DNA of 51,499 nt from contig JAUIDY010000031.1 in the NCBI GenBank assembly GCA_030428385.1, positions 1-51,499 on the forward strand. The letters are read 5' to 3'. The position numbers and the translations under genes are program-made. Of this stretch, positions 1 through 51,499 are shown piece by piece (position 1 is the stretch's first letter; the number at the start of each line of letters is the position of its first letter). The stretch is from Rhodothermia bacterium. Its GTDB lineage: Bacteria; Bacteroidota; Rhodothermia; Rhodothermales; JAAAOL01. The notes under the pieces were generated by a model that worked only from the letters and a program-made list of their open reading frames with translations, did no database searches and had not been told where the DNA came from.

Positions 1-394
1 TGGGCACAGCGAATAAAAACGCCTTGATGCCCCGCAGCCACGCCGCCGCTGGTCCGCTGTATCTCAATTCAATCAGTTCAGCGTCCGTCACGATTTCGCT
101 GCGTCGCCAAAGCCGAGCAAAAATGTAGATGAGCGCGACGTGTCCAAAGGCGAAGGCCCACCATTCCCAGTTGCCTGCGATGCCCCGGTTGCCCACCACC
201 CCAGCGATATAAAGCGGCGTATCGATGGAAAACGTGGTCGCGGCCATTGACGTGCCTGCCAGCCACCACGGCAGCGACCGGCCAGAGACGAAGAAGTCTT
301 CCAGCGAGTTAGAAGCCCGACGCGACAGATACACCCCCAGCCCTAACGAGGCAAGGATGTAGACAACAACAATGAGCCAATCAAGGGGATGCAT
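1..394 (-). CDS. Sodium:solute symporter (SSS family), N-terminal part, cut by window edge
   Basis: Reading the minus strand from the ATG at 394-392 gives 131 codons without a stop, running off the window. The protein opens with MHPLDWLIVVVYILASLGLG, a first membrane helix, followed by an EDFFVSGRSLPWWLAG stretch, then ATTFSIDTP and further hydrophobic segments. This FxxGR-LPWW layout is typical of the N-terminus of SLC5/SSS Na+-coupled symporters, inner-membrane carriers for sugars, amino acids or similar solutes. The substrate cannot be read from this part. It is divergent from the outer-membrane barrel gene, with promoter elements between them. Only the N-terminal part is visible, so integrity is unknown. 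Confidence 0.8.
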   Translation of the reverse strand, partial: MHPLDWLIVVVYILASLGLGVYLSRRASNSLEDFFVSGRSLPWWLAGTSMAATTFSIDTPLYIAGVVGNRGIAGNWEWWAFAFGHVALIYIFARLWRRSEIVTDAELIELRYSGPAAAWLRGIKAFLFAVP

Positions 395-400
395 AGCACT

Positions 401-430
401 TTTGGATACCTGGCGCGTACTTTATGTTTG
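401..430 (+). promoter_or_regulatory. Bacteroidota-type promoter for the barrel gene
   Basis: TTTG at 401-404, an 18-nt spacer, then TATGTTTG at 423-430. This matches the -33 TTTG / -7 TAnnTTTG consensus of Bacteroidota primary sigma factors. Transcription would start near 437, so the coding start must lie downstream, which argues against the in-frame ATG at 389. Confidence 0.55.
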
Positions 431-466
431 GCGCAAAGAGCCTCTGCATCGTACACACCCATCGAC

Positions 467-1873
467 GTGATTCAACCGGCCCAACATACTCCGGCTTCGC
501 GAAAGAAGACAGCGACGACATGCATGATTTGTGTTTGTGCATGTCTCGTCGTGGTCCTTGCCGGGTGTCTACTCCCACCTTCCTCAACCGCACAGACGAC
601 ACCGATCTCGTTTGGCTCCTCGGACGATCCCCGTGAGCAGTTGCAACGGGTGTGGTGGAAACGGGAGCAGACGTTGCATCTGTTTGGCGGCTTCTCGCTG
701 ATTGGGCCGCAATGGCATGGCGCGGGTTTGTTTTCTGCCGAGTTGGTCACCCGCTCCTTTACCTCTCGTATTGGTGGCACTCTGCGAGCGGGGTACTTTG
801 GGGAATATGCGCCCGATGTGGACGAGCCGTATGATGCACTTCGCCTGCTCGACTTCATTCGGTATGAACCGCCCACCCAGACCCCTTTGCATCTACGGGC
901 CGGGATGATCCGGCGCTTGCGGCTGGGCACCGGGCACATGGTGAACTTTTTCGCTTCCGATGTCGCTTGGGATGAGCGGACGGTGGGAACGGAAATACAT
1001 GTGGAAGGACAGGCTGCTACCCTTTCGGCCTTTACGGATAATGTGGTGCTCGATGGCGTTACGGGAGGGCGGCTGGCCTTGCACCCCTTCTTTCGCTCAC
1101 CCAACCACCGCTGGGCAACGGCTACGCTAGCTCTAAACTATGTCACCGACTTCGCCCCCCGCCCCGATATCCTCGAACGCCTGGAAGGATATAACGTTGA
1201 TGCCAGTTTTGTGGCATTCCGGTCGAGCAGCATCGATTTTGTGCCATTTGCGAGCTATGCGTGGTATCAGGACTATGGGCGCGGCATTGGCTTCGGGGCC
1301 GAGTTGATCAGCCACGACTTTATCGACCTGTTGAGCTTCCGGCTACGCATGGCGTTGTTCTACAACGGCACGCAGTTTATTCCGGGCTACGTGGGTACGT
1401 TCTACACGGTGAATAATCGCTCTGCCCGCACCTTAAACGTCGAAGCGGGGTCCATCTCGGAGCAGTTGGTGGGGGTGCCTCTGGGTCAAGCGCTGGGCGG
1501 CAACGACTTGCTCACGGAGTTTCGCCTGCTGATCTCCGACCGCTTTGAATTCTGGTATTCCTTCCGGCGGCACTATGGCACCCAGCGCCTTGGCGAGTAC
1601 CACCTGCATACCTACCTGCGTGTCATCGACCGAATGCGGCTAAACGTTGGCATCGACCGGTATGGTGTGGGGCACTTCCTCACGCTGTTCAACGACATGG
1701 ACGACCAAAGTTCGCTGGTCTTTGGCCTCGATGCCCGGCTGCTGGCCTACCTGTGGCTCCACATCGACGCCCGCTACAGCTTCGAGAGGTTGTCCGACAC
1801 CGCCTCCGGCGAGGAGCGCTATCTCGTCCAGCGTCGCTTTGAGCCGCTTACCGGGATTCGGCTGCGATTTTAG
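467..1873 (+). CDS. Outer-membrane beta-barrel protein of unknown function
   Basis: A 468-residue protein if translation starts at the GTG at 467; ATG at 524 is the alternative. I prefer 467 because an RKK-containing n-region then precedes the hydrophobic segment CMICVCACLVVVLAGC. That segment could be a lipobox (LAGC) or a type I signal ending near STAQ. The mature part alternates polar and aromatic residues, contains many Tyr/Phe/Arg-rich strands, and ends in RLRF with a C-terminal Phe, the usual Bam-recognition end of outer-membrane barrels. No specific family is recognised. It stands alone behind a TAnnTTTG promoter, divergent from the symporter gene and convergent with nadA. A second methionine at 389 is unlikely as start because it lies upstream of the promoter. 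Confidence 0.65.
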   Translation: MIQPAQHTPASRKKTATTCMICVCACLVVVLAGCLLPPSSTAQTTPISFGSSDDPREQLQRVWWKREQTLHLFGGFSLIGPQWHGAGLFSAELVTRSFTSRIGGTLRAGYFGEYAPDVDEPYDALRLLDFIRYEPPTQTPLHLRAGMIRRLRLGTGHMVNFFASDVAWDERTVGTEIHVEGQAATLSAFTDNVVLDGVTGGRLALHPFFRSPNHRWATATLALNYVTDFAPRPDILERLEGYNVDASFVAFRSSSIDFVPFASYAWYQDYGRGIGFGAELISHDFIDLLSFRLRMALFYNGTQFIPGYVGTFYTVNNRSARTLNVEAGSISEQLVGVPLGQALGGNDLLTEFRLLISDRFEFWYSFRRHYGTQRLGEYHLHTYLRVIDRMRLNVGIDRYGVGHFLTLFNDMDDQSSLVFGLDARLLAYLWLHIDARYSFERLSDTASGEERYLVQRRFEPLTGIRLRF

Positions 1874-1875
1874 AA

Positions 1876-2034
1876 CCAGGGCTTACGCAATTCGCCCTTT
1901 TCAGCGTCATCACAAAGCGCGGCAGGAGTTGTGGTGATCTCACCCCGATAGGAAATAGCACAACAAACGGGGTGAGATCGCTATGTCACGTTGTTCCCCG
2001 CAATGAAGAATGGCAAAACGTACGTAAGTCCAGA
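1876..2034. repeat. Possible remnant MITE/IS with inverted ends and internal palindrome
   Basis: The gap between the barrel gene and nadA starts with GGGCTTACG (1879-1887) and ends with the inverted partner CGTAAGTCC (2023-2031), 8 of 9 matching; the match is partial beyond that. Inside is a perfect 11-bp inverted repeat, gatctcacccc (1936-1946) and ggggtgagatc (1969-1979), with a 22-nt loop. GGRCTTACGCA-like termini are familiar from IS5-type elements and MITEs, which is recalled and not searched. The palindrome could instead serve as a two-way terminator for the converging genes, though no T-tract follows. Confidence 0.4.
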
Positions 2035-2039
2035 GGACG

Positions 2040-3032
2040 TTATTTAACGCCCACGCTCATCTCCAGCATCCTCTCGATGGGCTGCAACGCGCGGAGGCGC
2101 AGCACTTCGTCCATCAGCAGTTCAGGCTGCTCGTGTTTGAGGCACAGGTACAGCTTTTCGATGGTGTTGAGGCGCATATGCGGGCATTGGTTACAGGCAC
2201 AGCCACTCTCTGGCGGGGCAGCGATGAACGTCTTGTTGGGATTGTCCTTCTGCATCTGGTGCAAAATGCCTTCTTCCGTCGCCACGATAAACTCCGTGGC
2301 CTCGCTTTCGCGGGCGTAGCGGCGGATGTTGCTCGTCGACCCAATAAAGTCAGCATGGCGCAGGACGGCTTCTTCGCATTCAGGATGCGCCAGCACCGGC
2401 GCGTTCGGGTGCTGAACCTTCAGGCGAATCAGCTTTTTCTCACTGAAGGTCTCGTGGACGATACAGACGCCGTCCCACAGCACCATGTCGCGCCCTGTTT
2501 CCTTGCTCAGGTAACGTCCCAGGTTTTTGTCGGGCGCAAAGATGATGGGTTGGTCTTCGGGTATCTGTCGGATGAGATGCTCGGCATTGGACGACGTGCA
2601 GATGATGTCGCTGAGGGCCTTCACCGCCGCCGAACAGTTGATATACGATACCACGATGTGATCCGGGTGCGCCTTCACGAACGCCTCGAACTGATCGCCG
2701 GGGGCTGAGTCAGCCAGCGAGCAACCGGCGTTGAGGTCGGGCAGCAACACTTTCTTCGACGGATTCAGGATTTTCGCGGTCTCTGCCATAAAGTGTACAC
2801 CGGCGAAGACAATAATGTCAGCATCGGTCTCGGCGGCTTTGCGCGAAAGCCCCAACGAATCGCCAATGTAATCGGCGATGTCCTGGATGTCGGGCTCTTG
2901 GTAGTAGTGCGCCAGCAAAATGGCGTTTTTTTCGACTTTCAACCGCTCGATTTCGTCAAACAGGTCGAGCGTGGGATCTATTTCTTCCGGGATAAAACCA
3001 ATGGCGGGGTCAAGGACAGCAAGTTCAGTCAT
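2040..3032 (-). CDS. nadA: Quinolinate synthase NadA
   Basis: Condenses iminoaspartate (made by NadB) with dihydroxyacetone phosphate to quinolinate in cytosolic de novo NAD synthesis, using an oxygen-sensitive [4Fe-4S] cluster. The protein is 330 residues, normal length. Recognisable blocks are [14 protein letters not shown] near residue 41, the [10 protein letters not shown] segment, FMAETAKIL, and NAGCSLAD. Cluster-ligand candidates are Cys104, Cys190 and one of Cys278/280/283 in [10 protein letters not shown], with spacing like characterised NadA enzymes. The ATG at 3032 has GAGG about 8 nt upstream. nadB and nadC are not in this window, so the pathway is not clustered here. Expressed alone or from an undetected promoter in the 214-nt gap before lolD. 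Confidence 0.95.
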
Positions 3033-3246
3033 GGATACCTCGATGCAGGTGAAAAGGCCTGTGGGGTGTCGTAGCCAGTTAGTGCCAGAAGTGTTCCGGT
3101 TTTTTGTCGATCAGGTCAGCAGGTCGATCAGGTCGACAGAGCTTTGGGGGAAGGGTAGCGATGCTTCCGGGCACGGCGCGCCGCCACAGGTGCTTGTAGC
3201 AAGAGACGCTCCCACACTCCCTTCCCCCCACACGCCCATACCCAAC
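3033..3246. other. Intergenic nadA-lolD with tandem-like repeats and a C-rich tract
   Basis: No gene is visible. At 3111-3136 a degenerate repeat of AGGTC units occurs, including tcaggtcagcaggtcg, which recurs identically at 35857-35872. At 3211-3243 five C-runs (C3, C3, C6, C3, C3) give a G3+N1-7 quadruplex-capable pattern on the minus strand, just downstream of the lolD stop. Confidence 0.5.
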
Positions 3247-3951
3247 CTACTCCGCCACGGTGTCCCCCACCAACAGCCCCTGCTCCATGTGCAACACCCG
3301 GTCCGCCATCGCAGCAAGGCTGGGGTTGTGCGTCACGATGACGAACGTCTGCCCGGTGTCGCGGCTGAGGCGTACCATTTCCTGATGCAGCGCCTCAGCG
3401 GTTTTGGTGTCGAGGTTGCCCGACGGCTCGTCGGCGAGAACGAGGGCGGGTTGGTTCATCAGCGCCCGCGCCACAGCCACGCGTTGCTGCTCCCCGCCCG
3501 AGAGCGCGTTGGGGCGATGCTCCGCCCGCTCGGCCAACCCCAGCAGCGTCAGTAATTCCAGTGCCCGGGCCTCGACCGTACGAAGTGCCTTGCCCTGAAT
3601 CAACGCGGGCATGGCCACGTTTTCGAGAGCCGTAAACTCGGGCAGCAGGTGATGAAACTGAAAGATAAAACCAACCGCGCGGTTGCGGAAGTGCGCCAGT
3701 TCCTCATCGTTTTTGACAAAGATGTCGCGACCGTCCATGTACACATGCCCTGCATCGGGCCGGTCCAAAGCCCCAAGCAGATGCAGCAGGGTGCTTTTGC
3801 CCGTTCCACTCTCCCCCACCACAGCTACCACCTCACCCGCCTGTACTTCGAACGACACGCCCCGCAATACCTCCAGCGTCCCACCGTGCGCTGTGGGATA
3901 ACTTTTCGTCAGGTTTATGACGCTCAGGAGAGGTAGAACGGGTGCTGTCAT
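3247..3951 (-). CDS. lolD: Lipoprotein-releasing ABC transporter ATPase LolD-like
   Basis: A 234-residue ATPase with Walker [10 protein letters not shown], signature [15 protein letters not shown], Walker [13 protein letters not shown] and an H-loop ending in VTHNPSLA. The GNLD and long [17 protein letters not shown]-loop region place it in the MacB/LolD group that powers outer-membrane lipoprotein release (LolCDE) or related MacB-type mechanotransmission. I take the ATG at 3951; an upstream ATG at 4020 would add a Pro-rich tail unlike the family. No LolC/E-type permease is adjacent, which is common in this phylum, so the partner must be elsewhere. LolD is the best name; FtsE or a MacB ATPase cannot be fully excluded. 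Confidence 0.8.
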
Positions 3952-4083
3952 GGGTGGTGATACGGGAAATGGGAAACGTGAGGGTGCCAATCCATGGAGC
4001 CTGGGTTCCGTTGGAGGCATCTACACGTCATGACCTTGATTACAAGATGTTTTTAAAAAACGTAGTGCCTTCGCCCGTACCAA

Positions 4084-4116
4084 GTTCACGATTTACGCCT
4101 TCACGTTTCACGAATC
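4084..4116. repeat. Degenerate TTCACG heptad-like repeat
   Basis: Four ACG-containing units at 7-8 nt spacing (ttcacga, tttacgc, cttcacg, tttcacg), ending just beside the sigma-54 regulator stop codon. Related repeats occur at 7705-7735 and 7819-7852. Confidence 0.45.
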
Positions 4117-5496
4117 CTACTCATCGCGGGCGATGCCGTATTTGTTCATCTTGTTATACAGGTGGGAGCGCTGGATACCGATCGCTTCGGCAGTGCGGCT
4201 TACGTTCCAATCGTTCGCTTCCAGCTTGTATTCGATGAATAGCTTTTCGGCCTGGTCGCGGAAGTCGCTGAACTCTTCGTATTGCTGCAACAAACCCTGA
4301 ATGGGATTCGCCCCGCTGCCACCAGGCAGCACGTAGCGGTCGACATCCTGCACATCAATCGCCTCGCCCTCGCTGAGGATGAGCAGGCGCTCCACCACGT
4401 TGTGTAACTCGCGGACGTTGCCACGCCAGTCCAGTTGTTTCAGACGGTTCAGGGCACTTTCAGAGAAAGGCTTGGGATCCACACCATTGCGGCGCGCCAG
4501 CCGTTCGGCAAAGTGTTTGGCAATGATGGGAATGTCGTCGCGACGCTGGCGCATCGGTGGTACATGTACCAAGATGACGCTGAGCCGGTGGTACAGGTCT
4601 TCGCGAAAGTTGTCTTCTTCAATCTCTTGGAGCAGGTCTTTATTCGTCGCCGCCACCACGCGCACGTCGACGCTGATTGACTTGTCGCCACCCACACGGG
4701 TGATTCTGTTCTCTTGCAACGCCCGCAACACCTTGGCCTGCGCCGAGAGGCTCATGTCGCCGATTTCATCGAGGAAAAGCGTTCCCCCATCGGCCTGCTC
4801 AAATTTGCCGATGCGCTGCTTCGTTGCACCCGTAAATGAGCCTTTTTCGTGGCCGAAGAGTTCACTCTCGATGAGTTCGCTAGGGATAGCAGCGCAGTTA
4901 ACCTCCACCATGGGTCCTTCTTTGCGGCTTGACTGCGCGTGGATCCACTTGGCAACGAGTTCTTTACCCGTTCCAGCCTCGCCCGTCACCAGCACCCGCG
5001 CCTCGGTAGGTGCTACCCGGCCGATGGTGTCCTTGATGCGGTTGATAGCAGGACTCGTGCCCAGAATAGGCGTTAGCTCATGCTCGTGCTGCTCCACGAG
5101 CGTCTGGCGCATCCGGCGGTTTTGCGTCTCCAACTGCCCCCGATCCAGCGCATTGCGCACGGTGAGCAGCAGGCGATTCAGGTCTGGGGGCTTCTCGATG
5201 AAGTCGTATGCGCCGAGTTTGGTGGCCTCCACCGCCGTTTCGATATTGGCATGCCCCGAGATCATCACAAACGGCACCTCGGGTGCCTCTTTTGCCAGCA
5301 CTTCCAGCACTTCCATCCCGTCGCGCTTCGGCATCTTGATGTCGAGCAAGACGAGATCATACGAGCCGGAACGGAACACCTGCAGCGCCTCCTCCCCATC
5401 CACGGCCTCGTCTACCTCAAAGTCTTCGTATTCCAGAATTTCACGGAGGGTGCGACGAATGCTAGCTTCGTCATCAACGACGAGAATGGTCGGCAT
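4117..5496 (-). CDS. Sigma-54-dependent response regulator (NtrC family)
   Basis: A 459-residue two-component regulator that activates sigma-54 promoters. Residues 1-120 form a receiver domain with the acidic pair DD (8-9), phosphoacceptor Asp52 in LLDIKMP and the conserved Lys in FIEKPPD. The AAA+ domain (about 140-375) has Walker A GEAGTGKE, the sigma-54-contact loop as GSFTGAT (Ser in place of the usual first Ala), Walker B GGTLFLDEIGDM and the arginine-finger region. The C-terminus is a Fis-type helix-turn-helix (AEAIGIQRSHLYNKMNKYGI). No histidine kinase is adjacent, so it is an orphan here. A terminator hairpin lies only 22 nt upstream of its ATG. Target genes are unknown; the barrel architecture resembles AtoC/ZraR-like regulators. 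Confidence 0.9.
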   Translation of the reverse strand: MPTILVVDDEASIRRTLREILEYEDFEVDEAVDGEEALQVFRSGSYDLVLLDIKMPKRDGMEVLEVLAKEAPEVPFVMISGHANIETAVEATKLGAYDFIEKPPDLNRLLLTVRNALDRGQLETQNRRMRQTLVEQHEHELTPILGTSPAINRIKDTIGRVAPTEARVLVTGEAGTGKELVAKWIHAQSSRKEGPMVEVNCAAIPSELIESELFGHEKGSFTGATKQRIGKFEQADGGTLFLDEIGDMSLSAQAKVLRALQENRITRVGGDKSISVDVRVVAATNKDLLQEIEEDNFREDLYHRLSVILVHVPPMRQRRDDIPIIAKHFAERLARRNGVDPKPFSESALNRLKQLDWRGNVRELHNVVERLLILSEGEAIDVQDVDRYVLPGGSGANPIQGLLQQYEEFSDFRDQAEKLFIEYKLEANDWNVSRTAEAIGIQRSHLYNKMNKYGIARDE

Positions 5497-5518
5497 GGGC
5501 GTTCGGGCTGAATGCTAC

Positions 5519-5549
5519 AAAAAAAGGGGCGCATGGTCATGCGCCCCTT
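5519..5549 (-). terminator. Rho-independent terminator after the YfgM-like gene
   Basis: On the minus strand an 11-bp stem (aaggggcgcat pairing across a 4-nt loop; plus-strand arms 5524-5534 and 5539-5549) is followed by seven T residues (plus-strand A at 5519-5525). It lies between the YfgM-like stop codon and the sigma-54 regulator start. Confidence 0.85.
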
Positions 5550-5558
5550 CTCAACGTC

Positions 5559-6266
5559 TTACGACGCGTTTTGCTTCGCCTTCGTTCGGGCGATGTAAAA
5601 ATCCATGCCACTTGCCAAGCTGGCATCCGGATAATCGTCCTTGATCTGCTCGTACACCTCCAGCGCCTCGTCGTAGGCTCCCCCTGCTTCGTAGGCGCGG
5701 CCCGCATCCAAGAGATACTGCGGTGACGTTTGCTCACTCTCGTACAGGGTGGCGGCACGACGGAACAGATCCCCCGCCCGCGAGAACTCGCCCCGGCCTT
5801 CATAGATGGCGGCCTCGCCAGCGAGGGCACTGGCACCCACAATATTGGCTCCGGCATCAAACGCATCAAACCATGTCAGCGCTTCATCATAATTGCCCAT
5901 GCGGAAGTACGAGTCGGCCACATAAAACTTGGCAATGTTGCCCGGTGCGGTGCTTCCATATTCATCGGCCACTTCCAGCAGTCCAGGTGCCGATTCCGTG
6001 CCATCAAGGGCAACCTGGTAATCACCGGCTTCATACAGGCGCAGCGCCAGGCCCAGTTCCGACTGCGCCTCGTCTGCCTTTTGGCCCTGGAGATATCCCC
6101 AGCCAATAATTCCTAGGATGACAAGGACAACGGCCGCAATAGCGCCATAGACCAGCGCTCGATTTTGATCCAGAAAGGCCCACGCTTTGGCATAGGTCGT
6201 GATGACCGCATCTTCACGCAGCTCCTGGCGTTTGGTAATGGGCTTTGGTGGGTTGAGTGTAGACAT
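5559..6266 (-). CDS. YfgM-like membrane-anchored TPR protein
   Basis: A 235-residue protein with a cytoplasmic N-terminus (about 38 residues), one membrane helix (ALVYGAIAAVVLVILGIIGWGYL) and a soluble domain of tetratricopeptide-like helical pairs with repeating Ala/Gly/Tyr patterns (for example FYVADSYFRMGNYDEALTWF and AGRAYEAGGAYDEALEVYEQI). This is the layout of YfgM/TPR_21 proteins, which in E. coli bind the SecYEG translocon and periplasmic chaperones. In Bacteroidota similar proteins often carry no assigned role. It is divergently arranged with gapA and terminated by a strong hairpin at 5519-5549. Function inferred from architecture only. Confidence 0.7.
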   Translation of the reverse strand: MSTLNPPKPITKRQELREDAVITTYAKAWAFLDQNRALVYGAIAAVVLVILGIIGWGYLQGQKADEAQSELGLALRLYEAGDYQVALDGTESAPGLLEVADEYGSTAPGNIAKFYVADSYFRMGNYDEALTWFDAFDAGANIVGASALAGEAAIYEGRGEFSRAGDLFRRAATLYESEQTSPQYLLDAGRAYEAGGAYDEALEVYEQIKDDYPDASLASGMDFYIARTKAKQNAS

Positions 6267-7631
<1,365 letters not shown>

Positions 7632-7661
7632 CGAGCATCTGTGCTGTGCTTCCACATCGTC

Positions 7662-7709
7662 AGCGGGGGCGTGAGGATTTCCCCTCGCGCTCCCGCTTTT
7701 TTTAGCGTG
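7662..7709 (+). terminator. Terminator after gapA
   Basis: A 15-bp imperfect stem: agcgggggcgtgagg at 7662-7676 pairs with cctcgcgctcccgct further on (13 of 15 matched), and a run of seven T follows. Confidence 0.8.
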
Positions 7710-7852
7710 AAACGTCGAACGTCAAACGTGTGGGTGCTCACTTCATCGTTGGCAAACCATAAAGGTCGTGCCTTGCGAACGGCAGACTAGCCATACGAGG
7801 CACTATCATGCAGGGTTAAGTTCACGTCTTCACGCTTCACGTCATCATCTCC
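7705..7852. repeat. Two ACG heptad clusters in the gapA-pgk gap
   Basis: At 7705-7735, gtgaaacgtcgaacgtcaaacg has ACG at exact 7-nt steps. At 7819-7852, ttcacg units recur on the opposite strand sense at 7-8 nt steps, ending just before the pgk start. The two clusters are roughly inverted copies of one another and of 4084-4116. Confidence 0.45.
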
Positions 7853-7859
7853 ACTCCCC

Positions 7860-9056
7860 ATGCCAAAACTTTCCATTGACTCCCTCGATCTGCAGGGTAA
7901 GCGCGTGCTCGTTCGGGTCGATTTTAATGTCCCACTGGGTACCGACGAAGCAGGCAATACCATCGTCACCGACGACACCCGCATCCGGGCGGCCCTTCCG
8001 ACCATCCGCAAAATCATTGGCGATGGTGGCAAAGCCATCCTGATGAGCCACCTGGGCCGTCCCAAAGGGGGTCCCGACCCCGCATTTTCGCTGCGCCCTG
8101 CCGCTGAGCACCTGGCCACTTTACTGAATCAACCGGTTGGCTTTTCGGAAGAAACCGTGGGAGACGCTGTGGAAGCCCATCTTGCCGAACTGACCGAGGG
8201 TAGTGTGCTGGTGTTGGAAAACACCCGGTTTTATGACGAAGAAAAAGCCAACAATGCCAACTTTGCGGCGCAACTGGCCCGTCTCGGCGACGTGTTTGTA
8301 AACGATGCGTTCGGTTCGGCGCACCGCGCCCATGCCTCCACCGAAGGCGTCACCCACCACATCGGGCAATCCGCGATGGGCTACCTGCTGGCACGCGAAG
8401 TGACCTACCTCTCGCAACTGCTTGATAATCCAACCGCGCCATTCGTTGCCATTCTTGGCGGTGCCAAAGTGTCGGACAAAATCGGTGTCATCGAAAACCT
8501 GCTTGACCGGGTGGATCACTTACTGATCGGTGGTGCGATGAGCTACACGTTCCTGAAAGCGCTGGGTCAGACGACCGGCACGTCGCTGGTGGAAGAAGAC
8601 AAACTGGAGCAAGCCAAAGCCCTGTACGAACGCGCCAACGGCAAAATCCTGCTGCCTGTAGATCACGTTGTCGCCGCGGCGTTTGCTGCCGATGCCCCGC
8701 ACCATGTCGTGGCAGGCGATATTCCCGACGACGAAATGGGTCTTGACATCGGCCCCGCGTCGGTGGCGGCCTACCGCGAAAAACTGATCGACGCCAAAAC
8801 CATTGTGTGGAACGGTCCGATGGGTGTTTTTGAAATGGAGGCGTTTGCAAAAGGAACCATCGCCATCGCCCAAACCCTCGCCGACGCCACGGACGACGGC
8901 ACGCTTTCGGTGGTGGGCGGCGGCGACTCGGTGGCCGCCATCACACAAGCCGGGTTTGAAGACGATGTAAGCCATGTCTCTACCGGCGGCGGTGCCATGC
9001 TCGAATTTCTCGAAGGCAAAACGCTTCCCGGCGTCGCGGCCCTTGATGATGCCTGA
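7860..9056 (+). CDS. pgk: Phosphoglycerate kinase
   Basis: Transfers phosphate from 1,3-bisphosphoglycerate to ADP, the first ATP-yielding step of glycolysis. The protein is 398 residues, standard length. The N-terminal substrate domain carries RVLVRVDFNVPL, DDTRIRAALPTI and the MSHLGRPKG loop; the C-terminal nucleotide domain has LGGAKVSDKIGVIENL, VWNGPMGVFEMEAFAKGT and VVGGGDSVAAI with STGGGAMLEFLEG. All signature residues appear intact. The ATG at 7860 begins MPKLSIDSLDLQGKRV, as expected. A perfect hairpin terminator follows immediately, so the downstream MscS gene should be transcribed separately. Confidence 0.97.
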   Translation: MPKLSIDSLDLQGKRVLVRVDFNVPLGTDEAGNTIVTDDTRIRAALPTIRKIIGDGGKAILMSHLGRPKGGPDPAFSLRPAAEHLATLLNQPVGFSEETVGDAVEAHLAELTEGSVLVLENTRFYDEEKANNANFAAQLARLGDVFVNDAFGSAHRAHASTEGVTHHIGQSAMGYLLAREVTYLSQLLDNPTAPFVAILGGAKVSDKIGVIENLLDRVDHLLIGGAMSYTFLKALGQTTGTSLVEEDKLEQAKALYERANGKILLPVDHVVAAAFAADAPHHVVAGDIPDDEMGLDIGPASVAAYREKLIDAKTIVWNGPMGVFEMEAFAKGTIAIAQTLADATDDGTLSVVGGGDSVAAITQAGFEDDVSHVSTGGGAMLEFLEGKTLPGVAALDDA

Positions 9057-9080
9057 CGGGCCTTCCTTTTTTGTATCTTG

Positions 9081-9114
9081 AAGGGCAAAGGAAGCTACTC
9101 CTTTGCCCTTTTTT
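9081..9114 (+). terminator. Terminator after pgk
   Basis: Perfect 12-bp stem: aagggcaaagga (9081-9092) with tcctttgccctt (9099-9110), a 6-nt loop, then a T-run to 9114. It ends 45 nt before the chosen mscS-type start. Confidence 0.9.
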
Positions 9115-9159
9115 CCTCAACCCCAATCGGCTCCTGTACTACTTCTTCAACCCGCCTTG

Positions 9160-10182
9160 ATGCAAGTCCTCCCAGACTCGACGAACAATCCAATTGCGGC
9201 CCCTGACACCGCTGCTGTCTCTGCTGCCCCACCCCCTGAAAGTTTCGGCTCGCTGTGGCAAGCCCTTCGTGCAGACCTTGCCAATGCAGAACTGTGGATG
9301 TTGTGGCTCACGACGGGCTTTCGCATCCTGCTCATCCTGCTCGTCTCCTGGCTTTTTGTCCGGATTATCTCCCGGGTCACCAAGCAGGTGGGGCAACGGT
9401 ATGAAGAATTTCCGGTGCTTCACCCTCGCCGTCAGCGGGCGATGACGGTTACCAACCTGCTTGATTCCTCAGTGCGCTATGTGGTGTGGCCCATTGCCTT
9501 CGTGTTGATCCTGAGCGAACTCGGCGTTAATGTGGGGGCGTTGATTGCCACGGCTGGGATTGCCGGTTTGGCCATTGGTTTTGGGGCGCAAACCCTCGTG
9601 AAAGACGTTATTAGTGGGGTCTTTTTGCTGTTCGACGATACGATTCATGTAGGCGACCGCGTCCGCGTTGGTACCGACTTCGGCGTCGTAGAACACATCG
9701 GTGTGCGGCTGCTGAAGGTGCGCAAGTTCGACGGTGAGTTAATGATGGTCCCGGCGGGTGAATTGCGCATCTTTGGCAACACCAGCATCGGCTTTATGCG
9801 TGCCGTGGTGGAAGTGGGCGTCTCGTACGAGCAAAACCTCGACACCATCGTCCCGATTGTGGAACGCATCGCCAAAGCGTGGGCAGCTGACTTCAAGTCC
9901 ATCCTGATGGAAGAAGAACCGCAGGTCCTTGCCGTGACCACCCTCGGCGACTCCAGCGTTAACCTGCGGGTGGTGGTTCAGGTCATCCCGGGCGAACAAT
10001 TTGCCGCTGAGCGCGACCTGCGCCTCCGTCTGAAGCGCGAGTTCGACCGCTTGGGCATAGAAATTCCGTTCCCGCGCCGCACCATCTACATGCGCAACGA
10101 GCCAGCCCCGCCTGTGCGCGATGTGGTGGATGAGGTGCCCGAGACTGAAAACGAGGAAGAAGCGTTTTCCGGCAGCGAGTAG
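9160..10182 (+). CDS. Small-conductance mechanosensitive channel (MscS family)
   Basis: A 340-residue inner-membrane channel that opens on membrane tension to release solutes during osmotic downshock. A hydrophobic helix (ILLILLVSWLFVRII, near residue 55), a second (YVVWPIAFVLILSEL) and the pore helix TM3 are visible. TM3 and the start of the beta domain read GLAIGFGAQTLVKDVISGVFLLFDD, followed by IHVGDRVRVG, the hallmark of the MscS core. The C-terminus is acidic. I start at the ATG at 9160; a TTG at 9103 in the same frame falls inside the pgk terminator stem and is rejected. It fits the osmotic theme of the antiporter genes near 42-48 kb but is not linked to them. Confidence 0.9.
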   Translation: MQVLPDSTNNPIAAPDTAAVSAAPPPESFGSLWQALRADLANAELWMLWLTTGFRILLILLVSWLFVRIISRVTKQVGQRYEEFPVLHPRRQRAMTVTNLLDSSVRYVVWPIAFVLILSELGVNVGALIATAGIAGLAIGFGAQTLVKDVISGVFLLFDDTIHVGDRVRVGTDFGVVEHIGVRLLKVRKFDGELMMVPAGELRIFGNTSIGFMRAVVEVGVSYEQNLDTIVPIVERIAKAWAADFKSILMEEEPQVLAVTTLGDSSVNLRVVVQVIPGEQFAAERDLRLRLKREFDRLGIEIPFPRRTIYMRNEPAPPVRDVVDEVPETENEEEAFSGSE

Positions 10183-10196
10183 CCTGAAAATCCCCC

Positions 10197-10227
10197 TTGC
10201 CTCGTCGGTGCGCTGCGGCTATCTTTG
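10197..10227 (+). promoter_or_regulatory. Bacteroidota-type promoter for the dimethylargininase-like gene
   Basis: TTG at 10197-10199, a 20-nt spacer and TATCTTTG at 10220-10227, matching TTG/TAnnTTTG. It lies about 34 nt before the ATG at 10261 and supports that start over an in-frame codon at 10225 that would sit inside the promoter. Confidence 0.6.
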
Positions 10228-10260
10228 CGCCCTCAAGCCTTTCTGTCCAGCGACTTTTCT

Positions 10261-11157
10261 ATGGCAACACGGGTTTACACTTCCGTAGCGGATCTTGACT
10301 TTGACCTATACGCCCTGCCCCGCATGCCCCGTCCCGAGCGGGTGCTGCTGGTACCACCCACACACTTCGAGGTGGCCTATGTCATCAATCCCCACATGGA
10401 GGGCAACATTGGAGAAGTCGATGAATCGGAAGCCGCCCAGCAATGGCAGGCCCTGCACGAAGCCTATGTCCGTGTGGGCATCCAACCTGCCACGCTGACG
10501 CCTGAACCAGGACTGCCCGACCTCGTGTTCTGTGCCAACCAGACGCTCCCCTATCGGCAATCCGATGGAACACGCGGCGTGGTGCTCAGCCATATGTATG
10601 CTCCGCAACGCCGTCCAGAGGTGCAACACCTGACGGCATTTTTTGAGGATCAGGGGTATGTGATCCAGCCGCTGCCCGCATCGGTCAATTTTTTCGAGGG
10701 CATGGGCGACGCGCTCTGGCATCCGGGCCGGGCACTGTTATGGGGTGGTCATGGTTTTCGCACCAGCTTTGCAGCGTATCCGCATCTCAGCGAAGCGCTT
10801 GGCGTGCCGGTCATCGCGTTGCAACTTGATGATCCCGACTTTTATCACCTCGACACCTGCCTGAGTGTCCTTGACGAACACACCGCGCTGATCTATCCCG
10901 GCGCGTTTCAGCCTGAAGGCGTCCGGCTCATCCGGCATGTGTTCTCTACGATTCTGGAAGCGCCCGAGGACGAAGCCCGAACGTTGTTTGCCTGTAACGC
11001 CCACTGCCCCGATGGCACCCACGTCTTTATCCAGCAGGGCTGCACGGAGACCAACCACATGCTGCGTGTTGCCGGGTTTACACCCGTAGAATTGGCCACA
11101 GATGAATTCCTCAAGTCCGGCGGTTCGGTGTTCTGCATGAAGCAGATGTTCTGGTAA
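10261..11157 (+). CDS. N(G),N(G)-dimethylarginine dimethylaminohydrolase-like amidinotransferase-fold enzyme
   Basis: A 298-residue enzyme of the pentein fold (guanidine-modifying superfamily: arginine deiminase, DDAH, amidinotransferases). Family marks are PDLVFCANQTL near the N-terminal third, FFEGMGDALW, the catalytic His segment FYHLDTCLSVL and the nucleophile near the C-terminus in GGSVFCMKQMFW (Cys292). The HLDT and GGSxxC combination fits hydrolases of dimethylarginine or ornithine/arginine-type substrates; which substrate is used cannot be told from sequence. Starts at the ATG at 10261 behind a TATCTTTG promoter. The glycosyltransferase gene follows after about 17 nt and may be cotranscribed. 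Confidence 0.8.
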   Translation: MATRVYTSVADLDFDLYALPRMPRPERVLLVPPTHFEVAYVINPHMEGNIGEVDESEAAQQWQALHEAYVRVGIQPATLTPEPGLPDLVFCANQTLPYRQSDGTRGVVLSHMYAPQRRPEVQHLTAFFEDQGYVIQPLPASVNFFEGMGDALWHPGRALLWGGHGFRTSFAAYPHLSEALGVPVIALQLDDPDFYHLDTCLSVLDEHTALIYPGAFQPEGVRLIRHVFSTILEAPEDEARTLFACNAHCPDGTHVFIQQGCTETNHMLRVAGFTPVELATDEFLKSGGSVFCMKQMFW

Positions 11158-11174
11158 CCACACCTCCTTTGTAC

Positions 11175-11855
11175 GTGACTATCTCCGTCATCATTCCCAC
11201 CCTCAACGAATCAGCGTGCATCGAAGAAACGCTTCGCTCCGTGGAGGCACAACTGGGTCCGATAGATATTATCGTTGCTGATGGCGGCTCAACGGACCAT
11301 ACGATCGATCTTGCCAAAAAACAGGCGCGCGTGGTGAGAAGCAAACGGGGACGGGCGGTGCAGATGAACGCCGGAGCCCGTCACGCCAGGGGCGAGGTGT
11401 TGCTGTTTCTACACGCAGATACCACCCTCCCTTCCGGTGCCTTCCGCCTGATTCGAGAAACCCTCGCCGAGCCCCCGGTCAACGCAGGCATCTTCCGGCT
11501 GCAGTTCGATAAGCATTCCCCCTTACTGCGGTTCTACAGCCTTTGCACCCGGCTTCCAATTGCCCTCCTCGCGTTTGGCGACCGGGCACTGTTCGTACGC
11601 CGTACCACCTTTGAGGCGTTGGGTGGCTTCCCCGCCCAACCGATGTTTGAAGACCTGGAACTCGCCCGTACGCTCGCGACGCGGGGTGGCTTCCGATACC
11701 TCAATGAAGCCGTCACCACTTCTGCGCGGCGGTTTCAGCACCACGGTCCGCTGCGGCAACAATGGCTCAACACCCGGCTTTGGCTCCGCTACGTCCTCGG
11801 ACGCCCCACTGATAAGCTGGCTCAGCAGTACACCTACCCCGAACTTTCTTCCTGA
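11175..11855 (+). CDS. Family 2 glycosyltransferase, TIGR04283-like
   Basis: A 226-residue GT-A glycosyltransferase. It opens with TISVIIPTLNES, has the nucleotide-sugar motif VADGGSTDHT, an HADTTLP segment in place of the usual DxD, and FGDRALFVRR and MFEDLELARTL near the C-terminal third. These match the TIGR04283 group (sometimes called rSAM/selenodomain-associated transferase 2), whose acceptor and product are not established. The start is a GTG at 11175, directly before the conserved TISVIIPT; a TTG two codons earlier is the alternative. It is short and soluble with no membrane helices. It probably shares a transcript with the upstream DDAH-like gene. Confidence 0.8.
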   Translation: MTISVIIPTLNESACIEETLRSVEAQLGPIDIIVADGGSTDHTIDLAKKQARVVRSKRGRAVQMNAGARHARGEVLLFLHADTTLPSGAFRLIRETLAEPPVNAGIFRLQFDKHSPLLRFYSLCTRLPIALLAFGDRALFVRRTTFEALGGFPAQPMFEDLELARTLATRGGFRYLNEAVTTSARRFQHHGPLRQQWLNTRLWLRYVLGRPTDKLAQQYTYPELSS

Positions 11856-11890
11856 TGGCCCAGCAACTTTTTGTCCCCTCACGTTTCCTC

Positions 11891-11920
11891 TTGACATAAA
11901 TACTACTTTAATAGTATTAT
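11891..11920 (+). promoter_or_regulatory. blaI promoter with BlaI-type operator
   Basis: TTGACA at 11891-11896, an 18-nt spacer and TATTAT at 11915-11920 form a canonical sigma-70-like promoter. The palindrome ATACTACTTTAATAGTAT (11900-11917) fills the spacer. Its TACT/AGTA half sites resemble BlaI/MecI operators (TACTA...TAGTA), so self-repression is likely. Confidence 0.7.
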
Positions 11921-11947
11921 CTAGCTAGCATTCAAAGCCCAACTGCT

Positions 11948-12346
11948 ATGAAACGAAAATCCCTAACGCCCTTGGGCGAGACCGAGATGGAAATCCTGCA
12001 CCATGTGTGGGACCTCCGCGATGCCACCGTTGCCGACGTGCGCGACCGCATCCTCGAAAGCCGCGACGTCGCTTACACGACGGTGATGACGGTGATGAAG
12101 AACCTCGCCAGCAAAGGCTACCTGACGTATCGCAAAGACGGCGTGACGTACATCTACTCGGCGGCCCGCCGCCCCGAAGACGTGCGCCGCAGCCTTATCG
12201 GCGACCTCGTGCATAAGGTGTTCCACGGCTCCCCATTGGCCCTTGTCCAGACGCTGGTGCAATCGGGCGATCTCACCGACGATGAACGGGCCGAGCTTCG
12301 GCAACTGATTGACGCGATGGAGGACGACGATGCAAACTCTGCTTGA
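11948..12346 (+). CDS. BlaI/MecI/CopY-family winged-helix repressor
   Basis: A 132-residue repressor. The winged helix occupies residues 1-80 (LTPLGETEMEILHHVW, VADVRDRI, AYTTVMTVMKNLASKGYL, YIYSA), and the C-terminal helices (GDLVHKVFHGSPLALVQTLV, DDERAELRQLIDAMEDD) fit the BlaI dimerisation region. Such proteins hold metallopeptidase-linked operons off until cleaved or released. Its last 17 nt overlap the M56-TonB gene, so both are one operon. The palindrome within its own promoter (11900-11917) matches BlaI/MecI-type sites. Note that the partner sensor here has no penicillin-binding domain, so a beta-lactam signal should not be assumed. Confidence 0.9.
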   Translation: MKRKSLTPLGETEMEILHHVWDLRDATVADVRDRILESRDVAYTTVMTVMKNLASKGYLTYRKDGVTYIYSAARRPEDVRRSLIGDLVHKVFHGSPLALVQTLVQSGDLTDDERAELRQLIDAMEDDDANSA

Positions 12347-13865
12347 CGCCCTTCAACACATCGGTGCCGCCAGTATGGAAGGGCTATGGCTCCCGATGTT
12401 TATGTGGACAACGGCTGCCCTCGTGTTCGTTGTGGCCTTTCGGTGGATTGTTCTATCCGCGCACGTCCAGTATGGGCTTTCCGCGGCGTTATTCTGGTCG
12501 CTGCCCTTAGGCCTGCTTGTAGCCGCCTTCACCGAAATCGCCTTGCCGATTGCGCTTCCGGTTCCAGTGCCTGCAACCCTGCCCACTGCTCCGCTGCCTA
12601 CACTGCCGCAGCCCCTGCCGGCACCTGAAGTCCCGCTTTTCACCCTGATGCACAGCCTTGGCCTTCTTGTTGTACTAATGATTGGCTGGGGCACATTCCG
12701 GCTGCTTCAGTTGGGGTTTGATGTGTGGAAGTTGAGAAGGATTTCGTCACTACCAAGTCAAGAAATACCTCAAGTAATACTTACGCATGTGTGCCTATGG
12801 TCCCAACAATTGGGACTCTACAGAAAACCTCGGCTTATTTTTAGTGACCAAGCCACGGTGCCGTTCACTTTCGGTTGGAGCCGGCCCGTAGTGGTACTCC
12901 CTCATGAGTTGGCACTCGACCTCGACGCGCTACGGCTGGTGATGCTGCACGAATTAACACACGTTCGGCGTCGTGACTTCGTCTGGCATCTTGCGGAGCA
13001 TGTTGTGTCTGCCCTCCTGGGCTGGCATCCGCTTGTGTCGCACTTGCAGCGCCGCTTGGTCCACGACCGTGAGTTGTTGTGCGATGCCGAGTTGATGCGT
13101 CATCAAGCCCTTAATCGCAAAAACTATGCGGCGCTGCTGCTGCGCTTCGCCGAGACGCCGCGCCCCGTTCCAGCCCTGGCCCTGAGCATGGGCGACACCC
13201 ACCATCACCTAAAAAAACGACTGCTTGCTATGAACAAAACCACTCGCATGATCGCTCCCCGCTGGGCCATCCTCACCGGCGCTTCGCTGCTGCTGCTTTC
13301 CATCACCACGTTCGTGGCCTGCTCCGATATGGTGGGGCCAGAAACCAATGCTTCTGCCCGGCAAGCTATCGTTGAAAAAGCGGAGCCCGTTGCTGATGAC
13401 GTATTTGTTGTTGTTGAGGAAATGCCAACGTTGGTTGGTGGCCTGAAAGTCCTTCAAGAGCAGATACAGTACCCGGAGATAGCTAAAAAGGCAGGCATTG
13501 AAGGACGCGTCATTCTTCAGTTTATCGTGGATGAAGAAGGTAACGTAACCGACCCGCAAGTGGTCAAAGGGCTCGGCGGCGGCATCAGCGAAGAAGCGTT
13601 ACGCGTCCTGCAGGCGACAAAGTTCACACCTGGACGTCAGAACGGCGAAAACGTCAAAGTGAAATTGTCTATTCCTTTCTCTTTCCGGCTGGATAATGAT
13701 CTTCCAACCACAACGCCGTTAATTGAACTAAGTCCCGAATTTCAGGACGCTACGAGCCTTGCGCTGGTGAACCGGCTCAACAACGAAACCCTGACGGTTG
13801 AAGAGCGGCAGGCGCTCCAGGCGGAGTTGAAGCAACACGTCGAAACCCTAAAAGCAGCCCCATAA
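12330..13865 (+). CDS. M56-family metallopeptidase with C-terminal TonB domain
   Basis: A 511-residue membrane protein. The N-terminal third has several membrane helices around a proline-rich linker; the zinc-protease motif HELTH is at 207-211, followed by a YxxF-like M56 core and ERELLCDAELMRH-type segment. After a further helix the C-terminal domain (about 385-450) reads EGRVILQFIVDEEGNV and EEALRVLQATKFTPGRQNG, a TonB energy-transduction domain. There is no penicillin-binding sensor domain as in BlaR1. GGAGG at 12319-12323 supports the ATG at 12330. Paired with BlaI, it likely cleaves or frees the repressor on an envelope signal. The TonB end suggests contact with outer-membrane receptors or use of proton motive force. 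Confidence 0.88.
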   Translation: MQTLLDALQHIGAASMEGLWLPMFMWTTAALVFVVAFRWIVLSAHVQYGLSAALFWSLPLGLLVAAFTEIALPIALPVPVPATLPTAPLPTLPQPLPAPEVPLFTLMHSLGLLVVLMIGWGTFRLLQLGFDVWKLRRISSLPSQEIPQVILTHVCLWSQQLGLYRKPRLIFSDQATVPFTFGWSRPVVVLPHELALDLDALRLVMLHELTHVRRRDFVWHLAEHVVSALLGWHPLVSHLQRRLVHDRELLCDAELMRHQALNRKNYAALLLRFAETPRPVPALALSMGDTHHHLKKRLLAMNKTTRMIAPRWAILTGASLLLLSITTFVACSDMVGPETNASARQAIVEKAEPVADDVFVVVEEMPTLVGGLKVLQEQIQYPEIAKKAGIEGRVILQFIVDEEGNVTDPQVVKGLGGGISEEALRVLQATKFTPGRQNGENVKVKLSIPFSFRLDNDLPTTTPLIELSPEFQDATSLALVNRLNNETLTVEERQALQAELKQHVETLKAAP

Positions 13866-13877
13866 GATTAACCTTCG

Positions 13878-16199
13878 TCACAGTACCGTGATGTCCACCT
13901 CGGCGGAGCGGCCTTCGTCGTCCATGCACAACAACGTGTGGCGGCCCGGCTCCGGGGTGAAGAACACCCGCTCGGTGGGATCACCGGAGAAGATCAGGTT
14001 CCCGTCCACAAACCAGTAGATTTGTTTGGAGCCGTTGGACACTGACGCATCCAGCCGGATCTGCTGGTACTGGGCGGGAACTCCTTTTCGCAGCCGAAAC
14101 TCGGCTTCCGCCATGGGCGCACGAATCACCGGCGGATCGCCCGCAGGCACGCGATCGCAACTAGGGAGGTGTTCGGGGATCAGGTCCAGAGGATAGCCCA
14201 TCTGCGCGAGCCACGTCGCTATATCCGGGGGCCACTGCGCCACAACTTCTTCGTGATGCGGACGCCCGTGCTTGCAATGCGAGCACAACCGATGGCCCGT
14301 GTTGTCGTCTACCAATATGACGCGGTGCAGGTCGCACGGCTGTGCAGGCGAGCGCCCTGGTAAATACCACTCGTCGCGTGACGACGGGCAAAAGTGGGTA
14401 GCGGGATGGCCGCTCACCGAACACACCCGGCGGCGCTCCACATCGTGCGGCGGCAAAAACCACCGCGCCGACGGGTTGTCTTCCAGCACCTTCATCAGTG
14501 AAAACATAAGCGGAGCCGCCACTTCAGCCCCCACCAAGGCCTGCGATCCCGACGCGTCCATATTGCCAATCCACACACCGACAGCGTAACGCGGCGTATA
14601 GCCGATGCTCCACGCGTCGCGGTGCCCATACGACGTTCCGGTTTTCCACGCCACCGTTGGTTGATCACGTGACCACTCCCAGACGGCAGGCAACTCCGGT
14701 CGGCGAAGTTGGCTCAAGATGTCCGTCACGATGTGTGCTGCACCGGGCGTTAGGAGGGCCTGCGCAGGCGGCAACACCGTCGAAGGTTGCCAGCGATAGG
14801 GCTGATAATTCCCGCCGTTAGCGAGTGCTGCATACAGCGTCGTCAGTTCCACAAGCCGCGCCTCGCCCCCACCGAGGATAAGCGACAGCCCAAAGTGGTT
14901 CGCGGGCTTTTCCAGCGTCGTAAACCCCGCTTCGCGCAAAAAATGATACATCTCGTCGGCACCAAGTTCGGCAGACAGTCCCACTGCTGGTACGTTGAGC
15001 GAGCGGATCAGCGCATCCTCGGCAGACACGATGCCACTGTAGGTGCGGTCGTAGTTCTCCGGTTGGTAGCCGCCGTAATCAACGGGGATGTCGTGTAGCA
15101 AGGTGCGCGGCGAGACGAGCCCTTGATCCAGCGCCAGCGCATACACAAACGGCTTCAGTGCCGACCCCGGCGAACGCGCTGCCAGCGCCCCGTTGACCTG
15201 TCCGTTGTGCGCCTCATCAAAGAACGCCTGCGAACCCACCAGCGCCAGCACCTCCATCGTCCGATTATCCAGCACCACTACCGCGCCGTTCGTGATGCCG
15301 TGCGTCCGCCACGCCGCCACATGATCCGCCAGCAATCGCTCGGCCTTGAGTTGCAGGCGCCCATCTAGTGTAGTCTCGATACGGGCCGCGCCGCCGTGGG
15401 CGCTCGCTAGATGGACAGCCAGATGCGGCGCGAGGAACGGCAGATCAAAACGCCGGGATGGGATGGCTTCGGTTTTTGCTTCGGTCGCGGCATCAGCCGT
15501 CACGGCACCGCGCTGCACCAGTATATCCAACACCTTGTTGCGGGCGACCTGCGCTTGCGACGACGGCACATCGGGGCGGTTGGCGTTGGGGTTGTTTGGG
15601 ATGGCAGCCAGCAAGGCAGCCTCTCCCAGCGTCAGCCTATCCGGCGATTTGTCGAAATAGAACTGTGAGGCCGCTCCAACTCCCACCATATTGCCCCCAT
15701 ACGGCGCGAGGTTAAAGTAAAGCGTGAGAATTTCTTCTTTCGAATACCGCCATTCCAGTTGCAGTGCCCGAAACGCCTCGATGGCTTTGTTGACGAGCGT
15801 GCGCTCCTTCGGCTCCATCATCCGCGCCACCTGCATCGTAATCGTCGAGCCGCCCTGCACCACCTCGCCTGCCTTGATATTCGCCACCATGGCCCGCCCG
15901 ATGGCGAGGGGATCGACACCGGGATGCCGGTAGAACCGCTGGTCTTCGTACGTCAGCACCGCCTGCTTCAGCGTCGGCGAGATCTCGTCGGCCTCCGCCT
16001 GAATGCGCCACATCTCATCGGGTGCGAGAAACGCCCGCAGCATCGCTCCGTCACGGTCCAGCACCACCGTCGAAGACGCAGGGTGCAGCCGGTCACCGGG
16101 GAGTGGGAACGCCAGGTTCAGCACTGCGAACAGCGTCAGCGGCACGAGCACTGAGGCGGCAAAGAGGCGCAGGGTTTTATGTTGGAGAATTCTTTTCAC
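13878..16199 (-). CDS. pbpC: Penicillin-binding protein 1C
   Basis: A 773-residue bifunctional peptidoglycan enzyme. After one N-terminal membrane anchor (LFAASVLVPLTLFAVLNLAF) comes the transglycosylase domain with the catalytic Glu in TYEDQRFYRHPGVD and GGSTITMQVARMM, then the transpeptidase with the active serine in SPGSALKPF, a middle SxN-type motif and KTGTS. A C-terminal BiPBP_C-like domain (Ig-like, GRHTLLCMDDEGRS) is typical of PbpC. Starts at GTG 16199, because the frame upstream runs through a REP-like palindrome. The alpha-2-macroglobulin gene lies directly upstream in the same direction, the standard PbpC-A2M pair for envelope repair. Confidence 0.92.
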   Translation of the reverse strand: MKRILQHKTLRLFAASVLVPLTLFAVLNLAFPLPGDRLHPASSTVVLDRDGAMLRAFLAPDEMWRIQAEADEISPTLKQAVLTYEDQRFYRHPGVDPLAIGRAMVANIKAGEVVQGGSTITMQVARMMEPKERTLVNKAIEAFRALQLEWRYSKEEILTLYFNLAPYGGNMVGVGAASQFYFDKSPDRLTLGEAALLAAIPNNPNANRPDVPSSQAQVARNKVLDILVQRGAVTADAATEAKTEAIPSRRFDLPFLAPHLAVHLASAHGGAARIETTLDGRLQLKAERLLADHVAAWRTHGITNGAVVVLDNRTMEVLALVGSQAFFDEAHNGQVNGALAARSPGSALKPFVYALALDQGLVSPRTLLHDIPVDYGGYQPENYDRTYSGIVSAEDALIRSLNVPAVGLSAELGADEMYHFLREAGFTTLEKPANHFGLSLILGGGEARLVELTTLYAALANGGNYQPYRWQPSTVLPPAQALLTPGAAHIVTDILSQLRRPELPAVWEWSRDQPTVAWKTGTSYGHRDAWSIGYTPRYAVGVWIGNMDASGSQALVGAEVAAPLMFSLMKVLEDNPSARWFLPPHDVERRRVCSVSGHPATHFCPSSRDEWYLPGRSPAQPCDLHRVILVDDNTGHRLCSHCKHGRPHHEEVVAQWPPDIATWLAQMGYPLDLIPEHLPSCDRVPAGDPPVIRAPMAEAEFRLRKGVPAQYQQIRLDASVSNGSKQIYWFVDGNLIFSGDPTERVFFTPEPGRHTLLCMDDEGRSAEVDITVL

Positions 16200-16223
16200 G
16201 AGTCGAGGATAACCACCACTTTT

Positions 16224-16251
16224 GTCATCCCGGCCTCCGAGCCGGGATGAC
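16224..16251. repeat. REP-like palindrome between A2M gene and pbpC
   Basis: Perfect 11-bp arms gtcatcccggc (16224-16234) and gccgggatgac (16241-16251) around a 6-nt loop. The TCATCCCGGC...GCCGGGATGA form resembles repeats dispersed in several genomes. No T-tract follows; a role as an mRNA stabiliser or attenuator in the A2M-pbpC transcript is inferred. Confidence 0.65.
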
Positions 16252-16260
16252 ATACAACAA

Positions 16261-19200
16261 CTACTGAATCGCCGCCGCGTCATTTCCACCGCCTTGCACC
16301 ACCACACGTCCGCTGCTGGCTACCGACGCCTTCTCCGGCGCGTACATCGCTTCGGCACGGACGGGCGGGAGTTTGAAGCTGCCTGCCGTCACAGCGCGGA
16401 TGCCGTAGTAGAACTTGTGCTGCTTGCCTGCCTGTAGATCACCGTAGAGAATCAGGCGGTCGTCGCGGATGTCCATGTGATCGGGGCGGTAGGCATCGTC
16501 GGAGATCCAATCCACCCCACGCCGCGATTGCAGCCGGGGGTTCTCGATCTCGAAGCCCGCCGGTAGCATGTCCACGATGGCAACGTTCTCCACGTTTTCG
16601 AGCGCGCTAAACGTGAGTTCGGCGATGAGCAAGTCGCCCTGCCCGAAGCTGCTCAGGTTGGTCACCGGGCTTCCGCGCTCGTTGAGGAACCGGCGGCGCA
16701 CGGTCATGTCGCGGTCGTACTCATCCACGTCCTGCGTCGAGGGCAGACCTTCGGCCTTCCAGTAGTAGTAGCCACTCCCCTGCCCGTCGATTTCCAGCGT
16801 CACGGCCTCACCCAACCAGTCGGGGCTGGTGAAGCGCTGGTTGGTTTCGTCGAACGTAGCAACCTGACTTCCTTCCACGAGGAAGCGTCCGGTATAATCG
16901 GCCTGGCCCTGTTGCCGCATAATCTTGCCGAGGGCGAGGAAGGCGTAGGCGTTCTCCTGCGTGGTATAATATCGCCCGACTTCGGCCATTTCAGAAAGCT
17001 CCTCCACCAGCCGAGGCACCTGCGGGCTGTCCGGCGCAACTTCCGCCAGGATGTCTAGCATAATTGCCTTCGATTTCAAGTTAGAGTTGAAGTTACCGCC
17101 CGTATCTCGTTGCTGGATGGTCACCGGCGGACTTGCACTCTGCGGCAACAACTGCCGCGCCGTTGCCGCATCTCCGCTCAACGCAAACGCCCCTGCGAGT
17201 TGATAGCGCGAATACGTCGGCAGTTTGTCGAGGGCGCTGTTTTTGAGATACAACATTGTGCTGCGGTCCGACTTACCCGCCAGCGCCAGCACATAACTGG
17301 CGTAGGCCGATTGCTCCAGCGTGTAGCGATCCTGCGAGTGGTAGTTGCGGGCCATGTCGGCGACGGCGTCGAGCATTTTGGTGTAGACGCTCTCCGTCAC
17401 CACGTAGCCCGCCTTACGCGCCTCCACGAGGAAATGCGAGGCGTAGATGGAACCCCAGGTGTTGCTGTAGCCACCACCGGGCCAGTAGGTAAACGCGCCC
17501 GACACCATCTGCATGCGCTCGATTTTGGCGATGCCTTCCTCGATGAAGTAGTCCGCGCCGTTGCCTTCGAACATCTGCGGATTCACGAGCCGGGCAATGT
17601 CGTAATACGCCAGGAGCGGGAAAACCTTCGACGTGGTTTGTTCGAGGCAGCCGTGCGGATAGCGCAGCAGGTAATTCAGGCTTCCCGCAAACCGCACCGT
17701 CGGGAACGATGAGACGACCAACTCGAAGTCGTGCGTGCCGTCCATGAACTCGCCGGGGAAGGTGAACTGGGCCGGTTCGCCCGGACGAAGCTGTCCACTT
17801 CCAGTCAAGGTGGTGAACGGAACGGGCGGTCGCACCGACACCTCAATTTCGTCGGAGGTGGTCTGTCCACTCCCGCTTGCCGTGAGGCTAAACGTCGCGG
17901 TGCCGAGCGTGCGATCGGCAGTGACCTTGAAGTACACCTGTCCCTCGCGTCCGTCTTCAATCTGAACGGATTGCCGTGCCTCGCTGGCGAGTTGTACCGG
18001 TCCATCGGCTTCGAGGCGCACCTCGAAGCTGCCGTCGCGTCCGGTGCCATTAAACAGGCTGACAGGCACCACAAACTCATCGCCGCTGCCGATGAAGCGT
18101 GGCAGCGTGGGCGTCATGACGATGGGATCGCGGACGATGGTTTGCTCCTCGGCGCTACCAAAGCGGTCGCCGTCGTACGCTACGGCCATCAGCCGCACGG
18201 TGCCATTAAACTGCGGAATGTCGAACGACACCTGCGCCCGCCCGCGCCGGTCGGTTTCCACCTGCCCCGACCAGAACGCCACGGGCTTCACCCGACGCGC
18301 CGACGCCGGATTGAGTCGCCGCCTCCGCCCTGCTTCAATGTCGCCTGCCGGTGAGGAAAGCGTCGGCGTGACATCGGGCAGCAGCATCCCATACAAATCA
18401 TAAGAGTCGACTTGCAGCCGCTTCTTGCCGAAGAAATAGCCATGCGGATCGGGCGTGCGGAAGTCGGTCAACTGCGTGATGCCTTCATCCACTGCCGCCA
18501 CCGTCACAAACGGCGTGCCCTGCCCCCCTTCCACTTCTAGGTTTACAGTCAGCGTGTTTTGCGGACGAATAACCTCCGGCGCTTCCATCGCTATCTGCAA
18601 CCGATTCGATTCGCTGTTGACCATCAGCGGCACCACGCCAAACGCCCGCGCCGACTCGTCGCGGTCCAGCCCCTCGGTCGAGCGAATCAGATGCGCCGAG
18701 ATGTAGACGTTGGGTTTGTGCGCATCCGTGACGGGCACGGGCACCGTTGCGGTGTTTTCGGTGAGGGTGACAACCTGATGATGGTACACCCGCTCGCGTT
18801 CGACCGTGAGCAACAGTTTGCCGGGGAATGGCGCACGCACCAACACCTGCGCGTTTTCACCTGCGCGATATTCGTCTTTGTCGAGTTCAAGCTGCACGCG
18901 GTCCGGCGTGTCCATCGCCCAGGCGGCATACCCCCAGCCGCTACTGTAGAACGAATACGTGGTCTTTGCGCCAGACGCCGGGTCCACCACTTCCACCCGG
19001 TAGCGCCCATACTCACGCGGCGTCACGTTGAATTGGCTGATACTGCTCGCCGAGGTCACTTCCTGCGTGCTTTCGATTTCCTCGGTGCGTTCGGAGATAT
19101 AGCGGTAGCGCCCATCATTCCCGCGCCGCCAAATGGTGTTCCAGTAAATATGATGAAGTGTTACTTGCAGTGACTGCCCCGAAACAGGCTGCGCATCGGT

Positions 19201-21681
19201 GTTTAATGTCACCACGTCAAACCCGAATGCTTGATTTGGCTCGGCATAGCCATCGGTGCGGGGGCGCACGCCGATATACGTTTCCGTCGGGTGCACGATG
19301 GCGCCCGTGTAGTTGGTCACGCCGCGCCCGCCCGGCTCCAGCACCGTCGCTTCCACGACGGCCCGCAGCGCTGTGGGCGGCTGGAGGTTTTGGGGCAGTG
19401 CATAGTTCAGCGTGATGCGCCCGTTGTCGTCCAGCCGCGCTTCTTCGAGGTCGTTTTTGACTTCGTTAAACGAGCGCTCGCGGTCGCCGAAGGTGAACGA
19501 GCGATAGTCGGGCGGCGCAAATGCAAACGCCTCAATCTCAACGCTCGTCTGCACCGTGCGTCCGGCTGCCGGAGGCCCGAACAGCGTCAGCCCTTCCACG
19601 TCGATCTGCATGCGCTCGCCGGGGTTGTACGTCTCGCGGTCGGTGCCCACGCTCACCTTCATGCGGTCCGGCACAAACTCTTCCACGCTGAACGAGGTGG
19701 TGCCGATCTGGTCCTCGCCGACAAGTAACGCAGCGGTGTAGCGCCCCGTCAGCGCATAGTCAGGAATATCGACGGCGTAGGCGGCCCCGCCTTGCCCGTT
19801 GAGACGGTTGCGCTGCTCGCTGAGCGTTTTGCCATCCGGCCCGGTCACGCGCAGATGCACCGGGAACGGCTGCGGCACGGCGGCATTCGCACCGCGCACA
19901 ATGGAGCCCAGATGGGCCGTCTCGCCAGGGCGGTAGACGCCGCGTTCGTTGTAGACAAACGCCTCGTAACCACCTTCAAGATAGGCCTGCCCGCCCACGT
20001 CAAAATCGGAGGTAGCAATACGGCGGCGCGTCAGTTCGAGGAACGACAGGTCGTTGCCCTGCGTGGCGGTGACCACGTACGGCGTAAACTCATCCTCGAA
20101 GCGCGTGTAGTCCGAGAAAATAGCGATCCCTTCGGCGTCGGTGGTGGCGGTGAGGAGTTCCTGGTTGTTCTGGCTAAACAGCTTCACCTCCACGCCGCTC
20201 TGCGGGTTGAGCCCCGACAGCGAGTGCACCCACACCCACAGGTCATCGCCCGCCTCTTTTGCGATCAGTCCGAGGTTCGTCGCCACCACCCACCGCGAGA
20301 CGCTGTTCCAGCGCTCCTCCGCCATCCGTGCGGTCACCTTAAACAAGCCCACGTTGTGCTCGCGCAGGTATGATTGGATGTCGACGGGCGTGACAACTTC
20401 TTCGTTGGTCTGCACCTGCACTGCCAGTTCGTCGTCGTAAATCGACGTGCCGATGGATTCGAGGCCGCTGTTCCAGTAGTAGTAGCCTTCCGGGTCGCCA
20501 AAGTTGTAGGCGTTCAGCGCGTAGACGAGGTTGTTCGGGTAGATCTTGTCCACCTCCAGCAACACCTTGTCGACGTTGATGGTGGCGAGGCCCAGGTTGA
20601 GCGGGCCGCTGCGCGTCAGGTAAAAGCCATCGCCCACAAAATCGACCTGCGGCGGGATGTCCTGCCCCTGGAAACTCACCGCCGACTTAAAGTCGCGCCC
20701 CAACCGCGAGCCGTCAACAGCAGTAATTCCTTCGCGCACGGTGATCTGGTACGTTTGGTCTTCCTGAAACGCCCCACGCAGGTTCAGGAAGTTATGCGAC
20801 GAGGTCGCCTGCACCGCCACGGCAGGCTGGATGGTGATAAATTCGGCGGCATTCTCCGAGCGGACGGGCAAGTTAAAAGCCACCTTCAGCACCTGACTGT
20901 CGGCGGCTTCGCGCACAGCAAGCAGTTGCTGCACCTTGAGGCTGTTTTGTCCCGGCAACGTAGCGGGGCGGCTGTAGGCATTGGCAAGTCCGAGGTTGCC
21001 CCCCACCGCCATCAGCGATTCGTCCACTTCCAACGAAATTTTCCGCTCGTCGTCGGCGCGCTGCACGCCGGGCGCTTCGAGCGCCATGATGGTGCTGCGT
21101 TCCTGCGTCGTCAGTTGAAATGGGATGGCCTCGCCATCGGCGTAGCGAAGGTGCACGGCGCTGCGTACATCGGCAGGCTCCACGTCGTAGTTAAACTCGA
21201 TGGTGGCTACCAGCTTGGCCTGTGTGTTGGTCGCGGGGTCGTACTCGAACGTCACGAACGCGCTGTTGATGGACAGGCGGGGGGTGTTGAATAAAAAGCT
21301 TCGTTCGCCCTGCAACGACCGACCATGCGGGGTCACCACGCTACCGCTCACCTCGGCAGTATATTCGGTGGATGGCGCTAGCATCACTTCGGGATAAAAG
21401 CGAAGTTTGTTCGCCGCCACCCACTGAAACTGGCCTGGAATCGGCGGCTCGAAGGAGATGGGCGCTTCGGCAAGCGGCTCTGCCATCGCCGAGTCGCCCA
21501 CCACGTCGTCAGAAAAGACAAACGTGAGGTTGGTGGCCCGCTGTACTTCGCCTTCTGGCACCACCTCCACAATCTCGACACCAGGACCGCGCGCTCCACA
21601 GGCGGCGAATAAAAAAACCAGGGCGCTGACACACACGAGATCCCAGAACGGTCGCATTGTTTTCGTTAAGAACGTAGGCAT
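16261..21681 (-). CDS. Alpha-2-macroglobulin family lipoprotein with thioester motif
   Basis: A 1806-residue periplasmic protease trap. An N-terminal lipoprotein signal (FWDLVCVSALVFLFAAC) predicts anchoring by the lipobox Cys. A long series of beta-sandwich MG domains follows, then the thioester region YPHGCLEQTTSK with Cys1345 and Gln1348 four residues apart, and an alpha/alpha toroid of repeated helices. An intact CxEQ motif means it can covalently trap attacking proteases, as in the E. coli YfhM/ECAM type. Start chosen at 21681; the ATG at 21657 is equally plausible and shortens the n-region. It precedes pbpC on the same strand, separated by a REP-like palindrome. The neighbouring BlaI/M56 system is convergent and not shown to regulate it. 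Confidence 0.92.
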   Translation of the reverse strand: MPTFLTKTMRPFWDLVCVSALVFLFAACGARGPGVEIVEVVPEGEVQRATNLTFVFSDDVVGDSAMAEPLAEAPISFEPPIPGQFQWVAANKLRFYPEVMLAPSTEYTAEVSGSVVTPHGRSLQGERSFLFNTPRLSINSAFVTFEYDPATNTQAKLVATIEFNYDVEPADVRSAVHLRYADGEAIPFQLTTQERSTIMALEAPGVQRADDERKISLEVDESLMAVGGNLGLANAYSRPATLPGQNSLKVQQLLAVREAADSQVLKVAFNLPVRSENAAEFITIQPAVAVQATSSHNFLNLRGAFQEDQTYQITVREGITAVDGSRLGRDFKSAVSFQGQDIPPQVDFVGDGFYLTRSGPLNLGLATINVDKVLLEVDKIYPNNLVYALNAYNFGDPEGYYYWNSGLESIGTSIYDDELAVQVQTNEEVVTPVDIQSYLREHNVGLFKVTARMAEERWNSVSRWVVATNLGLIAKEAGDDLWVWVHSLSGLNPQSGVEVKLFSQNNQELLTATTDAEGIAIFSDYTRFEDEFTPYVVTATQGNDLSFLELTRRRIATSDFDVGGQAYLEGGYEAFVYNERGVYRPGETAHLGSIVRGANAAVPQPFPVHLRVTGPDGKTLSEQRNRLNGQGGAAYAVDIPDYALTGRYTAALLVGEDQIGTTSFSVEEFVPDRMKVSVGTDRETYNPGERMQIDVEGLTLFGPPAAGRTVQTSVEIEAFAFAPPDYRSFTFGDRERSFNEVKNDLEEARLDDNGRITLNYALPQNLQPPTALRAVVEATVLEPGGRGVTNYTGAIVHPTETYIGVRPRTDGYAEPNQAFGFDVVTLNTDAQPVSGQSLQVTLHHIYWNTIWRRGNDGRYRYISERTEEIESTQEVTSASSISQFNVTPREYGRYRVEVVDPASGAKTTYSFYSSGWGYAAWAMDTPDRVQLELDKDEYRAGENAQVLVRAPFPGKLLLTVERERVYHHQVVTLTENTATVPVPVTDAHKPNVYISAHLIRSTEGLDRDESARAFGVVPLMVNSESNRLQIAMEAPEVIRPQNTLTVNLEVEGGQGTPFVTVAAVDEGITQLTDFRTPDPHGYFFGKKRLQVDSYDLYGMLLPDVTPTLSSPAGDIEAGRRRRLNPASARRVKPVAFWSGQVETDRRGRAQVSFDIPQFNGTVRLMAVAYDGDRFGSAEEQTIVRDPIVMTPTLPRFIGSGDEFVVPVSLFNGTGRDGSFEVRLEADGPVQLASEARQSVQIEDGREGQVYFKVTADRTLGTATFSLTASGSGQTTSDEIEVSVRPPVPFTTLTGSGQLRPGEPAQFTFPGEFMDGTHDFELVVSSFPTVRFAGSLNYLLRYPHGCLEQTTSKVFPLLAYYDIARLVNPQMFEGNGADYFIEEGIAKIERMQMVSGAFTYWPGGGYSNTWGSIYASHFLVEARKAGYVVTESVYTKMLDAVADMARNYHSQDRYTLEQSAYASYVLALAGKSDRSTMLYLKNSALDKLPTYSRYQLAGAFALSGDAATARQLLPQSASPPVTIQQRDTGGNFNSNLKSKAIMLDILAEVAPDSPQVPRLVEELSEMAEVGRYYTTQENAYAFLALGKIMRQQGQADYTGRFLVEGSQVATFDETNQRFTSPDWLGEAVTLEIDGQGSGYYYWKAEGLPSTQDVDEYDRDMTVRRRFLNERGSPVTNLSSFGQGDLLIAELTFSALENVENVAIVDMLPAGFEIENPRLQSRRGVDWISDDAYRPDHMDIRDDRLILYGDLQAGKQHKFYYGIRAVTAGSFKLPPVRAEAMYAPEKASVASSGRVVVQGGGNDAAAIQ

Positions 21682-22022
21682 TGTATTTCAAGAGAGATGA
21701 GAACAAGACAGGCAGCGCCGTGCCCCAATGATCGTAGATTTTTTTGTCCGGTACATCGAGGAATGGCAAGCCTCCTTTCTCCTAGTGGGAGAGGGAACGC
21801 AAGCAGATTCTCGCTTCCGAAACAGATTGTCAATGACCAAAAGGTTGAATGAAGCAACAAGGGTACGCGATACCAGACGTGTAACGGTCGGGCATGCGGC
21901 GTGCCTTGAGGACGCGGCGATTCAAGACGCCGGAAGATCAGGCCGATACCCGAGACATTGCTCCCCCAATGTACGACACGTACCTTGTCGTTGCTTTCTG
22001 CGCTTCGTATAAGAGGACACCG
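21682..22022. other. Divergent intergenic region before the lipoprotein operon
   Basis: 341 nt with no convincing gene. A short hairpin, tcctagtgggagag-like, lies near 21779. Towards the right end TTG at 21958-21960, a 20-nt spacer and TACCTTGT at 21981-21988 may be the promoter for the lipoprotein gene; the match to TAnnTTTG is partial. Confidence 0.4.
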
Positions 22023-22859
22023 ATGCATCAAAAAAGTTATCCGGCGGTCCAACGCCGCCTCGTCGCTGCCCTCGCGGTGGCGACGTTGCTGTTCTTCACC
22101 GGCTGCTTTTCTCACAACACCATCATCCGCGTTAATGCCGACGGCAGTGGCACCATCGAGCAAGAGGTAATGCTGCTCGGGCCGATGCTGGAAATGCTGC
22201 AAATGTTTGCGCCACCGGGCCAGGAGCCGGGCGATGATATTTATACCATCGAAGACCTCGAAGCCGAAGCCGCCGCGATGGGCGAAGGCGTGACGCTGGT
22301 CTCCGTCGAACCCATCGACAATGGCGACATGAGCAAAGGCTACCGGGCCATCTATGCGTTTGAGGACGTCCGCGCGTTGACGATTGAGCAAAACGCCGAG
22401 CCGCCGATCCCCGACGCCATGGGGGCTCCTGTTGATTTGCCCGAAGGGGCTTCCGAAGCATTTGCCTTTGACTTCACACCCGGCTCACCAGCTGCCCTTT
22501 CGATTCACATCCCTGTCCCTGACCCGGAAGACTTCAACAACACCTCCGCTGAACCGGCCTCCAAAAATGATCTTCAAAGCCCCCCCATCGAAATGCTGCG
22601 CGAAATGTTCAAAGGGGCACGGATCAGTCTTCAGGTGGAGGTCGATGGTGACATCATGGAAACCGACGCCAGCTACCGCACGGGTAATCAGGTCACGTTG
22701 ATGGACATAAACTTGGAAGCGCTCCTCGAAGACCCCGAGCAGTTTGAGAACCTGTCGCAACAACAGCCCTCCTCCATTGCCGAGGCCCGCGCATTGCTGG
22801 AAGAGATTGATGGTATCCAGGTAGAGACGCAGGAAGTTATTCAAATTCATTTCGAGTAG
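22023..22859 (+). CDS. Lipoprotein of unknown function, LppM-like
   Basis: A 278-residue lipoprotein. The n-region QKSYPAVQRR, the hydrophobic ALAVATLLFFTGC and the lipobox Cys give a clear type II signal, followed by the opening FSHNTIIRVNADGSGTIEQE, a pattern common in LppM-like proteins of unknown role. The rest is acidic and Pro/Glu-rich with a methionine-rich EMLQMF region. AGAGGA sits about 6 nt upstream of the ATG at 22023; upstream in-frame ATGs are rejected because they precede the signal peptide. Its stop codon abuts the ATG of the DUF5687 permease gene, so it belongs to the exporter operon. Confidence 0.75.
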   Translation: MHQKSYPAVQRRLVAALAVATLLFFTGCFSHNTIIRVNADGSGTIEQEVMLLGPMLEMLQMFAPPGQEPGDDIYTIEDLEAEAAAMGEGVTLVSVEPIDNGDMSKGYRAIYAFEDVRALTIEQNAEPPIPDAMGAPVDLPEGASEAFAFDFTPGSPAALSIHIPVPDPEDFNNTSAEPASKNDLQSPPIEMLREMFKGARISLQVEVDGDIMETDASYRTGNQVTLMDINLEALLEDPEQFENLSQQQPSSIAEARALLEEIDGIQVETQEVIQIHFE

Positions 22860-24350
22860 ATGGTCTACCACGCCCTGCTTCGGCATCAGTGGACGTGTTT
22901 CTGGCGTTCGTTCAAAAAAAAGCGGTATTGGTTGACAGCCCTGGTGGTGGCCCCGCTGGTGCTGTACATCATGGCTGTGTTGCTTGTCCTGGGGTTTTTC
23001 TTCGACCCCTTGCTCGATCCGCCCAATTATGCCACGGGGCCGTTGGTTATGCTCAACGATCACCTGTTGAACGTATTTATTGCCGCTTTTGGGATTCGTT
23101 TTTTTTTCCAACGCCCGCCCACGCTTGCTATCGAGCCCTACCTGCACCTGCCCATCCGCCGCAGTCATCTCGTGCGGTACTTCCAGACCACCTCGCTGTG
23201 GAGTGTGCACAACCTGCTTCCGCTGCTGTTTCTAGTGCCGTTCTGGTTTCGATTCGTCGCGCCCTTTGACCTCCCGGACGGAGGCGCCGTGCTCTGGCTC
23301 ATAGGCGTGCTTCTGTGCCTTTTTCTTTCCAATTACCTGAACACCCTGGTGCGCCTCATTATGGACCGGCAGGCGCGGCTGTTTGCCATCCTCGCGCTGA
23401 TGATGGTGACCGTGCAAATCGCTGACCAGATGCTGAACACGCTGGTGTTCGAGCGGGCCTCCTCCTGGTTTTTCGATGAACTCGCCCTTGGCAGCCGCCC
23501 GCTGTTTGTGTTGCTACTCATGCTTACGTTGGCATCGGTGCTGGTCTCGAACCACACCTTAATTGCCAGCCTGCGGGGCAATCTGCAATCTTCGGCGCAA
23601 ACCCGGCAGCGCCTCCTTCCCATGGCACTCAACCTCGGACGCACTTCCGTACGCGATTTGATATTGCTGGAGCTTAAGTTGATGTGGCGCAACCGCCGGG
23701 CCAAGCAGTACCTCTACATCTCCCTTTTCGTCTCCACCGCCTACACCGCCCTGCTCCTCTCCGACCTGAACCTCCTGTTCGGCAACTTTATGGCCGCACT
23801 GACAGGACTTTTTGCGTCCGGCGTCTTTGCGCTTAACTACGGGCAGTTGATGTTTGCCTGGGAAAGCCGCGCCTTCGATGGCCTGCTGACACGCAACATC
23901 ACGCCGCAACAAATGGTGCTGGCCAAGTTTGTGATCCTGATGCTTTCGTGCGTGGTGCTCTTTTTCACCAGCCTGCCGCTGTTCGTATGGCTGGCCTCCG
24001 ACCTGTTGCCGCTGCATGTGGCCTTTTTGTTCTACAACTGCGGCGTGACCAGTGCGTTGATGCTGCTGCTCGCCGTGCGTAACCGCCGCCGCGTAAATCC
24101 CGGCACGGGCGGATTTTTCGCCTACGAAGGTTTCTCGATCCTGCACTGGCTATGGCTGCTCCCTACCGTAACACCGCCGACGTTGCTCCTCTTTTTCTTT
24201 GGCGACCAACCGGAAACGGCCTACTCCACCATCGCGTTGATGGGTCTCGGCGGTATGTTGATGATCTGGGTGTGGAGCATGGGCATCGCCCGCCTGCTGG
24301 TGCGTCGCAAATACATTATGGCTGCAGGATTTCGTTCCAATGACCGTTGA
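22860..24350 (+). CDS. ABC transporter permease, DUF5687 family
   Basis: A 496-residue inner-membrane protein with about 10-12 membrane helices, starting with a basic cytoplasmic tail (WRSFKKKRYW). Its order of segments (RSHLVRYFQTTS early, YGQLMFAWESRAFDGLLTRNIT late) matches DUF5687 permeases found in Bacteroidota. The ATG directly follows the TAG of the lipoprotein gene, and its own end overlaps the ATPase gene by 11 nt. This tight packing means coupled translation of one transporter. The substrate is unknown; the presence of a lipoprotein suggests export or envelope maintenance. Confidence 0.8.
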   Translation: MVYHALLRHQWTCFWRSFKKKRYWLTALVVAPLVLYIMAVLLVLGFFFDPLLDPPNYATGPLVMLNDHLLNVFIAAFGIRFFFQRPPTLAIEPYLHLPIRRSHLVRYFQTTSLWSVHNLLPLLFLVPFWFRFVAPFDLPDGGAVLWLIGVLLCLFLSNYLNTLVRLIMDRQARLFAILALMMVTVQIADQMLNTLVFERASSWFFDELALGSRPLFVLLLMLTLASVLVSNHTLIASLRGNLQSSAQTRQRLLPMALNLGRTSVRDLILLELKLMWRNRRAKQYLYISLFVSTAYTALLLSDLNLLFGNFMAALTGLFASGVFALNYGQLMFAWESRAFDGLLTRNITPQQMVLAKFVILMLSCVVLFFTSLPLFVWLASDLLPLHVAFLFYNCGVTSALMLLLAVRNRRRVNPGTGGFFAYEGFSILHWLWLLPTVTPPTLLLFFFGDQPETAYSTIALMGLGGMLMIWVWSMGIARLLVRRKYIMAAGFRSNDR

Positions 24351-25047
24351 CATAACCACCCTCACCAAGCGCTACGGCGAACACTTCCGCCTCTTTGTCC
24401 CCACGCTTCATATTGGAGCGCAGGAGCGGGTGGGACTGGTGGGCAACAATGGCGCGGGCAAAACGACGTTGCTGCGCCTCTTGCTCGACCTGCTTCAGGC
24501 TGACGACGGCACCGTGCAACTGGACAACGAGCCCGTACAGAACACGTTTGCCTGGAAAGAAAAAACGGGTTCGTACCTCGATGAGTCGTTCCTGATTGAC
24601 TTTCTGACCGCCGAAGAATTTTTCTACTTCGTGGGCAACGTGTACGGCCTTAACCATGATGCGACCCACGTCGCCCTCGATCCGTACCGCTCCTTCCTGG
24701 CACCGGAGTTGTTTAGCAGCAGCCCGCCGTACATCGGTGACCTTTCATTGGGCAACAAGAAAAAGGTGGGCATCGTTGCGGCCATGTTCATAAAACCCCG
24801 GCTGCTCGTGCTCGATGAGCCCTTTGCCAACCTAGATCCCGGCTCACAGATCCGCCTCAAGAGCATGCTCAAAAGCCTGTGTCATGAGCATCAGACCACC
24901 CTTTTCCTTTCCAGCCACGACCTCGCTCATGTCACCGACGTCTGCGACCGCATCGTGGTCCTCCACGAAGGCGAAGTGGCCAACGATATCGTTACGTCCG
25001 ACATGACGCTGCAAGAATTGGAAGCGTTCTTCTCGCCGGAAGCGTAG
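24340..25047 (+). CDS. ABC transporter ATP-binding protein, partner of the DUF5687 permease
   Basis: A 235-residue ATPase: Walker A VGNNGAGKTT, a Q-loop near the YLDESF segment, signature SLGNKKKVGIVAA in place of LSGGQ, Walker B LLVLDEPFANLD and H-loop SSHDL. The altered signature (LSLGNKKK) fits exporter ATPases of the DUF5687 group. It overlaps the permease gene by 11 nt, so the lipoprotein, permease and ATPase form an operon. The following 140 nt separate it from the convergent polA end, and no strong terminator is obvious. Confidence 0.9.
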   Translation: MTVDITTLTKRYGEHFRLFVPTLHIGAQERVGLVGNNGAGKTTLLRLLLDLLQADDGTVQLDNEPVQNTFAWKEKTGSYLDESFLIDFLTAEEFFYFVGNVYGLNHDATHVALDPYRSFLAPELFSSSPPYIGDLSLGNKKKVGIVAAMFIKPRLLVLDEPFANLDPGSQIRLKSMLKSLCHEHQTTLFLSSHDLAHVTDVCDRIVVLHEGEVANDIVTSDMTLQELEAFFSPEA

Positions 25048-25187
25048 GGCAGGCTACGTTCAGGATAAACCTGCGTCCTTGGTGATTATTCGTTGCCGCA
25101 AATGCTCAGCGTGCGACGCACCACAGCGCGTCGTTTCGACTGCCCTGATGATTGCCCCTTTCCCCTCACCACTTCCCGCATCCCTCC

Positions 25188-27983
25188 TCAGTGCGCATCG
25201 AGCCAGTTGTCGCCCACATCCAGGTCTACCTCAATCGGCACGTCGAGCGGGAGCGCGGCGATCATCTCTTCCTTGATCACCTGGCTGACAGCGTCGATTT
25301 CCTCCGGGGGCGCTTCGAAAACCAGTTCGTCGTGGACCTGGAGGAGCATCCGTGTTTGGAAGCCTTCATCGTGCAGGCGCTTATTCAGGCGCACCATCGC
25401 AATTTTGATCATATCGGCCTGGGTGCCCTGAATCGGCATGTTGAGCGAAATACGTTCGCTGGCAGCCCGTTCGTTGGCATTGCGGGCTTGGATGCCGGGC
25501 ACATAGCGACGGCGGCCCAACTTGGTCTCGGCATAACCTTTTTCGCGGGCTAGCTCCACCGACTCGTTCAGGTAGCGCATGATGTCGGGGTAGGAGCGCT
25601 GGTACTGCTCAATGAGTCCCTGCGCCTCTTCGAGCGACGACCGCAGCCGCTGCGCCAGTCCCCACGGGGAGACCCCATACGGAATCCCGTAGTTGACCTC
25701 TTTCGCCTTGCGGCGCATGTCGCGGGTTACGTCGGCGGGCTCGACCTTAAAGACACGAGCGGCAGCGGCGGTGTGAATGTCTTCGCCCTCGGCAAACGCC
25801 TGCTTCATGGCGTCGTCTTCCGCCATCGAGGCGAGGATGCGCAATTCGATCTGCACGTAGTCGGCGGCGATGAGCGTCCAGCCTTCTTGCGGCACAAACG
25901 CCTTGCGGATCTCGCGGCCCTGCGCCGTACGGACGGGGATGTTTTGCAGGTTCGGGTTGGTGGATGACAGCCGCCCCGTCGCGGCGATGGTCTGGTTGAA
26001 GCTAGTGTGGACGCGGCGCGTCTCGGGGTGAACGAGGTCTTGCAGGCTGTCCACGTACGTGCTCTTGAGCTTCGCCACATGCCGCCAGTCGAGGATCAGC
26101 GCGGGGAGTGGATGCTCCGTTGCGAGTTCTTGCAACACGCTTTCTTTGGTGGACGGCTTGCCCGTGGAGGTCTTCGCCACCACCCGCAGGCCCAGCTTGT
26201 CGAACAGGATCTGCCCCAGTTGTTGCGGCGAGCCAATGTTAAATAGCTCCCCGGCCTCCCCATAGATCTCGCCTTCGAGCCGGTTTAATTCCTTCTCCAG
26301 TTGCGCAGAAATCTCGCGCAGGATGTTGACATCCACCCGAATACCGGTCCGCTCCATGTCACCCAGCACGGCCACCAGCGGAAACTCGATCTCCTCGGCG
26401 ATTTGCAGCAGCCCCGCTTTTTCTAGCTCCGCATGCAGCACGTCGGCAAGGCGCAGCGACAGGTCGGCGTCTTCGCAGGCGTACGGCCCCGCCTCATCAA
26501 TCGACACGTCGCGCATGGATCGTTGGTTTTTGCCTTCGCCGATGAGTGCGGAGATCGGAATCATGCGGTAGTTCAGCTTCTCCTGCGCCACGGCATCGAG
26601 CCCGTGCCGTCCTTCCGATTCGAGCAGGTAATGCGCCACCATCGTGTCGTAGAACGGCCCGCTGAGCACCACGCCATGCTGCGCCAGCACCACGTAGTCA
26701 TACTTGATGTTGTGCCCCACCTTCACGGCGTCGCCTTCCAGCGCAGGACGCAGCAAATCCAGCACCTCATTGGTCGATGTGCCATCGGGCAAAGGCGTCG
26801 GCACATACATACCCTGCTTTTCTTTCCACGAGAATGACAGCCCCACAAGCGAGGCAATCATCTGGTCTACAGACGTGGTTTCCGTATCGACAGCATAGCG
26901 GGCCTGCGCAGCCAGTTCTGCGGCCAGCTTTTCCACGCCGCCCCGGTTACGCACAATGGTGTAATCCACCGCGTCTGCATCAAATTCTCCCACGGCTTCA
27001 TACGGGCCGAAGTCGAATTCTAGGGCCGGATCTTCCACAACGGGCGCTTCGGCAACTTCCGTCTTTTTCGAGGGGATCACATCGCCATTTTCCTCCACCT
27101 GCCGCAGCAGCCGCCGGAACTCTAGCTCGGCAAAAAGCGCCCGCAGCTTCTCCCGATCCGAGTCGCGCCGCTGAAAGGTGTGCCAGTCCACAGGCACGTC
27201 GAGGTCGGTGACGATGGTGACCAGTTCTTTGCTGAGCCGGGCGTCGGCGGCGTGGTTTTGCATGCCCTCGCGGGCGCGTTTGCCCTTCAGATCGTCGGCG
27301 TGTTCGATCAGGTTTTCGACGGTGCCGTATTCTTGCAGCAGTTTTATCGCCGTTTTTTCGCCAATGCCGGGTACGCCCGGCACATTGTCGCTGGAGTCGC
27401 CCATCAGCGCCAGCACGTCGATGAATTGCAACGGTTCAAGCCCGTATTGCTCCCTAAACGCCGCATCGGTCATGATGTCGAACTCCTCGCCGCGCCGCGC
27501 CGGGCGAAACTGCGAGATGCGGGGGCTGAGCAGTTGGCGGAAGTCTTTGTCCGGCGAGACGATCACCACATCGGCCCCGTCGGCCTCAGCCTTACGGGCT
27601 AGCGTCCCGATTACATCATCGGCCTCCACGCCGGGCATACCATACACGGGGATGTCGAGCGCTTCGACCACTTGCTTGATGAACGGAATGTTTTCGCGGA
27701 GTTCCTCGGGCATGTCCTCCCGATGGGCCTTGTAATCCTCGTACAACTCCGAGCGGAACGTCGAGCGGTCGCCGCCGACGTCGAAAACCACCACGATGTG
27801 TTTCATGTCGTGGTCCTGAATCAGCTTAAGCAGCGCGTTGGTGAAACCGTACGTCGCCGACGTGTTCTGTCCTTTCGAATTGATGAGCGGGCGGTTGATA
27901 AAAACAAAATGCGAGCGGTAGGCCAGGGCCATCGCATCGATGAGATACAACTGGTTGCGCTCGGAATCGGGCTGGGTGGTCAT
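25188..27983 (-). CDS. polA: DNA polymerase I
   Basis: A 931-residue replication and repair polymerase. The 5' nuclease domain (LIDAMALAYRSHF, VEADDVIGTLA) is intact. The 3'-5' exonuclease keeps DTET, NIKYD and the YACEDAD segment, so proofreading should be active. Polymerase motif A is DYVQIELRIL, motif B RRKAKEVNYGIPYG and motif C LQVHDELVFEA. Motif B has Tyr765 where E. coli has Phe762. I choose the ATG at 27983; an upstream TTG at 28010 would start within a G-rich tract. Two opposed quadruplex-capable tracts lie just upstream. Divergent from rfbB. Confidence 0.97.
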   Translation of the reverse strand: MTTQPDSERNQLYLIDAMALAYRSHFVFINRPLINSKGQNTSATYGFTNALLKLIQDHDMKHIVVVFDVGGDRSTFRSELYEDYKAHREDMPEELRENIPFIKQVVEALDIPVYGMPGVEADDVIGTLARKAEADGADVVIVSPDKDFRQLLSPRISQFRPARRGEEFDIMTDAAFREQYGLEPLQFIDVLALMGDSSDNVPGVPGIGEKTAIKLLQEYGTVENLIEHADDLKGKRAREGMQNHAADARLSKELVTIVTDLDVPVDWHTFQRRDSDREKLRALFAELEFRRLLRQVEENGDVIPSKKTEVAEAPVVEDPALEFDFGPYEAVGEFDADAVDYTIVRNRGGVEKLAAELAAQARYAVDTETTSVDQMIASLVGLSFSWKEKQGMYVPTPLPDGTSTNEVLDLLRPALEGDAVKVGHNIKYDYVVLAQHGVVLSGPFYDTMVAHYLLESEGRHGLDAVAQEKLNYRMIPISALIGEGKNQRSMRDVSIDEAGPYACEDADLSLRLADVLHAELEKAGLLQIAEEIEFPLVAVLGDMERTGIRVDVNILREISAQLEKELNRLEGEIYGEAGELFNIGSPQQLGQILFDKLGLRVVAKTSTGKPSTKESVLQELATEHPLPALILDWRHVAKLKSTYVDSLQDLVHPETRRVHTSFNQTIAATGRLSSTNPNLQNIPVRTAQGREIRKAFVPQEGWTLIAADYVQIELRILASMAEDDAMKQAFAEGEDIHTAAAARVFKVEPADVTRDMRRKAKEVNYGIPYGVSPWGLAQRLRSSLEEAQGLIEQYQRSYPDIMRYLNESVELAREKGYAETKLGRRRYVPGIQARNANERAASERISLNMPIQGTQADMIKIAMVRLNKRLHDEGFQTRMLLQVHDELVFEAPPEEIDAVSQVIKEEMIAALPLDVPIEVDLDVGDNWLDAH

Positions 27984-27988
27984 GGATT

Positions 27989-28026
27989 GGGGTTTGGGTG
28001 TATGGGACAATGAGGGTGTGGGTGGG
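27989..28026 (+). other. G-quadruplex-capable tract upstream of polA
   Basis: Six G-runs (27989-27992, 27996-27998, 28004-28006, 28014-28016, 28020-28022, 28024-28026) with loops of 1-7 nt satisfy G3+N1-7. It lies on the polA template strand directly before the start codon. Confidence 0.6.
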
Positions 28027-28073
28027 TTTGTGAGAAGAAAAATGGACGCTTGCTACCACGGCAGCCTTCCAAT

Positions 28074-28102
28074 CCCCCATACTCCCATTCCCAATCACAC
28101 CC
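28074..28102 (-). other. Opposed G-quadruplex-capable tract in the polA-rfbB gap
   Basis: Four C-runs on the plus strand (28074-28078, 28084-28086, 28090-28092, 28100-28102) with loops of 5, 3 and 7 nt make a G3+N1-7 pattern on the minus strand. It roughly mirrors the tract at 27989-28026. Confidence 0.55.
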
Positions 28103-28228
28103 ACACACAGAACAGTACCGCGAACCTGTGCCCACGTTATGTCACGGGATCCGCAGCGACGCGCACAAATACAAGCGCCGTGCCGTACAACGACAGTGTT
28201 TCACCCGCACAAACTACGGGCTATCCCA

Positions 28229-29329
28229 ATGCCGAACCAGTCTTCTTTGCTTTCTGAACGTCATTCCCCCCGTGCCGTGCTGGTAACGGGTGGAGCCGGG
28301 TTTATTGGCTCGAATTTTCTCCTGCGCATGGTGCCGCGCTACCCCGACGTGTCGTTTGTAAACCTCGACGCGCTGACGTACGCCGGCAACCCGATGAACC
28401 TAGAAGCGCTCGAATCCGCACCCAACTACACCTTCGTCCACGGCGACATCGCCGACGCCGCGTTGGTGCAGTCGCTGTTCGCAACGCACCGCTTCACCAC
28501 CGTGGTGCATTTCGCTGCCGAGAGCCACGTGGACCGCTCGATTATGGCCCCGCTGTCGTTTGTGCACACCAACACAGTCGGCACCGTCGTGTTGCTCGAA
28601 GCGGCGCGGCAGGCATGGCGGGGCGACGCCTCGTACACAGGCGACTATCGCTTTTTCCACGTGTCCACCGATGAGGTTTTTGGCTCGCTGGGCGACGATG
28701 GCTTGTTCGACGAAACCACGCCGTATGACCCGCGCTCGCCGTATTCCGCTTCCAAAGCCGCCAGCGACCATTTTGTGCGGGCGTATTATCACACGTACGG
28801 CCTGCCGATGGTGCTCTCGAACTGCTCCAACAACTACGGCCCGTATCAATTCCCCGAAAAGTTGATCCCGCTGGTTATTCAGAACGCCATCAACGGCGAG
28901 CCTGTGCCCGTTTACGGCGAAGGCACAAACGTACGCGACTGGCTGCATGTCCACGATCATTGCGACGCCATCGACCAGCTTTTGCGCTACGGACAGACCG
29001 GCGAAACGTACCTCATCAGCGGAGCCGCCGAACGCCGCAACATCGACCTCGTCCGCCTGCTGCTCGACCTGGTGGATGATGCGCTGGGCCGCCCCGCCCG
29101 AACCTCGCAGGCGCTGATCACCTTCGTAAAAGACCGACCGGGACACGACTTCCGTTACGCCATCGACGCGACGAAGCTGCGCGATGAACTGGGCTGGACG
29201 CCGACGTACGACCTCACCGAAGGACTCCGCGCCACCGTGCGCTGGTACCTCGATCACTCTGACTGGCTCGCCGCCGTCCGCGACGCCTCGTATCTCGAAT
29301 ACTACAAGCAGCAATACGTGCATCGTTAG
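28229..29329 (+). CDS. rfbB: dTDP-glucose 4,6-dehydratase
   Basis: A 366-residue short-chain-dehydrogenase-like enzyme that converts dTDP-glucose to dTDP-4-keto-6-deoxyglucose for rhamnose and related surface sugars. NAD binding: VTGGAGFIGSN. Catalytic motifs STDEVFGSL and YSASKAASDH (Tyr-x-x-x-Lys), plus the RDWLHVHDHCDA and DRPGHDFRYAID signatures of RmlB. Length is normal. I take the ATG at 28229, giving MPNQSSLLSERH before the Rossmann strand; an earlier start at 28139 adds basic, unconserved sequence. Downstream come an unknown gene, a nucleotidyltransferase and an RmlC-like gene. No rmlD is seen here. Confidence 0.94.
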   Translation: MPNQSSLLSERHSPRAVLVTGGAGFIGSNFLLRMVPRYPDVSFVNLDALTYAGNPMNLEALESAPNYTFVHGDIADAALVQSLFATHRFTTVVHFAAESHVDRSIMAPLSFVHTNTVGTVVLLEAARQAWRGDASYTGDYRFFHVSTDEVFGSLGDDGLFDETTPYDPRSPYSASKAASDHFVRAYYHTYGLPMVLSNCSNNYGPYQFPEKLIPLVIQNAINGEPVPVYGEGTNVRDWLHVHDHCDAIDQLLRYGQTGETYLISGAAERRNIDLVRLLLDLVDDALGRPARTSQALITFVKDRPGHDFRYAIDATKLRDELGWTPTYDLTEGLRATVRWYLDHSDWLAAVRDASYLEYYKQQYVHR

Positions 29330-29350
29330 CGATAGTAAGAAACAGACGCT

Positions 29351-29815
29351 GTGCCGTTTTCTCCTCATCAAAAACGCCCTGTGCGCTTCCATGAACAATG
29401 GAACCTTGGGGATTGGCGTGTTAAGCTGTATGGCATTTCTGAAACCAACGACGTTCCTGATGAGGCCTGTCGGGCAGAGGCCCGAGCCCTTGCCGAGACC
29501 ACCTTACCGAAGCCAGCCCTCACCGCCACCCGGTATGGCGTGGCCTTCGTGACCGTGCATCAGGCCCAGATGTTCAACCAGATCATTGTGGATTGGTGGG
29601 AGCGAGAGAATGAATTACGGCACCGTGTTTTTAAAGCCAACCCGGAAACGCCGTATCAATTTGAGGAAATCACCGCCACCGGCGAAGCATTTTGTGTGTG
29701 GGAGCTTCGGGTATTGGCCTTCGAGCGAGCGGCATGGCTGCAACACGTGCTACGTGCCGATCATCTGGGTGATCTGGAGAGCTACCTGAACGCCGTGTTG
29801 AATGAAGATTGTTGA
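29351..29815 (+). CDS. Conserved-looking protein of unknown function within the sugar-nucleotide genes
   Basis: A 154-residue soluble protein starting at GTG. I do not recognise a family. Visible features are WNLGDWRVKLYGI near the start, TRYGVAFVTVHQAQMFNQIIVDWWERENELRHRVFKA in the middle and CVWELRVLAFERAAWLQHVL near the end, with many Trp, His, Glu and Arg residues. There is no signal or membrane helix. It sits 21 nt after rfbB and 112 nt before the nucleotidyltransferase gene, same strand. Base composition and codon use look like the neighbours. Whether it works on sugar nucleotides is inference from position only. Confidence 0.65.
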   Translation: MPFSPHQKRPVRFHEQWNLGDWRVKLYGISETNDVPDEACRAEARALAETTLPKPALTATRYGVAFVTVHQAQMFNQIIVDWWERENELRHRVFKANPETPYQFEEITATGEAFCVWELRVLAFERAAWLQHVLRADHLGDLESYLNAVLNEDC

Positions 29816-29927
29816 TGCCGAGCCCGCTTGTTGCATTTGAGATCTGCCTTTGATTTCACGAAGACCCCACCAGTGACAACACGGTACGCCCTATCTTCGG
29901 TTTTCTGTTTGACGAGCCATAACCCCT

Positions 29928-30689
29928 GTGACTGATCAACTCAAAGGCGTGGTGCTTGCGGGCGGGACGGGCAGCCGCCTCTACCCGCTCACCAAGGTGA
30001 CCAACAAACACCTGCTGCCCGTGGGCCATTATCCCATGATCTACCATCCGTTGATGCGGATGCGGCGGGCGGGGATTCAAGAAGTCGCCATCGTCACCAG
30101 CCCCGAGCACATGGGCGACGTGGTGAACCTGCTCGGCAGCGGGCGCGGGCTGGGCCTCGACCTGACGTACCGGGTGCAGGACGAACCGGGCGGCATCGCG
30201 CAGGCCATTGGCCTCTGCGAAAACTTCGTGGGCACCGACCCTTTTCTCGTCATTCTTGGCGATAACGTCCTCGCCGACGACCTCACGGACGAAGTCGCCG
30301 CGTACCAGAGACAGCTTGCCGAACAAGGCGGTGGGGCAAGGGTGCTGCTTAAAAAAGTCCACGACCCCGAACGCTACGGCGTCCCCCGTTTCGAGGACGG
30401 CAAGATCGTCGAGATTATCGAGAAACCGACGGATCCGCCGAGCAGCTACTCCGTGACAGGTATCTATTTCTACGACGCCTCAGTGTTCGACATCATCCGC
30501 GGCCTCGCGCCGAGCCGACGCGGTGAGTTTGAGATCAGCGATGTGAGCACCGCCTACGTGCAGCGCGGGCACCTGAGCCACGGCATCCTCGACGGCTGGT
30601 GGGGCGATGCGGGCACGATGGAAGGCTGGCACGAAGCCAACGAACTCGCCCGCTCCTTGACCTACGAAGAACTGGAAACCGACGCATGA
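29928..30689 (+). CDS. rfbA: Glucose-1-phosphate thymidylyltransferase-type sugar nucleotidyltransferase
   Basis: A 253-residue NTP_transferase starting at GTG. The signature VVLAGGTGSRLYPLTKVTNKHLLPV is the RmlA fingerprint, followed by YPMIYHPL, GGIAQAIGL, ILGDNVL, EIIEKP and SVTGIYFYDASVF. It activates sugar-1-phosphate with dTTP, the first step before rfbB. It is somewhat shorter than E. coli RmlA (about 290), lacking the extra C-terminal helices; short forms of this size are common in archaea and Bacteroidota. Its stop overlaps the next gene by 4 nt (ATGA), so the two are translationally coupled. Confidence 0.88.
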   Translation: MTDQLKGVVLAGGTGSRLYPLTKVTNKHLLPVGHYPMIYHPLMRMRRAGIQEVAIVTSPEHMGDVVNLLGSGRGLGLDLTYRVQDEPGGIAQAIGLCENFVGTDPFLVILGDNVLADDLTDEVAAYQRQLAEQGGGARVLLKKVHDPERYGVPRFEDGKIVEIIEKPTDPPSSYSVTGIYFYDASVFDIIRGLAPSRRGEFEISDVSTAYVQRGHLSHGILDGWWGDAGTMEGWHEANELARSLTYEELETDA

Positions 30690-31159
30690 CCTGGAACGAC
30701 GGCCCCATCGACGGCTGTGTGGTGCAACCGCTGACCCGTTTCTCCGACCCGCGCGGTTGGCTGGCTGAATTTTTCCGCCACGACGATCTCCCGCCCGATC
30801 TGCATCCGGCGATGGGCTATGTGTCGCTGACGCATCCGGGCGTGGCACGCGGCCCCCATGAGCATGTGGACCAGACCGACCTTTTTGTCTTCACCCACGG
30901 CGCGATGCGGCTCTACCTGTGGGATGCCCGTGCCCACTCCCCCACGCATGGCAACCGCCTCGTCGCCGACGTGGGCGCGGCCAACCCGTCGCTGGCGATT
31001 ATTCCGCCTGGCGTCGTTCACGCTTACCGCAACCTCGGCGACACCGACGCGCTGATTGTAAACTGCCCCAACCGGCTCTACGCAGGAGAGGGCAAACAGG
31101 AACCCGTGGACGAAATCCGCCACGAAGACCTCGACGATTCGCCTTTTCTGCTGGATTAA
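30686..31159 (+). CDS. dTDP-4-dehydrorhamnose 3,5-epimerase-like cupin
   Basis: A 157-residue RmlC-like protein. It has DPRGWLAEFFR, the substrate strand GVARGPHEHVDQTDLFV and IPPGVVHAYRN with PNRLYAGEGKQEPVDEI. True RmlC enzymes (about 180 residues) use a His-Asp dyad and a Tyr; the RGPHEH here adds a second His, closer to a metal-cupin HxH, and the protein is short. It may be an epimerase, a 3,4-ketoisomerase or a nonenzymatic relative. The start overlaps the rfbA stop by 4 nt. It ends 12 nt before the HAD gene. Confidence 0.78.
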   Translation: MTWNDGPIDGCVVQPLTRFSDPRGWLAEFFRHDDLPPDLHPAMGYVSLTHPGVARGPHEHVDQTDLFVFTHGAMRLYLWDARAHSPTHGNRLVADVGAANPSLAIIPPGVVHAYRNLGDTDALIVNCPNRLYAGEGKQEPVDEIRHEDLDDSPFLLD

Positions 31160-31171
31160 TACCTGTCTCCA

Positions 31172-31870
31172 ATGGCTCGCCCCAAACTGCTACTTTTTGA
31201 TATCGACGGAACGATGCTCCGCACCACGGGCGTAGGCCGCCGCACCATCGAGCAGGTGCTCTCCGACCTGTGCGAACGCCCCATCAACACCAATCCCGTC
31301 CTGTTCTCCGGCAAAACCGACCCGCAGATCCTGCGCGATGTCATGCAGGAAAACGGGGTACCCAAAGAAGACGTCGAAGCCATTCTTCCTACGGCCATGG
31401 CCGCCTACGTCGAAGCCGCCCTCCCCTTTCTTATCCCCGAAAACATCATCCGGTTTGCGGGTGTGCCCGAACTCCTCGACCTGCTGGCCCCCCGCCCTGG
31501 ACTTCACCTTGGCGTGCTGACGGGTAACCTCGAACCTACCGCCTACGGAAAACTAGAAGCGGCCGCCATCGATCATTTTTTTCCGTTCGGCTCGTTTGGC
31601 AGCGACTCCGCCAACCGCAACGACCTGCTCCCTATCGCCCTGGAACGCGCCCGCGCCCACACGCAGCAATCGTTCGAGATGCAAGATGTTATCCTCATCG
31701 GCGACACCGAGCATGATGTGCGCTGCGCCCGCGCCCATGGGGCCACCATCGCCTGCGTGTGTACGGGCCACTTCGACCGCCCCACCCTCGCGGCACTGGA
31801 GCCGGACGTTCTGCTCGATGACCTGCGCGACGCCGCGCTGTTCATGCGGGATGTGCTTGGTGAAGCCTGA
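31172..31870 (+). CDS. HAD-superfamily phosphatase, phosphoglycolate-phosphatase-like
   Basis: A 232-residue hydrolase. Motif I FDIDGTML supplies the nucleophile Asp10 and acid/base Asp12; motif II GVLTGN, motif III in the SANRNDLLPIALER region and motif IV IGDTEHDVRCARA are present with a helical cap between. The subfamily is Gph-like, but the substrate is not assignable; phosphoglycolate, sugar phosphate or nucleotide are possible. It follows the RmlC-like gene by 12 nt and could be cotranscribed with the sugar genes. It is convergent with the fructosamine-kinase-like gene, 2 nt away. Confidence 0.85.
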   Translation: MARPKLLLFDIDGTMLRTTGVGRRTIEQVLSDLCERPINTNPVLFSGKTDPQILRDVMQENGVPKEDVEAILPTAMAAYVEAALPFLIPENIIRFAGVPELLDLLAPRPGLHLGVLTGNLEPTAYGKLEAAAIDHFFPFGSFGSDSANRNDLLPIALERARAHTQQSFEMQDVILIGDTEHDVRCARAHGATIACVCTGHFDRPTLAALEPDVLLDDLRDAALFMRDVLGEA

Positions 31871-31872
31871 GA

Positions 31873-32739
31873 CTACGACCCAAAACGCTTTAACAGTCGC
31901 GCCACGGAACCCGCGTAGCCGCTGCCAAACAGGTTCAGGTGGTTGATGAGATGGTACAGGTTATAGACCTCGCGGCGGGTGTCATATCCCGGTTCCAGCG
32001 GCCACGCTTCTCGGTACGCCGTATAAAAACGCGCGTCGAAGCCGCCAAACAGTTCCGTCATGGCAAGGTCCGTCTCGCGATGCCCGTAGTACACAGCGGG
32101 ATCAATGAGGGCCGGACCTGACGTGGTTGCCAAATGGTTGCCGCCCCACAAATCGCCGTGTAGCAACGAACGCGGCGGGCTTACGGGCAGCAGTTCGGGC
32201 AGACGTTGGTACAACCGCACCCGCAACGCATTCCATCGTGTGTCCCACCGCCCCTGCTGTTGCGCAAGCTTTACCTGCGGCTCTAGGCGCTGATCCCGGA
32301 AAAAGTAGACCCAATCGGGTCTGCATGCATTCGATTGTGGCGTTTGGCCAATAAAGTTATCTGCCTCGAATCCATACGCCGTGCCCTCGGTCTGGTGGAG
32401 TTCGGCAAGTCCCCGCCCCAGTTTTTCCCATAACGCAGGGGTGGGGCGCGTTTGCTCTAGCCATTCCAACAGCAGAAATCCCGTGGCGGCCTCGCTTTTG
32501 CAGGCAACAACTTTTGGGATAACCAGCGGGCTTCCTGCTTCGCGTAAGGTTTGCAGTCCCATTGCCTCTGCCGCGAAGGTTTGCACCACGTCACCGGCTC
32601 CAAACTTCAGAAAATAGGCCGTCCCGCCCGCTGTAATCCGTGCGGCTTCGGCGATACATCCACCTCCCACCGCCTCCACCCTCGAAACAGGGCCAACCAC
32701 CTCATGAACCGCGTCGGTTAAATAGTCGGGCAACGTCAT
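31873..32739 (-). CDS. Fructosamine kinase family protein
   Basis: A 288-residue protein of the fructosamine-3-kinase/aminoglycoside-phosphotransferase fold. The family marks are YFLKFGAGDV (ATP Lys), EAMGLQTLREAG, LLLEWLE, the catalytic loop LLHGDLWGGNHL and DPAVYYGHRETDLAMTELFGG. Such enzymes phosphorylate ketoamine adducts so that glycation comes off proteins. Its start codon overlaps the stop of the low-MW phosphatase gene (ATGA), so the two are coupled; a kinase paired with a phosphatase is a known FN3K neighbourhood. Confidence 0.9.
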   Translation of the reverse strand: MTLPDYLTDAVHEVVGPVSRVEAVGGGCIAEAARITAGGTAYFLKFGAGDVVQTFAAEAMGLQTLREAGSPLVIPKVVACKSEAATGFLLLEWLEQTRPTPALWEKLGRGLAELHQTEGTAYGFEADNFIGQTPQSNACRPDWVYFFRDQRLEPQVKLAQQQGRWDTRWNALRVRLYQRLPELLPVSPPRSLLHGDLWGGNHLATTSGPALIDPAVYYGHRETDLAMTELFGGFDARFYTAYREAWPLEPGYDTRREVYNLYHLINHLNLFGSGYAGSVARLLKRFGS

Positions 32740-33260
32740 GCGGCGTGCTCGTGCTGCAGCCCATGTTTTTTGATGAGATGGGCGAGAAAACGCCGCGCCG
32801 TGCGATCCACGATGGTGTAGACTTCTTCAAAGCCTTCCGTGCCGCGTCCGTAGTACGGATCGGGCACTTCGAGGTCATCGGGCGTGGGGTCGAATGACCG
32901 AAAGAGGTGCACCTTCGAGAGCGTGGCATCGCGGTCGTCAAGCCGCCGCGTGGTGTCGTAGTTGCGCCGGTCCATCGCCAGGATATAGTCGAAATATTCG
33001 AGATCGTCGGCCTCAATCTGCCGCCCCCGCTGGTGGTCGATGGACACCCCGTGACGCTGCGCCGTTGCCCGCATGCGTTTGTCGGGGGGCTCGCCCACAT
33101 GCCAGCGGCCCGTGCCCGACGAGTCAATCTCGATACGATGCGACAAACCCGCTTCGTGAACCAACTGACGAAATACGCCTTCGGCGAGGGGGCTGCGGCA
33201 AATGTTTCCCAGACAGACAAACATCACCCGGATGGGACGGGGCGTTTTTCCTTCGGACAT
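32736..33260 (-). CDS. Low-molecular-weight protein tyrosine phosphatase
   Basis: A 174-residue phosphatase. The P-loop is VCLGNICRSPLAEG, giving CX5R with nucleophile Cys16 and Arg22; the catalytic acid loop VPDPYYGRGTEGFEEVYTIV is intact. It is longer at the N-terminus than the minimal LMW-PTP by some ten residues. It is coupled to the FN3K-like gene by a 4-nt overlap and divergent from xseA. The substrate could be a phosphotyrosine in capsule regulation, or the phospho-ketoamine product of its neighbour; the latter is inferred from gene pairing. Confidence 0.9.
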   Translation of the reverse strand: MSEGKTPRPIRVMFVCLGNICRSPLAEGVFRQLVHEAGLSHRIEIDSSGTGRWHVGEPPDKRMRATAQRHGVSIDHQRGRQIEADDLEYFDYILAMDRRNYDTTRRLDDRDATLSKVHLFRSFDPTPDDLEVPDPYYGRGTEGFEEVYTIVDRTARRFLAHLIKKHGLQHEHAA

Positions 33261-33305
33261 GCGCTCCTTGTAATATGAACCGTGGTCTTGACGAGGCGCG
33301 TTTCA

Positions 33306-33313
33306 TACCTTTG
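33306..33313 (+). promoter_or_regulatory. Possible TAnnTTTG element before xseA
   Basis: TACCTTTG at 33306-33313, about 41 nt before the xseA ATG. A TTG lies at 33288-33290, but its 15-nt spacing is short, so only the -7 element is convincing. Confidence 0.4.
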
Positions 33314-33354
33314 GGCGTCCCTTTGGTTCAGGTCTTCCTTTCGCTTTCGTCTCC

Positions 33355-34587
33355 ATGGCTCCCCACGTCGATTTGTTTTCCGATGACAGCCCCGGCACCT
33401 TCACGGTGAGCGACATCGTGCGCGATGTAAAAACCACCTTGGAGGCTGGGTTTGAAGATGTATGGATCGAAGGCGAGCTTTCCAACTTCCGTAAATACCG
33501 TTCGGGGCACTGCTACTTTACCCTCAAGGATGACGCCGCCCAGCTCAGAGGCGTGCTGTTCCAGGGCTACGCCCGCTATCTGTTCTTCACGCCCGAGGAT
33601 GGCATGCTGGTGCGCGTGCATGGCACCGTGACGGTATACGAACAGCGCGGCGAGATGCAGGTGGTGGCCCGCTCCATGCGGCTGGCTGGCGAAGGCGCGC
33701 TCCAAAAAGCCTTTAACGCCTTAAAAGCCCGTCTCGAAGCAGAAGGCCTTTTCGCTGCTACACATAAAAAGCGACTTCCCTCCTTTCCCGAAACCGTCGG
33801 CGTTGTTACCTCGGGCGATGGCGCTGCCCTGCACGACATCCTGACTGTCCTCCGCCGCCGGTTTCCGCAGGTGCGGGTTCTGGTGTGCCCGGTGCGTGTG
33901 CAAGGGGCCGAAGCTCCAGATGAAATCGTCGACGCCATTGAGGCGTTTAATGCCTTACCACCCGGCGACCCCTATCGGCCCGATGTCTTGATTGTCGGGC
34001 GCGGGGGCGGGTCGGCAGAAGACCTGTGGGCGTTTAACGAAGAACGCGTCGCCCGCGCCATCTACGAGGCCGACATCCCCATCGTGAGCGCCGTGGGCCA
34101 TGAAACGGATGTGTCGATTTCCGACTATGTGGCCGATGTACGCGCCGCCACGCCCAGTATGGCCGCCGAGGTTGTCACGCCCGACCGTCGCGATGTGGCG
34201 GCCTTGGTGCGGGGCTATTATGCCTACCTGCGCGATAACGTCGAACAACAGATCCAGACCCACCGCCAGCAAATCCAAGCCCTCACCCAATCGCAGCGGT
34301 TTCACCGCCCGGTAGATCGGCTGCGGCAATACACGCAGCGCGTGGATGGGCTGGTGGAACGGCTGCACCGGGCTCCGGCTCACCGCCTGTTGCTTCAGCG
34401 CCAGCGTCTGGAGGCCTTGCAGCAGCAACTGGTTCTGCTGAATCCCTCACGCCCCCTCCATCAAGGCTATGCCCGGGTGGAAAAAGACGAGCAACGGATT
34501 CAGGACGCCGCGGTCTTATCTCCGGGCGATGTGGTGGTTTTGCGCTTCCACGACGGCACCCGAACCGCACGAATCATGGAGGAATGA
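33355..34587 (+). CDS. xseA: Exodeoxyribonuclease VII large subunit
   Basis: A 410-residue nuclease subunit that with XseB degrades single-stranded DNA. An N-terminal OB-fold (FTVSDIVRDVKTTLEAGFEDVWIEGELSNF, YFTLKDDAAQLRGVLF) is followed by the catalytic region with GVVTSGDGAALHDIL, LIVGRGGGSAEDLWAFNEE and VSAVGHETDVSISDYVADVRAATPSMAAE. The C-terminal helical part is Gln-rich. Length matches the family. The usual small subunit gene xseB does not follow here and is not visible in the window, so it must be elsewhere. The 168 nt downstream to the next gene hold no clear gene. Confidence 0.95.
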   Translation: MAPHVDLFSDDSPGTFTVSDIVRDVKTTLEAGFEDVWIEGELSNFRKYRSGHCYFTLKDDAAQLRGVLFQGYARYLFFTPEDGMLVRVHGTVTVYEQRGEMQVVARSMRLAGEGALQKAFNALKARLEAEGLFAATHKKRLPSFPETVGVVTSGDGAALHDILTVLRRRFPQVRVLVCPVRVQGAEAPDEIVDAIEAFNALPPGDPYRPDVLIVGRGGGSAEDLWAFNEERVARAIYEADIPIVSAVGHETDVSISDYVADVRAATPSMAAEVVTPDRRDVAALVRGYYAYLRDNVEQQIQTHRQQIQALTQSQRFHRPVDRLRQYTQRVDGLVERLHRAPAHRLLLQRQRLEALQQQLVLLNPSRPLHQGYARVEKDEQRIQDAAVLSPGDVVVLRFHDGTRTARIMEE

Positions 34588-34755
34588 TCTGGAACGTTTC
34601 TTGAAGGCTACCGCTGTAGGGATCACGGTTGTTCACCGAGCGTAGTGCAACCCGCTGCCCTTCTTTACCGTTCTTCATCGGTAATCAGTTTTTCACTATC
34701 CTTAAGCGATAGATTTCGTAGACTCCGTCACGTTTCGTCTTCTTTTCGCCTGCTT

Positions 34756-35835
34756 ATGGCCGCAACTACCCAAGAGGTTACCCTCGAGCTTTCGCCTTCT
34801 TCGCGCCGGGACGTCATTGACCTTTCCGATCATGTGAGTGAAGAGGCCAACGATCAGCTTGCGCCCTATCGCAAGGCGCTGTATTGTTCATATCATACGA
34901 CTGCGGGATTCCTGGAGCAAAGCCTCTGCTCCCGGCTCAACCACAACCAGGAGTCCGTCCAGGCCTTCATCGACACGGCCCAGACGCTTTTTCCCGAAGG
35001 TGGCCCTTACCGCCACGACCAAATGCACCTTCGCACCGAACTGTCGGAGGAGCAGCGCAAGGTGGAACCGCAGAACGCCGATTCGCACCTCACGTTTATC
35101 GGGCTGGGGTTGGAAAACTGCGTGACGTATGACAATGTGCCAGGGCGTCCGGTGTATTTCATCGACCTCGACGGCGTCAATGGGCGGGACAACCACCAAC
35201 CGCGCCAGCGTAAGGCCACCATCGTAGGCTATGACAAAGACACCGTCGTGGCTGAGCTTCAGATCGACGTGCCGGTTTCGTCGCACCGCGTGGACTCGGT
35301 GAACCTGAAAGACCCGCGCTTCGGCTATTATCCGTGGCTGAACGAACTCCTCGCGCAATACGAAGTGGGCAAGGGCCGCATCGACCTGAGCCTGATGCCG
35401 GGTGAGAAGCACGCGGGGCTGACCGTGAACGAGTACGAAACGCTGCTGATGAAGCACGACCTCATGGAGGTCCTGCGCAATCCGATGCGGTTTATGGCCG
35501 AAAAAGGCCGCAACATGCTCCGCGACCCCGGTGCCATCCGCGACAAGGCGAAAAACTACGCCAAGTACGATCTCGTGCACTTCGTCAACCAGGTCATCGA
35601 CGCGCTGCATCTCAACGAATCCATCGCCGAACGCCTCATCGACAAGTTTATGGCCGTGACGGCCTCGCGACGGCTGCGCATGAAACGGGGCGTCAGCCTG
35701 CTGGTGAACAACACCGACGAATACGGGCGCGGCTCCATCGTGGAAGGTATGTACCAGAGCCCCATCCTCGTGCAGTGGGACAAGTCTGAATCGCAGACCC
35801 GCAAGGTGAACGTGCGCCTCGTGCGGTTTGAGTAG
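34756..35835 (+). CDS. Protein with N-terminal YjbQ-like (UPF0047) domain and a large unknown C-terminal part
   Basis: A 359-residue protein. Residues about 10-165 resemble YjbQ/UPF0047: YCSYHTTAGFLEQSL matches the HTTA loop, and SHLTFIGLGLENCVTYDNVPGRPVYFIDLDGVNGR matches the second conserved block. YjbQ proteins are normally about 130-140 residues. The remaining two hundred residues (from QPRQRKATIVGYDKDTVVAELQIDV on) have no family I recognise but look compact and charged, with YGRGSIVEGMYQSP near the end. The ATG at 34756 is the first with family-like sequence; an earlier ATG at 34645 is rejected. It is flanked by xseA upstream and the convergent EF-G paralogue. Any role in thiamine metabolism is a guess from the family name. 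Confidence 0.55.
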   Translation: MAATTQEVTLELSPSSRRDVIDLSDHVSEEANDQLAPYRKALYCSYHTTAGFLEQSLCSRLNHNQESVQAFIDTAQTLFPEGGPYRHDQMHLRTELSEEQRKVEPQNADSHLTFIGLGLENCVTYDNVPGRPVYFIDLDGVNGRDNHQPRQRKATIVGYDKDTVVAELQIDVPVSSHRVDSVNLKDPRFGYYPWLNELLAQYEVGKGRIDLSLMPGEKHAGLTVNEYETLLMKHDLMEVLRNPMRFMAEKGRNMLRDPGAIRDKAKNYAKYDLVHFVNQVIDALHLNESIAERLIDKFMAVTASRRLRMKRGVSLLVNNTDEYGRGSIVEGMYQSPILVQWDKSESQTRKVNVRLVRFE

Positions 35836-36050
35836 GCGTTTGGGTAAGCAGATCTTTCAGGTCAGCAGGTCGCAGGTCTTTTTTGGCCTGCGCTTCTCAA
35901 CAGGCTGACACATCTTCCCAGCGTGTGTCCTCATTGATTCGTCGTTTCTTCGGTTCGGCACACAAAACACAACCGGCAGCGACACCAAAGCATGCCGCTG
36001 CCGATTGAATAACTTCTCTCTCTCCCCACTTCCCTCGAACCTCTTCCCTC
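35836..36050. other. Convergent intergenic region with the AGGTC repeat
   Basis: No gene. It contains tcaggtcagcaggtcg at 35857-35872, identical over 16 nt to 3111-3126, and a pyrimidine-rich run at 36014-36050 next to the EF-G stop codon. No clear terminator is visible for either converging gene. Confidence 0.45.
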
Positions 36051-38177
36051 CTACGCTTCCTGCATCGCTTCCATTTCGGCCACGACCTGATCCTGCACGT
36101 GGCGCGGCATCGTCTCGTAGTGGCTGAAGGACGCCGTATGGATCCCGCGTCCCTGCGTGATGGAGCGGAGCACCGTGGAATAGTGGTACAGTTCGGCTTC
36201 CGGTGCCTGAGCGAGGATTTTCTGGAAGACGCCCTCGGCCTCCATGCCTGAGATTCGGGCGCGGCGGGTATTCAGGTCGCCCATCACATCACCCGTGTAC
36301 GAATCGGGCATGGTGATCGCCACGTCGTAGATCGGTTCGAGGATGGCGGGGCTGGCGGAACGGAACGCCTCGCGGAAGCCCATGCGCGCCGCTGTCTTAA
36401 ACGCCGCCTCGTTGGAGTCCACCGAGTGCATCCCACCGTCGTAAATCACCACCCGCACGTCGCCAATGGGATACCCGGCGATGGGGCCATTCGGGGCGGC
36501 TTCGAGGATGCCTTTCTGGATCGCCCCGAAGAACCGCCGCATATCGATCACGCCACCCACGATGGCATCGATAAAGTGAATCTTGGAGCCCCAGTCTGTT
36601 TCCACCTCATGCTCATTGCGCACGTTGATATCGTCCGGGGCCTTGAACATCTCCGTGTACGGCTCCACCAGCAGCGAGATGTCGGCAAACTGCCCAGCCC
36701 CGCCCGACTGCTTCTTATGGCGGTAGGACGCCCGCGAGCGCCCTTGTACCGTCTCGCGGTACGCCACCCGGGGCTTGTAGTATTCGATGTCTACGCCGAC
36801 GCGGTTTTTGAGGCGATACTGCGCCACCCGGAGGTGCAACTCGCCTTGTCCGCCGAGGGTGATCTGGCTCAGATGCGGATCGTGGACGATGTGCAGCGAC
36901 GGGTCTTCGCCCATGATCTGCGACAGCCCCTGCGCCATTTTGTCCTCTTCGCCCTCACGGACGGAACGAACGGCCTCGCGGTAGCGGGGCTCGGGATAGG
37001 CAATAGGGGTGATGATGATGTCCGCTCCTTTCGGGCACAGCGTGTCATTGGTGTTGGTGCTTTTGAGTTTCACCAGCGCTCCGATATCGCCCGCCACCAT
37101 CTTGTTGGTGCTGTCGCGTTTGTGACCGTCGATGGCAAAGATCTGCCCGAGCCGTTCGGAGGAGCTGTGCTGCGCGTTTTCGAGGTCCATGCCCGGCTCA
37201 ATGGTGCCCGAGTAAAGCCGAAAGAACGAGTAGTCGCCCACGTGTTGCTCGGCCATCGTGCGGTAGATAAACAGGACCGGCGGACCATTGGGATCGGCGG
37301 GCACCGGATCGCCGGCCTCTGTCTCGGCAGGAGGCATCTCGGCGGGCGACGGGCACACGTTGTCGATAAAGCTCATGAGCCGCGCCACGCCGATGTTTTC
37401 CTTGGCACTGGTGATAAAGATGGGGAAAAGCTGACGCCGGAGCATGGCCTCGTGCAGGCCTTTGCGCATCTCGTCTTCGCTGAGTTCGCCTTTGTCGAAG
37501 TAAAGCTCCATGAGGCTTTCATCGTTCTCGGCGATGTCTTCGATGAGGGCGTTGTGCAGTTCTTCGGCTTCGTCGCGGAAGGCGGGATCGATGTCTTTAA
37601 TTTCGGGATGACCAGTACCGCCCACTGGAAACACCAATTGCTTCATCAGCAGCACGTCAATGATAGACCGCGAGCCCGCACCGCCCGGAATCTGCACCAC
37701 CGTGGCGCCGCGCCCGAAACGCTCTTTGATCTGCGTTACGAGGGCGCGAAAGTCGGAATCGCTCTTGTCGAGGTGGTTAATGACAAACATGGACGGCTTG
37801 TTGGTGGATTCGCCGTATTTCCAGGCCAGTTCGGTACCCACCTGCACACCTTCCGCGGCGTTCATCACGTAAATCGCGGTGTCGGCCACCTTCATCGCCG
37901 TAATCATCTCCCCGACGAAGTCAGGATAACCGGGCGTATCAAGGATGTTGATTTTGTATTTTTTCCACTCGGCGTGAACCAGCGAGGTAAAGATCGACAT
38001 CTGCCGCTCTTTTTCGCTTTCGTGGTAGTCGCTTACGGTAGACCCTTCTTCGATGGAACCCATGCGATTGAGACTACCGGCGGTAAACAACATGGCTTCT
38101 GAAAGCATGGTCTTTCCACTTCCCTGATGGCCTACCAACACCACGTTGCGAATATGGTCTGCATCATAAACGTTCAT
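36051..38177 (-). CDS. Elongation factor G paralogue (EF-G-2 type)
   Basis: A 708-residue translational GTPase. G1 is GHQGSGKT (16-23), G3 DTPGYPDF (80-87), where Tyr84 replaces the usual His, and G4 NHLD (129-132), where His replaces Lys of NKxD. Domains II-V are present, with the last ending VVAEMEAMQEA. The DTPGY form matches the EF-G-2/FusA-like branch, whose T. thermophilus member binds ribosomes and hydrolyses GTP. AAGG about 7 nt before the ATG supports the start. It is not near rpsL/rpsG/tuf, so it is not the canonical fusA; the physiological role is unclear. Confidence 0.9.
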   Translation of the reverse strand: MNVYDADHIRNVVLVGHQGSGKTMLSEAMLFTAGSLNRMGSIEEGSTVSDYHESEKERQMSIFTSLVHAEWKKYKINILDTPGYPDFVGEMITAMKVADTAIYVMNAAEGVQVGTELAWKYGESTNKPSMFVINHLDKSDSDFRALVTQIKERFGRGATVVQIPGGAGSRSIIDVLLMKQLVFPVGGTGHPEIKDIDPAFRDEAEELHNALIEDIAENDESLMELYFDKGELSEDEMRKGLHEAMLRRQLFPIFITSAKENIGVARLMSFIDNVCPSPAEMPPAETEAGDPVPADPNGPPVLFIYRTMAEQHVGDYSFFRLYSGTIEPGMDLENAQHSSSERLGQIFAIDGHKRDSTNKMVAGDIGALVKLKSTNTNDTLCPKGADIIITPIAYPEPRYREAVRSVREGEEDKMAQGLSQIMGEDPSLHIVHDPHLSQITLGGQGELHLRVAQYRLKNRVGVDIEYYKPRVAYRETVQGRSRASYRHKKQSGGAGQFADISLLVEPYTEMFKAPDDINVRNEHEVETDWGSKIHFIDAIVGGVIDMRRFFGAIQKGILEAAPNGPIAGYPIGDVRVVIYDGGMHSVDSNEAAFKTAARMGFREAFRSASPAILEPIYDVAITMPDSYTGDVMGDLNTRRARISGMEAEGVFQKILAQAPEAELYHYSTVLRSITQGRGIHTASFSHYETMPRHVQDQVVAEMEAMQEA

Positions 38178-38574
38178 TTAACCTTCCCCCCAATTTGTGT
38201 CGATGCTGCACGCTTCTCCTCTCGTGCGTGATCAAACAGATGAAACAGGACGCCGGGTAGACACAGCAGGATCTTATCTTCATAACCGCCGCACATCATA
38301 CAACCCAACGCTAAGTGCAAAAGCACCACCGCTCTAGGACGGATGGCACCCATAGACAAGTTGTCAAACAAACGGCTCGCCCGCGTGGGCAGGGCGAACC
38401 GGGGTCATAAAATACACCGGATGAAATAATAATCAAGACATGACAACGAGTGTTTTGGAAGCGGTTTTATGGAGCCCGGACCGCTTGCCACCTACGCATT
38501 TTTCTTCTTGCTAGAACTGTTTCTTCTGCTTCTCTTTTAAGGGCTGTTTGATCCCTGCATTTATCGCTGAGCTT
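38178..38574. other. Divergent region between EF-G paralogue and tsaB
   Basis: About 400 nt without a convincing gene. A GC-rich hairpin has arms 38373-38382 and 38392-38401 (9 of 10 paired, 9-nt loop) and no T-tract. The stretch 38405-38460 is AT-rich and may hold the tsaB promoter, but no element is clear. Confidence 0.45.
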
Positions 38575-39285
38575 GTGCTGCTGGCCCTCGAAACCGCCAC
38601 CGATGCATGTAGCGTTGCCTTCACCGACGGCTCCCGGCTCGTGGTGGAGTTGTCGCTGCACCGTCCCCGTGCCCACGCCGAACACCTCGTCTCGTTAATC
38701 CAGGACGCGTTGCGGTATGCCCATGCCCAACGCACCGCCATTGACGCCGTCGCCGTTTCTGCGGGACCGGGCTCGTACACCGGCCTAAGGATCGGCGTCA
38801 GCACAGCAAAAGGGTTGGCCCTGGCGCTCCAGGTACCGCTGGTGGCCGTACCCTCGCTCGAAGCGCTGGCTACAGCGGCGCTGCCGGTGATGCAACCGGG
38901 TGAGGGCGTGGCTGCATTTTTTAACTCGCGACGCAACGAAGTGTATGCAGCGGCCTTTGTCTGCACCGCGCAGGGATTGGAACAAACACGCCCGGCTGCT
39001 GCGCTGGCGCTCGATGACGTAGCAGACTGGCTCGGGAATCCGCAGGGACCACAGTTGTGGCTGGTGGGCGAAGGCGCGGCTCGGGTGCAGCCGTTGTTGG
39101 CATCCCTGCCGCTTCCGCTTCGGCTGCTCGGCCTCACCCCGTCGGCGCAGGCAGTGGCCCAGCTTGGCACAAAACGGCTGGAGGCGGGCTTGGTGGAGGA
39201 CGTCGCTGCTTTTGAACCGCACTACCACAAAGCTTTCGTCGCCAAACGACCACAGGCCACCGCTTTCGAGAAACTTCCATTTTGA
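38575..39285 (+). CDS. tsaB: tRNA threonylcarbamoyladenosine biosynthesis protein TsaB
   Basis: A 236-residue ASKHA-fold protein that partners TsaD and TsaE in making t6A37 in tRNAs reading ANN codons. The N-terminus LLALETATDACSVAF is the first phosphate-loop-like strand, and AVSAGPGSYTGLRIGVSTAKGLALAL is the family fingerprint. TsaB proteins begin immediately before this strand, so I take the GTG at 38575; a TTG at 38548 with AAGGG upstream is the alternative and adds nine residues. accD follows after 83 nt. Confidence 0.92.
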   Translation: MLLALETATDACSVAFTDGSRLVVELSLHRPRAHAEHLVSLIQDALRYAHAQRTAIDAVAVSAGPGSYTGLRIGVSTAKGLALALQVPLVAVPSLEALATAALPVMQPGEGVAAFFNSRRNEVYAAAFVCTAQGLEQTRPAAALALDDVADWLGNPQGPQLWLVGEGAARVQPLLASLPLPLRLLGLTPSAQAVAQLGTKRLEAGLVEDVAAFEPHYHKAFVAKRPQATAFEKLPF

Positions 39286-39310
39286 AACTTGCGCGGTTGC
39301 CGTAGTTTAG
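39281..39310 (+). promoter_or_regulatory. Possible accD promoter overlapping the tsaB stop
   Basis: TTTG at 39281-39284 (overlapping the tsaB stop), an 18-nt spacer and TAGTTTAG at 39303-39310, one base from TAnnTTTG. Transcription would start about 50 nt before the accD ATG. Confidence 0.35.
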
Positions 39311-39346
39311 AACCTGATTTGGAGTATAGCTTCTTCGCCTCTTCCT

Positions 39347-39368
39347 CCCACCCTTCCCATATTCACCC
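39347..39368 (-). other. C-rich tract abutting the accD start (quadruplex-capable opposite strand)
   Basis: C-runs at 39347-39349, 39351-39353, 39356-39358 and 39366-39368, with loops 1, 2 and 7 nt; the minus strand fits G3+N1-7. The last C-run is adjacent to the ATG at 39369, where a ribosome-binding site would normally lie. Confidence 0.5.
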
Positions 39369-40214
39369 ATGGCCTGGTTTCAGCGACAGCAAAAAGGCAT
39401 CCTCACGGAACGTGCCGACCAAAATGAGGTCCCCGAAGGTCAGTGGGTAAAAGACCCCGAAACAGGCGATATCCTCAACTTGAGGGAGTTGGAAGACAAC
39501 GCCTGGGTAAGCCCCAAAAGCGGGTATCACTTTCGGATGGGCAGCCTCGGCTATTTTAAGCTGCTCTTAGACGACGGAGCCTATACCCTTCACGACCAAG
39601 ACCTGCGCTCGAAAGACCCGTTGTCATTTGTTGATCGCAAGCCGTACCCCGCGCGGCTCGAAGCCACGATCAAAAAAACCAGCATGAACGACGCCGTCCG
39701 GGCTGCCACCGGCAACGTCGGCGGGCATCCGCTCTCCATCGCTGCGCTCGACTTCTCGTTTATCGGCGGTTCAATGGGATCGGTGGTGGGCGAAACCGTG
39801 GCACGCGCCATCAAGCGGGGGTATACGGAACACATGCCCGTGCTCGTCATCTCGCAGAGTGGCGGGGCACGCATGATGGAAGGCGCGCTCAGCCTGATGC
39901 AGATGGCCAAAACCAGCGCCCACCTCGCCCGCCTCGCCGAAGCAGGGCTGCCTTACATTTCGCTGCTCACCAACCCCACCACCGGCGGTGTCACCGCCTC
40001 GTTCGCCATGCTGGGCGACATCAACATTGCCGAGCCAGGGGCGCTCATCGGCTTTGCAGGCCCCCGCGTGATCCGTGAAACCATCGGCCAAGACCTGCCC
40101 AAGGACTTTCAAAGTTCCGAATTCCTCCAGGACCACGGCTTCGTGGACGCCATCGTGGACCGCCGCAACCTGCGCGACTATCTCGTGCAGTTCCTAGGGC
40201 TCATGCGCGGATAG
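39369..40214 (+). CDS. accD: Acetyl-CoA carboxylase carboxyltransferase beta subunit, zinc finger lost
   Basis: A 281-residue AccD, the beta half of the carboxyltransferase that forms malonyl-CoA for fatty-acid synthesis. The crotonase core is intact (FSFIGGSMGSVVGE, ISQSGGARMMEGALSLMQMAK, TNPTTGGVTASFAMLGD, GFAGPRVIRETIG). The usual four-Cys zinc finger is absent: the aligned positions are Asp29, Thr32, Ser48 and Ser51 in WVKDPETG and VSPKSGYHFRMG, and the protein has no cysteine at all. The same loss is, as I recall, usual in Bacteroidota AccD. accA is not adjacent. Confidence 0.95.
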   Translation: MAWFQRQQKGILTERADQNEVPEGQWVKDPETGDILNLRELEDNAWVSPKSGYHFRMGSLGYFKLLLDDGAYTLHDQDLRSKDPLSFVDRKPYPARLEATIKKTSMNDAVRAATGNVGGHPLSIAALDFSFIGGSMGSVVGETVARAIKRGYTEHMPVLVISQSGGARMMEGALSLMQMAKTSAHLARLAEAGLPYISLLTNPTTGGVTASFAMLGDINIAEPGALIGFAGPRVIRETIGQDLPKDFQSSEFLQDHGFVDAIVDRRNLRDYLVQFLGLMRG

Positions 40215-40335
40215 CGTCCATTATTTTTAAAGGCGCGATCCCTCCACGGTCCTCCTTTCGCATAGGAGATTGAAGGGTTTTCCTAAAACCTCTTCCCCGA
40301 CCATCCCCTGCTCTCGCTTGTTTTGGAGGACCGTC

Positions 40336-40590
40336 ATGAACCCGAATTCCGACCCTGATCTTTCTGCCCGATCTACCGATACTGTTTACGCTGGAACGGC
40401 CACGCCAGCCATGTTTAACGAAATCCTGAGCCGCTTCCGCCGTCGGCTAAACTGCCTAGAAGGCAAAAGCGACGACCAGGAATTCCTGCGCAACACGCTC
40501 GCCATCATGCTGGAAAGTTACCTGGCCCAGTTGGATGCGCTGGACTACACTTGCACCGAGTTGGGCGACCGCTGCTTTATTTTAGACTAG
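40336..40590 (+). CDS. Small hydrophilic protein of unknown function
   Basis: An 84-residue protein with a good GGAGG ribosome-binding site seven nt before the ATG at 40336, which is the main reason to accept it. The N-terminal 25 residues are Ser/Thr/Asp-rich and probably disordered; the rest (FNEILSRFRRRLNCLEGKSDDQEFLRNTLAIMLESYLAQLDAL) looks like two amphipathic helices and ends in CTELGDRCFILD with two of its three cysteines. There is no signal peptide or membrane helix, and no family is recognised. It is 121 nt after accD and ahead of the MlaE gene, with no overlap to either. Confidence 0.65.
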   Translation: MNPNSDPDLSARSTDTVYAGTATPAMFNEILSRFRRRLNCLEGKSDDQEFLRNTLAIMLESYLAQLDALDYTCTELGDRCFILD

Positions 40591-40825
40591 ACGTTGAATG
40601 ATAGCAGGAGGGCTGAGGCGGCGTTTAATGCACCCCTAGGTGCCTGCTTTCTCCGCCTGCATCCTCCTCTCTTGGTCCCAACCTCCTCCCTCCGCGCCCG
40701 CTCATTAAATGATCACATCCCCTCTGCATCGGTTTTCTCTTTCTTGCGTATGACACCCCTACCTTGATGCAACGCCTTTTTGTCCAGTATCTCCTACGAG
40801 GCGTCTCCTGGTTGGTCTCTGCTGC

Positions 40826-41590
40826 ATGCGTTTTGCTCTCCCCCATACCCTGCTCAATTCCACCCGCTCGGTGGGCAATTACTGCCTCTTGCTGGTTCAT
40901 GCTTTCCGCTCGGGCAGTGAGTTTCGGCTTCACAAGCAAAACATTCTCCCCATGATGGCTCAGATCGGGGTGGACGCCATCCCGGTCATTATCCTCTCCG
41001 GCGCTTTTTCAGGGGTGGTGCTGACGGTGCAGACGGCATACATGCTCGCCAGTTCCATCCTCACCAATGATGCCATCGGGGCTATCGTCGTTCCCTCGCT
41101 GATGCTGGAGTTAAGCGCGCTGGTGGCAGCCCTCGTTATGGCCTCGCGGGCCGGGGCCAGCATCGCCGCCGAGTTGGGAACGATGAAAGTCACGGAGCAG
41201 GTCGATGCCCTCGAAGCAATGGGACTGAATGCGGCTGCCTATCTGATTGTACCGCGTGTGATCGCCGGAACGCTTATGTTTCCCCTCCTCTACATCGTCG
41301 CGTGCACCTCGGGCATCGCGTGTGGCGCATTTGCCGGGGAGTTGCTGGGTTACCTCACCGCACAGACTTTTATCAGCGGCGCGCAGCAGTATTTCCTGGT
41401 ATTCGATGTCTTCTTTGGGCTCATCAAAACCGGCGCGTTTGGCTTTGTGATCACCTCTATCGCGTGCTGGAAGGGCCTGACGGCCACGGGCGGTGCAGAA
41501 GGCGTGGGCCGCTGCACCACCGAAGCCGTCGTGCTAAGCTGCGTCATGATCCTGTTCGTGGACTACCTGCTGGCGGAATTGCTGCTTTAA
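40826..41590 (+). CDS. MlaE-family ABC permease (lipid transport)
   Basis: A 254-residue inner-membrane permease. The order SVGNYCLLLVHAF, IGVDAIPVIILSGAFSGVVLTVQTAYML, then AELGTMKVTEQVDALEAMGLNAAAYLIVPRVIAG and the closing DYLLAELLL matches MlaE/YrbE, which with MlaF and MlaD moves phospholipids between membranes. The ATG at 40826 is the only start; no in-frame start exists upstream of the nearest stop. The 235-nt region before it holds pyrimidine-rich sequence and no gene. No MlaF or MCE-domain gene follows in the window; the downstream gene is convergent, 34 nt away. Confidence 0.88.
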   Translation: MRFALPHTLLNSTRSVGNYCLLLVHAFRSGSEFRLHKQNILPMMAQIGVDAIPVIILSGAFSGVVLTVQTAYMLASSILTNDAIGAIVVPSLMLELSALVAALVMASRAGASIAAELGTMKVTEQVDALEAMGLNAAAYLIVPRVIAGTLMFPLLYIVACTSGIACGAFAGELLGYLTAQTFISGAQQYFLVFDVFFGLIKTGAFGFVITSIACWKGLTATGGAEGVGRCTTEAVVLSCVMILFVDYLLAELLL

Positions 41591-41624
41591 GGCTCAACAT
41601 CAACCGACCAGCACATCGCTGCCG

Positions 41625-42284
41625 CTAGTCCAGCACCTTAACCATGATGTTGCGGAACAGCACCTTGCTTCCGGGATCGTGGGCTTGCAGCGCAAACGTG
41701 CCACTGCCCAACTTGCGCCCTGGATTATTCTGAAAATGAGCCGCGTCTTCGGTTTCGGTGTAGGTCGCTACCGTTTCGTCGTTGATTTTTACCGTGATGG
41801 TTTTGTCTTGCACGATAATGTGTTGCGTGAACCAAACCGAGTCGGCAGCGGGTGCTTCTTCCACGTCCATCACGGCATAGATGCTGCCCGTCTTGCGCGG
41901 ATCGACGCGGTAGGTGTTGTTGACCTGCGCCTCATAACCCTGCGAAGGCCAGCCTTCTTCCTGAAACGTGGTGTGGAAATAAATGCCCGCGTTCGAGTTG
42001 TCCATCGTCATCACGTCGGCTTTAAACTCGAAGTTGGTGAAGGAATGGTCGTTCACGGGCCCCATATAAAACAGGTGTGCCCGCGAACCATTGGCCACGA
42101 TGGCCCCGTCTTCGATCCAAAACGATTCGGGATTTTCGCTTACCTGCCAGCCCTCCATCGTCTCACCATCAAATAGGGAAATCCAGTCATCTTGTGCAGG
42201 AGCCACCACAACAGGAGCCGGTTGACTCACGAATGCAACGAGCACGAAGGCAAGTACTAGCAGGGCAAAAGGAAGGCGTTTCAT
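41625..42284 (-). CDS. DUF1080 (3-keto-disaccharide hydrolase-like) secreted protein
   Basis: A 219-residue secreted protein with a cleaved-type signal (MKRLPFALLVLAFVLVAFVSQPAPVV), starting at ATG 42284; an upstream in-frame ATG at 42329 is less likely. The domain starts ISLFDGETMEGWQVSENPESFWIEDGAIVANG, the DUF1080/PF06439 concanavalin-like pattern, with FKADVMTMDNSNAGIYFHTTF and YEAQVNNTYRVDPRKTGSIY downstream. Some members cleave 3-keto-glycosides; activity here is unproven. A second DUF1080 protein lies at 48749-49492, and the two bracket the antiporter cluster on the same strand. Confidence 0.85.
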   Translation of the reverse strand: MKRLPFALLVLAFVLVAFVSQPAPVVVAPAQDDWISLFDGETMEGWQVSENPESFWIEDGAIVANGSRAHLFYMGPVNDHSFTNFEFKADVMTMDNSNAGIYFHTTFQEEGWPSQGYEAQVNNTYRVDPRKTGSIYAVMDVEEAPAADSVWFTQHIIVQDKTITVKINDETVATYTETEDAAHFQNNPGRKLGSGTFALQAHDPGSKVLFRNIMVKVLD

Positions 42285-42461
42285 AGAAGGTATGGGGGTT
42301 GGGGAAAGGGGCCCCCTGTCAGGAGTCATAGGAATGCTCCTGATGGGGTTGGGAAAGACGCCGTGGCGGTGGCTTTTTTAAAGATACAACCTGTTCATGA
42401 AGGAGTCATCCGTTGGAGGTGAGGCATCGTGTGGCTCCATGGCCTCATCCTGGACAAAACC

Positions 42462-44501
42462 TTACGGGCCAACGCCCTCCAGGTGAGGAGGCGGCGCATG
42501 CCGGAACAGGTCGGCGCTGTCCGCAAATTGGGTGGCTTCGCCCACCAGCACCAGCCGGTCGTTGGGCTCGATCTGAAAATCGCCGGCCGGGTTTCCGATG
42601 GTCCGCCCGTCCCGTCGCACGGCCAACACCGTCAGGTTGTGGGTCCGGCGCAGGGCTAACTCGCTGAGGGTCTTGCCCACCGCCGGAGCCCCGACCCGCA
42701 CCGCCACCGCACGCGTGTGCAACCCTTCCTCATCCAGCCCCTGCAACACCATCAGGTGGGCTTCGTGGATGCTTCCCCGAAACAGTTGATAATCCCCTGA
42801 ACGGAGCGCCGTCACCTGCCGGTTGATTTCGTCGGGCGGTATCATGTAGGCACCCAGCACGTTGGTAAAAATGCGCACCGAGGTTTCCAACTCCTCAGGC
42901 ACCACGATGTCGCCTCCCGCCTCATGCAGCCGCTCTACATTGGCCAGAAAACGGGTGCGGGCAATAATTTGCACAGTGGGATTGAGGTAGTGCGCCACTT
43001 CCACAATACGCTGCGTGGCCGCCTCATCCCCGATAACAACCACACACAGTTTGGCTCGGCCCAAGGCGGCATGCTCCAGAATGTGAGGGCGGCTTGCATC
43101 ACCCCGTATCACGGGAAAACCGGCTTCTTCCGCTTGTTTAGCCAGGCTCGGGTTTAGTTCGATGATGGTAAAGGGAAGACCGGTGTCGTGCAAAACCTGT
43201 ACGAGCCGCTGCCCGGCGGGTCCATACCCCACCACAATCACATGATCTTCCAATGCTGCATGCCCCGTCGTCGACGTTTCGTGGGTTGGTTCCTCTTTGG
43301 GTTGTTCACGTTGAAGCATACGCGTACCCAGGCGATGCCCCAGTTGCATCAGTAGCGGCGTGCCCGCCATGAGCAGCACGGTGACCGCGATAAAGGTCTG
43401 GACCCCGGCTTCGCCCATGCCTGCGGGGGTAAGCCCCACCTCTTCGCCGGCGCGTGCCAACACAAATGAAAACTCCCCAATCTGAGCCAACGCAAACCCA
43501 ACCACCACGCCAATCCGTGCCGGATAGCCGAGGGCACGGACGCTTCCTGCCGTCACGATGAACTTGATCAGCAACACCGCCCCAGCCACTCCCAGCACCA
43601 GCAGCAGGTTGTCGAACAGGAAGCCCAGGTCCAACAACATACCCACGGAGACAAAAAACACGGCGTTAAACAGGGTACGCAGGGGTAACACTTCGCTGAG
43701 GGCGTGCTCGCTGTATTGGCTTTCGCTCACCACCAACCCGGCCAGGAACGCCCCCAGTGCGAGGCTCACGCCTGCCAGACTTGTCAGCCAGGCCGTCCCA
43801 AAACAGATCGTCACCACCGTTAGCAGAAACAACTCCGAGCGCTGGGTGCGGGCGATGCGTTCGAGCAACGGCGGCAACAATTTGCGTGCGCCGACAAGAA
43901 CCACTCCGATGATCAGCACCGCCTCGCCCAGCGCCAGCAAGACGGCCCCCGTCGATCCACCTTCTCCTCCCAGCACGGGCACCAGCAACACCATACCGAT
44001 AATGGCGAGGTCTTGAAAGATCAAGATGGCCAGTGCAAACCGCCCGGCAGGCGTGTCGGTCTCCATCCGGTCGGTGAGCAGCATCAGGACAATGGTTGTG
44101 CTACTCAATGCCACCAGGCAACCGGTAAAGACCGCCACCGGCCATGCTATTCCCGCCACGGCCATCCCAACCCCCAGCAAGCCGATGGTGAGTCCTACCT
44201 GTAATCCGCCCCCACCCACTATCAACCGGCGAATCCGAGCCAGCTTTTCCAGGCTGAACTCGACACCGATGGTGAAGAGGAGCAAAATGACACCCACCTC
44301 CGCCATGCCATCAATCAGGGCCTGGTCCTTGACCAACCCCAAGGCGGTGGGCCCAATCACCACCCCCGTTATCAAAAACCCCACGATGGGCACCAGCCGG
44401 ATGCGGTAACACAGATAGGCAATGAGCACACTTCCGACGAGGAGTGCTACCACTTCTCCTAAGAAAGGCAGGGCGACACCAGCGAGAAAGGGAGTGACCA
44501 T
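42462..44501 (-). CDS. KefB/YbaL-like cation:proton antiporter with TrkA-N and TrkA-C domains
   Basis: A 679-residue CPA2 antiporter. About twelve membrane helices occupy residues 1-400 (for example FLITGVVIGPTALGLV and GAFLAGLVVSE), then a RCK/TrkA-N domain (VIVVGYGPAGQRLVQVLHDTG, a GxGxxG-type nucleotide site) and a TrkA-C domain near the end (RVGAPAVGKTLSEL, DFQIEPNDRLVLVG). Such proteins exchange K+ or Na+ for H+ under nucleotide or redox control. I start at the ATG at 44501, where the membrane part begins; an upstream start at 44681 would overlap nhaA in an unlikely Cys-rich segment. It lies 20 nt after the nhaA stop, in the same operon. Confidence 0.88.
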   Translation of the reverse strand: MVTPFLAGVALPFLGEVVALLVGSVLIAYLCYRIRLVPIVGFLITGVVIGPTALGLVKDQALIDGMAEVGVILLLFTIGVEFSLEKLARIRRLIVGGGGLQVGLTIGLLGVGMAVAGIAWPVAVFTGCLVALSSTTIVLMLLTDRMETDTPAGRFALAILIFQDLAIIGMVLLVPVLGGEGGSTGAVLLALGEAVLIIGVVLVGARKLLPPLLERIARTQRSELFLLTVVTICFGTAWLTSLAGVSLALGAFLAGLVVSESQYSEHALSEVLPLRTLFNAVFFVSVGMLLDLGFLFDNLLLVLGVAGAVLLIKFIVTAGSVRALGYPARIGVVVGFALAQIGEFSFVLARAGEEVGLTPAGMGEAGVQTFIAVTVLLMAGTPLLMQLGHRLGTRMLQREQPKEEPTHETSTTGHAALEDHVIVVGYGPAGQRLVQVLHDTGLPFTIIELNPSLAKQAEEAGFPVIRGDASRPHILEHAALGRAKLCVVVIGDEAATQRIVEVAHYLNPTVQIIARTRFLANVERLHEAGGDIVVPEELETSVRIFTNVLGAYMIPPDEINRQVTALRSGDYQLFRGSIHEAHLMVLQGLDEEGLHTRAVAVRVGAPAVGKTLSELALRRTHNLTVLAVRRDGRTIGNPAGDFQIEPNDRLVLVGEATQFADSADLFRHAPPPHLEGVGP

Positions 44502-44521
44502 AAATGACAACAGGTGAGAAA

Positions 44522-45844
44522 TTAGGAAGAGGACGGGGTGGTACGCGACAGCATCAACCAGCCCGCAACCCCCGCAATGACCGACGCGACCAGGATACCA
44601 ACTTTTGCGCTGTCCAACACGGCTGCATCCACAAAGGCGAGGTTGGCAATAAACAACGACATCGTAAATCCTATGCCGCACAGAAAGCTAACGCTATAGA
44701 TGTGCCGCCATGTCATGCCTTCGGGCAATTCCGCCCACCCCAGCTTGACAGCCACCCACGCAAAGCCTGTCACGCCGATCTGCTTGCCAAAAAACAACCC
44801 AAAGATAATGCCCAGGGTGACAGAATTCGTAAACGCATCGCCAAGATTTCCTCCTAACGCCACACCCGCATTCGCAAGGGCGAAGAGTGGCATAATGAGA
44901 AAAGCGACCCAGCCATGCAACGCATGCTCCATGCGCAAGAGAGGCGTTTCGATATGTTCACATGCCTCCTCCAGCGAATGCACCGCCGCCCGCTGATCAG
45001 CCGTCGGCTCCGTTTTTCCTGGTTTTACGTCTCGCGAAAAAATATCCAGGAAGTGTTTGCTGTCTTCCAAGAAGTCGGGCGCGTCAATCCGGCGCCGTGC
45101 GGGAATGGTCATCGCCAGCAAAACGCCTGCGATGGTGGCATGGACACCCGACTTGAGAAACGCCACCCAGAGCCCAATTCCCAGAATGACATACACGGCC
45201 GGACGATACACCCCCGTTCGGTTGGCAATGATAAGCGCGAGCAAAAACACGCCGCCTATTCCAAGAGCCACAAATGACAGCTTGGACGTGTAGAAAAAAG
45301 CGATCACGAGCACGGCTCCCAGGTCATCCACGATGGCAAGAGCCGTCAGAAAGACTTTGAGTGCCAATGGGGCACGTTTGCCCATCAAGGCCAGCACCCC
45401 CAACGCAAAGGCGATGTCGGTCGCCATGGGAATGCCCCATCCGCTGATGGTGGGTGTGCCTGCGTTAAACGCAACGTAGATCAATGCCGGAGCCACCATG
45501 CCACCGAGCGCCCCTGCCAAAGCCAGGGCCGCTTTTTTGGGCGACGCCAATTCCCCCGTCAGCACTTCCCGCTTGATTTCTAGCCCAACGAGAAAGAAAA
45601 AGATGGCCATCAGCCCGTCGTTGATCCACAGCAACAGCGGCTTGCTAATCACCAGGCTGCCCGCTCCCATCGTAACGGTAGTTTCCCAGAGCGCATAATA
45701 GGCGGAGGCAAACGGCGTGTTGGCCCAGATCAGCGCAACGACGGCGCAAATAAGCAGCAATATCCCGCCCGCTGCCTCTAGCTTAAAAAACGAGGTAAAA
45801 GGGCGTAACAGGGTCGCTGTGGATTGGGTGTCGGTGGTTTTCAT
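44522..45844 (-). CDS. nhaA: Na+/H+ antiporter NhaA
   Basis: A 440-residue inner-membrane antiporter that expels Na+ in exchange for H+, usually at alkaline pH. Key acidic residues are present: Asp143 in ATDIAFALG (E. coli Asp133) and Asp173-Asp174 in AIVDDLGAVLVI (E. coli Asp163-164). About twelve helices are visible; a charged loop near residues 255-300 (DFLEDSKHFLDIF) is longer than in E. coli. It lies between the EIIA-fused antiporter and the KefB-like antiporter, 20 nt before the latter, so it is cotranscribed with it. Confidence 0.95.
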   Translation of the reverse strand: MKTTDTQSTATLLRPFTSFFKLEAAGGILLLICAVVALIWANTPFASAYYALWETTVTMGAGSLVISKPLLLWINDGLMAIFFFLVGLEIKREVLTGELASPKKAALALAGALGGMVAPALIYVAFNAGTPTISGWGIPMATDIAFALGVLALMGKRAPLALKVFLTALAIVDDLGAVLVIAFFYTSKLSFVALGIGGVFLLALIIANRTGVYRPAVYVILGIGLWVAFLKSGVHATIAGVLLAMTIPARRRIDAPDFLEDSKHFLDIFSRDVKPGKTEPTADQRAAVHSLEEACEHIETPLLRMEHALHGWVAFLIMPLFALANAGVALGGNLGDAFTNSVTLGIIFGLFFGKQIGVTGFAWVAVKLGWAELPEGMTWRHIYSVSFLCGIGFTMSLFIANLAFVDAAVLDSAKVGILVASVIAGVAGWLMLSRTTPSSS

Positions 45845-45923
45845 GGGTTATGGATCGTTCAAAATGGTTCAAGTTAAGCCGTTCCTTGGCCAGGTGCTGT
45901 GCTGCATTACAAGTACCTCGTTT

Positions 45924-45941
45924 AAAGCGATCGTTCGCTTT
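45924..45941 (-). terminator. Weak hairpin downstream of the EIIA-fused antiporter gene
   Basis: Perfect 7-bp stem (aaagcga 45924-45930, tcgcttt 45935-45941, 4-nt loop) in the gap before nhaA. The T-tail is short, so it may attenuate instead of stopping transcription. Confidence 0.35.
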
Positions 45942-45966
45942 GCAGCCTATGCGTTTGGGAGCCCCT

Positions 45967-48270
45967 CTACCCTTCTTGCCGGGCGAAGGGAGGGGGGGGC
46001 GGGGGGGCGGTTTCTGGCAGCCGTCGCCGCTCCGCCGACAGCACGAGTTCGCGCAGTGCATCGGCGTCGGGAGCCAGCAGCCAATCGCGCTCGAAGTCGG
46101 GGCGCTGTACCACCTGGGCAATGGCGGAGAGGGTGCGGAGATGACGGTTGCGCATGTCGTCGGAGCCCACCAGGATAAACAGCATGTGCACGTGCTCGGG
46201 ATCATCGGGAAACGCAATGCCTTCGCGGCACCGGACTATCATCATCTCAAACTTCCCTTCTCCTTCGAGGCGGACGTGGGGAATGGCCATGCCCGGAAAC
46301 AGCACGGAGGTGCGAACCGCTTCCCGGCTCTGGAACTTGTTGGCCAGATGATCCACTGCCATGTCCAACCGGGGCGCAAGCAGTCCCGCCGTCATCCCAA
46401 AAAATGCGTCGAGGCTGGTGGCGCGTTCTAAATCCAACACCGGACACGTCTCCACGAGCCGATCAAACACGTCTTTGCGCCCGGTCTGCGAGGCGGCGCG
46501 CAACAGCACCACCCGGTCCTGCACTTCCAGATCCAGGTCAGCAAAAAACGGCAGATACGCACCCTGACGCTCCACCCCGAGCGGCAGGCTCGCTTCCTCG
46601 CGTTGCAAGGCATCAAACAGAACCTGCGCCGACACTTTTTCCTCTATCAACAGCCGGGACCGTTCCACGTCTTCGTGGCTGATGCGAAAATCCCACGAAG
46701 CTAGGTCCAGGGAACGCCCAAAAAGGGTGGTAGCATGGAGGTATTGCGTCAGGGCCGAATGGCCTTCGTCGTCTCCCAGGTTGACCAGGTGAACCTCGGG
46801 CACGTAATACACGGTGCGGGCGACCTGTGCGACCAGTGCGTTCACCTCGGCATTGGCCGTAAACGCAAGCAGGCGTTTGGCCTTGGCTGCCTGCGCATCG
46901 CTGAGCACCTGTTCATCGAGCGCGTTGCCATTCACCACCTGAAGCCCATCCGCCTCCGCGAAGGCACAGCGTTCCTTGTTGCGGTCCACCATCCACACGG
47001 GCTGCGACCGTGCCAACAAACGCCCTACGGCCCGTGCCGTAGGACCTGCCCCAACGATAACAACCCCTTCCCGCTCTTCATCGGAGCGAATGAGTTCTCC
47101 CCGACGCTGTAGCCAATCGGTGCCCCATTTTAAGAATAGCGGCACGGTTGCCGTGGTGAAGATGGCCATGAACACCAGGATGGAAAAAATGGTCGGCGAA
47201 ATAAGCCCCATGCTCAGGCCAATCTGCGCCACAATAATTTCGACGGCACCTCGTCCGTTCATGCCTGCGCCAATGGTCAACCCTTCCCGCCAACCGTAGC
47301 CCGTGGGGAGATAAAACAAAGCCGTACCTACAATCTTACCAACTGTTGCCACCCCCACTACAGCAATCAGCAACCCGAGGTCGGTAGAAAAAACATCGAG
47401 CGAAACGGCAAAGCCCGCTGTGACGAAAAAGATGGGCGCTAGAAAGCCGAGGGAGGCGTCGCGGACCAGCCCCATGAGTTCGTGGGAGCGCGTCCTCCCA
47501 AACACGTTTTCTCTTAGAAACAACCCGGCCAAGAAAGCCCCTAGAATCCCGTGCATCCCAGCCAGTTCGGCCATCTCGGCGTACAGCAAGGAGATAACGA
47601 GTACCAGCGTAAACAAGGCCGTCCGTTGCAAACTTTTAACCTGCCCGAGCCACCGCCCCACCACAGGAAACACCTTTATTCCCAGCAGCGCCGCCACGCC
47701 AAAGAACAACACCGCCTTACCCGCAACCCAAACCAAACCAACCGCATCTAGCTCTGCCGCTTCTGCTACCCCAATCACCCCCGCAAACATCACCAGCGAG
47801 AGCGTATCCGCAATGAGGGCCCCCGCCATCATCACATGGGCAATGCGGGTGTCGAGCAGCTTCAGGTCGACCAAAATGCGCGACTTGGTAGCGAGCGACG
47901 TGACACCCGCCGCGATCCCAACAAAAATACCGGCCATGGTGGTCCCGCCGGCCCAAACCACCACCAGATAGGCTCCCACAAAAGGGGTTATAAATCCGCC
48001 AATGGCGGCCAAGAAACCCGCCTTCGAAGCCCGGCCCAACTCTTTCGGGTCGATCTCCATGCCGATGTATACCATCATCAGTAGGATGCCTACCTCTGCC
48101 AAAACAGCAAGGGCCTCACTGCCTTCGAGCCAACCCAACAAGGGCGGCCCCAGAATAATGCCCACAAGCAGTTCGCCCAACACCGACGGATAGCCGATGC
48201 GGGATGCCAGGATACCGGCTCCCCACGCCGCGAGGAGCACAAAAAGAAGATTCAGAATAGAGAATTCCAT
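45967..48270 (-). CDS. CPA2 cation:proton antiporter fused to TrkA-N and PTS EIIA domains
   Basis: A 767-residue protein. Residues 1-385 are membrane-spanning (ILLMMVYIGMEIDPKEL, HGILGAFLAGLFLREN, GAGMNGRGAVEIIVAQIGL). From about 400 a TrkA-N domain follows (VVIVGAGPTARAVGRLLAR), then a TrkA-C-like stretch, and from about 620 a PTS EIIA type-2 domain with the phosphoacceptor His665 in FPGMAIPHVRLEG and NRHLRTLSAIAQVV after it. The C-terminus is a run of Pro from poly-G DNA, then FARQEG. EIIA fusion suggests control by PTSNtr-type phosphorylation or a role as phospho-carrier. It begins the antiporter cluster (NhaA, KefB-like follow). Confidence 0.88.
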   Translation of the reverse strand: MEFSILNLLFVLLAAWGAGILASRIGYPSVLGELLVGIILGPPLLGWLEGSEALAVLAEVGILLMMVYIGMEIDPKELGRASKAGFLAAIGGFITPFVGAYLVVVWAGGTTMAGIFVGIAAGVTSLATKSRILVDLKLLDTRIAHVMMAGALIADTLSLVMFAGVIGVAEAAELDAVGLVWVAGKAVLFFGVAALLGIKVFPVVGRWLGQVKSLQRTALFTLVLVISLLYAEMAELAGMHGILGAFLAGLFLRENVFGRTRSHELMGLVRDASLGFLAPIFFVTAGFAVSLDVFSTDLGLLIAVVGVATVGKIVGTALFYLPTGYGWREGLTIGAGMNGRGAVEIIVAQIGLSMGLISPTIFSILVFMAIFTTATVPLFLKWGTDWLQRRGELIRSDEEREGVVIVGAGPTARAVGRLLARSQPVWMVDRNKERCAFAEADGLQVVNGNALDEQVLSDAQAAKAKRLLAFTANAEVNALVAQVARTVYYVPEVHLVNLGDDEGHSALTQYLHATTLFGRSLDLASWDFRISHEDVERSRLLIEEKVSAQVLFDALQREEASLPLGVERQGAYLPFFADLDLEVQDRVVLLRAASQTGRKDVFDRLVETCPVLDLERATSLDAFFGMTAGLLAPRLDMAVDHLANKFQSREAVRTSVLFPGMAIPHVRLEGEGKFEMMIVRCREGIAFPDDPEHVHMLFILVGSDDMRNRHLRTLSAIAQVVQRPDFERDWLLAPDADALRELVLSAERRRLPETAPPPPPPFARQEG
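45981..46007 (+). other. Poly-G tracts, quadruplex-capable, in the antiporter 3' end
   Basis: G3, G3, G8 and G7 runs (45981-45983, 45988-45990, 45992-45999, 46001-46007) with loops of 4, 1 and 1 nt. On the coding strand they are C-runs, encoding the proline tail of the EIIA-fused antiporter. Confidence 0.6.
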
Positions 48271-48522
48271 GAGCGTACCAGATACAAAAACGGAACGGAA
48301 GCCTTCGTGGATAACAAGAAGGTGAAGAGCGCAAGAGGGGGATGCGCATCCGCTTTGTAGAAGTACCTGGGGCGATGATCAGCCCGATGTGCAGTCGGCT
48401 AGGTCAATCGCAGGAGCGGCGCGCAGGGGCACCGGCGTTCATGGACCTGCAGCATACCCAACCACGGATGGGTGCGTCGGAGCACCGCTTTAAAATGAGA
48501 ATGCGTTTTCATGTGACGCAAG
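48271..48522. other. Intergenic before the antiporter cluster
   Basis: 252 nt with no convincing gene. It should hold the promoter of the EIIA-fused antiporter (minus strand). GTATCTGG just upstream of the ATG is only a poor match to TAnnTTTG. The remainder is GC-rich with short imperfect palindromes. Confidence 0.4.
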
Positions 48523-48777
48523 GTGGTTGGACTCTTTCAGACAGACGCCTATTACCCCAACTGCTACCGTTTAGGTTTCCACTGGAGAGCACCGAGCTAT
48601 CCTCGAACGCTGATTTCTGAAGCCTTCGAACAGATTCTTTACAACTTGGCGCTCGAACTTGACGTGACGGGTCCCGACGGGCTCGTGCTTCCGCTTCGCA
48701 GTCTGTTTGTGCACTCGTGGGCCATCGCATGGAGCGAGGGAACGCTACCTACAACTCCCGCACCCGAATATTTCTGA
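48523..48777 (+). CDS. Doubtful small ORF convergent with the DUF1080 lipoprotein
   Basis: An 84-codon frame starting at GTG, rich in Trp, Tyr, Phe and His (YYPNCYRLGFHWRAPSYPR, SLFVHSWAIAWSEG) with an AFEQILYNLALELD helix. Its 3' end overlaps the end of the convergent DUF1080 gene by 29 nt. There is no ribosome-binding site and no recognisable family, so it may be chance. It is listed because the region would otherwise be empty. Confidence 0.25.
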   Translation: MVGLFQTDAYYPNCYRLGFHWRAPSYPRTLISEAFEQILYNLALELDVTGPDGLVLPLRSLFVHSWAIAWSEGTLPTTPAPEYF

Positions 48778-49492
48778 ACCACACCGGATCGCCGTGGTCT
48801 TGAAGCGCGAGATGGCCTTCCGTGGCCAACCCGTAGTCGGGCCACTCGGTGAACTTGCTGTTTTGTACCCGCTCGTTCCAGTCGGCGCTGCCTAGTTCAT
48901 ACGCCACCACCTGCACCCCATTGAGCCAGTGCTCCACGTTCCGGTTGTTAACCACAATGCGGGTCTGGTTCCATTCGCCTGCTGGGTTTACAGCGCTGGA
49001 GTCGGACGGTGGGTGCAAGGCATAGTTGGCACCGGTGGTGCGGTCACGCCCGTTAGCGGCGTCGGGGTGGCAGCTATCATCCAGCACCTGAAATTCGGGG
49101 CCGGTATGGTAGGTGTTCGCGTACTGCTCGCTTTCTTGCACCAGGTAAAAGATGCCGCTGTTGCCACATTCGCTGATCTTCCATTCCAGCGAAAACTCGA
49201 AGTTGGCAAACATCTGCTTCGTGATGATGTCACCACCCGTGCCTTCGGCGTCGGGGTTGAAGAACAGCCCTTCTTCGTCTACCCCCCACTTGGCAGGCAG
49301 GCTATCGCTGCGGTATCCACGCCAGTTGGCTTCGAGGCTGGAGTAGGAGCCATCAAAAAGGGAAATCTCCATCGGTTCAGCAGGGACAGTTTCCGTCGGT
49401 GGTGTTGGTTCAACGGCGGTCTCTTCCTGCGGATTCGCACAAGCTGCCCAAACAAGCAGCGCGGCAAGCATAAAAAAGTGGGAGCGTTTCAT
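48749..49492 (-). CDS. DUF1080 (3-keto-disaccharide hydrolase-like) lipoprotein
   Basis: A 247-residue protein. The signal MKRSHFFMLAALLVWAAC has a lipobox (WAAC), so it is a lipoprotein, followed by a Pro/Glu/Thr linker and ISLFDGSYSSLEANWRGY. DUF1080 marks include FEFSLEWKISECGNSGIFYLV, YHTGPEFQVLDD, ANGRDRTTGANY and WNQTRIVVNNRNVEHWLNG, and it ends FRNIRVREL. Relatives act on keto-sugar substrates or simply bind carbohydrate; no catalytic claim is made. It shares orientation with the antiporters and the orphan gene at 49552. Confidence 0.88.
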   Translation of the reverse strand: MKRSHFFMLAALLVWAACANPQEETAVEPTPPTETVPAEPMEISLFDGSYSSLEANWRGYRSDSLPAKWGVDEEGLFFNPDAEGTGGDIITKQMFANFEFSLEWKISECGNSGIFYLVQESEQYANTYHTGPEFQVLDDSCHPDAANGRDRTTGANYALHPPSDSSAVNPAGEWNQTRIVVNNRNVEHWLNGVQVVAYELGSADWNERVQNSKFTEWPDYGLATEGHLALQDHGDPVWFRNIRVREL

Positions 49493-49551
49493 TTAAGGGT
49501 GCAGTCTTGATCAACAGAACGCCGTCAAGATAGCAAAAAAACGTACATCTG

Positions 49552-50280
49552 CTACGCCATCCCCTGTGGCGAAGACAAATACCGCATCAGCTTGCGTTTG
49601 GCCACGGGCAACGTGGTGGCCTCGAAGGGAAAGTCCAACTCGGTCGCGGCGAAGTACGTCGCCGGGTTCGGCAATTCCGGGATCTCGTTTACTAGTTCCA
49701 TTTTGATGCTCCGGGGCGACGGATACACATTCCTTCGGGAGACGCTGCGCACATAGGTCGTCCGGAGGCTACGGTACCGCTCGTCGGCGCGCGTAAAAAC
49801 GGAAAGTGAGTACTGCAATACATGCAGTTGGCTCGTCATACGATCCGGCACAATCAGATAGCCTTCTTCCACATACGAAGGCACAATCCCTACTTCTTCC
49901 AGGTGTAGGTTGTCGTCCACAAATTCAAAGATGGTGCGTCCTTCCTCGATGGCGTCTTGTACGAGCGGCAATGCCCACCGAATCAACTCTTCGAGCGTGT
50001 TCATCAGGTCGTCGCCCCATTGGGGTTGCTGCCGGATGAGTTGGGCGGTATTCCAATCAATGCCCTCGATGCTTCCGGGCGCGGCCTGATGGATCTGGTC
50101 GAGGTTGTCTACCATTTGCCGAAGGGTGCCAAAGAGTTGGATCAGGTCCGACAAAAACGGATACACGATGTTACGTGAAAACGCCTGCCGAACGTCCTGC
50201 AAACGCGCCAACACCTGATACTGGGCACGCTCCAGATCGTCCCCCGCACAGATGAAGTGTTCGATCCGTAATCCGTCCAT
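49552..50280 (-). CDS. Protein of unknown function behind a strong palindromic promoter
   Basis: A 242-residue soluble protein of unknown function. The start is ATG 50280, supported by GGGGAG six to eight nt upstream and by a promoter that would be inside the gene if a start at 50340 were used. The N-terminal 150 residues are mostly helical (DDLERAQYQVLARLQDVRQAF, SDLIQLFGTLRQMVDNLDQI, TLEELIRWALPLVQDAIEEG). The C-terminal part is strand-like (KMELVNEIPELPNPATYFAATELDFPFEATTLPVAKRK). There is no signal, membrane helix or known motif. The IS element lies upstream of its promoter. Confidence 0.7.
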   Translation of the reverse strand: MDGLRIEHFICAGDDLERAQYQVLARLQDVRQAFSRNIVYPFLSDLIQLFGTLRQMVDNLDQIHQAAPGSIEGIDWNTAQLIRQQPQWGDDLMNTLEELIRWALPLVQDAIEEGRTIFEFVDDNLHLEEVGIVPSYVEEGYLIVPDRMTSQLHVLQYSLSVFTRADERYRSLRTTYVRSVSRRNVYPSPRSIKMELVNEIPELPNPATYFAATELDFPFEATTLPVAKRKLMRYLSSPQGMA

Positions 50281-50317
50281 CAATCTCCCCTCAGTTTGTG
50301 AAGATAACGTGATGACA

Positions 50318-50330
50318 CCTATAGTATAGG
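50318..50330. promoter_or_regulatory. Palindrome over the -10 box, candidate operator
   Basis: CCTATA-g-TATAGG, perfect 6-bp arms around one central base, covering the -10 hexamer of the promoter of the 49552-50280 gene. A repressor bound here would block the promoter; no regulator gene is adjacent. Confidence 0.45.
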
Positions 50331-50351
50331 GTCTCGGCACTAAAGGGTCAA
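50323..50351 (-). promoter_or_regulatory. Canonical -35/-10 promoter of the orphan gene
   Basis: On the minus strand TTGACC (50346-50351), a 17-nt spacer and TATACT (50323-50328). Transcription would start about 36 nt before the ATG at 50280. Confidence 0.7.
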
Positions 50352-50466
50352 TGGATAAGCAGATGGTTCAATTTCTACAATACCCTTTTTTTCTTAATAT
50401 AACACGTATTTATTCCTATTATTTTTAGTCAATTATCACTTATTACAGAATAATAATATATTATCG
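50352..50466. other. AT-rich strip next to the insertion sequence
   Basis: Long T and A/T runs (cccttttttttctt, attatttttagtc, aataataatatatta), in sharp contrast to the GC-rich rest of the window. No gene is visible. It may be the IS target region or acquired DNA. Confidence 0.5.
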
Positions 50467-50472
50467 CTATTA

Positions 50473-50490
50473 ATGCGAATTAAGAGTTGA
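50473..50490 (+). repeat. Left terminal inverted repeat of the IS
   Basis: atgcgaattaagagttga pairs as an inverted copy of 51456-51473 (15 of 18). The transposase stop codon (50480-50482) lies within it. Confidence 0.7.
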
Positions 50491-51382
50491 AGGTGAGCAA
50501 GAGCATGGCAGCAGCGAGGCGACCGAAGACATGCACGAGCAACCCCCGATAGGAACGTACCTTCGAGGCGCACTGAATACCCGTCTTCTCATTGATCCAA
50601 CTGAAGAGCGACTCTATGGGCTGGCGCACTCGACTGACCGCCTCAGACCATAGCTGCTGTGCTGCCGACAAGTACGGCTGTCCCCTTTTCTTTTTGGCAG
50701 GCGTCAACATCTCGAGATCTTGCTCTCGGGCAAGACGTGCTTGCATGGGGCCATCGGCGTAGGCCTTGTCCCCATAAAGCTGCCCCCCTTTGAGGCGAGG
50801 CAACACCTGACGGAGCGCCATCAAGTCATTTTCGCTGCCCGACGTCAGCCCAATCCATGCAGGAACAGGCATCGCTGCACGTCGTCGCTGGCCGATAATG
50901 TGCAACTTCACGCCGTAGAAAAAGCTCTGCTTCGAGGCACAGTAGCCCTTGTCAGCCAGTTCAGGGGCCACTTTGGCGTGGGACGAACGCTTTTCATGGG
51001 CCACGATGATGGGCATGGAATCGACCAGGCCTACACACCGGGACGCTTCCTTGCGAGGCACCCTCACCAAGGCCTCTGCGATCAGCGGGGCGAAGAGGGC
51101 ACTAAGCCGGTTGAGTCGCTGGATGTAACCACCGTAGGAAGGCATTTCAGGAAACCAGTCGGCTAGATGATCGCCTGTGTAGTCGTAGATCTCGCGGATC
51201 GTACGTCGTTTTTGGATGATGCCGAAGAGGTAGATCGTGAGCACTTCTTGGTCGGTGAATCGGGGCTGGTGGTTGTTGCTCAGGCGCTGAGCGAGGGTCC
51301 AGAGTTGTTGCCGATAGCAGGTGCAGACGAACAGGTAAATACGAATGAGCGTAAGTTGCCAAGCCAGAGATGGCGTTTCCAT
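50480..51382 (-). CDS. DDE transposase, IS982-like
   Basis: A 300-residue transposase with a complete catalytic triad: Asp121 in GLVDSMPII, Asp205 in LYGDKAYAD and Glu257 in RVRQPIESLFSW. The middle KGYCASKQSFFYGVKLH resembles IS982-type enzymes; an IS5/ISL2-like origin is possible. The N-terminus (YRQQLWTLAQRLSNNHQPRFTDQEVLTIYLFGIIQKRRTI) is a helical DNA-binding part. The frame is intact with no frameshift, so the element may be active. The start codon lies inside the long hairpin at 51379-51450 and the stop inside the left end repeat. Confidence 0.85.
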   Translation of the reverse strand: METPSLAWQLTLIRIYLFVCTCYRQQLWTLAQRLSNNHQPRFTDQEVLTIYLFGIIQKRRTIREIYDYTGDHLADWFPEMPSYGGYIQRLNRLSALFAPLIAEALVRVPRKEASRCVGLVDSMPIIVAHEKRSSHAKVAPELADKGYCASKQSFFYGVKLHIIGQRRRAAMPVPAWIGLTSGSENDLMALRQVLPRLKGGQLYGDKAYADGPMQARLAREQDLEMLTPAKKKRGQPYLSAAQQLWSEAVSRVRQPIESLFSWINEKTGIQCASKVRSYRGLLVHVFGRLAAAMLLLTFNS

Positions 51383-51450
51383 GTTGCCAAGGGCGGTTTG
51401 TGTAAGAATGTGTTGGTAGCACCTTCTTCAAACCGTCTGCGGCAACATGG
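51379..51450 (-). promoter_or_regulatory. Long fold-back hairpin covering the transposase start codon
   Basis: Arms pair in three blocks: ccatgttgcc (51379-51388) with ggcaacatgg (51441-51450), cggtttg (51394-51400) with caaaccg (51429-51435), and aagaatgtg (51404-51412) with caccttctt (51420-51428, one mismatch); 25 of 26 positions pair, with a 7-nt loop. The ATG (51382-51380) is in the 3' arm of the transcript. Confidence 0.75.
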
Positions 51451-51455
51451 TTTTT

Positions 51456-51473
51456 CCAACCCTTAATTGGCAT
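51456..51473 (-). repeat. Right terminal inverted repeat of the IS
   Basis: ccaacccttaattggcat is the inverted partner of 50473-50490. With outer bases included the match runs to 51479. Confidence 0.7.
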
Positions 51474-51499
51474 TGTTAGAAGTGAAGAAGCCCCGGACG

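Follow-up and report, generated by a model that had tools for sequence, protein, structure and literature searches.

A covarying hairpin over the transposase start codon of IS982-family insertion sequences, a probable IS10-type riboregulatory module

Riboregulation of transposases has been worked out in detail for only a few insertion sequences, namely IS10, IS50, IS200, IS30, and ISPpu9. In IS50/Tn5 it takes the form of read-through fold-back, in which a structure hides the translation start in transcripts that come from outside. The RNA-OUT of IS10 is 69 nt long and complementary over its first 35 nt to the initiation region, and the promoter mutations R5 and HH104 destabilise it (PMC5006887). 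IS200 and IS30 have antisense RNAs that repress the translation or the mRNA of their transposases (as cited in PMC8450116). Among the members of the IS982 family are elements that activate resistance genes in Acinetobacter and Bacteroides (PMC7335449). A mechanism of this known kind is apparently undescribed for the family: a text search of the family review (PMC7335449) returned nothing on a hairpin at the transposase start, and our search, which was limited to open-licence papers and so does not prove novelty, found no description of antisense RNA in IS982 and no transcript data for any IS982 element. Papers on small RNAs of Enterococcus, Lactococcus, and Bacteroides contain nothing on IS982 in their main text. 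A study of Pyrococcus furiosus reports, with IS families pooled, a clustering of antisense starts at the starts of transposase genes, and IS982 makes up 5 of the 24 insertion sequences of the type strain by one count (PMC6640164). Wolbachia has antisense starts at several transposases, the family of which is not stated (PMC12558409).

The window, by which we mean the whole 51,499-nt stretch of Rhodothermia DNA that was analysed, carries the following insertion sequence:

50473 to 51473, minus strand: complete IS982-family insertion sequence of about 1001 bp, its ends set at the points where its other copies in the genome cease to match
51473 to 51457 (ATGCCAATTAAGGGTTG) and 50473 to 50489 (ATGCGAATTAAGAGTTG): imperfect terminal inverted repeats of 17 bp, 15/17 identical
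50480 to 51382, minus strand: IS982-family transposase gene (tnp), 300 amino acids, with its ATG at 51382-51380

The transposase scores 140.8 bits against the NF033520 equivalog model (cut-off 130), which makes it an IS982-type DDE transposase, and the start position of the gene agrees with the N-termini of relatives. The element also has the length (about 1 kb), the terminal inverted repeats (11–32 bp), and the single gene of the family. The family review gives conserved 5'-AC ends for the repeats (PMC7335449), whereas the window element ends in ATGC... (AATGC with the A before it), and Bacteroidota relatives have AATGCGAAT-type ends that begin AATGC. Our IS982 placement therefore follows from a transposase score above the curated cut-off, although the terminal signature differs. 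At least four left ends and at least five right ends of the element are present in the same draft genome, nearly all of the copies being broken by contig ends. The genome therefore holds at least five copies, a setting in which multicopy control would matter; a close relative is found on a Salinibacter ruber plasmid. The last 28 bases of the contig (51472–51499), from just inside the left IS end outward, are identical to positions 33218–33245 of contig C29 of the same genome, where the sequence runs on differently and takes in the second half of a hairpin resembling an intrinsic terminator. Collapse of the IS repeat may have made the window contig a chimera, in which case the two flanks of the element may not belong to one insertion. 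A 262-aa open reading frame with no Pfam match (49552–50340, minus strand) adjoins the element, and the gene at 48749–49492 (minus strand) encodes a protein with a 3-keto-disaccharide hydrolase domain (PF06439, E 7e-48). The same genome has IS5-family copies, one with an intact frame and one in pieces (G000:C96 and C184).

The first-pass annotation described a 72-nt rod with 25 of 26 positions paired at 51379–51450 and the transposase start codon in its outer arm; the structure reads off the sequence exactly in this form, and the ATG lies in the outer 3' arm. Its parts and surroundings are:

51379 to 51450: hairpin of 72 nt, which folds on either strand and better as antisense RNA (plus strand)
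51379 to 51388, minus strand: 3' arm of the outer stem in the tnp sense (GGCAACATGG), which holds the start codon, from the sequence
51441 to 51450, minus strand: 5' arm of the outer stem in the tnp sense (CCATGTTGCC), missing from any transcript that starts inside the hairpin
51394 to 51400, minus strand: 3' arm of the middle stem, CAAACCG, from the sequence and covarying in relatives
51429 to 51435, minus strand: 5' arm of the middle stem, CGGTTTG, from the sequence and covarying in relatives
51404 to 51428, plus strand: apical stem and 7-nt loop, with the UUGG motif in the antisense loop TTGGTAG
51451 to 51455, plus strand: TTTTT that immediately follows the hairpin in the antisense direction, a candidate intrinsic terminator of an antisense RNA
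51352 to 51357, plus strand: TAAGTT, the best candidate antisense -10 box, weak (3.2 bits), with a predicted start near 51364

Read on the minus strand (the tnp sense) from 51450 to 51379, the 5' side of the rod is composed of CCATGTTGCC (10), GCAGA (5), CGGTTTG (7), and AAGAAGGTG (9); the loop CTACCAA (7) follows, and the 3' side is composed of CACATTCTT (9, with one G.A mismatch), ACA (3), CAAACCG (7), CCCTT (5), and GGCAACATGG (10). The folding energy of 51370–51460, which had been proposed as a check, is -35.8 kcal/mol for the minus strand in RNAfold (z -5.5), and none of 200 shuffles equals it. RNA of the plus strand, which is antisense to tnp, is the more stable of the two (-44.1 kcal/mol, z -6.4). 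A covariance model (R1), derived from the antisense strand of an alignment to which the window contributes, finds 51379–51450 with 91 bits on the plus strand and 28 bits on the minus strand. An Rfam search of 50300–51499 returned no family up to E = 1, and a simple terminator scan found no terminator, a rod with internal loops being outside the rules of the scan. A 108-aa frame (51147–51473, minus strand; MPIKGWKNH...) begins at the ATG of the IS tip and crosses the hairpin in another frame. We rejected it as a leader peptide: it starts at the IS end and a TGA closes it in the nearest relative (L011), so the frame is not conserved, and the overlap is probably due to chance.

Relatives were drawn from the same order, from 84,980 species genomes, from plasmids (including the named members IS982B, ISEfm1, ISAba9, ISRa1, and ISLgar3), and from samples of Bacteroidota, Pseudomonadota, and Bacillota. 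The start was taken as the ATG nearest the position expected from the profile, with folding ignored, and nine loci without a credible start were left out, which gave a final set of 60 non-redundant IS982-family elements from many phyla, many of them only ~24% identical in protein. Each start was scored for complementarity of positions -85 to -15 to positions -14 to +20, relative to dinucleotide shuffles. The mean duplex z is -2.9 for the 60 IS982-family starts, with 67% below -2, compared with a mean of +0.14 and 4% below -2 for 150 other gene starts from the same loci, and with 1.7% below -2 for 120 positions inside the same transposase genes. The corresponding Mann–Whitney p values (8e-19 and 3e-19) overstate independence because the elements are related, yet the arm sequences are not alignable between subgroups. 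IS5-type starts (1 of 13 below z -2) are as a group without a start-codon hairpin. Of the relatives inspected by eye, most have a long hairpin of unrelated sequence whose 3' arm contains or adjoins the start codon. In the window ~7 nt separate the terminal repeat from the 5' arm, and in Flavobacterium copies ~60 nt, whereas the arm keeps its place on the start codon; this variable gap with a fixed start-codon position supports a constraint tied to expression of the gene and not to the end of the transposon.

The hairpin is weak or absent in about one-third of the elements, perhaps through loss or replacement within the family. Among these hairpin-poor relatives (L074, L078, L054, L055, L088, L108, and L119, for example) are two elements of Clostridium MAGs and several Saprospiraceae/Acidobacteria-type elements with short N-termini. 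Viral contigs yielded no relatives of the window transposase, only near-identical copies of ISEfm1 and ISRa1. When the hairpin was searched for away from transposase genes in 60 relatives, the strong matches (E < 1e-18) adjoined IS982 genes or remnants. Two weak covariance-model matches (E about 0.001-0.002) were L248 (G013:C1:637370-637462), near a degenerate IS982 remnant, and L247 (G023:C1:2523696-2523789).

Failure of the arms to be conserved or to covary in related copies had been named in advance as grounds for abandoning the proposal; in relatives, however, the arms keep their position and covary, with some silent codon changes answered by matching changes in the 5' arm, and the feature occurs in most of the IS982 family. 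For the nine sequences and 27 pairs of the Rhodothermia group, 88.7% of cells are paired, compared with 30–53% when the partner is slid by 1–3 columns, the covariation score is above that of 500 of 500 shuffles, and five pairs have changed on both sides. Across three subgroups, 746 of 873 cells are Watson–Crick and 25 of 78 pair columns include at least two Watson–Crick types. The stem of the Flavobacterium copies spans codons 1–5, and the codon changes there are matched upstream (AGTCTGAT..ATCAGACT, AAGCTGAT..ATCAGCTT).

It had been claimed that a transcript from outside would hide the start and that one starting within the hairpin, lacking the 5' arm, would free it. This is supported in silico for assumed start points: opening positions -12 to +8 in the window costs 22.2 kcal/mol for a transcript from -100 and 7.6–7.8 kcal/mol for starts at -52 to -30. 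This contrast (~22 versus ~8 kcal/mol) means that the fold-back logic holds computationally, and the modelled difference is what fold-back control requires. Median opening costs for outside and internal starts are 12.3 and 5.9 in the IS982 family, and 7.2 and 6.2 in ordinary genes; the internal-start cost is no different between the two sets (p 0.24), whereas the outside–internal difference does differ (p 5e-15). Good candidate sense promoters, starting between the arms, are predicted in ISEfm1 (TTGGTA-18-TATAGT), IS982B (TTGGAA-16-TATCCT), and ISAba9 (TTGAAA-17-TATTTT), but over all 60 elements such promoters are not significantly enriched (z about 1). Only one Bacteroidota subgroup, with 14 members, shows an enrichment of sense promoters near -20 (z 3.7), a peak consistent with the usual 23-nt leader of Bacteroides thetaiotaomicron (PMC7366714). 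In the window, where the sense and antisense promoters are both only weak matches, the TTTG of CGGTTTG is a possible, weak Bacteroidota-type -7 element. Many IS982 members are without a clear Shine-Dalgarno sequence.

Several features belong to the opposite strand. The antisense fold is more stable than the sense fold in 43 of 60 elements (excess over shuffles z 2.9), including 8 of 9 in the Rhodothermia group. A.C mismatches outnumber G.T mismatches 39 to 12, with p = 0.058 after correction for base composition; our first test of this bias (p 2e-4) was too optimistic. T frequencies at +1 to +4 after the antisense stem are 0.70, 0.51, 0.65, and 0.60 compared with about 0.40, and at least five T in eight positions occur in 18 of 43 hairpins, at 9 of 43 control positions, and at 2 of 43 on the sense side (p 0.0026); a TTT after the stem is invariant in 9 of 9 Rhodothermia-group members. 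Among 38 antisense apices, TTGG and TGGT occur in 14 each, with means of 3.5 and 2.5 and maxima of 9 and 7 in 300 shuffles. UUGG conforms to the YUNR U-turn found in the loops of antisense RNAs. For antisense promoters there is no enrichment over synonymous-codon shuffles (z at most 1.35). Judged by stability, U-tract, and loop motif, the antisense strand is at least as likely as the sense strand to be the selected RNA.

We consider it rather probable that the hairpin is an IS10-type start-codon riboregulatory module common to most of the IS982 family, in which one DNA palindrome would serve two jobs, fold-back and antisense. In fold-back, an mRNA from a neighbouring host promoter would have both arms, fold, and bury the transposase start, and an mRNA from the promoter of the element, starting between the arms and thus without the 5' arm, would be translatable. 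In the antisense part, the opposite strand would be transcribed outward from the first tnp codons to give a short hairpin RNA ending at the U-tract; through its UUGG-type loop this RNA would bind the native tnp mRNA at its 5' end and block the start, more strongly as copies accumulate. What the analysis shows is the hairpin, its family-wide conservation and covariation, its constant place over the start codon, and the computed accessibility switch. Fold-back is well supported in silico and the predicted antisense RNA is likely; we infer that both RNAs exist, with starts as proposed, and that they lower translation and transposition. We are evenly divided on the more specific proposal that most of IS982, across phyla, has, over the tnp start, an antisense hairpin RNA resembling RNA-OUT, with UUGG/UGGU conserved in its recognition loop and its sequence rewritten many times by compensatory evolution with the geometry kept. 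The first-pass annotation likened the rod to the fold-back of IS10/IS50; the core logic is supported in silico, but the internal promoter, convincing in single relatives, is a weak match in the window and shows no enrichment over the whole set. That reading overlooked the antisense strand, and the whole resembles IS10 RNA-IN/RNA-OUT more than simple fold-back by itself.

The palindrome could instead act in the sense mRNA only, silencing transcripts from outside with nothing made from the other strand. The accessibility switch, the fixed start-codon position with covariation, and the internal starts that several classical members are predicted to have between their arms all suit this account, but the U-tract and UUGG loop sit on the antisense strand, and mismatches are more often A.C, which is G.U on the other strand, than G.T. 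In 6 of 9 Rhodothermia-group members, moreover, the outer-stem start-codon position (columns 18/85) is unpaired in the sense RNA, mostly as A.C that would be wobble-paired in the antisense RNA, and we regard this account as unlikely. Those same antisense features include a U-tract directly after the stem, as expected if the hairpin were nothing but an intrinsic terminator of transcripts antisense to tnp that served, at the left end, to stop outward or opposing transcription. A terminator has no need for a 25-bp rod, a conserved apex, or centring on the start codon; with the loop motif conserved and just 18 of 43 hairpins having at least five T in eight, we find this explanation very improbable.

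A role at the DNA level, as a palindromic operator or a subterminal transposase-binding site, is suggested by an inverted repeat near the left end and by the N-terminal helix-turn-helix predicted in IS982 transposases (PMC7335449). However, the palindrome tracks the start codon and not the IS end, has asymmetric bulges and internal loops, tolerates wobble-type departures, keeps its pairing while its sequence is wholly different between members, and has no copy at the right end, so a DNA element is very doubtful indeed. Least probable of all is an activating 5'-UTR structure, which an antisense RNA would open to stimulate translation: ISPpu9 demonstrates that an antisense RNA and a 5'-UTR structure can activate (PMC8450116), but its 5'-UTR is 244 nt, and IS982 elements with predicted promoters would start their native mRNA inside the hairpin, where no opening is needed.

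Returning to the proposed two-job module, IS10 is its closest likeness, with a palindrome over the transposase start, a long bulged stem, and an antisense strand that folds better than the sense strand. As a positive control under the same measures, IS10 gives z -2.4 and folds of -26.0 (antisense) and -19.6 (sense) with the same geometry. The native promoter of IS10 lies within the arm that pairs with the start region, and the same is predicted in ISEfm1, IS982B, and ISAba9. Unlike IS10, which belongs to the IS4 family, IS982 elements have an unrelated transposase and a different sequence, frequently show a UUGG-type apex and, behind the stem, a U-tract, and in many members have no clear Shine-Dalgarno sequence; their antisense RNA is a predicted one. 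IS982 differs from IS50/Tn5 in having antisense-strand features as well, and its fold-back is likewise a predicted one. IS200 and IS30 belong to different families and are likened to IS982 by their antisense control. In ISPpu9 (Asr9/Ssr9), as predicted in IS982, the transposase initiation region lies in secondary structure with an antisense RNA opposite (PMC8450116), but ISPpu9 has a 244-nt 5'-UTR and an activating antisense RNA, whereas a short leader and inhibition are predicted for IS982.

The comparative evidence points to a start-codon hairpin under selection in most of a widespread family, and opens to test the question of whether such control is a general need of IS families. For structure–function work the family offers a ready set of natural variants that carry compensatory changes, and antisense RNAs are predicted in strains where start-site maps can be made. 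Given that most of the relatives compared have the same arrangement in different letters, the IS982 family probably restrains itself as IS10 does.
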